A DNA stretch of 64,000 bases from Umbilicaria muhlenbergii. Its lineage: Eukaryota; Ascomycota; Lecanoromycetes; Umbilicariales; Umbilicariaceae. The notes below the pieces were generated by a model that worked only from the letters and a program-made list of their open reading frames with translations, searched no databases and was not told where the DNA came from. The stretch spans positions 5,585,818 to 5,649,817 of the forward strand of contig KK106983.1 in the NCBI GenBank assembly GCA_000611775.1, read 5' to 3'. Of the stretch, positions 1 through 64,000 are shown one piece after another; position 1 is the first letter of the stretch; the number at the start of each line of letters is the position of its first letter. The position numbers and the translations under genes were made by a program.

Positions 1-410
1 GAGGGAACGGAGCGGGCCCTCAGTAGCAGATCAAGAACGAAGGATGATCTCAAAGAGGGCTTTTAGACTTGACAGATGCACTGCTTGAAGTGAAATGATC
101 ATCACTTCCTTCGTTTTCAATGCATCCATTTCTCGTTGTCGATATCTCGAGGGGTTTCTCCAAACGAGAAGGGCCCAACTGATGTGAGGATGCGCCTGCT
201 ACTCCTGTCCATTGAGCAAACGTCACCCTCAATGACGAATACATCAACCACAGCGGGTGCTATAGGCACAACTAGAGCAAACCAAACAACTGCGACTTCA
301 GCACCTCGTGCTCTTCCAGAAGGTGTAACTTGTTGACGGGAATATCGAATCTGGGAATCAAGCATGTCTGTGGAGCTCATGTACAATAACAGCATATCCA
401 TCTATCCAGT

Positions 411-2293
411 CTACGTCTCCTTAATCAAATCCGCCCCCTTCTCCGTCACCGCATACGTACTCGCCATGATATTCCCACTTACATGCGCCGGAAACACTCG
501 CATCCATCACCCTCAACCCCTTCACACCCTTAACCCACAACTTCTCATCCACCACCTCCCCTAGCGCCGCCGTGCCAATCAGATGATACTGCGTCGTGAT
601 ATAATTCCTCAACACCTCCTCTCTCGCCTCCGCCGTCGAAATATCCTCCTCCGGCCGCGGCTGCACCCGCTCCCCCAACTGGTCTTTCAGATGCCCACTC
701 CGCGATACTTGATCCATCCACTTGAGCCCCGCGGCTAGGATCGTCGCGTCCGCTGGGTGGTTGAAGTAGCCCGGGTCGATGCGCGGGTGCGCAGTCGGGT
801 CGGAAGACTCGATGTGCACGCTTTCTCTGCTGAAGGGGTGTTCCAGACACATGAGTAGCGCGACGCGGTTCTTGCCCTCCGGCGGCGGGCCTAGCACGAG
901 GGTTTGGTCGCCGCCACTGGCGAGGTCCATGTTTGCGGGGATGAAGAAGACTTGCAGGTTCGCAAAGGTGGGATCGCGGAGTTGCTGCACGATGAGCTCT
1001 TCTTGCTTCTTCTCCAGCGCGGTGAGGTGCCCCGTGTAGGCGTTGATTTTGCGGCTGGTGGAGTCGAGCTCGTCGGCGGTGGCGATCGAGGAGTAGGAGA
1101 CGAAGCCCATGCACATGCCGGGACTGCCGTAGGGGCCGGTGCGTTCGGATTCGTAGGTTTGGAGGTGCTCACGCCCGTAGGCTTCTTGGTGCAGGGAGTC
1201 GAGCGAGCGGATGCCGGGGGCGCATTCGAATATCATGCCGCCGAGGACATGGTCTTGGAAATTGGCGCTGACGGCCGGGTTCGGGACTAGGCAGTCTATG
1301 CCTGCTTTTTTGAGGACTTGGAGGTCCCCGATGCCGGATAGTTCGAGGAGCTGGGGGGTTTGGACCACGCCGGCGCTAAGGACGACTTCTTGTCTGGCCA
1401 TCGCTCTGTAGGTCTTTTCTCCATGCATGAAATCTACGCCTATTGCGACGAGTTCTTAGCCTTGTTTAGTATCGAAGATCACTCAGGTAGCAAGCGCTTC
1501 AGTCAAGACTTTCAAGTTCTTGCGGCCCAGGTTCGGTCCGAGGTAACCTGAGGCTGCGTAGCTTCGGTTGCCTTTGTCGTTGGTACGGTCGATGGCACCC
1601 AGTGAGGAATAGAAGCCATAGTGGTCCCCGCCCCAGGCATCCTTTAGGGTGATTTCTTTGCCGGTAGCTTCGTAGCAGGCCTTGATGAAGTTCTCTTCCA
1701 TCGGCGTGCGGTAATCGTTGAAGCTCGTATGGATGGGTCCATTCGTGCCATGTACTTCGTCCATTTGTTTGTGCGGCATGAGCTCAACGCCTTTGATGTC
1801 TTTGTCGGGGAGGTCGAGCGTTTGATGCTTTTGGAAATAAGGCACAAGGTCATCCCAGCCCCAGCCTTTGTTGCCGATGATGGAATTCCACCCGTCGTGG
1901 TCGGCTTTGGAAGCTCGCACGTACATCAGATAGTTGATGGCGCTCGATCCACCGAGGAGCTTGCCCCTAGGTACAGAGTAGACCTTGTTACCCGCTTTGG
2001 GCTGTGTTCACGGCTCAGTGAGATGGCACAAGACTAAGGGTAGAGGGTCTGACCTGAGGAGTAGAGTTCATCATCCAATCATACTCCTTTCCTCCTGGTA
2101 AGGTTGGGAATAGAGAGGGTGTCTGAACATTCGGATCGTCCATTTTGCTTTTGCCGGCTTCGAGCACGCCGACTTTGACGTTGGGATCCTCTGTCAAGCG
2201 TGCTGCAACGACAAGTCCAGCCGTACCACCTCCGACGACGACATAGTCAAAATCGTCCTTGCAAAACTCATCGACGCTGCAGAGTGCTGACAT
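411..2293 (-). pseudogene. GMC (glucose-methanol-choline) oxidoreductase, broken copy
   Basis: FAD-dependent alcohol/choline-type oxidoreductase. Exon 1 (2293-2054) carries the Rossmann motif VVVGGGTAGLVVAARL and LEAGKS. A 52-nt intron (2053-2002) leads into a long exon with the GMC signature region RGKLLGGSSAINYLMYVRA, then GVVQTPQLLELSGIG, and near the C-terminus TQYHLIGTAALG with the catalytic His. Two in-frame stops interrupt the long exon (TGA at 1485-1483, TAA at 1458-1456), although protein similarity continues in the same frame on both sides. Near 495 the frame shifts: MDASV should run on as FPAHVSGNIMAS, which is readable in another frame and ends at 411. With three lesions this is most likely a pseudogene of a once ordinary host gene. 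A start at 2332 is also possible. Substrate cannot be told. Confidence 0.85.
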
Positions 2294-3755
2294 TGTGATT
2301 GAGAATATCAACTTTTCGTTGTAGCTCTTCAATAAAGATATTCAAGTGAACAACCCGTACAAGTCTCTCGCAAATCTCAGTGCATTCAATTCAAGGAGTG
2401 CATGCAACGGAGCAACGGTCGATACATACTTACTCTGTTCAAGATGGCCATATAAACCCCCGCCCAGGGCGGAGGGGAGGGACATGGAGATCCTCCATAC
2501 CTCATACTCGGCGCAGCTGTATCCGTAAATGCAAGGAACAACACCGCGATGCGTATCTGATCCAATAAAATCCCTCTATCCAGCCCCAAGTTATATCCTA
2601 TACCCGTACTTTAGTTGCCATTTCTCCTTTACCCCGCATTAACTCCGAACCAAACGGTTTCACGTGGCGACGAGCCGGTTCTGATTCCATCCACCCCCCT
2701 CTTTCTTTATACGCATTAGAGGGGCATAGCACCTTATTCATAAGCAGAGCGAAGGAAGGATTAGATCTGTCTGGAAGTTTGGGCGCCGCACAAGATCAAG
2801 TAGCCTTATTAGTTAAGGAGGATGAAAGATGATGTGTGGTAAATATAACAGTGCAATTCACAGATTTCATAGCTTGTAGCAGTAAAGATTAAGGGATTCC
2901 TCCAACTGACCTAATTGGATGGTGGTGCGCCTGGTTCCTTTGAGTTACGGATATCAAAAAGATCTTACTTAGAATGATCTCAATTGTAGAGAAGTATTGA
3001 GAAGCGGTGTACTGTAGGCACATCGTCAAAAAGGCAGCCGCTCAACTCCTCGAGGAGTCAACAATGAAAACAGTACGTACATATGAAAGGGACATAGTGC
3101 GGAAATCTACACTCTTGGGAGAGCTAATGATCACTTCGTTCACTTGCTGCTGATGGTCGCCCCAGTCTCCACTTCCAGTTATGACTGTGCCCCTGGCTGT
3201 GCCGTCCAAGATTTACCGTATGGGGGGTTGAGGATTGCCCTAGTCCATAATAAGTTAAGGATTGAGGAGCGCCGCAAAGCTTCCAAGTTCTTCTTAACCT
3301 GCCGACTGCCACTAGAGGACTCTCCAATGGCCACGAGCAAGCGACATATCAACGCCTCCCTATCACATATCGACACCTATGACTCCGTGTTTGCCGATCA
3401 GTGCTGGAGCTTGGAGATCGAAGCGCGGTCTAACGGCACATGAGTCTACACGACCAAAAAGCTAGGAAGGGACCTTGATCCTTAAGGCCTAGAACTCAGA
3501 GCGCCGGGTACTCCTCCGCATGGATTACCACTTAAGCTTCCGCAGTGTGCCTATTCGGACTCTACTATTCCCAAACGTTGTTGGATGAAGGACGACGTCA
3601 TATAATCCTTGACTTTAATCTTCCTCCAACCTAGAAGATTTGCTTCGAATATTAATGCTAACTCCCCTTTCCAATGTTACCATTCTCATTGTGTCTTCGC
3701 TGTGTTTCATCTTTCATTCGCACTACCATGACCGTGTTCTAGTCTTCCACATGCA
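2294..3755. other. Intergenic region without a recognisable gene
   Basis: Short ORFs exist on both strands but none resembles a known family or shows convincing splice structure. The last part should hold the promoter and 5' leader of the MoeA-like gene. Confidence 0.6.
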
Positions 3756-5198
3756 ATGGCCATTCCTTACCACCAAGCCCTTAATGTTCTCGCGGAGGCT
3801 GCAAAAGAGATCTCCCAGAAGTTCGAAGATGACGAAGATGTTGTTCCAATCACTGCAGCCGTGGGTCGGATATGCAAGCTTGATTACAGAAGCCCGCGTT
3901 CGACACCTCCTTACGACACCTCTGCAATGGATGGCTTTGCTGTCAGTTCGGAATTGACCCAGAACGCTTCTGTTGCACATCCGCTTAGATTCCGTAGCTG
4001 CGGAATAATCGCGGCGGGAGACCGGCCCATCTCTTTGGCATGCACTTTGGAGGATTGCCCGCCTTGCGTGGAGATCATGACTGGCGCTCCCTTTCCAATT
4101 TCGACATCTGCTTTGCAATTCGATAGCTGCGTCCGTGTGGAGGACACCAAATCTGTGCTAGGACCTAACGGAAATCTGTTCGTTGAGATCGTCCGACCTG
4201 TGTTGCCATTCCAGAACAGACGTTTTGCAGGTACAGACTTCCACAAAGATGAGCTAGTTGTTTCCAAAGGATCAACGGTGAAACCACCGCATGTTATGGC
4301 ATTGGCATCCTTGGGGATCAGCAGAATAGCTGTGTATAGAAGGCTGCGAATAGCTGTACTGTCAACTGGAACAGAATTGCTCAGCTTCGAGACTAATCCT
4401 CATGATACAAGCCATGTAAGGGACAGTAACGGTCCATATATCCAAGCATCGCTAGGAGAGCTGGGTGCAGATGTCACATACATAGGTATAATGGAGGACG
4501 ATCAACAAAAGTTTGAGAATACAGTCCGTCATACCCTAGCCAGAGGGTCGTACGATGTCCTTATCACGACGGGTGCGGTGTCTATGGGAAAGTTCGATTT
4601 CATACGAAACGGCCTTGCTTGTTTGGGAGCTGACGTATTGTTTCACAGAGTAGCGATCAGGCCTGGGCATCCTGTTCTGTTTGCTACGCTCTTGTCGGCG
4701 CAACCTGAACTCGCGGACGGCAGTGTTTTGCCTGAAATGCATCCACACTCACCTTTGAGTCCTATCGAGAGGACACGAAAAACCGCAATCTTTGGACTTC
4801 CCGGAAATCCCATGGCTACTGCTGTGTCTCTTCGTTTCCTTGTTGCTCCATATCTTCGGTACGTGCATGGCCAGCCGTTGGAGAGTCCTTCGTTCCTGCC
4901 ATTGGCTACCATCAAGCCCTCTCCACAGCCAGAGAGAGGTCAAATGGCCTGTGGAACTGCCGTGGAACCGATCATGAAGAAGCCTCCGCACTTACGCGCA
5001 TTTTGGCACGGCAGAATTAATTCAACGCCACCTGATGCAATGGTCGAGGTGCACCAAGATCAGGGATCTAGCAAGGTCAGACCGCTGGTCAGCGCTGACT
5101 GCTGGGTCGTCGCCCCGGAAGGATGCGAACAGGTCCGCGCTAGGGATATAATTGAGAGCTTCCCGTTGCAGCCGCCTTCTCTTGGTGCAATTGGCTAA
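3756..5198 (+). CDS. MoeA-like molybdopterin molybdenumtransferase, stand-alone
   Basis: A single uninterrupted exon of 480 codons. It belongs to the MoeA / gephyrin E-domain family, which inserts molybdate into (adenylylated) molybdopterin to give Mo-molybdopterin in the cytosol. Visible landmarks in order: PPYDTSAMDGFAV (about residues 50-62), EIMTGAPFP, LASLGISRIAVYRRLRIAVL with STGTELL, the loop ITTGAVSMGKFDFIR, IRPGHPVLFA and FGLPGNPMATAV. These match the family in order and spacing. Fungal CnxE-type proteins are usually MogA-MoeA fusions of roughly 650 residues or more; this protein has only the MoeA half. The next gene downstream on the same strand is a bis-MGD-type oxidoreductase and the one after is MobA-like, so this copy may be a paralogue dedicated to that enzyme (inference). 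The start has A at -3 relative to the ATG. Confidence 0.92.
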   Translation: MAIPYHQALNVLAEAAKEISQKFEDDEDVVPITAAVGRICKLDYRSPRSTPPYDTSAMDGFAVSSELTQNASVAHPLRFRSCGIIAAGDRPISLACTLEDCPPCVEIMTGAPFPISTSALQFDSCVRVEDTKSVLGPNGNLFVEIVRPVLPFQNRRFAGTDFHKDELVVSKGSTVKPPHVMALASLGISRIAVYRRLRIAVLSTGTELLSFETNPHDTSHVRDSNGPYIQASLGELGADVTYIGIMEDDQQKFENTVRHTLARGSYDVLITTGAVSMGKFDFIRNGLACLGADVLFHRVAIRPGHPVLFATLLSAQPELADGSVLPEMHPHSPLSPIERTRKTAIFGLPGNPMATAVSLRFLVAPYLRYVHGQPLESPSFLPLATIKPSPQPERGQMACGTAVEPIMKKPPHLRAFWHGRINSTPPDAMVEVHQDQGSSKVRPLVSADCWVVAPEGCEQVRARDIIESFPLQPPSLGAIG

Positions 5199-5724
5199 AA
5201 AAAACTACACTGCTAACGAAAGGGTTGTAGAAGTATCTACTGAAACTTTTTGGTAGACCTTTAAGAAACTGTGATGCCTTGAAGGAAGCTCCAAGTAAAG
5301 GCGGCATTTTTGGAAAGCACCTAAACGGTAAAATAGGCACATACACAAAGATATACCAGTATCTCATCAATTAAGCAATGTTACAATAGAATAGCTTGGT
5401 TGATGTCCTCGGGTACGGGATGGTCGATCTGTGTCGTAACCTTCAAGATCCTTGCTATTGAATCAATGCGGTAGCGTTGGACCCAATCCATGGGAATGAG
5501 ATAGGCTAGCACGTCACTCTTTGTAATTAGGAATAGCCACGATGCTAGCGACGCGCATTAGGTATTTCCCATGGATATAAGAGGGATTTCGAATAGATAT
5601 CCCATCCGTTGTCTGCACAATCAGGCAGTTGGAGAGTCAACGTCTTCTGTGCGTGACGGCCAGGAACAGCCTAGTCAGCCGAAAATCGCTCGTTACCAGG
5701 ACCGGTAGCCCAACGGCCTGAGCA
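5199..5724. promoter_or_regulatory. Intergenic space upstream of the molybdopterin oxidoreductase
   Basis: 527 nt between two same-strand genes. It should hold the 3' end of the MoeA-like transcript and the promoter of the oxidoreductase. A TATA-like GGATATAAG lies about 150 nt before the next ATG. No other motif could be assigned with confidence. Confidence 0.35.
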
Positions 5725-8700
5725 ATGGGCTCTCTACCGGAGGCCCCCGAGACGTATCAGACCCGCGATGCCATCGCCGACATATACGGCCCAAGAACGC
5801 CGTATAAGCATGAGTGGCCGACACGAGTCGATCAAAGACAGATTGACCAAGCAGATAAATGGGTACAGAGCGCTTGTGTGCTCTGCAGGTGAGTCTAGTG
5901 GAAAAAAGGCAAAAACCATGCGAATATTGCAAGTACTAATTCAGAAAGCAATGGCTGCGGAATGGACATCGGCGTCAAGGAGGGAAAAGTCGTTGGTGTC
6001 CGAGGCCGCGCTGCAGACCGAGTAAACAAGGGGCGGTTAGGTCCGAAGGGTATGCACGGGTAAGACTTTCAGGGCGTTGCAACCCTCAGGAGTACGGACA
6101 AAAGAAGTGGCGGTCTTCGGCCGGGGGCTCTTCGACTTACTCAACATACAAAAAATATTAATGAGAAATGTTTGATATGGAGATAACAGAACTCATTAAG
6201 CTCTAAAATCTCCATATCAAGGTTCCCGCACACATTGTTTTGTTTGTTGAGTCATCGAGGGGTCCTCCGACTGAGAACTGCCACTTGTTTTGTCAGTGCG
6301 CCTGCCTTAACATGGACCGATCGTGTTGAATTGACGCTCCGACTAGTTGGCAATCGATACATTCGAAGGACCGCCTGAAGTATCCACTCATTCGTAAGAA
6401 TGGCAAACTCGAGCGAGCTTCTTGGGACGAGGCTATGTCTCTCATTGTCGAGAAGACCAAGGATACCTTATTCAAAGGAGACTGACGTCGCACGGAATCG
6501 GCTTTTACACATCAGGACAACTTTTGTAAGCCCTAAATATCACTGACCCGTGTTTTTCCGAGCAAGCACTGATGAATTCACAGTTTGGAAGAGTATTATG
6601 CGCTTGCAGTCGTGGGCAAAGGCGGTTTGAATACTCTGCATATGTAATGTTCTCGATGTTGTGTTTATGTCGGCGTCATCGTGACTGACTAAATCCAGGG
6701 ATGGCATGCCCACGCACTCCGCACCCTTGGATCTGCATGAGAAACGCTAATGGCCACCCTCTAGGAAACACTCGACTCTGCACGTCAACAGCTGCTGCAT
6801 CCATGCGTGAATCCTTCGGATGCGATGGCCAACCAGGGTCTTACACCGACGTTGATTATACCGACTGCATCTTCATTGTAGGGCACAACATCTCTGCTAC
6901 TCAGACCGTGCTATGGTCGCGCATGCTGGATCGTCTGGATGGATCAGATCCACCGAAAGTCATTGTCGTCGATCCTAGACGGTCTAACACAGCGAAAAGG
7001 GCTACAGTACATCTGGCACCGCGCATTGGGACTAACGTGGCTGTATTGAATGGCATCCAGCACCTTCTATTCCTCAACAATTGGGTCAACGAGGATTATC
7101 TCGCCAAACATGTCATTGGTCTCGACGATCTACGCGAGAAAGTCAAGTCCTACACACCAGAGCGTGTGGAAGAGATCACGGGGATTCCCACAGAGGATCT
7201 TCGAAAGGCGGCAGAGATCATAGGCACAACTAAAAGCCTGCTCTCAACCGCCTTGCAAGGTGTATACCAATCTAACCAGGCCACGGCAAGTGCTTGCAAG
7301 GTCAACAATATCAATTTGCTTCGTGGCTTAATCGGCAAGCCTGGTAGCGGTATCTTCCAGATGAACGGCCAGCCAACTGCCCAGAACAACCGTGAAGCTG
7401 GATGCGACGGGGAGTATCCAGGTTTCAGGAATAATGCCAACCCTCAGCAGATGCAGGAGATTGCCGATATATGGAACCTCGAGCTCCATAAGATTCCTCA
7501 TTGGAACCAACCCACGCACATCCAGATGATGCTCAATTTCATCGAGGCCGGTACCATGGAGATGTTCTGGATCAGTGGGACGAACCCTTTGGTTAGCTTG
7601 CCCAACCTTCCAAGAACTCGTGACCTTCTTACAAAGCCAGAGCTATTCGTTGTGTGCCAGGATATCTTCATGACGGAGACTGCCTCTATTGCAGACGTAG
7701 TCTTGCCCGCCGCTCAATGGGGGGAGAAGACGGGCTGTTACACCAACGTTGACCGTACTGTGCATCTTTCTCACAAAGCCGTCGACCCACCCGGAGAAGC
7801 AAAGTCAGACCTGGAGATCTTCCTCGATTTTGGCAAACGTATGGACTTCAGAACCAAAGACGATACACCTTTGATGCCGTGGAAAAGTGCTGAGGAAGTC
7901 TTCAACGAGTGGAAGAGGATGTCGAAGGGACGCCCCTGCGACTACTCTGGGATGACTTATGAGAAGCTTACCGGAGGGTCTGGCATCCAATGGCCTTGCA
8001 CCGAGGAATACCCATTCGGAAAACAGCGACTCTTCGAAGACGGCGTTTTCTTTACCGATGTAGACTATTGCGAGACCTATGGTCACGATCTCGAAACCGG
8101 AACACCATATGGCAGAGATTACTATAAGAAGATCAATCCAGCTGGAAGAGCTATCTTGAAAGCGGCAGAGTATGTTCCCCCTTTGGACGCGACTGACGAC
8201 GACTATCCGCTGCAGCTGTCAACTGGCCGGACTGTGTACCATTTCCATACCAGGACAAAGACCGGCCGGTCAAAAGCACTTCAAGCCGCTGATCCAGCAC
8301 CAAAGATTGAGGTGTCAGCGGAGGACGCCGCGGCATTCGGAGTGAAGGACGGGGAGGATGTTGTTGTAACATCACGAAGAGGGGCTGTGGAGATGCCTGT
8401 CTCTGTCAGTGGTATTGCAAAAGGTCAAGTCTTCATACCATTCCATTTTGGATATTTCGATAAGCCAGACGATAGATCGAGAACTGCGAATGAGCTGACG
8501 CAGGGTAAGATCCCTGCTTACTATCATAACATCGTATGCTGACGATCCCCAGAGCAATGGGATCCCATCTCCAAGCAGCCCATGTTCAAATCAGGCGCCG
8601 TCCGAATAGAAAAAATTCCCGACAGGACAAATGAGGTTCAACTCCACGAGAAACAAACAGCGGCTATCGAATCGGTTGGAAAAAGCAAGCCCAATGCTCA

Positions 8701-9241
8701 AGCTGTGAAGGCCCAGGATCCCACCATTCGACACCTTGGATACTGGCTCGGTGCGACCTATGAAGCCATCGACGTGCTGATGGACGTCTTCGATCGTCTG
8801 CTCTATCGAATTCTCCTCGACAAAGAACTCCATTCGGGTCTCAGATTCCAGCGGGACATCAGTCAAGCCATCTACGACCGCATGACTCCGTTCGTGGAAA
8901 AGTACCACGAGATGAAAGATTATGGCCAAAGCGTCTCGAAAGCGCTGAGAGACACACTCTTTCCGATTCAAGACGAGAAGGCAGGCGCGTTCGAGACGCT
9001 CAACCTCCTGCAAGGGCTGTCCATGTATCTTGCGCATATTACCGGCCATCTTACGGCACTTGACCCGGCTAGTCAGGCTCTTTGGGACAAGGAGTTCATG
9101 GATGCTGTGGGGTTTGCTACCGAGCAGGTACAAAGGCAGCATGCTTGGGCAACCGCGCAGATCAAGGTGAGATCCCCGCAAACGCTGTTAGTGCCTAGTA
9201 AGCAGGAAATCCCTTATGAGAGGATGTTTCTCAGGGAATAG
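5725..9241 (+). CDS. Molybdopterin oxidoreductase, DMSO-reductase superfamily (nitrate reductase / formate dehydrogenase-like)
   Basis: Exons as read: 5725-5888, 5949-6059, 6347-6525, 6584-6643, 6699-6703, 6765-8504, 8553-9241; about 980 residues. N-terminal 4Fe-4S-type motif C51-x2-C54-x3-C58, but G86 (GRLGPKG) stands where the fourth Cys is expected. The Mo-binding core includes KYPLIRKNGKLERASWDEAM, SHGIGFYTSGQLF, NTRLC (about residue 179; this Cys aligns with the Mo ligand of Nas/Nap enzymes), VIVVDPRRSNTAKRA, GLIGKPGSGIFQMNGQPTAQ and MTETASIADVVLPAAQWGEK. The dinucleotide-binding region has STGRTVYHFHTRTKTGRS and PFHFGYFD. An acidic-helical C-terminal domain of about 200 residues follows. 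No flavin, haem or NAD domain is seen, so the electron partner is unknown, as is the substrate. One frameshift lies in exon 3 (about 6460-6485): the frame reading EKTKDTLFKG runs into TGA at 6483 while similarity resumes one base off. It could be real decay or a consensus error. Confidence 0.9.
6158..6220 (+). repeat. Interleaved inverted repeats inside intron 2 of the oxidoreductase
   Basis: Two perfect inverted repeats overlap in A-B-A'-B' order. A is TTAATGAG (6158-6165) with CTCATTAA (6192-6199). B is TTGATATGGAGAT (6172-6184) with ATCTCCATATCAA (6208-6220). In RNA this arrangement is an H-type pseudoknot with stems of 8 and 13 bp and short loops. It lies in an intron of 287 nt (6060-6346), far longer than the other introns of this gene (48-61 nt). 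Confidence 0.6.
6704..6764 (+). other. GC-AG intron following a 5-nt micro-exon
   Basis: The conserved run LHMDGNTRLC is only recovered if exon 4 (ending CAT AT at 6643) joins GGATG (6699-6703) and then resumes at 6765. The second intron has a GC donor (GCATGC), a branch-like GCTAAT and the acceptor CTCTAG. Both junctions keep the frame. Confidence 0.6.
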
Positions 9242-9535
9242 ATATAGTGATGGGCCATTGGCTGTATATACGTACAATGGCACAGAGAGTAGCGTGTTGA
9301 TTGTCGTTGGATACAATATAACAAGGCTGCCAAATAGGCGCGATAAGTGGCAGTTCACGGTTGGGACTTGGGGAACTCCTGAGTAGATCATCAATGTGCG
9401 AAGATATCAGGAATATTTTGGATTTGCTGCTGAGAGTCCTTCGATCTTTTCTGCCAGTAGCCGCAACTGATCTGATAGTGCGCCTGCCATAAGCTGTCAC
9501 ACAGTACCAAACTCTAGTGATACGCACTGAAACAT

Positions 9536-10246
9536 TCATATCGGTTCCCTTCCTCTAAACATCTTCATCGCCGCATCCCAATCTTCTTTTGTGTTGGTAC
9601 CGAAAATCCACTGCTCCTCCGTTGGTCTCACCAGCTTGCCTCCCATCTGTCTGACTACATTGCTTGGGCTGAGCCTGCCCTTCGCAACATTCTGTTTCAG
9701 AATTTCCAGTGCAGCAGGACTCCATATTCCTAATAAGGGCTCGCAATAGCCCTCTGCATTAGCGAAGCAGGTGACAGGTGCAACATAATTTAGTAAAAGC
9801 TCTTGTAGAGCTCCGGCTGTCAAGAGTGGGAAATCACATCCAGCAACAAGCCATGTAGTAGTAGGTGAGAAGGCGTAGGCAGACAGGAGTCCAGCGGCAG
9901 GTCCGATGGAGGAGCTGCTTGTGAGGTTAGGGTCTCTGAACCCATCATATAATGGCTGAACACGCGGGTATGCTGAGCCCAAGACGCGCATGTCCAGAGA
10001 TTCCCAATTTGACTCCTCTCGCAGTGACATGTAAAGCGTCTCTGCCGAAGGACAGGCACGATGTAAATGCTCTAGAGTGTGCTGGTACAATGGACTCCCG
10101 TCCGGGAAGAGGAGCAGATGTTTCGGACTTCCCATTCGCGTCGAAAGACCTCCAGCAATTAGTAGTGGCTTGACATCCTCCATGGCAGCACCTTCTGCCT
10201 TTATTAACATTATCTGACGACTCTTTCCCAGCTGTCGTATTCCCAT
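9536..10246 (-). CDS. MobA-like molybdenum cofactor guanylyltransferase
   Basis: A single exon of 236 codons. MobA transfers GMP from GTP to Mo-molybdopterin, giving the MGD form used by DMSO-reductase-family enzymes. The nucleotidyltransferase signature is clear: LLIAGGLSTRMGSPKHLLLF near the N-terminus (family LAGGxSxRMGxxK), IGPAAGLLSAY, VAGCDFPLL (Mg-binding Asp), CEPLLGIWSPAALE, and a C-terminal GTNTKEDWDAA resembling the NTPED motif. Family proteins are about 190-210 residues, so the inner Met at 10183 (MEDVKPLLIAGG) may be the true start. The gene is convergent with the oxidoreductase (294 nt apart) and divergent from Swc3 (196 nt). A closely related alternative is MocA/CTP-type transferases, but the EPLL and NTPED-like motifs fit MobA better. 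MobA is normally prokaryotic. Confidence 0.88.
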   Translation of the reverse strand: MGIRQLGKSRQIMLIKAEGAAMEDVKPLLIAGGLSTRMGSPKHLLLFPDGSPLYQHTLEHLHRACPSAETLYMSLREESNWESLDMRVLGSAYPRVQPLYDGFRDPNLTSSSSIGPAAGLLSAYAFSPTTTWLVAGCDFPLLTAGALQELLLNYVAPVTCFANAEGYCEPLLGIWSPAALEILKQNVAKGRLSPSNVVRQMGGKLVRPTEEQWIFGTNTKEDWDAAMKMFRGREPI

Positions 10247-10442
10247 ACATGGTTGTGAATCTGGAGGAATATTATCGGAGGAGTGAAGGTTGAGCTCGCG
10301 TAACCTCCTTCAAGACCTCATCTTCACCCTCACCGGCTGTGTTACCCACTATCACGCCCATGAATCTTAGCCTCAAAAAGTTAGGTACGCATTGATACTG
10401 AACTAAGGACTCAGAGCTTCTGTGCATCGTGCAAAGCAGAAA

Positions 10443-12170
10443 ATGTCTGAGCCGCGAAAACCCTTTACGCGGAATCGAGGTGAACCCCCAAAGAAGCGAC
10501 CATCTACTCCACCTCAAAAGCCTCCTCCACCGAAGAAAAGAGCCGCTTCACCTGCTCCAAAGCTCCCGCCTCCCGAGCCTGTTGAGGAGGGTCTGCCCAC
10601 GAAGCTCAGAGATGGACAACCCTTGCCGACGCTGCCTGAGCAACAAGGTGACGAGGCATTGTTGAAAGGATATCAGAGTATCGCAGAAAGGTTGGTCGAT
10701 CTCATAATGATGGCAGAGCTATGATATGGCTAACAGCTCTCTAGTGGCGTTCTAGCATTGTCAATAGAAAAGTCCAGACAGAAATGGCTCACCCAGGGAA
10801 TGTTTGAGAGGTATTGGACTAAACCCTCGAAGAAGAAAAACCAGGCTGAGGTTCAGAACCCTCCAAAGGACACCATGGTCAAGATAGGGATATGCTCAAT
10901 GATCATTGAGCCGCACGTATTCGAGACGACTCTTTACAGCGTCAAGGAGCCTCAGTTGACATTTCTACCGCCACTTGGGCAGCCGATGGCACCGCCAGTG
11001 CACCATGGCTATCCCTACCACAATCCAGCTTACCCTCCGCCACCATCATACGCTCAAGGCCAGTATCAGACTGGCCATCAATTTAATCCCTCGCACCAAC
11101 CTGTTACACAACCTCAGCAGCCACCTCCGCATGGCTCATTCGCACCACCCCAGGGCGCGCCCCAAACCCCTCTGTCGAGTGGGCAAGCATCCAGTCCCCC
11201 CGGCGTCGTTCCTGGTCCCCAAAATCAAGCCGCAAAGCCGAACCCTGATCCAGTCATCCAGATGCTTGCTACAAAAGCGGCGACGGATCATGATCTCAAA
11301 GCGTTGATGAGGGTGGTTGCTTCAGGCAAAGCATCGCAGACCCAACTTAGAGTATTTCAGGGTCACATTGATGAGCTTAACGGCATCCTGCAATCCCGCA
11401 CCAACGTGCCTCAGCCGCCGTCATTCCAGAATACACCCACCGCAGGAGATGCTCCGCATGAGCAACCTGGTCAAACTTCCGCCCCGGCACGACAACCAGC
11501 GCCTGCTCCAGCGCCTGCGCCTGCGTATGGGCACACGCCAAACCCTGCTACTACGTCTAGCTCGATACCAGCGCCGCCGTTGGCTGCACCTATCAAGACT
11601 GAACCGTTGTCACAGTACTATTCCCAAGCTCCACCGCCGATCAAAGCTAAAGGTTCAATTCCTTACAAACTAGATATCAATGCTATCGTCTTTGAATTCA
11701 CTGGAGGAACTGGAGATCGCTTCCTATTTCCTAAGAACAGCATTCTCGAGTATTTGCCAGGTGGTACTCAGGTTGTTGCATCATTCTTAATTACTCGCAA
11801 GGGCGATATAAGCAATTCTGGGTCATATAAGAAAACTACAGACTACTATCAGCCGGTCACAATACGTTTGTCTACGCATAATCCACGGACACTAGAACCC
11901 CTTGCCAGGGTTGTTGCACCCGCAGACGATGTCCGAAAGCGCATGAACGACATAATGGACAAAATGACACCGGCAGAAAGTGTCTATCTTGCCATGCGCT
12001 TGCCTCGAAGCGAGGGTGGTAATGATCTCGAAGAAAAAGACCTGTCTGAGACTCTTGAGCAAGAGAGTGTCAGACCCACATATTCTCCCCCAAATACGCT
12101 TGTCCCACTGAAGCATCGTGCCAAGCAGCCAATGGCGAATTTAAGCAATGTGGCTGTGGTCAACGGCTAG
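10443..12170 (+). CDS. SWC3: SWR1 chromatin-remodelling complex subunit Swc3-like protein
   Basis: Two exons (10443-10690, 10745-12170) with a 54-nt intron give 557 residues. The N-terminus is basic and Pro-rich (PPKKRPSTPPQKPPPPKKR), then LPTKLRDGQPLPTLPE, and the junction restores YQSIAESGVLALSIEKSRQ followed by KWLTQGMFERYW and MIIEPHVFETTLYSVKEPQ. This run is the fungal Swc3 domain; SWR1-C exchanges H2A for H2A.Z in nucleosomes. A long Pro/Gln-rich middle (about residues 170-400) is probably disordered. A C-terminal folded block (KLDINAIVFEFTGGTGDRFL ... PAESVYLAMRLP) is conserved in filamentous fungi. An upstream in-frame ATG at 10422 exists, but the 10443 start has a good AAAATG context. 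Confidence 0.8.
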
Positions 12171-12563
12171 AATTCGATTTTTCGCACAAATTGACTGATA
12201 GATGTCATGCCCTCTTTCAAGTTATGGCGGAACTACCGAAGCTTCAAACGAATGAACCGCACCGTACCGTTCCACAACGCTCGGATCAAACCTAATCTAC
12301 TATCAAACCCAATCTCACACTAAATTGTGCTACAGCGGCCGTTGGGATTTGGGATTTGACGGATACATACGCAATTGATGCCTATTGTATTCAAAGCATC
12401 GCTGTCTTGGCGATCAAAGTCGCACACATGACGGCATATGAGCTACAAACTCTGCGCAGTGATGGTGACCAGCTTGACTTTAAAATCCTCCCCCCCGTTT
12501 TCTCTTCATATTGTCATGCTACGCAGCAATTTTACGTGAACGCTTCTTCTAGCACAGTTCCTC
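12171..12563. other. Intergenic, 3' end of Swc3 and promoter of the next gene
   Basis: No gene is seen. Contains short direct duplications such as CAAACCTAATCTAC and CAAACCCAATCTCAC, which are probably trivial. Confidence 0.5.
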
Positions 12564-14627
12564 ATGGCGGCTACGTCAAGCGACATGGCTTCCATCCTCG
12601 ATATCCTTTTGGGATGCATATCATTTGCCTGTATCGCTACTGTCTTCGGAGGAGTTGCCCTCCACTGCTGTCCAATCGCCGAGAAAGCTCGTATGAGTTC
12701 CAAAGCAGGGGTACCACATCCAGAACGACTGGGAGTGGCAGGATTTCTGGTACTTAACCTTATTTTAGGTGCAGCAGGGGCTACCTTATTCTTTCGTGGG
12801 CTTTATTCCTTCAGTGACCCGTGGCTAGGGGAGGCCTTGGTAGGTGGTATCACATTGGCCACTCTGGTGTGGGCGCTGGTGCAAACAGTTCAGGAACTCT
12901 GCTTAATCCTTCTATGGGTGGTGTCAGTGACAGCTTGTGTATGCTGGACAGCATACACAGTAGTAGCCATCTGGGAGATCACCATACTCTGCTCCCCCTC
13001 TGCGAGTGGTGCAGTGCCAAACCCGGCCACAGAGGCGACTGATATTGACCTAGAAAGCCAAGTTGGCTGCACAAACCAAGCAACAGCGCTCTCAACAAGC
13101 GATGTGGTACATGTGCTTAGTAACGCCGAAATGACTGGCGGCGGAGGAGATACATTCGGGTCAAGCGACGGCTGTTCCGCAACGCCCTCTCACCCACGGG
13201 GGATAACGCCACAGCTCCAAGCAGAGCAAGAAGCTCACCTCATCTGGAGCGCAGACCAGGAAATATCTCTATCTCAAAGCAGCGGCACAGCCGCTTACAC
13301 ACCAACTGCATCCTCGCACTCAGACGCGGAGAACCCCTTCGATGGCCATGGTCAATCTGCCGATGCTCGGACCACCACCGAAACCGTTATATTCACGGAT
13401 GTGATGATACGGCATCTTGGAAGTCGCCCCTGGGTGCAGTCTGTCGGCGAGACTTGGCATGACATGGAAGCCTGTGAACGACGCTCCGGCTCAAAGGAAC
13501 GCCAGAATGAACCGGCGAAGGATATCTCAAGAGCTCAACAGCCAATCGCACGCGCACAGGTAGTGCAGACTACCTCAGAGACTAGAATAGAGACCACGTT
13601 GAAGAACTTTTCGAGAAACACATCGGAGAATACATCGACGACAACATCGAAGATAACAACAAAGAGAACCAGTGAGGTCGGTACGGGTGGTGCGCCCCGA
13701 CCACATCTTGGGGTTATACGACCTGTAACGGGTCAAGTCGGTGAGTCGGCCCAATACTCCTTAGGAACAACACACTAAGATCATACAGACAATAAAACAA
13801 AGTCGCAATGCTCGTCCTTCGCACAACACCGCTACCCGGATCTCCCAAACGGTGTCAGCGGCAATTCAAGGGGCCGTGCCCTAACAGACCCATTCAAGGA
13901 GTACTATGCAGACATGACCTACTACAAAGAAGAACAACATATCATGAGTCCTCTCCACGAGGGAAAGGATACCAATTACAGCTTTCCGCATGACTCCACC
14001 TCCAGCATCCCGAACCCTCCTCCAGCAACCGAAATCACAACTCAAAAGAACCAACCCTCCCCCTCTAGCTCCTCCTCAACAGCCGCCTCAAACTCCGCTC
14101 ACAGTCCTCCAACACCCACATGCGTCCCCGCACCCTCATCATTCCTCCACATCTACAACTCCCGCTCCCCCAGCCCCCGAGCCTCCTCCCGTATCGCTGC
14201 CTGGGAGAAACACGTCCTGAAACAGGAACAAAAACGCTACTCCCAACGCCTCAAATTCGCCCTCGAGACCCAATACCGCCACAAACGCAACTCGGACATC
14301 TCGACCGATCTCCAAGGCACCCTCTCCATTTTCCAATCCACCCGCATGCCGGAGGGGAAGAATCGGAAAAGGGTGGGGAGTAGGGGCCGGGATTGGATAC
14401 CGGGGATGAATGATGCGGACTTTGATGAATATCCTTTTGCTTGGGATCGCGTCGAGGCGGAGCGGTTGGATGAGCAGTGGAGACGCAGAAGGGGGGAGTT
14501 GGACGGGGTGTTTGGAAGGGTGGGGACGGGGGTGGGCGGTGGCTGGATGTTGAAGGAGGATCCTACGGCGTTAGAGTTTGAGGATGAGGATTGGGGTGTG
14601 GAAAGGGGTGAATGGTTGAAGGGGTGA
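12564..14627 (+). CDS. Hypothetical four-helix membrane protein with long polar tail
   Basis: Two exons (12564-13740, 13789-14627) with a 48-nt intron (branch CACTAAG, acceptor ACAG) give 671 residues. I do not recognise a named family. Residues about 10-140 contain four hydrophobic segments (ILDILLGCISFACIATVFGG; GVAGFLVLNLILGAAGATLF; ALVGGITLATLVWALVQTV; LCLILLWVVSVTACVCWTAY). The rest, over 500 residues, is Ser/Thr/Pro-rich and probably disordered. Near the end there is a charged, possibly helical stretch (AAWEKHVLKQEQKRYSQRLK) and a conserved-looking RDWIPGMNDADFDEYPFAWD. The joint across the intron (GQV/DNKTKSQCSSF) removes the stop that would end exon 1. The context does not suggest a function. 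Confidence 0.7.
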
Positions 14628-15245
14628 GTGGTTGGCAGGGGGAAAGGGGTGGTGGGAATGGGGTGCCGGGTTGTGGATTGGAGGAGTGGTTGTGTACGAT
14701 AGTGTAGTTATGCATATTTTTGTATGATGTCTGCCCTTAGGAATAAAAGTTTAATAAATGGTTTATTGACTGCCAGTTGTCCTCGTCGTGGCGTTGAGCT
14801 TGTCTTTTAGTATAGAGCGAGTAGTTCGGTAGATGGGAATAGATGGTAGCTGGAGGATAGGTCTTAAATTTGATGGTCTTTCCTACCTGCGAGGAAAAGT
14901 AGTGGCGAAAAGTCGCCTGAGGCAAGCCGGGATATCCTTGCGAAGGGAAGCCTCCACGCGCTAGTAGAGGCGCCTCTGGTCCTTTTTTCGTTCCTGACGT
15001 CGCGATCATATATTGACGGGAAGTCGGCAGCCGCGAAGGGGCCTGTGCCTTTCAGCCCTTACCGAAGATCAAAATCGTCAACGGCGCGTTAAGGGCGGGC
15101 AACGACCCCCCGGCGGGTTCGAGAAGTAGGATTTCCGGTCAACCTCTTCGACACGCCAATGAGCCCCGCGGCCACGTGGTATGGGGTCCGCACGCCCTCC
15201 TGGAGTCGACTCTGCCGGGAAAATAGCAGCTCCTCACCAACCCGC
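14628..15245. other. Intergenic between convergent genes
   Basis: Holds the two 3' ends. No gene-like ORF or RNA gene was recognised. Confidence 0.5.
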
Positions 15246-16012
15246 TCACACCTGCGACGGCGACATCCACCCAATCCCCCCAAGCCACCTCTTCCGACTC
15301 GTCGTACACTGCAAACATTCCCTCCCCCTTCCTATCTCCACCACAGCGCACATCTCGCACACCTGCCTCCCACAGCTCCGACACGCGAATTCCTGCTCAT
15401 CGATCTCTATGCCGCTCATTTCGCTGTCGGTCATGTTGATGTCGTCGGATGAGGAGGAATTGGGGGGGAAGAGGGGGGTGTCGCAGTCTTCGCAGTTGAG
15501 GGGCTGCTCTTGAGGGTGCGGGGAGGGCGGGTGGTAGGAGTTGGTGGGGCGGTGCGGGAGCGACCAGTAGCTGTGGAGGGAGGTTTGAGGGGGGTCGGTC
15601 TTGTGGGCGGGGGGCGGGGGAGAGCGTTGGGCGGAGTAGAGTTTTTGGTAGGTCGTTTCTGGAGGGAGCGTGGATGTTAGCTGGGTAAAACGGGAGAGGA
15701 GGTGTGGTGGGAAGGGGGTGGTGGTGGGTAGGCACCGTAGATGGAGCTTTCATCGGGTCTGCCGTCGCGGAATCGTTTGCGCGTTCGGCTGTGCAGGTGC
15801 GGCGGGGTGATTTCTTTCACTTGCGCAAAGGACATGCTCCAGTTGTCGATCTGGTGCGTGGTGCCGGTCATGCAGGTGTCGTGGTCGGGGACTAGAGCCC
15901 ATGTTTGCGGGATGGTGGTGGCGTCGTAGGAGGAGTCACCTGAGGAGGATGAGGCGCGGCTGGAGTCTGAGAGGTCTTCGGAGGAGCGTTTCCGTTTGAG
16001 GAAGATGGCCAT
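15246..16012 (-). CDS. Conserved fungal protein with C-terminal CxxC zinc-binding pattern
   Basis: Two exons (16012-15736 and 15658-15246) give 229 residues. The N-terminus is MAIFLKRKRSSEDLSDSS followed by a Ser-rich stretch and TTIPQTWALVPDHDTC. The junction restores SSIYETTYQKLYSAQRSPPP. The C-terminal third contains CEDCDTPL and, after an acidic Ser-rich spacer, FACRSCGRQVCEMCAVVE and GRECLQC: paired CxxC motifs able to bind one or two zinc ions. The organisation is typical of small nuclear proteins of filamentous ascomycetes, but I cannot name the function. The donor site is weak (GTGCCT), although branch GCTAAC and acceptor CTCCAG are good. It is divergent from the Memo gene. Confidence 0.75.
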
Positions 16013-16496
16013 TGTGGTGGAGAGAAGGTGCTTGTGTTGCGGTCTGAACGCGCGAAAAAGAACTGGAGCGAGAGGTTGCTGGGTGCTGATATAGGGAGAT
16101 CTCGAAATTGTTGTAGAATGTTGATGACGCTGTGATTGGAGACGGAGGAGGGAAACGCGACACGCAAGAAAACCACTTTACACGTAAGCGGCAGGGCTAA
16201 CCACATGGGGTATCCAGCTTCGACTGGGGTTCGCTTCCTTGCTGCGACATCTCTCTGTCAAATCACGGCTCAAGCAGTTGATCATCTGTGTTGCATTCTC
16301 TTTTCCTACTCTTGAGTGAGCACGATTGCGTAGTACAGTCACAAGACACATGACAATCGGCCTATACCGGCACGCTTACCGTCTTTTCTTATCTGTATAT
16401 CCACCAAGTCACTATATCGACGCCATTGGGTGTATCTCTTTGCGGTCATAGTCTTGTTATTTCAGTTCGTTTATTTGTAACTTGCTGCAATCTGCA
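16013..16496. promoter_or_regulatory. Bidirectional promoter region between the CxxC protein and Memo genes
   Basis: 484 nt separating two divergent starts. Both leaders and promoters should lie here. No specific site is assigned. Confidence 0.5.
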
Positions 16497-17588
16497 ATGG
16501 TCAAAAGGGACGCCAGCCACGCCGGCTCATGGTATTCAAGTGATGGTCCCACCCTTTCAAGACAGTTGGATGGCTGGCTGAGTCAGGTCGATCCAAGCCT
16601 CCAGGCCACTGGTGTTGTACCAAACTCAGGAGCACAGATCATCATTGCTCCGTGAGTGGAGTGCTTGTGATTGATTTAACCTTAAGCAATTGCTGACCGT
16701 TGGCACAGTCATGCTGGCTATGCTTACTCCGGCCCAGCCGCAGCATGGGCATACAACTCAATTGATTTCTCCAGAGCGTACCTTTATCCCTGTATTATAA
16801 GTAAATGAGCCAGGCTAAGAGTTCTCAGCAAACGTATCTTCCTCCTCGGTCCCTCGCATCACTTCTATCTCTCCGGTTGCGCTCTTTCCCAATGCACGCA
16901 TTACTCTACGCCCCTCGGCGATCTAGCACTCGATACCACCACCATAGCAGAGCTTCACCAGACCGGAAAGTTTGACAAAATGTCACAATCGACCGATGAA
17001 GACGAGCACAGTCTTGAGATGCACTTACCATATATCCACAAAATGCTCTCAAAGTCGTTTCCTGACCCTACGGCGTATCCACCATTAATACCGGTCCTTG
17101 TCGGCAACACCAGTGCCGCCACAGAACGTACATATGGTACCATATTTGCAGACTACCTCGCGTGTTTAGACAGCGTGTTCATTGTCAGCTCTGACTTCTG
17201 CCATTGGGGCTCGCGCTTCAACTACACATACTATCTACCCTCCGACGCCACCAATGTTGGCGATGGGCGTAGCCTCAGATCCAAGGACAAACCGCCGACA
17301 TCACCACCTATCCACGAAAGCATCGCACGTCTTGATCAGTCGGCGATGGACGCTATAAGGTCAGGAAGTCACAATAATTTTCTCCAAAATCTTCGTGATA
17401 CCGGGAATACGGTCTGCGGCAGGCATCCAATCGGTGTTGTTATGGCGGCCTTGGAGCACTTGAGATATCCGGGCAAGGTGGAGGATGGAATAGGCAGGTT
17501 CACGTTTGTAAGATATGAACGCAGCAGTGATTGTGTCAAGGTTGGAGACAGTAGCGTCAGCTACGCAAGTGCCTGGGCGGTCTTCTAG
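16497..17588 (+). CDS. Memo-like (MEMO1/Mho1) family protein
   Basis: Three exons (16497-16651, 16709-16777, 16829-17588) give 327 residues. The Memo family shares its fold with class III extradiol dioxygenases; human MEMO1 binds copper/iron and affects redox and cell motility, and yeast Mho1 is the fungal counterpart. The sequence begins [16 protein letters not shown], with [20 protein letters not shown] across intron 1, [16 protein letters not shown] after intron 2, [16 protein letters not shown] and [19 protein letters not shown]. These supply the conserved His and Cys of the metal-site pocket. Branch GCTGAC and acceptor CACAG for intron 1 are standard. The length fits the family (about 300-330 residues in fungi). 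Confidence 0.95.
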
Positions 17589-17929
17589 ACGCCAATCTAG
17601 GGTCGACATGAGGCTCGAAGACTCCTCAAGCTGGTGCTGCACAAAGGGCGGCGAATCAGAACTTAGATATTCTACAGTGTGCTTCCAAACAAGCAAGCAA
17701 GGCTGTACCTCGCAAACCCCACATGAGCCAGGTGTATAAGATGCCCGCTCTTCCCCACCCTCTTTCGAAAGCTTTCAGTTGACCACTTTCTCGAACGCAC
17801 AGTTCTTATTCGTTGACCTCATTGCCGACTCGTCCCTTGTTCTACCCAACGCATCATCGACGCCTTGCTCAGCCTCCTGCAATTGCCCCTTTAGCGCCTT
17901 TTCGAGTCGCACACGCCCTCGCCCTCATC

Positions 17930-18514
17930 ATGGGCTATCAGGCAACCAATCTCGCGCTTAGCTGGCAGTCAGATGCATATTCCATGCACGCTACTGCAGC
18001 TGAGCCCGGGTAGGTCTTTTTTTTTTACCCCTGCTTACTCCGGGCCCACGGCAGTAATCTTGCTCCTCAGCCTCGGCCTCTTGACTCTACCAATCGAGAG
18101 CAGAACATTCTTACCACGGGTGTCTACCCCTGTCTGTTTCCAGGATGCATAGCCTCCTTTCCGGATGACACGGCCCTCGGCTTGCATATGACGACCCACT
18201 TTCCTAACGACCATACTGACGACCCCCTCGCCGTCACCAACAACAATGCTGTTCCCACCGGGAACATGCTCGGAGCGTCTATCAACCCTGCTGGCCCCCC
18301 TCCGCGCCCACAGCGGCTCCTTTGCACTCACGCCGGCTGCAACCGCACCTTTGCGCGCTCGGCTGACCTTCAGCGCCATGCTAAGAAGCATAACCCTAAT
18401 GCGCAGAAGTTCGATTGCTGGGCCCCTGGGTGTGCGTATAATGGTGAAAGGGGCTTTTTGAGGCGCGATAAGTTGTGGAGTCATCAGCGCAGTCGCCACG
18501 GGGTGCCGTACTAA
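17930..18514 (+). CDS. C2H2 zinc-finger protein (three fingers)
   Basis: Two exons (17930-18009, 18055-18514) with a 45-nt intron give 179 residues. The acceptor at 18054 (CACGGCAG) was chosen over the later CTCAG because only it keeps the frame. Fingers: CLFPGC...HMTTH (C-x4-C-x12-H-x3-H), CTHAGCNRTFARSADLQRHAKKH (same spacing) and CWAPGC...HQRSRH (longer inner loop, x16 and x4). A TFIIIA-like DNA- or RNA-binding protein, probably a transcription factor. It is short, with no obvious activation domain beyond a Pro-containing linker. The target is unknown. Confidence 0.8.
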
Positions 18515-18950
18515 GTTGGCATCTATGTGGAAGTGAGGATTAGATGAGCGAGGTGGGAGATGGAAGATGGAAGTTGAGAGGAGGGGGACGTGACGAGGGT
18601 TTTCCGGATGGATGTTGGGCTGGCTTCGTAGCTATGGGGTTTAATGACTTTTGCTTTACTAGATTTACCGTGCTATCTTCTCTTTCAGTGTGTTTCAATG
18701 AGACCGGCTTCGACCTGCCTCTACATTCGAGACCTCCACCCTTCCTTCCCCCATTAAAACACTAGACAAGCCTCACTGTATGCACCAAAGCCCATGTGAA
18801 CCGGTATAGGAGCCAACATCATGGGTATTGTCATTTAAAATCCGGGGAGCAGAAAACCCCCATCGAGGGAAAAACCCGCGTTCTATATCTACAAATGTCC
18901 TCGCTCGCTCCGGCGCAATCATGAAACAAACGCTCATGCAGACAACCTCA
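18515..18950. other. Intergenic between convergent zinc-finger and DnaJ genes
   Basis: 3' flanks of both genes. No further gene seen. Confidence 0.5.
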
Positions 18951-20583
18951 TCAAGACGCCGAGGCCTCCGTTGACTTCTCCTTATGATGGCCGTGATGAG
19001 ACCCATGATGATGTGACGACGACGCCGCCGCCGCCGCCGCCGAATCCTCCTTCTTCGCCTTCTTGTCTTTCTTTTCGTCTTTGCCCTTTTTGGCCGCCGC
19101 TTCGGCCATGAGTTGCTCGAAGGCCATATAGTCGCCTTCTTCGTCCGGGTCGCGTTTAGCCTGTCACGGGTGTTGGTATGATGCGATTTTCAATTCTTGG
19201 GGGATGATAAGTTCTTGTGGGGGGTGTATAAAGGGGAATGCGTACATTTTGATAAATCGTGCCTGAGATAACGAGGGCTTGGGCGCGCTCGATCCGTTTG
19301 TCCATCTTGACGCTCCGGTCATTGAGCACTCTGTCACAGACGTCTCTCAGCACGCCTTGGATTTCGTATTTGCTCCCCTTCCACGCGGCGGCGAGGATCT
19401 TGCCCGTGACTTTTTTCTCGTATTCCGCTTTCTTTTCGTCGGTCCAGTCGTCGCCGCCTTTTTCTTCCATCTTGGCCATCTCTTCCATGGTCATTTGCGC
19501 GTCGATGGCGGTGGAGATGGTGTTCCAGGTTTCCTTCGCGAGGGTGCCCTTGTCCTTGAGGCGGGAGAAGAAGCCGGAGATGCCGAGGAATTTTTGGGAT
19601 TTGAGGAACGAGGAGGCTTTTTGGAGGTAGGTGGATCCGATTGCGTGGAGGATTTCGAGGCCGAAGGATTCCATTTTGAGGTTTTCGACTTCGAGGCGGG
19701 TTTTTTCTTGGAAGGCTTTCGTTACGTCGTTGCCTTTGTCGGTTTCGGTCCAGATGCTTATGCGGTCGAGGAGTTTCTTGGCGAGGGTTTCGACTCTTTC
19801 GTCTCGTATTCGTTTTCGTTCGGCTTCGTAGGCGGCGAGTTCTTCTCGTTGCTCTTTTGAGAGACCACCCTTCTTCTTCTCTTTCTTTCGTAACTCCTTT
19901 TCCTCGGCTGTGAGCCCCGCCGCGTCCATTCGCGCGTCCTCTTCTGACTTGTCCATTATAGCTTGCTGGCCTGGACGCCGTCGTGGTGTTGATGTGCCTG
20001 AAGTTGAGCCCGCACTTTCGTACATAGGTGTTTGTAAATCGGCCGTTTTCGCATCTGGGGTAGTATGAGTTGCTGCATGATCTCCTGTGGTATATGCAGG
20101 AGGCGCCTCGGAGGATGACGTCTTGCGGCTGGAACCTTTCTTCTCCCCGTCTTTCGATGATTCGGCCTGATCTTTGGTATGTAACTTTGCGTCAGCAGAC
20201 TCGGCCAGCTCCTCTTCCTCCATTTGCTTCATCGTAATATCCATGGTTTTCGTCAGATCCTTCATCAGCGATATCTCGCCGATCAGGTCGACAAAGGCTT
20301 CCCCGCCGAATATCATGCCAAAGAACTCCGCAGGATCCTCGAAGCCTCCGCCAGGCACGGCTTGTTCCTTGCCGAACTTGTCATATTGCCTTCGTAGATC
20401 GTCGTTGCTCAGTACTTGGTATGCTTCGCCGATAGCTTGAAAGCGAGCATGCGCTGTCTCGTCTCCCGGGTTTTTGTCCGGGTGTGTCGTTATCGCGAGT
20501 CTCCTGTAAGCCTTCTTGATGTCGAGCTCTGAGGCATTCGTCGGAACACCGAGGGCATCGTAATACGTCGTGTCCACTACCAT
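18951..20583 (-). CDS. DnaJ/Hsp40 co-chaperone with DnaJ-X domain (Caj1/Djp1-like)
   Basis: Two exons (20583-19246, 19160-18951) give 515 residues. The J domain is at residues about 5-72 (YYDALGVPTNASELDIKKAY, the HPD motif in THPDKNPGD, QVLSNDDLRRQYDKFG). A short G-rich piece and a long charged linker (Ser/Glu/Lys, residues about 120-260) follow, then the DnaJ-X domain (from LRKKEKKKGG through LDRISIW, GLEILHAIGSTYLQKASSFL and GFFSRLKDKG). Exon 2 adds AKRDPDEEGDYMAFEQLMAE and an Ala-run/His-rich tail. It would stimulate an Hsp70 in the cytosol; yeast Caj1 and Djp1 (peroxisomal import) are the nearest named relatives. The in-frame read-through beyond 19246 is intron. The 5' end faces squalene synthase. 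Confidence 0.93.
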
Positions 20584-21182
20584 GGCGCCTGAGATCTTGA
20601 TAGATGTAGATCGTGTCTTCCCAGTACGCCCCAGTGTTGTCTAATGGGAGGGACGTCAGCAGCAAACCAGGATTTGTATGAGCGTGGCTAAGGCTGGACA
20701 ACAACGAGGCCTATCAAGAGTGTCACGTGTTAGTGTCACGTGTGTTTGCAATGATGCAGCGTTCCTGGCCGCGTCAATCCCACTGGATCAGCTCAGCCCA
20801 TCGGCGCTGGACGGGCCGAGATCAAAGAGCCTAGTGCCAAGGGGTCCGTAGCTCGTCGCATCAATTGCATCTGGGCTGAGGCTGGCCAAGAAAGTGTCAA
20901 AGACCCTTACGAGTAAGATGCGGAGAGCAGAAAGCTTTCTTCCATTCCCACCCTGCCGTGCCTGCCACCCTCTCCACACTCCTACTACTCCATCCCTCGA
21001 CCCCCACCTCCCTGCAATCCTAGATTTTCCGTTCCTTAGACTTTGTTCGTGTTCACGCTGTTTTCCCTTCAGAACACTCCAAGACCCGTGGATTCGAGCT
21101 TCTGGCAGCTCAATTCCCTCCTGAAACCCCTACAGGAAACAGCCCCACACAGACTTCGTCTACTCTCACTTTACGCGCAGAA
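20584..21182. promoter_or_regulatory. Bidirectional promoter region, DnaJ / squalene synthase
   Basis: 599 nt between divergent ATGs. Near the squalene synthase start the sequence is rich in C and T (CTACTCTCACTTTACGC), typical of fungal core promoters and leaders. Two CACGTG boxes are listed separately. Confidence 0.55.
20724..20742. promoter_or_regulatory. Tandem E-box pair (GTGTCACGTGT twice)
   Basis: CACGTG occurs at 20724-20729 and 20737-20742, each inside the same GTGTCACGTGT context and in direct repeat with a 13-bp period. The pair is about 140 bp upstream of the DnaJ ATG and 440 bp upstream of the squalene synthase ATG. E-boxes are bound by bHLH factors, including SREBP-type sterol regulators and Cbf1-type factors. 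Binding here is inferred from the motif only. Confidence 0.5.
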
Positions 21183-22820
21183 ATGGTGGCTGTCTCACAG
21201 GTCCTCTATTACATCCTCCATGCCTCGGAGCTAAGGGCAATCATCCAATGGTACGACCAAGTTTTCTGTATCTACACGCGTCGAATACTAAATTCATGCA
21301 GGAAAACATGGCATGATGCGCCGCACATTCGTGATGAAGAGAAGGAATCAGAAACACTCAAGGAATGCTTCAGATTCCTTGACATGACCAGCCGCAGCTT
21401 CAGCACTGTCATCCAAGAGCTCCACCCAGAACTCATGGTCCCTGTTGCACTTTTCTACTTGATCCTGCGAGGCCTGGACACTGTCGAGGATGACATGACT
21501 ATACCACTGCAAAAGAAGGATCCAATATTGAGGAATTTCCATACACTTATAGAGCAACCAGGGTGGACTTTCGATGGCAACGGCCCGGACGAAAAGGACA
21601 GGGAATTACTTGTCAAGTTCAATGTCGTTATCGAGGAATTCATGAAAGTGAAGCCGGAATATCGGACGATCATAAAGGACATTACGAGAAAAATGGGCCA
21701 CGGCATGGCAGACTACTGCAAGAAAGCGGAGGACAACAATAGTGATCTGCAGACGGTCAAGGATTATGATCTTTACTGCCATTATGTTGCCGGACTTGTT
21801 GGAGAAGGCCTAACCCGCATGTTTGTCGAGAGTAAACTTGCGAACCCCGCACTATCGGACAGACCACATCTACAGGAGTCAATGGGGCTCTTCCTCCAGA
21901 AGACGAACATCATTCGAGACATCAAAGAAGACTTTGACGACAAGCGAAGATTCTGGCCAAAGGAGATCTGGTCCAAGCATGTCGACAAGTTCGAGGATTT
22001 GTTCGAGCCCGAGAACTTGGAGAAGGCCCTCAATTGCAGTTCTGAGATGGTTTTAGATGCTTTGGCTCATGCGGACGAATGTCTCTTCTATCTCGCCGGC
22101 TTGAAAGAGCAAAGCGTTTTCAACTTTGCGGCAATCCCTCAAGCAATGGCTATCGCGACGCTAGATCTTGTGTTCCGAAATCCCAAGATCTTCCGTACGA
22201 ACGTCAAGATCACCAAAGGTCAAGCTTGCCGGATCATGTTGGATTCTACCCAAAGCCTGAGCAAGGTCTGCGACACGTTTCGGATGTACGCGCGGAGTAT
22301 CCACAAGAAGAACACTCCAAAAGATCCAAACTTCCTGAAGATCAGCATTGCCTGTGGCAAGGTGAGTGTGATTGCTGTACCATTGAAGAGTATATCTTAA
22401 CCTCTGAGCCAGATCGAGCAATTCATTGAGTCCCTCTTCCCATCGCAAAGTCCAGAGGCTGTCATACGCAAACAGAATTCAGAGCCTGAGCCTGATGAAG
22501 CGGCAGCGTCAGAAGCTAAACGGGTAAAGCAGTTGCCGTTTGATTGAGATAGATCACTACTAACACGCGTAGGATACGATTTACATGTTGGCTGTTGTCA
22601 TGGGGACCCTTTTCGTTCTCTCACTGATGATGGTATGCACACAATCAGATCCTCTGCTATCTCGATGGGGTACTGATACTGTGAATAGATCGGTATTGCA
22701 ATATGTTTCGGTGCGAGGTTCGATATGGTCTTCTCCGAGCTGAGCGCGAAGTTTTTGAGCCCGTCAGCACCCAGTGCTGTAGAGTCGGTCAAGGAGTCCT
22801 ATAATCGCGGCGAGCTCTAG
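21183..22820 (+). CDS. ERG9: Squalene synthase (farnesyl-diphosphate farnesyltransferase)
   Basis: Five exons (21183-21250, 21302-22361, 22413-22523, 22573-22632, 22689-22820) give 476 residues. The enzyme joins two farnesyl diphosphates through presqualene diphosphate to squalene, using NADPH, at the ER membrane: the first committed step to ergosterol. Seen motifs: LDTVEDDMT (first Asp-rich site), [17 protein letters not shown], and [20 protein letters not shown] (second Asp-rich site), [15 protein letters not shown]. The C-terminus has a hydrophobic anchor ([19 protein letters not shown] then IGIAICFG) split by the last intron. Intron 1 is a multiple of three and could be mistaken for coding; splicing restores IIQWKTWHD. 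The divergent E-box pair may couple it to sterol control (inference). Confidence 0.97.
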
Positions 22821-24680
22821 CAATTTTTATTCTTTTGCACGGACGATACCTCCTGGATGTACTGTACGATATAGGTAAGAATACGTCGTGATTGTCTATG
22901 ATTCTTTTCATTGTACTACTTGTTTATTACATGAGTTCAATATCTAGAAGGTTTATATGCTCTTATGGTTCACATTGAATTTATTGGTCCTGCTAGCTCT
23001 GCGATACCTGACGTCGACCATGGTTGTCAGCCATAGCACGGATGTCAAATTGCAACTACGCCCTATTACTGGTGTCTGTTGTGCCGAAGATGTGCTTATA
23101 ATAAATTTATGCATAATCCAGTGATGGTCACGCAAGGACCATGACTTTAACGGCCAGCTGTTGTTGGCATAACTTGCGGGGATGCAAACATAATCGCTAT
23201 GGACGCATGTTGGGGGTATTCTGAACTTCCACTGTCACTACTCATGGCGTCGGTTGCAGAATCAGCATCATTCGGGAGGGCATCATCCGGGAGGGCATCG
23301 TTCGGGAGGGCATCATTCGGGAGGGCATCATTCGAGAGGGCATCATTTGAGAGGGCATCATTCGAGAGGGCATCATTCGGGAGGGACAACGTACACTACG
23401 TGTGCATATGTCCCTACGATTTCTCATTATGCTATAGCAGACCCGGCTTCACAAGACATAACTCCCTCGAAGGAGGGCTTTTGCTCGGCCACTGGCCGCA
23501 AATGGCTGAGAATCAGCACATACGTGAAAAACCTTCTTTCCTCCATCACTCATGGACTGGTCACTTCGAAAGCTCATGCAGGAATACCACTTTATGTTCA
23601 AGGAGAGTACATATACATTGTTGAAACCCCGAGCTTATATGTAAGCCTGGGATTAAAGTGCGCTCTTGCAGTTGATGGTGGCGGATGGTTTCGAGCAGCA
23701 CATTGAAGCCGCTGGATGACCGCCTTTTACTTCAAGTAGTTTCTTGCTTATCTGCAAGATCGCTCACGTCATGACCATATGCCTGAAAGATATTCCCCAC
23801 TTGTTCCTTGTGCGGCTTGGAGGACCCGAGAACTTCTTCAAATTCAGGAAAATTTCCTAGGTCCTCCGCGCGAGGCCATACTCTACAGAACTGGAGAGGT
23901 GATCGCTGTGTGCTGGTCGAATGGCGTGGCAGATTTGATACGAATTGAATTTCACTGGCCTTCCTACCTCCGGGTTTTGTGGATCCGCATCCCGTTATCC
24001 TTAAGTCCCGCGCTCTTTGCCCCAATCAGTAACATCGATCCACTGATTTGTTGTCCCAGAGTCTGATAGGCGCCGATTCATACATACTCTGTAAGGGAGG
24101 TCCATCGTAGATCACGATTCACGGATTGTTTTGCAGACCATGTCAGAGGGGCTCCTTTTAGCACATTGTGCATATCCAGAGTCGAGCACCTTGTCGTAGA
24201 AGATTGTGGCTGAAGAGGAGAAGTGCGGAGAGTGGACTGCACTATGGCGTTCTGCCCAAGGCATGCCTGAGGCCCAACTGGACGAGAGGTTAATATGGCG
24301 CGAAGGCGAAGCGCTAAAAGCGGACCCCTCAAGGCGGCGTGGACGGGATTCAAGCAACGTCAATGCTCAATGCTCCGCCTGAGCACAGCCGGCCTGCACC
24401 GAATCCACCGCCAACGGTCCTCCTCCCTGGGCATGCTCCTTACGGGTACTCGTACACCTTTGCTGGCCTCAAAAGTTCCAGTCCGTCCCGGATAACAGAT
24501 AACAGAAGTCAATATCGCTATGTGGCCGTCGAACAGGCCATCTCGGTGCTAACACTCTTCCATTTGACTTCCACCCGCCATTCAATTCACTATCGCGCCT
24601 TATCGCGAGACCACATATGCCTCTAACCACCACCGCCCTTCTACTGACTTCTTCTCTGATTCTATCATACCATTGCGACC
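22821..24680. other. Gene-poor interval with a minisatellite
   Basis: About 1.9 kb. No ORF here resembles a protein family. The only clear structure is the 15-bp tandem repeat at 23266-23385. The last few hundred bases should hold the promoter of the F-box-like gene. Confidence 0.5.
23266..23385. repeat. 15-bp minisatellite, eight copies
   Basis: Unit CATCATTCGGGAGGG repeated eight times with point differences, exactly 120 bp. The period is a multiple of three, so all six frames can stay open across it and give repetitive peptides (for example NDALP or GGHHS). I regard those as by-products of the repeat, not as evidence of a gene. Confidence 0.9.
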
Positions 24681-26640
24681 ATGTTCGCCGACCTCACCCC
24701 TCCGGGACCGCCCACCAGCGTCTGCTCCTCGACGTCGCCCTCAATCATACCCAGATCCCGAATCGACTCCTTCCACAAGCTACTAGCGATACAGAAGCTT
24801 CGAACGAAGAAATCGCCGACGTGGCTTGCACAAGATGGCGATCTGGCCCAGTTGCCTCCGTGTGTCCTGCGAAGCGTACCACAGTCCGCCTGGCAGACGA
24901 ACGCAGATGTCCCAGTGGAGAGCCCGTCATTACCGGAGAGTCCAGCGGAGTCGACACCGCTGAGAACACAGTTTATGGATCTGCCAGTGGAGATACATGA
25001 GGGCATAATCGACCATTTATATGGAATTCTTGGGTCTACATCTTCATCGGCGGCAGGCTCGGTACATGTTCTGAAGAACTGGAGTAATGCCATGCGCCAT
25101 CCAAGGCGGAGGCAGCTCTCAGACTTGACTCTAGTCTCACCCACCTGGCGTCGAATCATCCAAGAGAGACTATACCGGCACAGTAAGTTGACATGCGCTG
25201 CTTGTTCAAAGAGGGACAACCGAAGGCGGTCGTGCATTCAGCTAATCCGGTGCAATAGTTAAGATAAAAGGGACGAAAGCTGGGTTAGAGGAATGTGGGG
25301 ATTGGTTCTTGCTCCACACCCATCTACAACCATATGTGCGACACATCGAAGTCTGGGTACCTGTGTGGGAGAAGAGAGCCGGCATTTGCACCCACCTCAT
25401 TGGGTCCGATCCATCACCTACCGGGAGACATCGATCACGTGCCATCGTCAGCACACTGGTAACTACGAATACGACAAGCTTTGAAGAAACCAACAACATC
25501 AACCTCGCATACAGGCTGGCATCACACAACGCCACCATAAGCGAGATATTCCACTGCATAAAGTGCCTCTTCCCCGAAGCATGCATTCTCACAATCGAAG
25601 GCGGCCACTGCAAAAAACCCCCAATGATCCAACATTTCCGGGAAACCAGTCCCCTGCATCCCACCACCCCCAGACTCGCCGTCCTCCCCAGCATCCGCAC
25701 CCTCATCCTCAAAGGCGCCTGGAACATCATGCGCGACGACTCCCACTTCCGCAACCTCTCCCTCGCCCTCCCCAACATGCGCGAATGGCACTGCACCTAC
25801 GCCAAGCCGAAAACCAACGCCTACAAAACCATCTGCACCGTGCTGCAAACCTTCCCGCCCACCCTCACGCACATCAACATCTGCCTCGAAGGGTTCTACG
25901 GCAAAGAATCCGCCTCCCCCTACAAATGGCGCAACCTGTACTCCTCCCACCACATCTGCCACTACCTGGGCCGCGTCGCCCCGCAACTCGAAGCCCTCAC
26001 CTTCACCGGCCGCATCTGCGGCGCCTTTTTCGCCTCCGCCTGCCACGCCGCTACTCTCACGGGGCGCAACACCTCGCGTCTCCAATCGCTCGACCTCATC
26101 GTCAAGAACTGCTGCCGCCCCGCCAGCGTCTGGAACGACGGCACGGGCATCTCGAATTGGGCTTTCATCCAAGCTTTCGAGGCGCTTGTCGTGGCGGGGG
26201 TCAAATCTTTGGCTACGCTCACCAGGTTGTCGACAATGCGGATTCGCTTTATCGATCTCGATACGCCGTGTCCGTTGCTCAATCCGTACTTTCAACTCAA
26301 CGGGGATGAATGTACGGGCATTTGGAGCGAGGAGATTCTGGGGCTGTTGGAGAGGGCGAGGCCGGGAGTGGGGTTTGAGGAACTTTGTGAGGGGTTGGGC
26401 GGGTTGGGGGTCGATAAGGAGGGGAGGGTGGAGGAGAGGGGGAGGGGGAGGGNNNNNNNNNNNNNNNNNNNNNNNNNNNNNNNNNNNNNNNNNNNNNNNN
26501 NNNNNNNNNNNNNNNNNNNNNNNNNNNNNNNNNNNNNNNNNNNNNNNNNNNNNNNNNGACTAGGGGGGGGCTGGAGGGGGAGGGGCGTTAAGGTTGAGAG
26601 TTATAAGGGGTTGGCGGAGGTGGGGACGCTGGTGCAGTAG
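24681..26640 (+). CDS. F-box-like fungal protein, crossing an assembly gap
   Basis: Two exons (24681-25182, 25259-26640); the second includes 105 unknown bases (26453-26557), which keep the frame if the gap length is right. Predicted length about 627 residues. An F-box-like segment, FMDLPVEIHEGIIDHLYGIL ... LSDLTLVSPTWRRIIQERLY, lies near residues 105-170, and the splice restores the following IKIKGTKAGLEECGDW and LQPYVRHIEVWVPVW. The middle (SIRTLILKGAWNIMRDD, LSLALPNMREWHCTY, HICHYLGRVAPQLEALTFTG) is typical of a large family of F-box-like proteins in filamentous ascomycetes, which usually act as substrate adaptors of SCF ubiquitin ligases. The sequence next to the gap is G-rich and low complexity, so the C-terminus is uncertain. 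Confidence 0.8.
26453..26557. other. Assembly gap (105 N)
   Basis: Unknown bases within the F-box-like gene, flanked on both sides by purine-rich G tracts on the + strand. Confidence 0.99.
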
Positions 26641-27831
26641 TTTGGGGAGGGGAGGATGAGAGAGGGGGGGAAGGAGGAGTTTGGCGCTGCGGGGGTAAGT
26701 AAATATGGTACGAGCGGTGGAGTTTAATGTGGGTGGTGGGAGCATGCTATGGGCGTGGGTTTAATATGGGTGGGATCGATCTTAGGGGTGTTTGTATCGC
26801 GAGCAGGCGGGCGGGCGGGCTTATACCACCTTTCGCGATCGATCTTTTTTCTCGTGCTATCTATGAGCTTTTGCGGAAGGTGGGGGCTGGGCGTGGTAAT
26901 GTCCATATAATGGAAGAGAATGTGGAATTACGTGGGGGAGCCAAAAGTTGTCAGTAGTAATGAAAGTTATGTTTCAGAGAGTCTGTGTGAGGAGTCGCGT
27001 CAGGTGAATCATCGAGACAAGTGGCAAATTCCGAGCAGGGATATCTGGGGGGGATGACATGAGTAGCACATTGTCGTTCAGTAGAGCAAGAGTGCAGTTT
27101 TAAAGCTCGGCTTCCAGAATGTCAACGGCTGTGGAGGCTTCGGAGTGCTCGTTGTTCCGCCCCGGCGCTAACCGTCAGAGACTCAAATTTGAAGGTGGGG
27201 AAGGGGCTCTGAGGTTCCTCAACGTCGCCCTACTCACCAGTGTCATCATTGAACACTGGACCTTGGGCATCCTCTTTCCGGTCTTCATCGCGAATACTAC
27301 CGCTATTGCAACGGGTGCGTCCTCATGTTCTTTGATCGAACGGTGCGATGGTCGCTGGCGTCTCACGATTCGGGCGGTCGCATGAGGGGGTGCAGTGCAA
27401 ACTTAGGCCCAGGTCACAACGCGACGACACCTCAACACCTGTCATCCAGCAGGATAAGCATAATCATGAAACTCATAAGCCAGTCTAGAAAAGCTTGGGA
27501 AATAAGAAATACAGGGGTCTGTGTGATCCGAACGCAGCACAGACGGAATAAGAAAGGTGACGTCGAATATGAGAATTAACTCCTCCGACGCCGGCTTAGC
27601 CTCTTCGATTCGCCCATTTACTCCTGTACTCCGAGCAGACAGCTAGCTTTCCATCTCGATGGCAAACAAAGCGATACCGACTTAACCCTACATGGAACAC
27701 TCGAAAGGACCGACAAGGAAACAGCGAGCATTAGCAACCTCTCTAAGTTTATGAAGCCCTGGTGGGTTTGCGTCAGCATACTCGGATATTTCCACTGGGA
27801 ACGCTCGACATACCGCATCCCGCTTACACTA
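26641..27831. other. Intergenic, no recognised gene
   Basis: Short ORFs only. Holds a small GGGC repeat (CGGGCGGGCGGGC near 26805) and the 3' flanks of the two convergent genes. Confidence 0.5.
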
Positions 27832-28347
27832 TCAGTGTTGTTGTTCCCTCACAACTCCAGATGCATGTTCTATATTCTCGTCGTCTGTGGAATGCGATGT
27901 CAAGCCTTCCATAAGAATAGGAGTTGCTCGCGGGAGCTGCATGCCGGAGCGCTCAGATGGAATGGAAGTTGTGGGGCCGTCAGATGGCGGCAGTCCGTTC
28001 GCCATTGTTTCAGCAGTCATGTGTAGGAGGGTACGAAGCCCGTCAGCGACGGTGTATGGCGTTCCAGGGTACGGCGGCGGCGGAACGTTGTTACCGTTCT
28101 GGATATGTGAGCGTCCGCGTGGTATGGAGCTGTTGTGGTTCGTGTGCCAGATACGCCAAGTGCGGTGAGCCTGCCAGATTGTGATGACTCCGATGACGCA
28201 GGCAAGCATACCGAAGACGATGTTGATGATGTTATCATTAACTCCTGTCGAAGATGAGAACGGTGGCGTTGAAGTGGGGGATGATGGATGTGAGAGGTTG
28301 GATGTATTCAACGCTGTGACACGAATGTTCACCATGAAGGGTGCCAT
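27832..28347 (-). CDS. Small one-pass membrane protein, hypothetical
   Basis: A single ORF of 171 residues. It has a polar Ser/Thr/Pro-rich N-terminus (residues 10-36), one hydrophobic helix (IINIVFGMLACVIGVITIW, about residues 40-58), a short basic stretch (HRTWRIWHTNH) and a polar Pro-rich tail with PPPPYPG. No signal peptide is clear. Such short one-helix proteins are common and poorly conserved in filamentous fungi. I do not recognise a family, and spliced alternatives cannot be excluded. Confidence 0.5.
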   Translation of the reverse strand: MAPFMVNIRVTALNTSNLSHPSSPTSTPPFSSSTGVNDNIINIVFGMLACVIGVITIWQAHRTWRIWHTNHNSSIPRGRSHIQNGNNVPPPPYPGTPYTVADGLRTLLHMTAETMANGLPPSDGPTTSIPSERSGMQLPRATPILMEGLTSHSTDDENIEHASGVVREQQH

Positions 28348-28918
28348 GACTGTGATTGGCTATTTGGTATTCACAGAGAGTGTAGGCTGCAAGGCTGAAG
28401 ACGTACTTATACAGTACTGGTAGAGATGTAATGAATATCTATCTGAAGGGAATTGTATCCTATATAGACACGCAATGCGTAGGACGATGTTGCTCCAAAG
28501 GCCATTACTGCTGCAATAGCCATGTACACTTGGGATAGATAAAGACTCCTGCCAGGAAAGTTTAGCGAGGGTCCCATGATCCCAATAATCCAGCGCCGCC
28601 GCCGTTCGGCGGTAGACAACGACGAACAAGTGAAGGTAATTGGCGGCCATTTTAGATGGCTTCAGACGTGGTCGGGCGGCAGAGCTGCATCTAGCATCCT
28701 GTCGTCGCGCCGCCACGAGGTCCAAGGGCCATCCACTCTGTAACAAGCGCTCACGGTTCAGGTCTGTCTCTGGAAAATAGGCAAAGGGATGTTGGTTTGC
28801 CTATCTCGCAATGACCTAAGGGCGTGCCGGTGTCCGACTGCCAGGCTATGCACATGCTGCGTGTGCTAGGTGGAAAGATGCGAAGTCGAAGGATGCCCAT
28901 CCTCACGTCCCCACCCTG

Positions 28919-28997
28919 GCAGCCTGGGTTGATCTGTCCAGCCTTCTGGGTTGATCCAGCCTGTCCAGCCTGGGTTGATCGTCCAGCCTGGGTTGGT
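28919..28997. repeat. Degenerate tandem repeat of a CAGCCTGGGTTGATC-like unit
   Basis: Four to five copies of a unit close to CCAGCCTGGGTTGATC, with gaps and shortened copies. Confidence 0.7.
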
Positions 28998-29948
28998 CTT
29001 GCAGTTGTGTCTCTCTGAGCGGCATAATCAACATGAGTGGATTCGGTAAGCTACATTATGATTTCTCGTCCACCAAACGCACGACCGTTTGGTCTCCCTA
29101 ACGCAGCTGGCTTCTTGAACCTAGCAACCAAACCAAACCCTAAGCACAAGTCCCTACTACCGCGATAACCATCACTGTATAAGAAAACATAAGACTAAAT
29201 ATTCCACTAAGTATATACGTTCACAAAAATAGGTATCACCTACCGATTAAACAACATCAAGACCATATTTCTACTTCTGTGATATCCTCCAATAATTCCC
29301 CATGTCTACTGAGGCTGACACTTGATGAATATGCCTGACGGTGGCGATGCAGCTCTGAAGGACCTGCATCAACTGAATCTTCATCTTTAAAAGCTTGAGT
29401 TCTAGACTCATCAGGCCCGTAAGCCCGGAATAAGCCCGAACTGATGGCATCATCATGCAGGTAACTCCAGCAATCGCAGTTCTGTTCCAGCGCCTCCCCT
29501 CATGCAGCTAGCTTCCTAAAGCACTCAGTGGCGGGATATCTACCTCTGTAACACCCCAAGCTCAGTCGATGCCGCCTCCGGCTTCGGAGTGAAGACCCTT
29601 AGCGTGCAGTATTCGTCCCGAAACAAATCCTCGCTTAAAGACAGCAGTTCACGGAGTAGCGACCTGTCCTGTCCGGCAAACCCAGCCTGAGGAGCCGCAA
29701 CGCCTGATCTGTCAACTCCAACACGGTCAAAGGAGCAACTCGATAACACCCGCTAATCGAGAGCCACCAGGCTGAGCAGAAACAACACCTCTATTCACAA
29801 CCCCAAGAATCTGTGAAATCCATGAATCCTAGAGCCCTGGTGCTCCATTTAGATTCCGCCATGCTTTCCCCTCACAAACCCTAATTGAAAATATCAACAA
29901 CCAAATCAACAAACCACGTACCGTAACCAATAGAAAAGATATTTCAAC

Positions 29949-29950
<2 letters not shown>

Positions 29951-29985
<35 letters not shown>

Positions 29986-29986
29986 C
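29951..29986. repeat. (CTCACC)n hexanucleotide repeat, six copies
   Basis: Six perfect copies of CTCACC. It differs from the common fungal telomere unit (CCCTAA on this strand) by the third-last base pattern, so I treat it as a simple repeat. Confidence 0.85.
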
Positions 29987-30458
29987 CACCGCCACCCATA
30001 TTATCAAACCTCTTCAGAGCCCCATCCCTACCCTACCGCCTTAGTCCCTCCAACAAAACCCAGCCGTTCCAGAAGTCCAAAAGTCAACGAAAACACGAAT
30101 CACTCCCTCCAACGATTCCAACACCCGTTTCCGTAACCAAGTCATGTCCGTCCACTTTCCAGCTGCAATACCACCAATTCTGACCCCAATCCTGGGCATT
30201 TAGGGGTAGGGCAAGACACCCTCATCCTCTCACTATGCGAGAGCAGAGGGATTGTGAACGTCGAAGCGGGGTTTCTTCGAAGATGGCCCATCAGCATCAA
30301 GGTAATGTGTGCGGGCAAATCCTTCGCAAAAGTTGAGTACGATAGTGACAAGGGGTCATGAGCTGTCATGAACCCTGCACCAACCACTCATGCCTGAAAT
30401 CAATCCGTCGGGCTGCACTCATCACTTATTGTATTCCTTGACTGTTGATGCTGTAATA

Positions 30459-30512
30459 GTGTGACCATGACACCCCGTGTGACCATGACACCTTGTGTGA
30501 CCATGACACCTT
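30459..30512. repeat. 18-bp tandem repeat, three copies
   Basis: Unit GTGTGACCATGACACCTT (or ...CC), three near-perfect copies, followed by a run of GCTTGCTTGG-like sequence to about 30600. Confidence 0.85.
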
Positions 30513-31017
30513 GTGTGATTCTTGATATATGTATGCGCTTGCTTGGCTTGCTTGGCCTACGTGGCTTGCGTGGCCTACTTACTTTACTTACTTTGCTTGC
30601 GTTGCTACACTTTTGCCATCCTACTGCTTTCACATCGATTCAATACTCTTTCGCCTCCGTCAAGTCGCTGAACGTAGGACCCGAGGGACAAATACTCTGC
30701 CAACCCAGCTCTCCTCCTTTCTGCAATGAAGGGGGCAGATGTCAGCGCAGAAGGGGGAAGGTATGGCAATGCACTGCAGGCAGCATCATTACACTCAATA
30801 TCCCGAGATCGAGCGCTGGGCAAGCATCCAACGAGATGAGATGGGATTCAAAATGATGGTGCTGCAGATAGGATTGGCGCAAGGAGGGAAAGAGAGTTTT
30901 GCTGTCCTGAAAAAGTACGCCGCTATTGTTCGTTGAGATTAGGGCAAGCTAACATGATAGCATGGGGAAGAGACCGATGGGACTGGTAGTGTGTGGATAC
31001 TAAAATTTTCACAAATC

Positions 31018-31172
31018 TGAAAGATTGCAGGCTCCCAAAAGATCGAAGACGCACAAACGCCGACTGGAGACGGTTTTGGTGTTCATGCCGAATTTTATCA
31101 TAGCCTGAAAGATGCCAAGGTCCAAAAAATGATAGAAGACACGCAAACGCCACCTGAAAACGGTAAAGACTG
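31018..31172. repeat. Diverged direct repeat, period 87 bp
   Basis: Two copies starting CTGAAAGAT (31018 and 31105), both carrying GAAGACRCRCAAACGCC and ending near GAAAACGG/GGAGACGG. Clearly related but well diverged. Confidence 0.65.
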
Positions 31173-31515
31173 GGTTTTCTCAATCTAACATCCCCTTGTT
31201 CTCTCGTGCCTTTCCATTCTGCAACACTCTCCCGCAACTTCCATGAACATTGCCAACGTGTTCCTCTTCGTCGTCGAGTACGCTTCGTTGAGATCTTCAG
31301 GGACCTCCGAGACGGTCCATGCCCGCTCCGACCCCTCTTTTCCTCACCTCCCTCAATAGCATAGGTACGAGTGGGAGTAGCCGATGGAACGCCGGCGTAC
31401 TGTGACCTTTTTTTTATTGTTATCGGGGAGTATGTATGTCGACTAGGGTATTCAGCATTGAATTATCAATGACGGAACCAGAAGCCAAACATACCTCGTT
31501 GATTCAGTGAACCTC

Positions 31516-33309
31516 CTAAGGAACCCACAGCTTCCCCTTCCCCCTCGCCGCACCCCTCGGCGACCCAGACTTGAGGACAAAATCCACGTCGGCCGGCTCA
31601 GGAGTCGCAATCGACCGGTGCGGGCTATGGCGAGGACTTGCTCTAGGAGACCTGGCAGCAAGGGTCCGTCCAGCGTTCAAAGCCACGCCGCTCGGTTTCC
31701 TGGCGAAAGAGCGTCCAAAGGCATCTGGATCGATGATGGCGGGCCCGCCCTTCGAAGGAGCTTCGTACTGTTTTGGTACCTTTGGTGTTTGTGGGACTTG
31801 TGGTGTCTTTGGCGGCGCTAGCGAAGTCTTTGTCTGCGAGAGGCGTTTCGAGCGTGGGTTGAAGACAACGACTTCATCGTCGCTGCTCTCGTCGTCTTCC
31901 GGAGGGGCAACGATCGGACCAATTGCGTTAATCGATGCAGGCGGCTCCGGAGACGCCTCCTGCGGGCCAGGTACCTCTTGCTCGAGTCTCGAAGCAGGAG
32001 CAGCTAGAACGGCCATCTTCTTTTCGGGTGCAGTATCCGCCAGCGGAGCATCCTCCTTTTTCTCCTGTGCACCATCTAGCGTGCCCAAAAGTCCATTCAC
32101 ATTTCCTACCAAAATGTCCTTTACAGGCCCTGGTGAGATTGCTCCACCAGGTATCGCTCCCTCCTTTCCTAAATCACCATCTCCAATTTTGACCCCCCTG
32201 TCTTCTTCCTTAGCAACGTCCTTCTCCGAAGCAATCTCTTCATCTCCAGCAACAGTTCCATTCTCGGCAAGCTCTTTTTTCCGAGCAACCTTTCCTTCCG
32301 TAACAACAATTTTGTCTGTCAAAGCCAGGGTTCCCGCCGTACCACGCTGTTGAGAGGATGTGGCTACCAAGTTATCAACTTCGCCCACAACATCACGGTC
32401 GTTGTTTCGCTGCTTTTCGGCCTCCCTCATCTCAGCAGAGATCGTCCGGATCTCGCAGATGCTCTTCGTTGGGACGTTGGCCTCTCCCGCTGCACCACAT
32501 ATCGCTGGGTCATCATTTAGCAATGCCACAGTTCCAAGATCTACTAAGCGGGTTTGACCATTCTGCGTGAGCGATCGCGTATAGCTCAGCAAAGATCCGG
32601 TATGATCAGCTATGGCGCTATCGCCATTCTGCAAGCCCTCCGTGTCACCATTTCTGGCTGGACGGACACCGCTCGGCGACGCGCCGTTCCGAGCACACTG
32701 TTCTGGCTTCGCAGGACTAGTACCACGGCTGGATCCCCGGCTATTGGTCCGAATGGAAGAGATGCTAGCGATAGCCCGTTTATGGTGGTGCCGGGTAGGG
32801 GTCGGAGACGCTATCGCAGATTCATCAGCAACGTTCAACTTGCCGAGCAACGCCTGCGCAAAGCTTGCTGGGCGGTCGATCATTGTTTCAGCATCTTTCT
32901 GCGGCCACCCAGCACCCTGGATGGACGGCTGGTTCTCCTGGGATGACTCGAAGAACACGCCATTCGGAGGGAGACCGCCTTCATGAGAGGCGGCCTTGTC
33001 AAGGAATTCCTTGACGATTTGAGGATTGATGTCGAAGGTTGGGTAAACCCTCTGTGAGGCTCTTTGTGAAGCGAGCTTCAAGAGTGTGCTCTTATGTTGA
33101 ACTTTGAGTTCAGCCGCTTTCTGCAGTTGTCCGTCGAGACCCTCGATGGCTAGCCCAGACATTAGACACTGGACTCGTATTTAGACATCTTCAAACGTAC
33201 TGCAGACGGGTATTGCCAGCCGGACTGTACCCTCGTGAACCCATCTCTTTAGTTCGTGGATGTTGTCCACCAAGGTTGTAGCGTCCACAACGCAGGTGAG
33301 ATTATTCAT
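31516..33309 (-). CDS. PIN-domain protein with long disordered tail
   Basis: Two exons (33309-33201, 33149-31516) with a 51-nt intron (branch CTAATG) give 580 residues. The first exon, easily missed, encodes CVVDATTLVDNIHELKRW and GTVRLAIPVC, and the splice continues TIEGLDGQLQKAAELK. This is the start of a PIN-like nuclease fold: an acidic residue at the end of strand 1 and the VPxxTLEGL-type turn. LASQRASQRVYPTFD and PQIVKEFLDKAA follow. From about residue 180 the protein is Ser/Glu/Pro-rich and probably disordered. The end is well ordered in composition and probably conserved: DDEVVVFNPRSKR, IIDPDAFGRSF and RGKGKLWVP. PIN domains cut RNA in quality-control pathways; the target here is unknown. 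A start at 33162 would lose the PIN N-terminus. Confidence 0.8.
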
Positions 33310-34040
33310 GATCAATCAATAGAAAAGTGTCCCTTTCTTTCATGGACACTGTAAAGCAACCTGAGCCCCATTGAAGGGGCCTAGTAACACGTTAGTGAGG
33401 TCTAGAAATACCAGAAGGAACTGCAGCGTAGAAGTGTTATCAGATTTGTGATTTGACTGTGCGCGCATAATGGAGGAGAATGTGACCCACCGGAGTCGGA
33501 TTCGCCGCTTTGACGGACGCAGGTGTTCATTTTGTTACTTGTTATTTAAAGAACACTGGGAAGAATCCTGGACGCTGTGGTGTCTGGAGGCAGTCATAAA
33601 GTCGAAGCTGGAAGGGGGAGGGTTCAGCTTGACGTGGGGTGATGGTGATTGGGGATGCGTCGACACGCCATCTCCGTTGACGCATTGACCACGCCCATGT
33701 CAGCCTGAGGCTTGGCGCTTCCCTCCCAGTAGAACTTGGGCGTATCATTTCTACAATGTATAATAATATATCTACCGGGATAACACGAGACAGTGATATC
33801 GGAGCCTTCTTGGAATCGCCGGCTTAATAGTTTAAAAACTAGGATATACCGGTTTAGAGAGATGATAAGATCGTCAATCGGCTAGTTCTGAATCCCGGCG
33901 AGCAAGCAATTCGAACTATGGAAGGGTATTTGGCAAGGATGACAACAGGTAAAGAGACGAAGAAACAACCGCACCGCCGAAAAGGTGAAAGAAATGGCCA
34001 GGGCAAACTGGTTTGCTGTCAAAGCCGCTCTTGGTCACGG
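33310..34040. other. Intergenic between two minus-strand genes
   Basis: Contains the promoter side of the PIN gene and the 3' flank of the sulfurtransferase. Nothing else identified. Confidence 0.5.
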
Positions 34041-35160
34041 TCAAGCGGTCTTCTTGATCAACCCATCAGCTTCCGTGGCTCGCTGAGCCCATTCACTAAT
34101 CGTACAGTCAGAACCAAATTTCCTAACAGACTAAAGAGTGAAGGATGAACGGCGAAGGGGTTACTCACGTCCAACTACCATCATAAAGTCTCCTGTTGTC
34201 CGGCCTGCCCCAATTTGCCTCATTCAGCGCGGCATCAATGACCGCCGCCGTAACCCCTGTACCACAGCTGCTGATAATAGGCTTCTCCGGGTCGATACCC
34301 TTACTCTCAAACAACTTCGCCAGCTCCTCCCCCGGCAACAGCGTCTTCGCCTTCGGACACAGCAAATCAGATACTGGTACGCTGATGCTCCCCGGCATAT
34401 GCCCACTCGGTAGTCCTGGCCTTGGCTCAGGCTCCGTTCCCTTCCACCGTCCCAGGCTTCTCGCATCCAGCACCTGTATTCCCTCAGCCCCCTCTTTCCC
34501 GTAGTCCTTGGCGATCTCCTTCATCTCTGCAAACTTGACCACCATGTACGGGTCCACTGCTGGAACGGCGTAATGGCTGTCCTGTTCCACAACCGCTTCG
34601 ATATCTCCACTTTCCGTGGGATATCCCTGTTCGACCCATAGGCGGAAGTTGTTCAGGATATGCACGTTCGGATGGCCAAAGACCTTGAGTGTCCAGCCTA
34701 CCCGCGGCGCACTGAAGATGCCTAGCTCTTTCGTATCATAGACGACCACTGTATCATCTTTCCTGATCCCTAACTTCTGCATTGCCTCTGAAAATCCCTC
34801 CGCCGTAGGTAGCATGTGTGGGTACTTGGAGTCATGGTCCTTGACTTGGTCAATGTCGAAAAAGCGTGCAGAGGGGATGCGGCATTCGTGGAAGACCTGT
34901 TGACCAGTGCGGCCGTCCGGGTCGTTGGGTAGAAACCATGCTGCGCAGAGTGGGATGATGCGAGGAGATGTGGAGATCTTAGTCGGACTGTTCTTGGTGA
35001 GGGCGTCGGCGAGTTGTTTGGGCGTGACGATGTAGGATTGCAACGAGACGTAACGGCGTTGACTCATTGGTTGGAAGAAGCTCGTGGTACTTGGCTTGGC
35101 GGAGGTCTTGAGCTTCGTGGAAGTCCTGGCAGAGCTACGTAATAGCGCAAGTAGTGCCAT
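34041..35160 (-). CDS. Two-domain rhodanese sulfurtransferase (thiosulfate / 3-mercaptopyruvate type)
   Basis: Two exons (35160-34169, 34095-34041) give 348 residues; the short last exon adds EWAQRATEADGLIKKTA. The N-terminus (about 35 residues) is rich in Arg, Ser, Thr and lacks acids, as in a mitochondrial targeting sequence. The inactive first rhodanese domain spans about 45-190 (ECRIPSARFFDIDQVKD, VVVYDTKELGIFSAPRVGWT). The second, about 205-348, holds VLDARSLGRWKGTEPEPRPG, GHMPGSISVPVSDL and the active loop SSCGTGVTAAVID with catalytic Cys. It moves sulfur from thiosulfate or 3-mercaptopyruvate to cyanide or thiols. The CGTGV(T) loop favours the mercaptopyruvate type, but specificity is not certain. 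Confidence 0.94.
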
Positions 35161-35605
35161 TGTCGATGTTTATTTCAGCGGGTGTTTCATCTTCAGGTTC
35201 ACAAACTTCAAGTATGAAGAGAACGGACGGTTTAAGGCTCCAAGGATGATATTTGCTTGCTAAGCTGGGCAAAGGATCAAGTTCGATCTGTAGTTTGAAG
35301 GCACCAACTCATGCTGCGGATCATCTTGATAAGAGGAGCTTGTGGAACATTATCAATCAGAAGTGGTCCCATAGGGAAAAGCAAGCACCAGTTACGCCTC
35401 TGTTAATCAGATCGCGATCACCCAACCCCGCGTTTTACTTGCACACAAACCAAGCTGTGCCTTCTGGGCGGAAGACCGATCGGCGAAATTTACGTTGTCG
35501 CAAGAGACCCTGAACGCCCGCAGAAGCTAGTACTCTGTTGTCTATAACGAGGATCGTCCTCGACCCAGCCGCCTCCTTCACGCTCCTCGGCTACACTGAT
35601 CGAGT
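35161..35605. promoter_or_regulatory. Bidirectional promoter region, sulfurtransferase / APC11
   Basis: 445 nt between divergent starts. No specific site assigned. Confidence 0.45.
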
Positions 35606-36029
35606 ATGAAGGTCACGATCCAGCAATGGAACGCCGTGGCGACATGGAGATGGGACATGCCCGAGGACGATGTTTGCGGTATCTGTCGTGTGCAGTTTGA
35701 CGGGACGTGTCCAACTTGCAAATACCCTGGAGATGATTGTACTCTTCGTATGTTTTTACACTAGGCTATTGAGTGGCAGCAGGACTAACCACGTCAACAG
35801 TCATTGGCAAATGTGGCCATTCTTTCCACATGGTACCGCATTCTCCCCGGTCATGTTAGCAGAATGTAGCACTGAGGAGAGTACAGCACTGCCTCCTGAC
35901 TTGGATCCAACAAGATTCTTCCAAAGGCTTGTGTCCGATGTGCCGACAAAGTGAGTTGCCAGACCTACCTGAGACGGCAATCACTGATATGGGCTTTCAG
36001 AATTCGAATGGAAGCAAAGCGGCGACTGA
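35606..36029 (+). CDS. APC11: Anaphase-promoting complex subunit 11 (RING-H2)
   Basis: Four small exons (35606-35747, 35801-35832, 35887-35950, 36001-36029) give 88 residues. The protein starts MKVTIQQWNAVATWRWDMPE and carries the APC11-type RING: CGICRVQFDGTCPTCKYPGDDC, GKCGHSFHMHCLLTWIQQ, LCPMCRQKFEW. Length and all zinc ligands match the family (human APC11 is 84 residues). With APC2 it forms the catalytic core of the APC/C E3 ligase that ubiquitylates securin and B-type cyclins. The gene is too fragmented to appear as one ORF. Every junction keeps phase and has standard GT...AG ends. Confidence 0.96.
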
Positions 36030-36601
36030 ACATGGCTGGTCTGTTGCATCTTATGCGCGCTTGGGATTCTAGGGAGGCTGGCTATTAAGGGGGGATGCTG
36101 ATTCCCACTGTTTGCATTTCCAGCATGGCAAAGGCGTGGTGCATTATTTCACAATCCCCATGTCAAGCCCTTCCACTTCACCTCCACACGCTAGAAAACC
36201 GCCCCAGATCAAACCCCGGCTTAAATCCCACTGGCGGATGTGCCAACCGAACCAAGTCCCACGGATCCGCACTCCGCCTGTAAGAAAGTGGCACGCCCAC
36301 ACGACCCACCAACCCGCTCAGACCGCTTCGTCCCCATTGGGCCGGCCGCCCGACTCGCATGCAGCCAGCCCGACATTGGCGTCGGGCAAAAGTCCGCAAT
36401 AACGACTACGTCCGACGACAAACCCTCAAGTATCACGTGCCGTGAGCAAAAAGAGGCAAAGCGCGACACCCGTGGTGTTGGATACGGAACGCATCGCCGA
36501 TAGACGTTCCCGTCGGGGCGTAGATGGTGTGGAGTGCAGCATAGAGCTGTCAGGACCTTAGTCCCGCGAAAATCGAGACCACTGATTCGATCCGACGAAA
36601 T
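36030..36601. other. Intergenic upstream of the conserved hypothetical gene
   Basis: Contains one CACGTG (in TATCACGTGCC near 36433). No gene seen. Confidence 0.45.
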
Positions 36602-37261
36602 ATGGACGCCTCATCTCATCCCAGCCCTTTGCGACCGCAACAGACTGACCCGCCATCTCTCCTCCCCTCCGCCCTACCCAAAGACCCCCACTCCTCCGCC
36701 CCAGCCACTCAGCACACGCCCACCGCACCGTCGCCCCCCTCCCCACCACCGGCATCCCCCTCCCCCACCTTCTCCCCCTTCTTCACCCTCATCGCCTCCC
36801 CCACCACCGCCGACCACCACCACCCCCGCGTCCACTACCTCTTCTCCGACGACCCGGACACCGACCTCATCACCACCGCCGCCCTCGACGTCCTCGACAC
36901 CCGCGCCGCCGCCGCCGCCGCCGCTCACGACGGAAAAGTTGGCGGCCCCGGGGAGCGCTACTTACTCCTCGACCTCGACCGCACCGGCACGGCCGTGACA
37001 CGCGCCCAGAGCATGACCGCCAGTTTCCAGATCCTGTCTGCATCCATCTCGCCGGCGCCGACGTGGGAGACTGCCGAAGGCACTGACACAGGAGCGGGAG
37101 CGGGACTGATGCTCAAGATCTGCGGGACGGAAGGTATGGGGAGCGGGGAGGGGGCGGTGGCGGATATGTCGATGGAGGCCGTGGTGGAGGAGTATGAGGC
37201 GCGGATGGCGGAGTTGCGGAAGGTGATTGAGGGGGCGGAGGAGGGGGGTAAGGGGGAGTAG
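36602..37261 (+). CDS. Conserved fungal protein of unknown function, Pro-rich N-terminus
   Basis: A single exon of 219 residues, very GC-rich. The first 55 residues are Pro/Ser-rich. The core SPFFTLIASPTTADHHHPRV and HYLFSDDPDTDLITTAAL, then ERYLLLDLDRTGTAVTRAQS and SFQILSASISPAPTW, looks like a compact fold that I believe is conserved in Pezizomycotina, though I know no function. A poly-Ala run (residues about 101-108) and a charged helix at the end (VVEEYEARMAELRKVIEGAE) complete it. The alternative ATG at 36534 is in another frame. Confidence 0.7.
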   Translation: MDASSHPSPLRPQQTDPPSLLPSALPKDPHSSAPATQHTPTAPSPPSPPPASPSPTFSPFFTLIASPTTADHHHPRVHYLFSDDPDTDLITTAALDVLDTRAAAAAAAHDGKVGGPGERYLLLDLDRTGTAVTRAQSMTASFQILSASISPAPTWETAEGTDTGAGAGLMLKICGTEGMGSGEGAVADMSMEAVVEEYEARMAELRKVIEGAEEGGKGE

Positions 37262-37300
37262 GGGTTGGGACGTGGGGATTGCGGGATATGGTGGGGATAA

Positions 37301-37350
37301 GATGGGAAAGGAGGGGAAAGGATGGGAAAGGATGGGAAAGAATGGGAAAG
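37301..37350. repeat. 10-bp tandem repeat GATGGGAAAG, five copies
   Basis: Five 10-mers with one or two changes, then degenerate GATGGGAT-like units to about 37375. Confidence 0.85.
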
Positions 37351-37723
37351 GATGAGATATGGGATGGGATGGGACGTTGGCAAAATCATCCGGGCGCATA
37401 AGGATGGCGTCGTGCGTGCGTTTTAGGATATCAGGAGGTTTGGGTGAGCGGGGTTTTCCAGATGAGGACAGGAGCTTGCGTGTTCAGCAGCTCACCAGGG
37501 GGTTTTTGTCGAATGCGCGTGGGAGATGTCCATGCGCGGTTGACAGTATCAAAAATATTACTCACACATTCCGCCACCTCCAAGCGCAACGATATGTGAA
37601 CGTCGATGGAATTTATCTCAAGTCCTATCTCCGCACGACAACTATAAACACATCTCCGCGTCTCCCCTTCCCTCCAAAAAGCCAGCAAAAACCCAATCCC
37701 CGCATAAGCCCGCCCCGCCCCCC

Positions 37724-37743
37724 NNNNNNNNNNNNNNNNNNNN
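37724..37743. other. Assembly gap (20 N)
   Basis: Preceded by a C-rich tract (CCCGCCCCGCCCCCC) on the + strand. Confidence 0.99.
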
Positions 37744-38235
37744 CCAAATACCCACCGAGCGCCCAAACCCGCCGTCCTTTTCAAGAAGACCCCCAAACCC
37801 CCAAACCCCCAACCCACCGTAGCTCCCCACTCCCTGATTAATGCAACCGAAACCCGGAGACGGGATAGCCGGAGACGGGATATAAGCCGACGACAGACGG
37901 CGAACAGAATCGCTCAGGCGCTATAGCAACAACGGCAACGAGTACGCTCGACCCAAAACCAAGAACGCCGGTTGGTATGATAGCGCACGCCGAGCCACCG
38001 TGTTCGTGCGCAGATGAAACAAAAAGACCGGTCGATGGACTCGAAGATGCGCAATGGGTATTGGGTGCCGACGGACGGTCATGATGGTATGTATGTATAG
38101 CAGCGACGACGACAACAGACCCCGGCTACTGTGGGTCGCCGGTGAGATGGGACGAAAGGAGTCCGTCCCGGGGACGGATGATCTCCATAGATGTTCCGCC
38201 AAGGATATGCATTGGATAAGAGACCGGAGCTTCAT

Positions 38236-39713
38236 TCAATGGCCCTCGCGTGGAGGTTGATCCGACCCCGGCTCTCCCGCTCCATTCTCCCCTCTTGCCT
38301 GTCTCCACTGCGCGGCGCCGGTCTGTCGAGCGGGCAGCTTGGGGCCAGTAGTCGAGGAGGTGGAAGGCGATGGTAGGCCGGGGGGTTGGATCATCCTCTC
38401 GATCTCGGTGGCTAGAGCCGACACGACATAACGCCTGAGTTCTCTCTCCTCCCGCTCGTCTTCCTTGATGAGTCGGTGCCTGTCCTCCTTGGAGAGACGC
38501 TCTCGCCTCACCCGCCGGATCTCGTTGATTATCCAGAGCAGGACCTCTTCGGGGGCTTTGTTCCGATCGACGCCATGTGTTGCTGGGTTGCGGACATATC
38601 GACGGGTGACGTCGGTTGCTCCGTCATTCGAGAACGCGATGCAGTACGACATCTTCTTTCCCCAACCTGTTGTCCTCATGTCAGGACTGTGTCGACATGG
38701 TGGAACCAGTGGAGTAGAGTGACATACCTTCAGCGTATAACCGGGGATTGTCCCATGCCCCTTCGCATGCATCGACGTGAATCCATCTCCTCTGATGCTC
38801 TGAGTAGACCTCGGTCCAGACATGATCCTCTGCGTTCCACACCCATCTAACCCGACCGCCGACAGCGCGACACAGCATGCTGAAGCAGTCGGCCCATTCC
38901 CCACATCTGCCCCTCCGAGTCTGCAATAGCGCCCAAACATCTCCATATCGTGGGAACCGTTCATATGCTCCACATTGTCCGTACGAACATTGGTAAAATT
39001 CGACACGGGCGGCGCCACGAGCAACTTCATCAGGTGTCGGAGGTGTCACGCCGTGCGCAATGGTGGGTGAGCCGCACTTGGGACAAGGTGGATTGTTGAC
39101 CCATTGGAAGAAGGAGCCCTTGAACCATCTTGCGAGTCAAGTCAGTCCATGGTACATTGCGATGTGCATTCGGTGAGGTAAGAACATACCTTAGTAGCGC
39201 TTGGATCACACAGTCCTGATAACCCCATTGAGGCTTTGCGTTTCCTCCCATACTCGCCGCTTGGGCTTGTAGTATTTGGCTCTCTTCCTCCGCCTCCCCA
39301 TATATCCTGTCCAAAGGGATGACGGCCAACGCTTCGTCTAGTAGCCCGGGGTTCTCGTACTTTGTAGGAGTGACGGACAAGGTGAGAAGGTAGTTTTTAA
39401 ACCTATTAGAGGCTGCATCTTGGGGTGGTGATGGGATCCTGGGAAGATTGCGAAGTGAAGAGTATGATGGGGGTGTTGCAGCGCTATGTCGGGTTTGGTG
39501 ATGCGTGGACACACCCGACGAAGAGGATAGCGGACGGCGCTCCGAAGGTGCGGGTGAGCCCGACCGTGACCGCGACCGCGCTCGGTCGGTGAGGTTGTTC
39601 AGTCGTCGAGTTCGCAGAAGCTGTTCGAATTGTTGCGTCAACCCAGCGGCATCGAAAGGTCGTTGCGATGGTGGTGGTGGGGGTGCTCGTGAAGGCGGCC
39701 TCGAGTCGGCCAT
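38236..39713 (-). CDS. PNG1: Peptide:N-glycanase (PNGase), transglutaminase fold
   Basis: Three exons (39713-39190, 39128-38728, 38666-38236) give 451 residues. PNGase removes N-glycans from misfolded glycoproteins in the cytosol during ER-associated degradation. A Pro/Ser/Arg-rich N-terminus precedes the core ([20 protein letters not shown]). The zinc site has CPKCGSPT and QCSYGQC. The catalytic triad is present: Cys in [16 protein letters not shown], His in [11 protein letters not shown], Asp in [34 protein letters not shown] and a basic helix ([15 protein letters not shown]) follow. Introns of 61 nt each are in phase, and both splices restore family sequence ([13 protein letters not shown] and [12 protein letters not shown]). 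Confidence 0.95.
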
Positions 39714-41435
39714 GATCTGGACGTTCTAAAGGTGATTCGTCTCGAAGCTGTAACGACTTCTGTGACTCAAGTCGGTATTAGATGTATGGCAGAGTTGAAC
39801 AGCAGTTGCGGCGTGGAGGAGCCCAGGGTGTCTGGACGACCGCAGTCGCTGCACAGCCGAGACCTTGCCACACTCGAGAATGATTGCGACAAGATTAGAA
39901 AGTTGCGACGAGAGGACCAGCAGCGGGAGACCAGCAAGCGGATTGATCACCTTGACCGGTACCGTCGACGAGGAAGTCGTTCGGAGGGAGAGAGAGAGTC
40001 GAAGATGGAGCAGAGCGAGTGGAGGGTGGGTACGAGTGCTGGACGAGCTGCACGCTGGGCGCTGGGCGCTGGGCGCTGGGCGCGGGAAACGAAGTTGGCT
40101 TCAGCGTCGTCGTCAGCTCTCCCGCTAGTGGCGCCAAGCTGACGCTATCCGTTTTGGCCTCCTCAGCCCTACCCTACCCACTGAATCTCCCCTGGCACGC
40201 CGTCTCGGCCGTGTTGGTGTTCCTTGCGGTGGAAAGGGCTGGTCTGATCAGTCCACCAGTACTGCCAGGCGCTGCGTGATAGCCCGTTCACCACCTGTTG
40301 CTCGCCCGGATTCCTGTCCGAATGCTGCAAAAGTGACAAGTCCCTGTCAGACGCGCATCCAGCAGCTGCGTGGTCTTGGCTTTCTCCGGCACGATGACTG
40401 AAAGGCGATTGGACCACTTGTGGTCTGGCTCGTCAAAGGTCAGGTCGACATGCGATTTGCGATGCAAATGTTTCGGAGTGCGGGCAGAGTTTCCTGTCGA
40501 ATCATGCAGGGTCTGGGTTTGATGCGTCAATCCGATGTAGAGCAGATGGAGAACATGCAAATGCTGCTATTGGGCATTCGAGAATCCAGGGACAAGTGAG
40601 GAGGACGCCCCTATTCAACAACGTGCGAGATCCATGAGCTTACTCTGCATCGCCTTGGAGCCTCACCATCAGCTGCACGTAATGGTCCGTGTCACCCTAC
40701 CTTACGCATTACGCATGGAACGGATCGGAAATCTAGACCGCGAAGAGGGGCGACTGAGGGACGGAGAAGACGCGCAAGCGAGTTACGTGGCTTTCCACTG
40801 TACTTCCCAACATCTGATCATCCACCGTCACAATCACAATCACCCCCATGTGCGCCAAAGGCACCCTCCTCCCACACACACGTAATCTTCGGTCCGTGCC
40901 AGCTACCGAGGTCACAAAGAGAGTCGGACCGCGACAATACTTTGATTCGGAGGCAACTGACAAGGCAGTCAATGTCTCCACCCTATCTTGATGATTATGT
41001 AATCCCACCGCTGCTATCTGTTGTCTGCTTTTCATGATATGGTGTTTGCATAGTATTACAAGACAGCTACCTCGCACTGGCCGCGATTGCCTTTTGCCTG
41101 GTTTTGGCTTGAGTGATACTATGAGTGAGTTTCCCGTTGAGAATTCGGATTTCTCTATCCAGTGCCACTACGTACCCGTGGTACCTTAGAATGTGGACAT
41201 CCCCAAATGCGCAATGCTGCTCATACACATCCTACGTTCGAGTTGCATGTGTCGGTACTCATACCGCAGAATCCTCGGTCGGGATTCGGTAACTGTCAGG
41301 CTTTGCGTCCCCGCTAGGCAGACGAAACTCTCAACGCCATTGTGATCCTTCCAACGGAAAACCGTGATAATGGAGTGAAGGCTCCTCCCACGTACTTCGA
41401 TACCTTCCTTACTGGCAGGGGTACCAGTCTTCCTC
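39714..41435. other. Intergenic, promoter of PNGase and 3' flank of Utp4
   Basis: About 1.7 kb with only short, uncharacteristic ORFs. Contains a 7-bp tandem repeat. Confidence 0.5.
40054..40081. repeat. GCTGGGC heptamer, four copies
   Basis: Four perfect 7-bp copies in tandem. Confidence 0.85.
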
Positions 41436-44400
41436 TTATTTGTCCCACTCTTGATTGCCATCATACCTCGGCGGGAGTTCAACATCCCACATGGGCCTCT
41501 CCACGAGCGCAACCTCGACGCCTCCTGATGCCTCGTCATGATCGCTTTCCTGGTCCAGTTCGGGACTCGCTGCGTCAGGCCCGCCGCCTATGAGCACCAT
41601 CCCCATTATGGGTCTGTACTTCAACGTATGCCAATAAGCCGGACCATCCTCGGCTCTCTTTCTCACCATGGCCATGTCACCATTGACAGGGGGCGGACCA
41701 TCGACATCCATCGCCTCTTCACCATCACCATTGGTCAGGGCGTCGTGCCGGAGACCCCTCCTTAAACTAGCTAACATTGGCCCATTGACAGCGTCGTCGT
41801 CCTCGTCGTCACTGGCTGGCGTGGGCTCGCGGTCGATCGAGATCCACCGACGGTCTTCGGGATCTAGACCATTGTTGCTCTTACGATATACCCTGCTGAA
41901 CCCTACTTCAAGCTCCCCGCTTGGAATCTTGCTCCCAGCGCCGCTGCTATACTCTCGAGGGTCCTGAACCTCGCTAGGCCTTCGCTCGCGCTTTCGCTTC
42001 CTTTTCAGCTTGTTTGCCTCAGTCGCATTGTTAACATCTTCCTCCTCGGACCGAGATTCTTCGTTTTCAATGGGAGGAAGATCTTTCGATAGATTGAACA
42101 TCCAAAGCCAGGAGCTTCCATAGATCCACATTCGTTGCTTCCCCAGATCAGTGTTCCAAATAAGTCCCATAGCACGATCCCGGTTTTGCCTAAACTTTGT
42201 GGGCCAGCTAGAAGTAGGGTTCCTTCGCGACCAATCCGACAGTTTGCCGGATAGAACCTCAAACTCATACATCTGATGCTCACATGTCACGGCAAATAGT
42301 CGATCTTCACCGTTCGGGAGGTCATGAGAGTGTGGGTGTGGGTTATGGCGTGTCGGATGTAACGCTGTATTACCATTGCTCAACGCAGCTGATGACGTTG
42401 TTTTCGATGGCCGGAATGATAGGACGAGCGGTGCAGCACCTAGCTTTGGGAGAAGTGAAGCGACAGGATTGCGAATCCAATGTTGGCCTAGGATGACTAG
42501 GGCATGGCCTTCCTCGTCAGAGCCATCGTCATCCGAAGAAGTGGAAAATTTTGCATCGTCTTCTTGTTGCGTCAGGTCCTCGTGGCCTTCTAGAACCCAG
42601 GAGTCAAGGTAGCCAGAAAGGTCACCGACAACCAATATCCTGCTATCAGCCGAGAAAGCGGTCCGAGTGACTGATCTGTCGTACTTCCCAAGACTCCCAT
42701 GCTGTAGCTTTGGCGCAATTGGATCTCTGTGTAGTCTCTTCAGGTCTACGACCTTCGGCAACACACGTGGGTTTCCTTTTGGAGTCTCAGTCTGGATTAA
42801 CCTGTAGACCTGAATGGAGTTTTCAGGCCTGACTATCACACACCACCTTGAGTCCGGCGAAAATTTGACCAATTTCGCGCCGGATTTAGCGACGCTTTGA
42901 GGGAGATCGATCTTTTGCACCTTGAGCGCGTCACCTGTCTCCGGTTTACGCTGTCGTAGATGGAACAATTTTGTCTCTGCTACGGTGGCAACAGCGAGCA
43001 TGCTCCCGTCTGCAGCTAGATCGGTAGAACTGAGATTCTCCTCGCACTGAACATCAAAGGTTAGCATGAGTCAACATGCGAGAAGCTTGCCACCAACTTT
43101 GACCGCGATCCTAGCAACCAGCTTCCTGGATCGACCATCTGTGCCCATTTCACCGTCTTCAACACCAAATCTCCGTCCTGTGCGAGTGCCAAGACGCCAC
43201 AGGCTAACCTCCCGTTCCCACCAACTCATCATGAGACGCTTGCTTGGAGCGCTCACAAGCTGAGGAAGCTGCGGAAGACTCGAGAGCGAACGGTGATACT
43301 CTCGTCCGAATTCTCGAAGTGGCGTTATGATGGGAGTAGTATCAAGCCCTGAAAGTCAGGCTTAGTGTTGCTCCACAAGGATTCGACGATGATGTTGACA
43401 TACCCCCTGATGCCAGAACACTAATCCCCTTTGCTTCATACGCTGCCATTGTCTTCACATCATGCGTGTGAGATCTTCTATGTGAAATCTCAGCCCAACG
43501 ACGACGGTCACCTTTATTGCTACCGCCAAATCGTCGGTATACTGTTGTCCGTCTGTCCATGCCCCCACTGACCACAGTATCCCCATCCGCACTGGTTATG
43601 ACGTCGAGTACGTCGGCGTTATGGCTCTTGATACGCTGGTGTAAAGTATAGTTCTTCCCATCCCAGAATCTGACTTCTCCTGTCGAATCCCCTGAAACAA
43701 TGGTTCCATCAGGTAAGCATCTCACGGACCACACAAGAATCTCTTTGGGCCCCTCTTTCGGACCAGCTCCTAGTGACATACTTCTCTTTTCCTGGCCATT
43801 GCGTATGTCGATGACCCGGATAGTGCTGTCGGCGTAGCCAGCGATAACAGTGTCGCGGTCTTGGAATGTGATGCTTAGTACTCGTGCCCGCTTTTTGGAC
43901 GGCCGCGTAAGTGTTCGGAGATATCTGAGCTCGCCATCGGCTGTAGAAAGTAGGACCACGCTACCGTCAGCGCACCCTACCGCCAGATGCTGCCCTCGAA
44001 ATTCCCCCTCTTGCGCTGCTGTCTTTGTCGTTCCTTCCGTAACTTCCTTCGGTGCTTGCCATCTCGGCTGCGCAGCTAGACACCAGGCTTCACCATGATT
44101 GCCCCCGGAATGTTGCACAGGCCTTCCGAGGGAAAGGTCCCACTCAGTCACAGCGGTCGAGTAGCCAATGCTGAACAACCGCAGCTTGCCCGGTACCTTC
44201 CAGCCATTCTTGTCCTTGTCGTCTGGGTCTTGAATCCAAGCAAGGCCTTCGATGCTGCGATCCTTGCCTCCTCGAAGTATGCTCTCTTGAAACCATGCGC
44301 CTTTTAAAGGATTCCAGATTTCAATATCGCCGTTGGCTCGGCCAACTGCCAGCCGCAGAGTTACAGGTCCTTTACCGGGGGTTTCTACGGACGAAGGATG

Positions 44401-44466
44401 CGAGAACGCTAGAGCGTTGATAGCGGAGGGGGGGTATGGCACGAATCGACAGCGATGGATATCCAT
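41436..44466 (-). CDS. UTP4: U3 snoRNP / small-subunit processome protein Utp4 (WD40)
   Basis: Three exons (44466-43404, 43348-43098, 43046-41436) give 974 residues. Utp4 (human cirhin) is part of the UTP-A/t-UTP subcomplex needed for early 18S pre-rRNA processing in the nucleolus. The start MDIHRCRFVPYPPSAINALA matches the family; a Met eight codons upstream is less likely. WD40 blades are visible: LRLAVGRANGDIEIWNP, GKLRLFSIGYSTAVTEWDL, HLAVGCADGSVVLLSTADG, VIAGYADSTIRVIDIRNG, IVSGDSTGEVRFWDGKN, VVSGGMDRRTTVYRR, and further ones in exon 3. Acidic/basic linkers (SDDDGSDEE, KLKRKRKRERR) fit a nucleolar protein. The end, ELPPRYDGNQEWDK, fits the family. Intron 2 has donor GTTGGT and branch GCTAAC. 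Confidence 0.93.
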
Positions 44467-45015
44467 GGTTTCTCTGAGGGTTGTTAGCAATATCTACATT
44501 GCGCTCGACTTCATAACAGATACCAACATTATAGAACCCTGTTTATGCCGAGCCGTGCATAATGAGCTGCTCCATCAGATCCCCCAGGCTTGTGACGGCG
44601 ACAACAAAAGCACGCTGCTGCCATGGATGAAAATCCAACAGTTTCTCACAGGGCAGTTTTTCGCGGGGCGGCACACCGGCCCTACATAATTCCGTGTCTA
44701 CGCTAAGATACCGCAAATCGGTCGCTCGCGTGGCACTCCACCAGGTGGCGGATTGCAAGCCGTGAGGGAGTCCTCGGACCCGAAGGATTTCATTCGCAGC
44801 GTTGATCGACGGCTGGATCGTCGAGTCACAATGCATGGGAGCGGCGATTGCATGATAAGATCTACGACTACTGCCTTTGTTCATCGTTGCAAAGGCCCTT
44901 CTAGATCGCTATGCCCCAGATCTCGCGATCAAGTGCATCGCGGGCGAATTTGCCTTCTATATATTTCCATTGAGAGATGCCCTTAAGACGTACAGAATAA
45001 GTCTCCGTCACAGAA
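44467..45015. promoter_or_regulatory. Bidirectional promoter region, Utp4 / F-box gene
   Basis: 549 nt between divergent starts. A TATATATTTCC stretch lies about 55 nt before the F-box gene ATG. Confidence 0.45.
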
Positions 45016-45925
45016 ATGGCACCGACCGAAGCAATGGCCCAACCACTCAGTCCCTTCCAGGTCTTCCTTCCAGAGCTTTTGCTCCAAGTCTCCGAATACT
45101 TGACTCCACGAGAAAAGTCGCGGCTCAGCAGGGTCTGTCGAACCGCGTACGCAACCGCTGCACCACAGTTATGGAAGCATCTCGAGCTTCTGATTCCCGC
45201 TCCGCAAATGGTTCCCGAGGCCTCGATCTACCTTCCCGACATTTGTGAGCAGCATTGCATCCATAAGATCATTCAGTCGCCACGACCTATCTTGAGTTGG
45301 GTGAGAAAGCTCACAATCAGGTTCACCATGCATGAGACATCGGCGCAAGCTCAGAAGCGCGGACGCTTCAACGAGCAAGCAGAGACAGGAGCGTTGCACG
45401 GCTCGACGAACGCCTCGCTATTCGTTGCCGAAAATCGCTGCGTCGACTTCTATCGTGCGGTGTATGAGCTCCACGCTCGTATACCCAACTTGAAGCAGCT
45501 TGCGCTACCCATCTGGGTGGGGACGACGCCGGTGCACCTAGAGTTAGCACAAGCTTACTATGACTATGGCATCGATTTTTGGAGCAGAGTATGACCTCTC
45601 CAGAGACCTGCTATCATGAGATGTGCTGACTGATTCATAGGTGTTCATGGGGCCTTTCGATGCCATGCAAGGAGTACCCAAAGCCCCAGGCAGCCTGTGT
45701 TCCCTAAGATTCGATGTGTACGGCAACGAGTTCGCGACAGGCTTTTTCATGAAGGATACAACGGACGAATACTCGCAGGCTCACACAGCGAAGAAAATGG
45801 CAAGAGCCTTTGGTGAACTTGGCCAACAGGATGTTGGCGGGAAAGAAGTCCTGAGTGAGGTTACATTTCGTGTCGTCGACGGTAGTGCGGAGAAAGAGAT
45901 GGTCTTCAAGACAACCGGCGTATAG
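45016..45925 (+). CDS. F-box protein, hypothetical
   Basis: Two exons (45016-45588, 45641-45925) with a 52-nt intron (branch GCTGAC, acceptor CATAG) give 285 residues. An F-box is seen at residues about 15-58: QVFLPELLLQVSEYLTPREK followed by SRLSRVCRTAYATAAPQLWK. The rest has leucine-rich traits (ILSWVRKLTIRF, RIPNLKQLALPIWVG, LCSLRFDVYGNEFATGF) but no clear repeat domain. Probably an SCF ubiquitin-ligase adaptor; the target is unknown. Without splicing the first exon would stop two residues past the junction. Confidence 0.8.
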
Positions 45926-46231
45926 CAAACCCTCGAGCACACTATTGTTCATTGTCAGTTTACTCTTAGGTATGAAAGGAATAAATGGCCTAGAATGATC
46001 CAAGACTTCCACTTCGTGCTATATGGGTGCGGTGCCTGCATTGTTAGCCTAGCAATGAATTTGCCAGAACCTTCAAGTCTTTCAAGGACACGACATGAAA
46101 TAATACCGCTCTATAGAGAGCGATTGGTGCAGCAGTGTAATTAATATACAAAAGAGTCAGTGGTCCAGGCACGGGGTAAGGTCCCGCCGTATCTTGAGTG
46201 CTTACAAAGCGCTTTGCAGCATGTCAGAAGT

Positions 46232-46340
46232 GTTGAATTTTCACTGTCGCCTGCTTAGTGGCTTGGCATCCCCCCTCTATATATTCGCACCACTTTTCGT
46301 AGCAATCGAGCTCTAGTCAATCTGTTGAATAAATTTAACA
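46232..46340 (+). repeat. 5' LTR of the miniature Copia-type element
   Basis: About 109 bp. Contains CTCTATATATTCGCACC, a TATA-like stretch that could be the LTR promoter. Confidence 0.85.
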
Positions 46341-46439
46341 GGTTATGAGCCCGGTTAGCGTAAGGCGCTGCGGATTGACTCCGTCCATGCTGAGAGGACG
46401 TTAAAGACTATGCAAACAAGCCCTCTACGGAGGCAGTAA

Positions 46440-46630
46440 CGGAAGCCAGCCCACAGAGGTGGCGTTTCAGTCACGGAAGCCCACAAAGGTGGCCATTCCA
46501 CTTCGGAAGTCCTCCACAGAGAGGCATCCACAGAAGTCCTCCACAGAGAGGCAGTCACGGAAGTCCTCCACGCAGAGGCATTACGGGCCTACAAGGCACT
46601 TATCAGAAGCCCACAGAGGTGGCCATTCCT
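46440..46630. repeat. Short tandem units inside the LTR element
   Basis: Two alternating units: one like GAAGCCCACAGAGGTGGC (three copies) and one like GAAGTCCTCCACAGAGAGGCA (three copies), the latter spaced 26-28 bp. They fill most of the element's interior. Confidence 0.75.
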
Positions 46631-46708
46631 TTGAGAATATAGGGATTTGGGTGAGAAAATGAGGTTGTGGTTTTAGGGTTGTGGGGGAGCAGTCGCAGTG
46701 AGGGGGAG

Positions 46709-46818
46709 TGTTGAGTTTTCACTGTCACCTGCTTAGTGGCTTGGCATCCCCCCTCTATATATTCGCACCACTTTTCGTAGCAATCGAACTCTAGTCAATC
46801 CGTTGAATAAATTCAACA
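46709..46818 (+). repeat. 3' LTR of the miniature Copia-type element
   Basis: About 110 bp, the direct copy of the first LTR, followed at once by the AGAAG target duplication. Confidence 0.85.
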
Positions 46819-48989
46819 AGAAGCACACCCTCTCATACTTTATTGCCGACAACGCCAGTATGGATGGAGGGGCTCCGAGGAAGCCGTTTGCAGACTGCAG
46901 CCATGCCAGCAAATTGTCAAGCCTACGTAAACGTACTCGTACCTTGAATGTAGGCAGGCAAGGTCTGGGCTGCGAGCGGTCCGTGGTCGAAGTGGGGGGC
47001 AAAGCTAGAATTCCAGAGCGCCAGGATGAACGGCTCGATATCGGGTCCTGGCAGCAGTGTCGCGTGTGGTAAGTTCTGTACGCCCATGGTAAATTTACCA
47101 AAGTGGAAAGTGGACGAGGTGGACCACACGCTCCGTAATCTCAGTCCCGATAACTTGAGCTGGCTGAATTGAAACTTCTGTTGCTGCAGGTACGAAGTCC
47201 GCTCTACAGCTACTTTCCACATCTTGGCGTTCAATTAATGGCCGGGCCAAGCTCGGACATTCGAGATCAGTTCGCTGGAGCCTTGTATAGAGTCTAGAGA
47301 TGTATCCCGAGTATGTTAATTGTTAAATCGTGAAAGCGGTTCTGCTATACCCGATAGGGCCAACAGGGCGGATGGTCGGTAGTTGAGTTCTATGATACGT
47401 ATTAATCTATCGCTGTGCTGGGATCAGCCTTGTGTGGGTGAGAAATCGGCTTGCGTCGAAACGCGTGTGTTCGCGCTACCGGAAGTGCTTGGAAGGTCAG
47501 GTACGGAGTAGACGCGTTAAGTGGTGCTTCAGCCACACTTGTCATTTTCTTGGATTATGTAGGGAGAATTGAAACTTCTAGTGGTACCTCGTTGTTGGTA
47601 GGGCGACTTGGTCCCAGTGACGATTCCTCACCTGTGAAGTGGAGAGGATTGAACAGCTTTGCCTTCAGTCTTACTCTTGGCGTACGACATTTTCCGTACT
47701 CCATACCTCTACAGTGGATTTCTTTTGTTTACCAGAGTGGATATGGCTGGTCTCTTTGCTCCCTCACCTTCATCTTGAACTCCGAAGCCCCCCAAACGGA
47801 GACGGAGACGAGAGGCGTCTGCGCAACTCAGGAGAGGCCGTGCGTGCTTTGTGCCTGCTTCATGCCCCGCAGTGATTGACGTAAATCTGTCTCACTCTCA
47901 TTTTCACCTTAAGGTTGCTGGCGACCTTTATTTTTTACAGGTGCCTTAGAGTGTTGGTGGCTGACCGGCATCCGCATCCCATGCCGCATCGTGATAAGAC
48001 AATGGACCCGGACATGGTGGCGGACGTGTAAAAGGACCCTATCTTTAGCCCCGGCGAAAAGCTCAACGTGGTCGTTTGAGAAACATCTTGACTCACTATT
48101 CCCGTGGAGGTATAGTTGGAGGGTCTTTTCTGATTGCCAATTTTCAAACACTGCGAGACTCTGAAAGACTAGATAAAACGTCCCTCAGCCTTTCTCCACT
48201 CGCCGGCCGGAGACGATGGAGAGAGCGTGGACCCCTAACGGTTCACGAATGCACCCTGCACTAGTACCTGTGCATGGAGGGTGGAACAGTGGACTTCAGA
48301 CGGGCAGACGGGCAATTGCCGCCGTCACTATTGACGCCATATTACAGTCGAAGATCACCGCAAATTGGATCGGCTCTGCCGTGTATGTATGAGTTAGCTG
48401 CAATGCGCGGCGTCTCGAGCTCTAATAAGGTGCCCACGCGGCGAGTCGACCAGGGCCGTCGCTGGAGGGCCGCCAGATCGTGACAGCCATGCAGTTATCG
48501 TGAAGTGGATCAGCAGTCTGAGAATTTTCAGATATGGATCACCTCATAGCCCATCGTAAAACATGGCAGGTATATCGGCGACAGTAGGGTGCAGGCTGCA
48601 GTTGGGCGGGCCTGCGGAGAAGGGTTTCAGCAAAAGACTCGTCGCGTCTGAGGCTCCAGACTCCGTTCTGCCGGGTCATTGGTCTTCTTGAACCCCTACC
48701 ACCATACCTTTCAGGCAGGTTACTCCTCGATAAGACTGATACACAGGTTTCTTATGAGCCACAGTACCAAGCATCTGGCTGTCAACTGTCGGTTAAAGTA
48801 AGGGGGTGTGTTGCACGTTGCACAAAAAGTTTGAGATCGCTACGGTACGGACCACGTTGACGCATCGTGAGTGCGTAGAGCAAACAAAAATAATTGTCAC
48901 TCGTGGAGTCGTGCGCGATGACCATGTTGCTCGCCTTTAAGAAACACTTGGAACGCGTTCACCCAGTCGACTTCGAATTTCTGGCTTTC

Positions 48990-49007
48990 CATTCCCGATC
49001 GGGAATG
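48990..49007. repeat. 18-bp perfect palindrome
   Basis: CATTCCCGATCGGGAATG reads the same on both strands. Its core CCCGATCGGG resembles inverted CCG/CGG half-sites used by fungal Zn2Cys6 dimers, but no target gene is near. Confidence 0.7.
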
Positions 49008-49120
49008 CACAGAGCCAAAGGGTGAGCCTCAAGGCGTGGGGAAATCGTACTGGCTTCCGGGTGGGAGAGTCTCTCCGTAGGGACGATAGCGGCATAGCGG
49101 CACCAGCGAGCTACAAGCGT

Positions 49121-49180
49121 CTCGCAAGGTGATCCATCCGCATTCTCTCGCTCGCAAGGTGACCCATCCGAATTCTCTCG
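49121..49180. repeat. 30-bp tandem duplication
   Basis: Two adjacent 30-bp copies beginning CTCGCAAGGTGAYCCATCCG and ending ATTCTCTCG, 28 of 30 positions alike. Confidence 0.85.
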
Positions 49181-52058
49181 AGAGGTCGCCGTCCTCAGTC
49201 CGTGTCTTAGCCGAAAATGGTAATGATACAGGGAGCGGTACAGTATCTGCGCACTGCATGGGCGAGGTTCAGAATCAGGAAACGCATTGATCCTGAGGGC
49301 TGTGGATTGGCTGGCTGTGGACCCTGGTCCGGAGCAGTATCAAAGTTCTAGGCGGGTTGGAGCGATGCGTGGGCTACCGATACACGAGAGCCTCTCATTT
49401 GCTGCGAAACGCGACGTGGTGATGGGCGTGTCGGACATCTCGTTGGAGGGCGACAGCGCATGGAGTGCGAGGTGCAAGGTGCAAGGTGCAAGGTACTTTC
49501 CCCTGCGGATCAGCATCCAGCAGCAGCATCCAAGCCGTCCGACGAATCAGAAGAAACGTCAGCCACCAACGCTGCTGATGGTGTAGTAAATTCGATGTTC
49601 GAGAATTCGCAGTAACGAAGTGGCGGCCCAATTTCATAGGGAACAATGAATTAGATTGCCCAAAGACAAAGGCGACACGGTTCAAATTGAGCCTACGCCT
49701 TAAGATCTAAGTCATTGTGGGGACACAGGGGACCACAGCCCGAGCGTGGCTCTCTGGTAGATGACGGCGTGCCTCTAGGAGCGGCCAAGCAAGCACGCGA
49801 ATCACTGAACAAGAAAGCCGGGCCAAGGCAATGTACTCCAGCAGACTAATCACGTCAAGGTACGGTAGCACGGAGAAAGTGCAGTGCGGTAGCAGCAATT
49901 ATATGGGTACTGGGTGCTGCAGCGGATAGGCTGTCGCTGCCCATCTCACTAGGCCCCAAACAGGATCCCGGTATCTGTTAGCCGTCTCGAAATCTTGAAC
50001 TTGAATTGGGGCCAGCCTCAACCTACTCCTTCCTCTCCGTATCCGTTGGAGGTGGTTGTTTCTCCTCCTTACTTGTCCCTTCTCCTTCCTCAATTGCCCT
50101 TCATCTCACCTCTGCCAGTCACCCAGAGGTTGAACGGGCTGCGGAGTCGTGTGCTGTGCAGATGTGCTTCTGACCCTCCCCCGACTCCTTCCCCAACGTC
50201 CAGCGGTGCGGCTGTTAGCTCTCGAGTGACAGTCTCTTCAATCACGGACAACGATCTTCCTCTCACTTCTCGTGGATTCCGCCGTCAGCATCACAGTACT
50301 TCTTCACCATCATCCTTTATCGGAGCCAATTTCGGTGAAGTCTCAGGCAGCCCAACACCTACGTACGAATTGAAGCTTCAAGAATCCCATGATCACGACA
50401 TCGACCTCTTCACGTTTGTGTAACAAGCATTGTCCGAGTGCCAATCCGAGTCAAGATAGAACATTGGTAGGTGATTTTATTCCGTTATTGTTCATGACCT
50501 CCAGCCACCACTGCAATTCTCTCCCCCTTTCGTTCGTGGATCGCTTCTATTGGACCTCATACGGACAGCTCGACTCGATAGGTTATTCGACAGAATTATG
50601 GAAGAGCTGGCCTCGTGTGGGTGATCCCCCTCGGTCGGATACAAGAGTCCGCTGTCGACCTTGTGGAACCCGTTAGCCGACACCCTCAGTTCAGTACAGC
50701 TGCTTGGTTAATGTCTGATCTCAGCATCCTCGATTCGGGCAGTATCATATAGACAGAAAGAAGCACAGTCGAGCTCGTCTGCAAAGCATCCAAGTCAATG
50801 TCCATCTCAGCCTGAAGTCCTCGAGCTTGCCATCACGTCACTGCCACTAAGGCGATCTCTCTCGCACGAAATTGCACCTTGGCCAAGCCGCCTGGCATTC
50901 CAAGGACAGACTTCTAGAGGAGATATCTACTCCGGTTATACATCCTTTGTGGCGAATCAAGGCCTCATTTCTGCACATTCTACAATAACTGTGGGACAAC
51001 CTTCCTTACCATGCGGAGGCAAACGCGTGTCTTTCGCGCTTTAAGTTACCATTTCTCTTTCCGTCTTTACAAACACAGCTGCGAGATGTATATCTAGACT
51101 CTCCAACGCTTTGCTAACGGGTGTTGTCGCGTACAGAGAAGTGTGTCGCCCCGTCCTTCGTTTCGTGCCCTAGAAGGTCCAACAACCCCAACGCACAAAT
51201 CGAGTACAAGACATCCAAATACTGTGGGAAAAAGCATTGGTGATACGCGATGTAAGTATTATATTCAGAAGAATTGCTTTCGGTGGCCCTTGAAGAGTTG
51301 AAGTTTTTGGTTGTGGCTCCTTACTTTAAGCTCACCAAGTTCGTACTCTAGCCGTTTGTGGAAAGTTCTCCACATTCTCCACATCCATCAATTTCAACCT
51401 GCCCCCAACGGCACGTACTCGAAAGTGGAGGCGTTAACTCGTCCTCTCCCCCTGGTGCATGTCGCCGAGAGGCAATCTACGAGGTCATTCCAAAGCCTTC
51501 TAGATCTGGACGCGATCAAGCCATTTCGACTAGACTGCAACAGACTCACTTATCCAATTGTGTCATCGTGCCCATCTCCAGACATTCTTTCCCGCGCTTC
51601 TGTTCGTAGTAATCTAATTCTGCCAAGGTAAGCAATGAGCTTTAGCGATCCGTCGAAGGGGGCGTCTAGTCCTTCACGATGTCCCTGCATACCAGATCTT
51701 CATTCTGAACCTCCTCGCGGAAGCTTCAAGGGCTGATGGATGATTTGCACGTTCCAGGTCCGACCTTGAAGGTCTCTTATAACGGGTATCACCGGCCAGT
51801 CGACAGTCGAGAACACCAGCTGTCTAAACACTCTCTCAGAGATTCCAACTAATTACCGTCTTTCGAGTTTCAATAATCTCACCGAAGTCACTCTCTTAAT
51901 AGTCTTCACTATCTTGTTTCAATACTTTCCTTATTCCACAGCCCTACGGACACCGCTCTCGGCAGCTCTAACATACACGCATCGCCTTCAAGCAAGACTT
52001 GAACAGCAATTACAGCTCTTTCTAACATCTTTCCGAGTACTTACAGACTTTTCCCAAT

Positions 52059-53274
52059 ATGGCGTCCTACCGACCGAGTTGTGACAGCTTCTTTGTGGAA
52101 TCTTACGATGATGTTGGCAGACTACAAAGAGCACGTGCATTGGAACAAGAGAAATGTTTCAAGCGAGAAAGGCAGATAGAAATTGCTGAAGAACTGTCGG
52201 AACTAGCGAAGGCAGAGTACCAAGAGGACTTCCTAAACCACATGGAGCAGATGGAGGTTAGGCGCTGTGGCTTCCGTTGACGGGCTTCTCACGCTAATCA
52301 ATGTGTAGCTGGCCACCTTACCAGACGTCGTCTCTATTGACATTCAAACCGAGATCCAATGGTTCATGCGTCCATATCTACTTGACTTCTTGATTGAAGC
52401 TCATAGTGCGTTTGGCCTGCTTCCGGAGACTTTGTTCTTGGCGATCAATCTCCTGGATCGATATTGCTCGAAGCGTATCGTGTACAAGAAACACTACCAA
52501 CTGGTTGGGTGCGCTGCTCTATTAATAGCTTCCAAGTATGGAGATCGTAAAGAGCGGGTGCCCATGATCAGGGAACTCAAGAACATGTGTGGTTTGCAGT
52601 ACGACGAGGACATGTTCACGCAGATGGAATGGCACGTCTTGCAGACCCTTGGCTGGGTCATTGGCCATCCCACCATCGACAGCTTTCTGCAGATTGCACT
52701 TGACGGAGCCAACTACGATTCGGAGGTTGAGCATATGGCATGCTACATTTCCGAAATCGCCCTATTCCACAGGGAATTTGTCTCCAAGCGTCCTTCAGAC
52801 ATGGCTCGCGCCTCATTGACTCTGGCACGATGTATACTCAATCGCCGCCAGCCTGATCACTGCGAATGGTCAGCAAAGTATGACCCACAAACGTTGGTCA
52901 GCTTGTCACAGCAGCTGCACAGGCCGACGGCAGTCGTTTCTCGCAAATACGCATCCTCCCACCTCTCACAAGTGTCCATAATCTTGGAGAGTTTCCTCGC
53001 TCGGCAGGCTTCTATCTCCCGACAATACGAGATGCCACCATCGCCGCCCCGTCAAACCTCCACGACATCCATCAAGAAATCAGTGCCTGTAAACCCAGCT
53101 CTCCTGACGCCACAAAAGGGCCAACATCCAAACCACGGCTACCTAACGCCTCCGATAACCCCAGAGCTCGAATCTTTTGTCGGTCACAACCCAGGTCTGA
53201 TGGCTCGTCACCCTCCAGGCACCCCTACACCTCTGAGCAGCCAGCCTATGACCAATCCTGACTTATACTACTAG
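52059..53274 (+). CDS. G1/S-type cyclin (Cln/Puc1-like)
   Basis: Two exons (52059-52256, 52309-53274) with a 52-nt intron (branch GCTAAT) give 387 residues. The splice restores MEQMELATLPDVVSIDIQTE, leading into the cyclin box: MRPYLLDFLIEAHSAFGLLP, LFLAINLLDRYCSKRIVYKK, YQLVGCAALLIASKYGDRKE, and MEWHVLQTLGWVIGHPTIDS. A second helical repeat (YISEIALFHREFVSKRPSDM, LARCILNRRQP) is present. The tail is Ser/Pro/Thr-rich with several S/TP sites (LLTPQKG, YLTPPITPE, GTPTPLSS), typical of phosphorylation-driven turnover. It would activate the main CDK at Start; the MRPYLLDFL and QMEWHVLQTL wording is that of Cln-type rather than B-type cyclins. The leader upstream looks long. Confidence 0.92.
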
Positions 53275-56200
53275 TCCGGAGCCTTGAGCTAGGTCCCTAG
53301 CCTGGCATTTGATGTGTTCTTGGCTTTGAACACGATATGGTTGCCATACTCAGCAAACCATCATACGAGACTACCGCCGTTTATCCTCCATTTAGGGGCT
53401 CCATCTTACCGTTACATACGTCAACATCTATCTAGCGCTTATGACCACCATCTCCTGGCGATGTCCGAATCTTCGGCTTCATCTACTGGGAGCATTGGAT
53501 CAGTCGCCGAGAGCTTCCATTTACCTGTTTCGCCTCTTACATGTATCAAAAGATCTGTAAATATCCCACGTCAGCGTCCGTCGTTTTAGCCTGCATTGCT
53601 AGCGTTCAGCGCATTTCCTTCCAATTGCATTCTTACAGCGTGTCTCTATTTACGGGTACATCAAAGCAACAGGGATGAAACTCGGAAAAGTATCGTGTGG
53701 CGGCTACTCGTGTCAAAATGGTTCTAGCCAGTCCCTTGACCAAATCTCCCTCCGTTGTGGGGAGGTCGAGGTCTTTCGGAAGGACATATGGAGGATCAAC
53801 CATCTACTACATTTTTGTTTAGTCGCCAGCTTACGGAGGATGGATATGATTCCGTGGAAGCAAAATCCGTCTTTACCTAATGTTGGCTTATTCGGTTGAA
53901 GAAGAAGATACCCTGCTTTTCCACCACCCCCCATACACATCCTATCTTCTGTACATCAGGAATGTGGTTCGGGTGGTCGGTTAGCTACACACTTTCATTC
54001 AAAACTCAGAAAGGAAATTCAAATCTACCGACGTGCTTGAAAAGGGGTGTATCGTGATGTTTTGTGAATCTGTAATCTCCGATGTTCCTCAGGGGGGGTG
54101 GCAAATTTGCATTCCGGTGAGGCTAAAATTGATTGAGCATTCCTCTGTCCTCCCTATCCTTTCCCTCTCAACCTGGAGAGAGTGAATATGACTGTCTCTT
54201 CTCCCTTCTCGCAGATCCCTCTAGGTAAATTGTGCTCCAATGTCATCCATTCTGTATGACATCGATGTCGGTGTCGTGATCCGGGCTGGAGTTCGCCAAG
54301 CAGCATATCACGATGCTACGACCCCTTTTCAAGGTGCCCACTTTCCCAGCCACGAGTCCATCAAGAGAGGAGGGATCGCAACTCGCAGAACTTACACTTT
54401 CATGTGAGGAATTGTACGGTGAATATTCACGATGGCCCCCCTTTCCGGCTCAGTCTAGCAGGCGATGAACGTGGTCTCTCATCTAAAGGGGAAGATGCAA
54501 CGCCGCATGAACTACTTGACTTACATCCTGCATGCTCGACTCATCTACAGAGGCACGCTCGACCTCCTTGGCCTATCCGTCGGAACCTGCTTGTGATCGA
54601 TCATACCGACTAGATCTCCACCCACTCATTCATTACTCTTGTCGTTACGACCCTTACCCAGCGTTTCCCCTACCTTCGCATTCAGTTATACGCCAAAACC
54701 TCCTAACTTGGTCCCAAAAGAAATCCCACACCCCTCTCCGACTCAATTCTCCTGATTGACGATGAGCACTGCCGCCTGGACAATATAACGACGGAGACCG
54801 AGGCACGGGTTTCGAAAATTTCCAATCGCTGCTAGAGAAGACTCGTGAACACGGGCACGAGGAAGCTGACGGCTTACCTTCTGTTCCGCAAAGACAGAGC
54901 GGGAGAAAGAGGGGAAAAACCATCAAGAAAGGGAGCCCGTCCGTGATGCTTCTTCCGTGCCCCGCCCGCTCGCTCCCTCTCCCACCCCCGGGGGTTGGGA
55001 GCCACCGCCTCGTCTCTACTCCTCCTCCTCCTCCCCCCGGGCAAGATTCCGCCCCCACCCCTTCTTCCCCAAACCTCCAACCCACCACCCACCACCAGCA
55101 TCCGCTCCGCCCCACCCCACCCCCCTCGGCGCTCTCTCCCCTCTCCTCCCCCTCTCCCTCTGCCGCGCCGCCCAACCGCCCGCCCGCGAGCACCACTTCG
55201 CCAGCTATCCCGCACCCCACCCCACCCCTCTCCNNNNNNNNNNNNNNNNNNNNNNNNNNNNNNNNNNNNNNNNNNNNNNNNNNNNNNNNNNNNNNNNNNN
55301 NNNNNNNNNNNNNNNNNNNNNNNNNNNNNNNNNNNNNNNNNNNNNNNNNNNNNNNNNNNNNNNNNNNNNNNNNNNNNNNNNNNNNNNNNNNNNNNNNNNN
55401 NNNNNNNNNNNNNNNNNNNNNNNNNNNNNNNNNNNNNNNNNNNNNNNNNNNNNNNNNNNNNNNNNNNNNNNNNNNNNNNNNNNNNNNNNNNNNNNNNNNN
55501 NNNNNNNNNNNNNNNNNNNNNNNNNNNNNNNNNNNNNNNNNNNNNNNNNNNNNNNNNNNNNNNNNNNNNNNNNNNNNNNNNNNNNNNNNNNNNNNNNNNN
55601 NNNNNNNNNNNNNNNNNNNNGTGGGGGGGGGTGGATGTGGATGTGGATGTGGATGTGGGTGCTGTAGCTGAGACCGGCGTGGTATGTATGTATGTATTTC
55701 CTGCTGCGAACGGGAGATGAGGGGATATATATATAGAACGGAGTCCGGGTTTGTAGTCTGCACCGGGGACGGGAAGGGTAAAGCGGAAGGGAAAGGTCGG
55801 TGGAGATGTGTGTAGTAGCAACTGCGGCGCTCCCGTCGTCGTCGTCGGCAGGGCCGATGATCGGGCACGAATGAGTTCGACAAGCGGCGGAGAAGGCTGC
55901 GGAAGCCGATGCAAGAAACCGGGAAGCCAAGGTAGTGGCCTGTGGCTGGCTGGCTGGCGAACCGGACTCATTTAGGGAAGAATTCGGAGGATAGCTGCAT
56001 GAAGCTCCCGAACGTTACTCTCTTTCGACGTCCGATCAAATCCCCGTGTGAGCAACAAACGGGGGAGTTTACCACCCCCAACAGAAGAAAACGGTGCATG
56101 TGTGAAGAGTGTATTAGGTAAGGGCGTCGGCCTAGCTAGGTATCATAAAACAAACCGCAAGCCAAAGCCCCCGTCCGTCCATCCTTCCAGAACCCCCATT

Positions 56201-56304
56201 GGCGATTGACCAACCAGGACCCTGGATCCCGTAATGACAGATCGCAAGAACCACCCGAGGACATCTACGGTCTAAGCAGATACATCCGCGCCGAAAGTGC
56301 TGGT
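53275..56304. other. Intergenic interval with a 387-base gap
   Basis: 3' flank of the cyclin, then C-rich low-complexity sequence around the gap. ORFs that span the N run are artefacts of unknown bases. Near 55630 are (TGGATG)n and (GTAT)n simple repeats. The end is the 3' flank of the carrier gene. Confidence 0.5.
55234..55620. other. Assembly gap (387 N)
   Basis: Flanked by CCCCACCCCACCCCTCTCC on the left and GTGGGGGGGGGTGG-like sequence on the right. Confidence 0.99.
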
Positions 56305-57466
56305 CTAGACGGTAGCCCTCTCGCCCTTCTCGGCTTTCCTCTGAAGGCCCATGACTGACCACGGGAAGTGGACGACGGGGAGGACGAAGAAGCTAGCGGA
56401 AAGAGGTGTGGATTAGCGCGTGCCACCAACACCACCAAAACAGGAAATTGCACTTGTAAAGTTGAAGCAACTCACCTGTTCGAATCGTCCAAAATACCAG
56501 CCAGAGCATTATACCAAGCTGCAAAAGCCGCCAGGATGCCGAAAACACCGCCGGCCTTGATGATGGGTGGGTTTGGCGCACCCTTGGCGTTGCGGTGGAG
56601 GTATCCGATACCGAGCAACAGGAAAGCCATGTCGAGCGTGAAGAACAGGAAGAAGAACGCGACGGTAGAACGGAGAGTGGCGAGGAGAAGGACAGTTGTG
56701 AAGATGAACCAACCCTAAAGATGCCCCCTCATCAGTAACAACTCCTCATGTAGCAACCGAAGCTCATCGGGATAATCTCACCATCAAGAAGAACCCAAAC
56801 GAGTTATAAAAAGCCGCCCCGCCCCCCTCCGCCTCAATCGAACTCACGATATTGAACCCCCCCGGTGTAAGCACGATCCCGAACGCGATCCAGAACCCCC
56901 CATATGACGACAGCGCCGTCGCACCGAAAGTGTTCCCAATCGCCATCTCCCTGTCGACCCCACCTCGTCAGCCATCTCATCCCATCACACCAAAACCTCA
57001 CCGTCACCGATCCGCCCAGCTGTCCAAAGAGAAGAAAAACCTACCACATGCCGGCCAACAACTGCACCAAGCCGCCATAGCCAAACGCCAAGGCCACAAC
57101 AATATTCGGCGCCGCCACCCCCCTCGTCCCCAAATTAATCAAACTCAGCACAAACGTCGTCAGCGCGAACGCACTCAGCCCCAGCGGCGCGGGGTTGGCG
57201 ATCTTGCGGTCCTTGACCGGCTTGTAGGCACCGGGTTGGAACTCGCCGCCGAAGGCGGGCAGTCGGCCTTCTTCCGTGTTGACGTGGGCGAGCGGGCCGT
57301 AGCCGAAGCGGGCGGCGCGTTGGGCGATGTCGCGCTCTTCGTGCGTCATTTGGCGGTCCATGCCGGAGCCGTTCTGCTGATGGCCGTTGATGCCGCCGTA
57401 TTCTTTGTTGCCGCCGCCGAGGCGCTCGTCGGCGACGATGGCGTTTTGTTGTTGGGCGGTGGACAT
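56305..57466 (-). CDS. GPR1/FUN34/YaaH family carrier (acetate/ammonium-export type)
   Basis: Four exons (57466-57045, 56950-56782, 56714-56476, 56392-56305) give 305 residues. A soluble N-terminus of about 85 residues precedes six hydrophobic helices. The family signature [19 protein letters not shown] (about 90-110) opens helix 1. [40 protein letters not shown] (across intron 1), [36 protein letters not shown] (across intron 2), [20 protein letters not shown] and [17 protein letters not shown] follow. Family members include Ady2/Ato proteins and Aspergillus AcpA, importing acetate or exporting ammonium across the plasma membrane. The tail ends [20 protein letters not shown]. Introns are 94, 67 and 83 nt. 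Confidence 0.95.
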
Positions 57467-60400
57467 GGTGAGGATGGGTGGGTAGGTGGGTGGTGGGACG
57501 GATGAGAGAGGATGGGGAGGTTGAGAGAGGATGAGGAGGTTGAGGTTGGTGGTGAGGTGAGATGAGATGAGATGAGTGTAGGTGTTTAGTTGTGCAGACG
57601 GGACGGTCAGAATGAGGGTGAGAGATTAATGGGGTAGGAGGAGACAACTGAAACGGCAACAGGAGTGATGAGAAAGGGAGCTGGGGCCCCGGCACGAGTT
57701 TATATGTTTATGATTGGGCCAGCCTGTGGGGGGTGCATCCGCGCCGTGCATTCACTGCGGTCTCATTGGGCTCGGCCTCGGGGAACTGGAGTACAGTCGT
57801 AGCGTGAATGGAGGGATAGCGCGAAGAGTGAAGGCTAGTGTGGTAGCAATGGCATGGGCTTAAAAGTGACTTTATTCCCGCCCTCTCGTGCCACGTCCGG
57901 TTTGAGTGACGCCTGCAGGGGCCAACCCACTCCCGCTCCTTCTCCACCACTCCGGCCACTTGCTACCCTCTCCAGCGCTGGTCGAGGAGCAAGTTTGATG
58001 TCACGTTGAACTTTGGATCCATCGGATCCGTTGAATCCTAAATGAAAGGTTGGGTCTAGCTTCACAAATCGTGACATCGGAGTCGAGAGAGAGAAAGAAG
58101 GATCATTCAATGACGACAGAGCAGGGCCGACGTAGCTCATGTTTGGCCAGCGTGACCCATGTCGACGAGCCTTGCGCCGCAATCTAACATTTGACTTTCG
58201 AGTTTCAGCTCTTTAGGCTGATGAGGAGTTGTCACGCCAGCCAAGGAGAGATGTCCATTCTGATTGGAGTTGATGGAGGGATCATTGGTGTTGTCCGGGG
58301 TAAAGGGACTGACTGGCACTGGCGGAGAATGGTGGCGGCTTACCTTCCCTCATTCGGGCTCTCCCATGGGACACGCCACTTGGCAGCAGCGGTTATGCTA
58401 GCAAGGTCTTCCGCAAGTCCGCCTTCATCTACTTGTACCTTAGCACCGATCATGGAGGCCCCGGACACTATTTGGTCATAGACTCATAAACTGTCGAATA
58501 AGGTCATGAAGATTGCATTGATTTAAATGGAATCGATCCAGGTCGGCTTGTCCCGGCCAGTCAGTCGCTTTGGCTTCAGCGTCCCTCGCAGCAGAGTTCC
58601 AGACCGGCGGAAGCGTGGCCGGGGGAGCGCTTGCAGTGTTTTGAGTGGAGGAGGATTTGTCACCTGCAAAGCTGAGCACGGACGTTATGCAGTTTTCATC
58701 TCGTCATCGTCGACGATTCGCAGAAAAGGCTCCTCGGGCCAATTGGCGGGTGACTTTCGAGGGTCGGGCTCGGCAAAACAGGTCAAGACTTGCCGCAACG
58801 CCTGCCGAGTTCCCCAATAACGCACCCATGTCTCGGTAGAAAGGGTGCCAGAAAGCGTGGCAGCTCGACATTATTGAGATATCCAGGCTCTTGCGGTGCG
58901 AAGGATCAATCATTCGTTCGATCCCCTGGTGTTGTGTTCCTTCTCGAGTTCTAGACTCTTCATGCGAGTCCAAGGGTCCTAGGGCTGCGGGGGATGGAGT
59001 TCAATCTCCTGTGGAACCGTGACGGCCAATGCTAAAGCATAAGGTAATTGTGTGGGTTCCGAGCATCAAGGCATGATACCATTGGATAGAAGTCGCCCAA
59101 TAGACGACGACAACAAGGTACTCGGAGTATGCTCGCCGTGGTGACACCGACGCAATATTGGAACAAAACGGAGGCTGTCCACCGAAGCATTGCGGTGCTC
59201 GCCCTCTTAAGTACAGCAACGTGCCAAGCACGGAACTTGTATTGTTGCGCGATTTCCAATCCTTCCAACATGCATGCCATCCTTCAGCATTCACAGGCAC
59301 AAAGATCTTTGATCGTCTGTTCTTATGACCGGCGAGTCGGAAGTACCTTTGAATCGCCAGACTTCCTCCACCGAGGACCCTCGTTCCGCGCAAAGAATCA
59401 AGATCTGGCTGGTCTCGGCCAAGCTTTTGGCTGAAAAACATCGAACTGAACCTACACAGGACTGACTTGGCGAACCGCCATCATCTTCCACTGGCCGTTA
59501 TTCAGTGCCGTGCCCCAGGCCGACGTCAACAATTGCCACCGGCACGCGACAGCTGGCGCCGAGCCGTTGCAGGGCGGTATAGACGAGGATGTCCGGCAGG
59601 TCTGCACAGCAGCAGTACGGTAGACCCTTCATCCGTGGGCCGCCACTCGCGAGGACCGCGTTTCCAATGTCCAATGGCTTTTCGGAATGGTGACACTCCA
59701 TCACCAGGACAACATCCAAGCTCCCCGCGGGTAGCGGATGATCATTTGATGAACTTTTGCCCGGCTCGCCTGCGAACTGGCATGCTTCGAGCGGACCCAG
59801 AGGAGGTGCAAGCGAAATAGGGCTGCGCCCTGCAAGTCCAGGGCCGTTTCTCGAGTTGCCCAACTGCGACGGCTTTCTCAAGCAGATATCTCACGAGTCT
59901 TACCTCTGGTAGAAAGTTGACGCCCTTGCCTGTGGGTGTAAGGTAGGGCTGTGCAATTTTCTTCAGCCCGTCGGGCCTCTGTCAGACTGCCTTATTTCTT
60001 CGCTTGTCTGTGTCAGCTATCTCAAAGGGATTCCAAGAGTGAATGGGTTGCAAGTAATGCGCTTGTGAACATCGTCCAGGACGCCTTTGCCTGTGCTCGT
60101 ACGGAAGGGCTGTGCAATCTCACTCGGCACGTTGCGGCCCTGTCTCGCTGCCTCGTTTCTTCTCTTATCTGTGACGACTGCTTCAATGATACACCAAAGA
60201 CAAGGGGGTGCCAGTCTTCCGCTTGTGAACATTGTCTCGGCTCTTGTGGTGAGCTATGTGTATAGGGCTGTGCCGCGCTAGTAAGCCTGCTGCCTGACAG
60301 CCTTCGCAAGGCTGCTCGCCACCTACGAGTGGAGACTTCTCACTATCCCATTGTGGCTCGGCTCAGAGCTTGCGAATCCACGTCACCAGCATAGCTTTCT

Positions 60401-61195
60401 TCGCTTCTACTGCTAAGTTTCGATATTCTTTGGGCACGGCTGTGGCCCGGTGCATGATAGCTTGGGTTTTATTGGGCATGTTCTTGGGTGGCGATCCTGA
60501 ACAAGGGTGGAAGTATTTTCTAATGCCTCGCAATGCTGTCTATGGATTTGATCTAGCCTGCGTCAAATGACAAACACCAAGCATGCTTTCTATTCCCTGT
60601 AGAGTCTTTCTAAGGTAGCAGAACCCATGCTACGCCGTACAATCTAGAGAAGAGATGCCAATGAAGGTAGCAACAGCAAGTAGAAAACAAAGAAGAACAG
60701 CAAGCACACCGGTCCCCAAAGAACCCTTCCAATTTGCCAGTATCAAACCCTTCAAACAGTACACTCCGTGTTAGATGATGAGTGCCCCAGCGACAAGCAG
60801 TAGAAGATGAGATAATGCACACTGATCCGCAAGGAGTCCTTCCCTCCTGCCGTTGCCAACAATGTAGTAATACAACGGGGGAAGCGAAACAGAAAGCACC
60901 GAGTAGCCAACTGTAATCCCGACCATGTGTATCCAGTTTCTCGCCGACCACCATCTATGATGCCAATTCCAATGCCAAGGCCAACGCCAGCTTAGTAAAA
61001 TCCCAGACCAAACACATCATATCCAAGACCCGAACCGAAATTCCTATCTAAGAAAAGTCCGCGACCTCTACATCGCAAACAAGAATGTCTCCAATAGTCA
61101 CACCAGCATATAAAAATACAGTCAAGTGAACAGTCTGATATGATAATACATCAACCGAAAGCAAGTCCCAGCCAGGAGCGTCGAGACGAGAGCAC
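57467..61195. other. 3.7-kb gene-poor interval
   Basis: The part next to 57467 is the carrier promoter, with a GATGA run near 57555 on this strand. Beyond that only short ORFs and the 160-bp repeat were seen. Confidence 0.5.
59921..60285. repeat. 160-bp tandem repeat, about 2.3 copies, diverged
   Basis: Anchors recur exactly 160 bp apart: ACGCCYTTGCCTGTG at 59921 and 60081; GCTTGTGAACATYGTC at 60061 and 60221; AGGGCTGTGC at about 59946, 60106 and 60265. The rest of each unit is alignable but diverged. Confidence 0.75.
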
Positions 61196-61544
61196 CTATC
61201 GGCGCTTTTTGGCATCCATGTCGGCAGTCCTCTTCAACGGGTCTTGGTAATCGGACGGGTAGTCGATGACGACTGGCTTCGGGGTTGACCTCTTTGACTT
61301 CTTGGATGATGCTGGTGCTGGGTCGGGGTATTGGTTTGAAGCTGGAAGAGGAAAGGTGTTAGTGTATGGGATGGGAGGAGAGAATAGGGATGAAAGGGCG
61401 GATGGGATGAAAGGACGGATGGGATTGAAGAAAAGATGGGATGGAAGGAGACTAACCTTGAAGACGCTTCTCTTCTCTGCTGTAACGATCCTCTTCTCTG
61501 CTGGAACGAGTACCCTCGGAGGCGGAATAGGAATAGTAAGGCAT
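61196..61544 (-). CDS. Small basic/acidic protein of 77 residues, hypothetical
   Basis: Two exons (61544-61457, 61341-61196) with a 115-nt intron. It starts MPYYSYSASEGTRSSREED and RYSREEKRLQ; the splice continues ASNQYPDPAPASSKKSKRS, then TPKPVVIDYPSDYQDPLKR and a basic end (MDAKKRR). It is hydrophilic throughout, probably disordered, with a nuclear-type basic cluster. Small proteins of this make-up recur in filamentous fungi, but I do not recognise a function. A longer unspliced reading of 171 codons runs through the intron and is less likely: the intron has donor GTTAGT, CTAAC and acceptor CTTCCAG. Confidence 0.65.
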
Positions 61545-64000
61545 GATGGGCGTGAGTGTGAGACGAAGAGAGAGGAGTGCGAGTAGCTGGATGGGGGATG
61601 GAAGGTGACGAGTCGTGTGCAGCTTGAGATGATGGCTCCCTCTGTAAGAGGTACCACGATGATATAGATACTAAGTAAAGTCTTATGCTTGTTCAAGTAA
61701 GAGGATGACACTGAATATAAGCGTACTGTATGTAATGGCGATCAAGAAAGCAAAAATTTCGAGCCAGAACACGCAACTTATAAGAATCTAACGGGCACAA
61801 CGGGTGGCCTTACACTTAGCACAAGTGAGCCAGCAAGGGGAGAGACAAGCCATGGCGCGATTAATCGCCGTGACCACACGCAGGTACAGGTAAGCCCCGC
61901 TTTCGTCTGACACCGCAAGCATTACCAAGCACCACATCCCCCCCCATACGACAGTACAATACTCACTCCCCGCCGTCTCAGGCCTCCAGCCAAGCCCCAG
62001 TCCAGCCCCTGCCCCGTAAGCACTCGCCCCGAACCTAGTCCAATTCATTAGGCAACGACGACGCCCTCAGTGAACCAAAACCATCTCAATCGCACAACCA
62101 GCCCCACTAATCGTCAGCAGCGCTCACAGACAGTGAGTGACTCACATTCACACGGCCACGCCCGTCCGGACGCCGCGCCCAGGTCGTCAAGGTGAAACAT
62201 GTTCGAATCCTTCCGCCGACGCGGTGGAGAAGGGTCGACGAGCTGGCTACGGAAAGGGTGCGAGACGGGGAGAGGTTAAATTCTGGAATGCCAATGTCAG
62301 GCAGAATGGCGACAATGCCGTTCTGCTGGCGTGGTGAGTGCGCTATCTGCAGAATGAGTGGTTCTCGTCCAGGGCGGTGAATCCATTGGGTTTGGTCCTG
62401 GGCGGTGAACCGACTCTCGGGGCACAGGGCACACAGCCACGGCTGGACATACCACCACAGCCTCGACGACCATTGGCGTGAGGTCTGCCTCGCGCGACGG
62501 ATTCCATCCTCACCACAGCTGCGTACATGTAATCAGACAATAATAAGCCTGGTCCAGAACAACGCACGATGCGGTGCGATCGAAACATGCTACCCTAGCC
62601 GCCGAAGCTTTCCAGAAGGCTTTGCCCTCGTCTCCCCAGCTGCGGGCGCAGTAGCGGAGCTGAGAAGATTACGACGCGAACTGCCTCGGGCACGACTGCG
62701 AACCTGACAAGCTTCGCCTTGTTGCATCGATTGAGGCTAAGCCCGGCGCTGAACCGTCTGACGCGCGGAAAGCCTTGCGAACCGCAGGCTTGCAGTCTCG
62801 AAACACATTGAACGATGATGACGACTTTGTCAAGGGCCGCGGTTTCATGATTGGAAAAAATTGATTATGAGTCGAAACTCCTAGAACGCAATGCGTGCTG
62901 CTTGTGCCGTATCTGCCACGACGACATCCTACCTCTTGGCCCTGTGATACCAAAATAGCCATTCATTCTAGGCAGACAAGGCACCGCTAACCCCTTCCCA
63001 AAGCACCGAGTCTCGTAGAACAAAGAAACCAGCAACCCTGCGCTGCACCGATACGAAGTAACCGGCAGCCCCAAACGCCAATGCCCGCCCCTCGAACGCC
63101 CCTAGAACAGGCCAAGACGACATACCGCCGACGAAAGGTCCATACCGCCCACTGCAAACAAACACCGCACTAGAACACGCCAAGAACACCCACATCCGTG
63201 CCCGACGCGCCCATCTCACCCCCTGGAAAATGCCGCACGCGTCCCTCTCACAATGAGGCGGACACAAGACAAGAGAACAAGACCAATACCAACTCGGGAA
63301 AGACGTGACTCGGGAAATAGGACAAATGACAAACAAACACAATACCAGCCTCCATACCGACACACTCCTGAAAATGCCGCACGCAGAGATAGACTAGAGA
63401 CAGACAAGGGGCGAGAGAGACACACAGAGAACGGACAGGGAAGAAGAGCGTCTGTACATCGGTGCAATCACAGTCTTCCTGACCCAACAGAAAGGAAAGG
63501 AAACGCCCCACTCACCTACCCCCTCCGCCCCCTTGGCCCTCATGGCCGCCACCACAGACACACACAACCAACAGACCCAAGCAACGAAAGACTCGGGAAA
63601 GAAAAGCAACGCAACGTAAACACAACACCCCCCCACCCACTAAGATCCCCAGATCCAGCGGCGTGGACTGTACCCCTTCCACCCGCCCACCAGGCGCTCA
63701 TTAGCCCCTGCGGCATGGTGACTCTGCCCCTTCCGCCGCACCTGCCATGGAACCTTTCCTCCAGCGGCGGTGACTGTAACCCTTCCACCAGCCTACCAGA
63801 AGCCCATTAGCCCCTGCGGCTCGAATGTGACCCCTTCCACCGCGCCCGTCATGCAACTTTTCGTCCAGTGACTAGGATTGTCTACCGTCGGCTGTAACAT
63901 AGACGTTACTTTTTCCATGGTCAAGATCTCCTCGACCGGTATTTCTCCCCGTGCTTTCTTCCCCCCTTCCGGCTCGGCTCTTGCTTCCGAACAGCCTCCG
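61545..64000. other. Non-coding right end of the window
   Basis: No gene recognised. There are short direct repeats (GAAAATGCCGCACGC at about 63225 and 63372) and the tandem repeat at 63655. Long open frames near 63250-63810 are low in complexity and lack family resemblance. Confidence 0.5.
63655..63864. repeat. 106-bp tandem duplication
   Basis: Two adjacent copies starting CCAGCGGCG (63655, 63761), sharing CATTAGCCCCTGCGGC and GACTGTAACCCTTCCACC-like blocks; a third copy may begin at 63865 (CCAGTGAC). Confidence 0.8.

Follow-up and report, generated by a model that had tools for sequence, protein, structure and literature searches.

A bacterial-type molybdoenzyme gene flanked by moeA- and mobA-type genes in the fungus Umbilicaria muhlenbergii

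NapA possesses four Fe-S cysteines and is exported, and a four-cysteine Fe-S motif is characteristic of both NapA and NasA. One review restricts the DMSO reductase family to prokaryotes (PMC10609526), and another states that eukaryotes lack MobA/B counterparts and dinucleotide Moco (PMC9370521). Fungi are reported to retain MoeA solely as a MogA fusion, or to have lost it (PMC11733289), and the dissimilatory nitrate reductase of fungi is said to be less thoroughly characterised (PMC4686598). In the open-licence literature found, part of which was available as excerpts, there was no description of bacterial-type molybdoenzymes or MobA in fungi, and a bis-MGD module was not reported for eukaryotes.

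The window analysed here is a stretch of 64,000 nucleotides from Umbilicaria muhlenbergii. An earlier note had recognised in it three neighbouring genes, MoeA-like, DMSO-reductase-family oxidoreductase and MobA-like, and had interpreted them as a bacterial-type enzyme brought in together with the proteins that arm it, on the premise that the known eukaryotic molybdoenzymes belong to the sulfite oxidase and xanthine oxidase families and use Mo-MPT without a nucleotide. The two reviews agree with this premise, and the three genes proved to be real, the E-values of their matches lying far beyond chance. The interpretation as a whole is partly supported. The note had not recorded the C-terminal partner domain of the enzyme, the frame break in exon 3 or the Gly in place of the fourth Fe-S cysteine.

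Structure of the locus and of the oxidoreductase gene

The features of the locus are listed in Table 1. Among the three genes, introns are confined to the oxidoreductase gene, where removal of four clean GT-AG introns brings back the bacterial reading frame (intron phases were judged by eye), and the deduced protein aligns collinearly with bacterial proteins along its whole length. The main exon is stop-free and retains 109 of the 113 columns that are invariant across 86 bacterial rows. The 5-nt exon enclosed by the doubtful intron pair would supply a conserved M-D-G, the bacterial relatives having a conserved HMDGN in the alignment.

Table 1. Coordinates of the features within the window
Feature	Position	Strand	Remarks
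moeA-type gene	3756-5198	+	480 aa, stand-alone MoeA, intron-free, without MogA domain (Pfam)
DMSO-reductase-family oxidoreductase fused to helical partner domain	5725-9241	+	From splice sites and collinear alignment with bacterial proteins
Oxidoreductase exons	5725-5888, 5949-6059, 6347-6525, 6584-6643, (6699-6703), 6765-8504, 8553-9241	+
Fe-S motif region ACVLCSNGCG...GRLGPKG	5872-6059	+	Intron 1 splits the motif; three Cys, Gly as fourth
Intron 2, 287 nt	6060-6346	+	Contains inverted repeat 6172-6193/6199-6220
Frame break within exon 3	6478-6485	+	FKGD-stop in one frame, LTSHGIGFYTSGQL in another
Doubtful intron pair, GT-AG then GC-AG	6644-6764	+	Flanks 5-nt exon GGATG
Main catalytic exon	6765-8504	+	Mo-ligand Cys (GNTRLCT) through MGD-binding domain (HTRTKTGRS)
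C-terminal partner domain	8723-9238	+	Predicted four-helix bundle, ferritin-like fold; homologous to separate bacterial gene
mobA-type gene	9539-10246	-	236 aa, intron-free; PF12804 2.9e-20 and motifs

The C-terminal part of the protein corresponds to a partner whose gene adjoins the enzyme gene in 79/80 bacterial loci, as found by direct check. Enzyme and partner share a single open frame in seven loci (L009, L010, L019, L021, L034, L064 and L067), and the fungal enzyme is of this fused form. In its partner domain, residues at places 30, 95 and 115 that 25-26 of 26 bacterial rows retain have been lost. A di-iron site in this domain was considered and rejected, since no conserved ExxH was seen by eye in helix 4 and several residues are lost in the fungus.

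Two explanations of the irregularities in the gene were also discarded. Splicing does not account for the frame break in exon 3, since the strong-looking donor at 6394 would delete residues that are conserved in bacteria (judged by eye), and repeat-induced point mutation is an improbable source, the composite index being negative in 63/63 windows of the scan (one N-rich window was skipped). It may be that the enzyme gene lost its function recently in this strain, an outcome that the earlier note did not foresee. A first alternative is that of a relic: the transferred module once worked, but in this strain the enzyme gene has become a pseudogene, whereas moeA and mobA retain open frames. The break in exon 3, the 5-nt exon and the divergence of the partner domain are in line with it, as is the state of the GMC oxidoreductase gene that comes next upstream (421-2341), which looks broken too and contains two stops in frame and a change of frame. 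However, only one lesion is certain over about 980 codons, no stop interrupts the 579 codons of the main exon, in which nearly all invariant residues are in place, moeA and mobA are open, and an assembly error is possible. We thus regard the relic as a serious possibility, albeit on the doubtful side.

The MoeA- and MobA-type proteins

The moeA-type gene encodes the three domains of a MoeA, namely MoeA_N (9.5e-31), MoCF_biosynth (4.2e-28) and MoeA_C (5.3e-7). In a tree from which three odd rows (L109, L112 and L121) were left out, the fungal MoeA falls in a bacterial clade with support 100/100, while joining it to gephyrin was rejected (p-AU 0.006). The protein neither carries the fused MogA domain of gephyrin/Cnx1E nor shares their branch, and it is therefore of the bacterial rather than the gephyrin type.

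The mobA-type gene, which adjoins that of the oxidoreductase, encodes an NTP_transf_3 domain and retains the MobA family motifs AGG-RMG-K, GP-AG, CDFP, EPL and NT; its translation may begin at the Met in position 22. The protein is most like those of Bacteroidota, at about 34%, and a sequence search of the PDB returned nothing at 0.001. It scored 54.6 and 47.9 bits with the MobA equivalog models, below their cut-offs of 164 and 151.85 bits, and neither the fungal MobA nor the fungal MoeA attains any NCBIfam cut-off. A search for MobA in Pseudomonadota gave 0/249 genomes at 1e-8; without a known positive, such an empty result is not informative.

It could be argued that the two neighbours are not helpers of the enzyme, i.e., that they do something else and that the enzyme uses ordinary Moco or none. 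The unmet cut-offs are compatible with this, and repurposing of MoeA is known elsewhere (PMC11733289). On the other hand, the enzyme has an MGD-binding domain, the MobA motifs are present, and moeA and mobA adjoin the same enzyme in the bacterial locus L010, all of which renders this alternative unlikely.

Family and active site of the oxidoreductase

Three separately read pieces of the oxidoreductase matched Molybdop_Fe4S4 (PF04879, 6.7e-8), Molybdopterin (PF00384, 7.7e-9 and 1.1e-42) and Molydop_binding (PF01568, 1.5e-24), while the fourth, C-terminal piece matched no Pfam family. The Molybdopterin and Molydop_binding domains place the protein in the DMSO reductase (Mo/W-bisPGD) family, as does the Cys of GNTRLCT, which aligns with RLCM of NapA and with the bacterial relatives and which we take to be a ligand to Mo. 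The MGD-binding domain together with the neighbouring MobA suggests a bis-MGD cofactor. The main exon is 55-61% identical to a bacterial family annotated 'nitrate reductase' that is found in Hymenobacter, Deinococcus, Halomonas, Arthrobacter and Mycobacterium, in agreement with the bacterial-type enzyme that had been proposed; no characterised member of this family was met in our searches. The best solved relative by sequence is the periplasmic nitrate reductase 2jim (E 2.8e-85), and NapA is also the closest solved fold to the low-confidence model of the L010 protein (E 3.7e-50). Modelled as a whole, the fused L010 protein reached a mean pLDDT of 69, and its domain docking was therefore left unused.

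The Fe-S motif of the fungal enzyme has three Cys, with Gly in the fourth position, and thus differs from the four-cysteine motif of NapA/NasA. The same CCC-G pattern occurs in 31 of the 86 bacterial loci, a total that includes 15 loci unread at this site. Among the 71 loci read, 40 have none of the three cysteines, all of them Actinomycetota by title or tree place, and none (0/71) has the four-cysteine motif. Cys-Thr and Met-Asn-GQP are found in the fungus and in 84/86 bacterial loci, the other two being unread. With the NCBIfam models, the main fungal piece, which is without the N-terminus, scored 326 bits against a cut-off of 1100 for NasC and 220 against 930 for NapA, and three bacterial relatives scored 428-459 and 318-361 bits, respectively. 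An HPP-type gene is present in the flanks (up to 10 kb) of 8/80 bacterial loci.

The best NCBIfam model is in fact that of Fdh-alpha, with 380 bits for the main fungal piece (again without the N-terminus) and 525, 492 and 521 bits for the three full-length bacterial relatives, which raises the question of whether the oxidoreductase is a formate dehydrogenase. However, all of these scores lie below the cut-off of 666 bits, and both the fungus and 84/86 bacterial loci have Thr and Met where formate dehydrogenase presumably has its catalytic His and Arg. This assignment is consequently quite improbable.

Origin of the locus and comparison with known systems

Matches to the moeA or mobA query near the enzyme were obtained in only one of 80 bacterial loci, L010, which belongs to a groundwater 'Deltaproteobacteria' MAG (NC_groundwater_926). 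There, moaA, moaC-mogA, MOT1, moeA, a moaD-type gene, moaE and mobA lie beside the fused enzyme. In the enzyme tree, for which Actinobacteria were thinned to 16 rows and two distant rows were left out, the L010 enzyme is the sister of the fungal one with weak support (84/81). Four alternative placements were not rejected (p-AU >0.2 each), and a tree grouping the fungal enzyme with five Pseudomonadota surpassed the free tree by 1.6 log units. The fungal enzyme has 11 rare residues in common with L010, the next best locus having 8 and the median being 1. The fungal and L010 rows are not sisters in the MoeA tree, and the fungal MobA is not a near relative of the L010 MobA (33.9 bits), which had no NCBIfam match at 1e-30. 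As for a closer donor in the class of L010, the enzyme was found at 1e-150 in 1/58 genomes, namely that of L010 itself, and no relative was found in viral contigs. The proposal that the genes were brought in together is thus upheld in part: in L010 the same fused enzyme is accompanied by moeA and mobA, and both the enzyme and the MoeA tree point to the group of L010, but the placement of the enzyme is not significant and MobA points to Bacteroidota.

Old eukaryotic inheritance, with enzyme and MobA widespread in eukaryotes and unnoticed, seems very unlikely, since eukaryotes lack the DMSO reductase family according to one review (PMC10609526) and MobA/B according to the other (PMC9370521), and the fungal MoeA differs from gephyrin. 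Bacterial contamination or a chimeric contig, which bacterial-type proteins in a draft sequence containing N runs might suggest, can practically be dismissed, because the four clean GT-AG introns (with the doubtful pair) follow the bacterial frame; GC3 is 0.48-0.61 in the enzyme parts, moeA and mobA versus 0.49-0.64 in five other window genes, and the window carries DnaJ-X, squalene/phytoene synthase, Memo and cyclin genes.

We therefore consider a horizontally acquired bis-MGD module in a fungus to be the best reading, and a probable one. A fungal ancestor would have received a cytoplasmic Mo-bisMGD oxidoreductase from bacteria, with the helical partner domain already joined to it, and a bacterial-type MoeA and a MobA either at the same time or afterwards. 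MoeA and MobA would then act as they do in bacteria, the former inserting molybdate into molybdopterin from the ordinary pathway of the fungus and the latter adding GMP, and Mo would be held in the enzyme by two MGD units and the cysteine of RLCT. The substrate of this enzyme would be a small oxyanion or N-oxide, with nitrate as the best guess, and the electrons would come from a soluble donor. Gene content, homology, introns, the bacterial type of the enzyme and of MoeA, the MGD-binding domain and the Cys at the ligand position are direct observations, whereas the bis-MGD cofactor, the joint transfer, nitrate as substrate and the activity are inferred. Counted against the acquired module are the exon 3 frame break, the odd 5-nt exon and the diverged partner domain, as well as the weak L010 placement, the MoeA that is not sister to that of L010, the MobA that is not close to that of L010, the possibly general role of the L010 Moco operon and the unmet NCBIfam cut-offs.

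More tentatively, and somewhat short of probable, this may be the first Mo-bisMGD enzyme of a eukaryote to come with its own MoeA and MobA, a bacterial module for reduction of nitrate or a related oxyanion separate from eukaryotic nitrate reductase, and hence a candidate fungal dissimilatory nitrate reductase. Such a locus, with enzyme, MoeA and MobA adjacent, would break the prokaryote-only rule, would show a cofactor-demanding enzyme crossing domains along with its makers, and would point to a gene that may serve nitrate reduction in fungi. The locus also brings into view a bacterial enzyme family that is widespread, has a partner protein and has partly lost its Fe-S site, and whose three tested members satisfy no curated NCBIfam model.

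Compared with known systems, the partner domain resembles in fold the YciF-like ferritin-like proteins (4eru, 2gs4; TM 0.75/0.80 for 4eru), but identity is 12% (E 3.9e-3), no PDB match was obtained at E <=0.001, and the fungal domain shows no conserved set of di-iron ligands. Gephyrin/Cnx1E have the MoeA domains in common with the fungal MoeA, whereas the latter is without MogA and stands on a separate branch. NapA (2nap/2jim) is the closest solved protein in sequence and fold and likewise has Cys at the Mo-ligand place, yet the fungal enzyme has one Fe-S cysteine fewer and no export signal seen by eye. L010 is like the fungal locus in its fused enzyme, its nearby moeA of the same clade and its nearby mobA, but the two mobA genes are not closely related, and L010 additionally has a full Moco operon, which may be the general one of that bacterium, a ThiF gene and an HPP-type gene. 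Finally, the bacterial 'nitrate reductase' family shares with the fungus the Cys-Thr and Met-Asn-GQP residues, the partner protein and, in 31 loci, the CCC-G pattern, while the introns, the diverged partner domain and the one frame break are on the fungal side.

Gene layout and state of the oxidoreductase gene

The window sequence is fungal in character, and the three neighbouring genes described in the earlier note (MoeA-like, oxidoreductase and MobA-like) were indeed found to be consecutive over 3756-10246. The fungal introns proposed there are present in the oxidoreductase gene, whereas moeA and mobA carry none. Introns 1, 2, 3 and the last one of the oxidoreductase gene are GT-AG introns restoring the bacterial frame. 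Intron 2 (287 nt) is longer than the others. Inside it lie the two 22-nt arms of an inverted repeat, 82% complementary and separated by 5 nt, which may be a small inserted element.

Features of the molybdenum island and other genes of the window
Feature	Position	Strand	Remarks
GMC oxidoreductase gene, looks broken	421-2341	-	two in-frame stops near 1456-1482, frame change near end
MoeA-like gene	3756-5198	+	open frame, no introns
Molybdopterin oxidoreductase gene	~5725-9241	+	exons set by comparison with bacterial relatives
Oxidoreductase exons	5725-5888, 5949-6059, 6347-6525, 6584-6643, 6765-8504 (main exon), 8553-9241	+	read against bacterial relatives
Inverted repeat, intron 2	6172-6220		
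Frame shift, exon 3	near 6478-6485		
Possible 5-nt exon GGATG	6699-6703	+	ahead of main exon
MobA-like gene	9539-10246	-	open frame, no introns
Rhodanese-domain protein gene	34165-35169	-	

It is possible, though less likely than not, that the oxidoreductase gene is non-functional in this strain. Exon 3 is broken by a frame shift between FKGD and LTSHGIGF, for which no splice site was found to account. The possible 5-nt exon would encode precisely the conserved M-D-G and is flanked by a GT-AG intron and then a GC-AG intron, with a branch-point-like CTAAT ahead of the final AG; its size is unusual, and the region may be a second lesion. The diverged C-terminal domain points the same way, as does the neighbouring GMC oxidoreductase gene, which looks disrupted and has its domain pieces (Pfam GMC_oxred_N and GMC_oxred_C) in order. 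However, the main catalytic exon keeps 109 of the 113 residues invariant in 86 bacteria and runs for 579 codons without a stop, and the moeA and mobA frames are open.

Bacterial relationships of the three genes

The oxidoreductase was found to be of bacterial type, as claimed, with the main exon lying within a bacterial family at 55-61% identity. Against six plasmid proteins that carry the annotation 'nitrate reductase' (Hymenobacter, two Deinococcus, Halomonas, Rhodococcus, Streptomyces), this exon shows 55-60% identity; the best 40 of 1272 matching plasmid records span 60% down to ~34%. In bacterial genomes at least 539 relatives are encoded among at least 594 pattern-matched stretches, of which the best 80 (55-60% identical to the main exon) were kept, and top identity in the tree alignment was 61%. 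The fungal enzyme grouped with L010, a locus of the groundwater 'Deltaproteobacteria' MAG NC_groundwater_926, in a 48-row tree (support 84/81, long branch) and in an 89-row tree (SH-aLRT 86), and shares 11 rare residues with it (next best 8, median 1, 86 rows). The enzyme is thus clearly akin to bacterial ones, but the trees do not single out a donor, since four alternative placements were not rejected, namely with Actinobacteria (p-AU 0.295), five Pseudomonadota (p-AU 0.526, likelihood 1.6 units above the free tree), Bacteroidota (p-AU 0.223) and bacterial locus L031 (p-AU 0.414).

The C-terminal 172 residues of the fungal enzyme match a small gene adjoining the enzyme in bacteria, located by direct search close behind it in 79 of 80 loci (exception L070). 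In seven loci (L009, L010, L019, L021, L034, L064, L067) the two share a single open frame; the Halomonas KO116 enzyme is likewise fused. The fused state points to L010, the five Pseudomonadota, Halomonas kin or Nitrospira. This fungal domain is confidently predicted to be a four-helix bundle (pLDDT 91), most similar in fold to YciF ferritin-like proteins (TM 0.75/0.80, best E 3.9e-3), with no structural match at E <=0.001 and no Pfam family covering it. Since residues that 25-26 of the 26 bacterial rows conserve have been lost from it and no di-iron ligand set was seen in it, we take it as probably structural, under relaxed constraint in the fungus.

That the three genes were brought in together was only partly upheld. 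L010 carries beside its fused enzyme, on the opposite strand, moaA, moaC-mogA, a MOT1-type molybdate transporter gene, moeA, a ThiS/MoaD-type gene, moaE and mobA, followed by a ThiF/rhodanese gene, with an HPP-like gene downstream; it alone among 80 loci had moeA or mobA query matches within the fetched flanks. However, the place of the enzyme beside L010 is weakly supported and the fungal MobA, which retains the family motifs, is not close to that of L010. MobA matched 9 of 24 enzyme-holding genomes, the six best being of loci titled Spirosoma, Chitinophaga, Hymenobacter, Mucilaginibacter, Ginsengibacter and Ferruginibacter, with no match at 0.01 in another enzyme-holding member of the Bacteroidota, Niastella. 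Matches were found in 63 of 198 Bacteroidota genomes (1e-6) and in none of 249 Pseudomonadota genomes (1e-8). Given the long fungal branch of unsure position in the MobA tree and the distance from L010, the three genes need not share one donor, or MobA may have changed too fast to tell.

The fungal MoeA matched all 24 enzyme-holding genomes searched, best in that of L010 (E 2.5e-62), 30 of 191 genomes of the L010 phylum at 1e-30 (best 42% identity, nearly full length) and 3 of 249 Pseudomonadota genomes at 1e-40. In a tree whose rows from these two phyla were chosen by similarity to it, it fell within a 23-row clade (100/100) with 21 rows of the L010 phylum and one of Pseudomonadota (L161), two other Pseudomonadota rows lying outside; it was not sister to the L010 MoeA, and its position inside the clade is unsure. 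Gephyrin lay in the opposite half, and constraining it to group with the fungal MoeA carries a penalty of 30 log units (p-AU 0.006). A stand-alone bacterial-type MoeA in a fungus is unusual in itself, because PMC11733289 describes fungal MoeA as either lost or retained only as a MogA fusion. Moreover, the fungal enzyme and MobA run opposite to the rule given in two reviews, that the DMSO reductase family is exclusive to prokaryotes (PMC10609526) and that eukaryotes lack MobA/B and dinucleotide Moco (PMC9370521). Among the open papers searched, none described a fungus that has both a DMSO-reductase-family enzyme and MobA; the same set may already be annotated in other fungi.

Probable reaction and comparison with known enzymes

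Molybdopterin would be made by the usual route of the fungus, the extra MoeA would add molybdate and MobA would attach GMP, and bis-MGD would go into the enzyme, held by the MGD-binding domain and a cysteine. Among solved structures, Desulfovibrio NapA comes closest both in sequence and in fold, the fold having been compared with a low-confidence model of the L010 protein. Three bacterial members scored 492-525 bits against the curated formate dehydrogenase alpha model, below its cut-off of 666, and 428-459 bits against that of NasC (cut-off 1100). The fungus and 84 of 86 bacterial loci (the other two unread) have Thr after the Mo-ligand Cys and Met-Asn before GQP. Formate dehydrogenases have His and Arg at the places of this Thr and Met, and an F420 enzyme in the solved-structure alignment has RLXHS and LRGQ. 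HPP proteins are known as nitrite transporters, and HPP queries matched 8 of 80 bacterial loci. An HPP-type membrane gene lies directly downstream of the enzyme in L009 (12355-12912), L010 (12313-12939), L034 (12334-12873; the one checked against Pfam TM_HPP) and L040 (12413-12910), which suggests a transported anion. Judging by the likeness to NapA, the absence of the formate dehydrogenase residues and these HPP-type genes, the enzyme would most likely reduce a small oxyanion, for which nitrate is a tentative candidate.

The Fe-S motif was readable in 71 of 86 loci (15 unreadable). The fungus and 31 loci have three cysteines with Gly at the fourth place, while the cysteines are absent in 40, all Actinomycetota by title or tree place; Arthrobacter L026 retains the three. 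This split, noted with the actinobacterial members L004, L005 and L015-L086, offers a natural series for the loss of an iron-sulfur site inside one enzyme family. With the altered motif and the model scores below cut-off, the name 'nitrate reductase' is a guess from likeness, and electron entry must differ from that of NapA, at least in the cysteine-free members. The three-cysteine motif has a parallel in arsenite oxidase, where three cysteines accompany a 3Fe-4S cluster.
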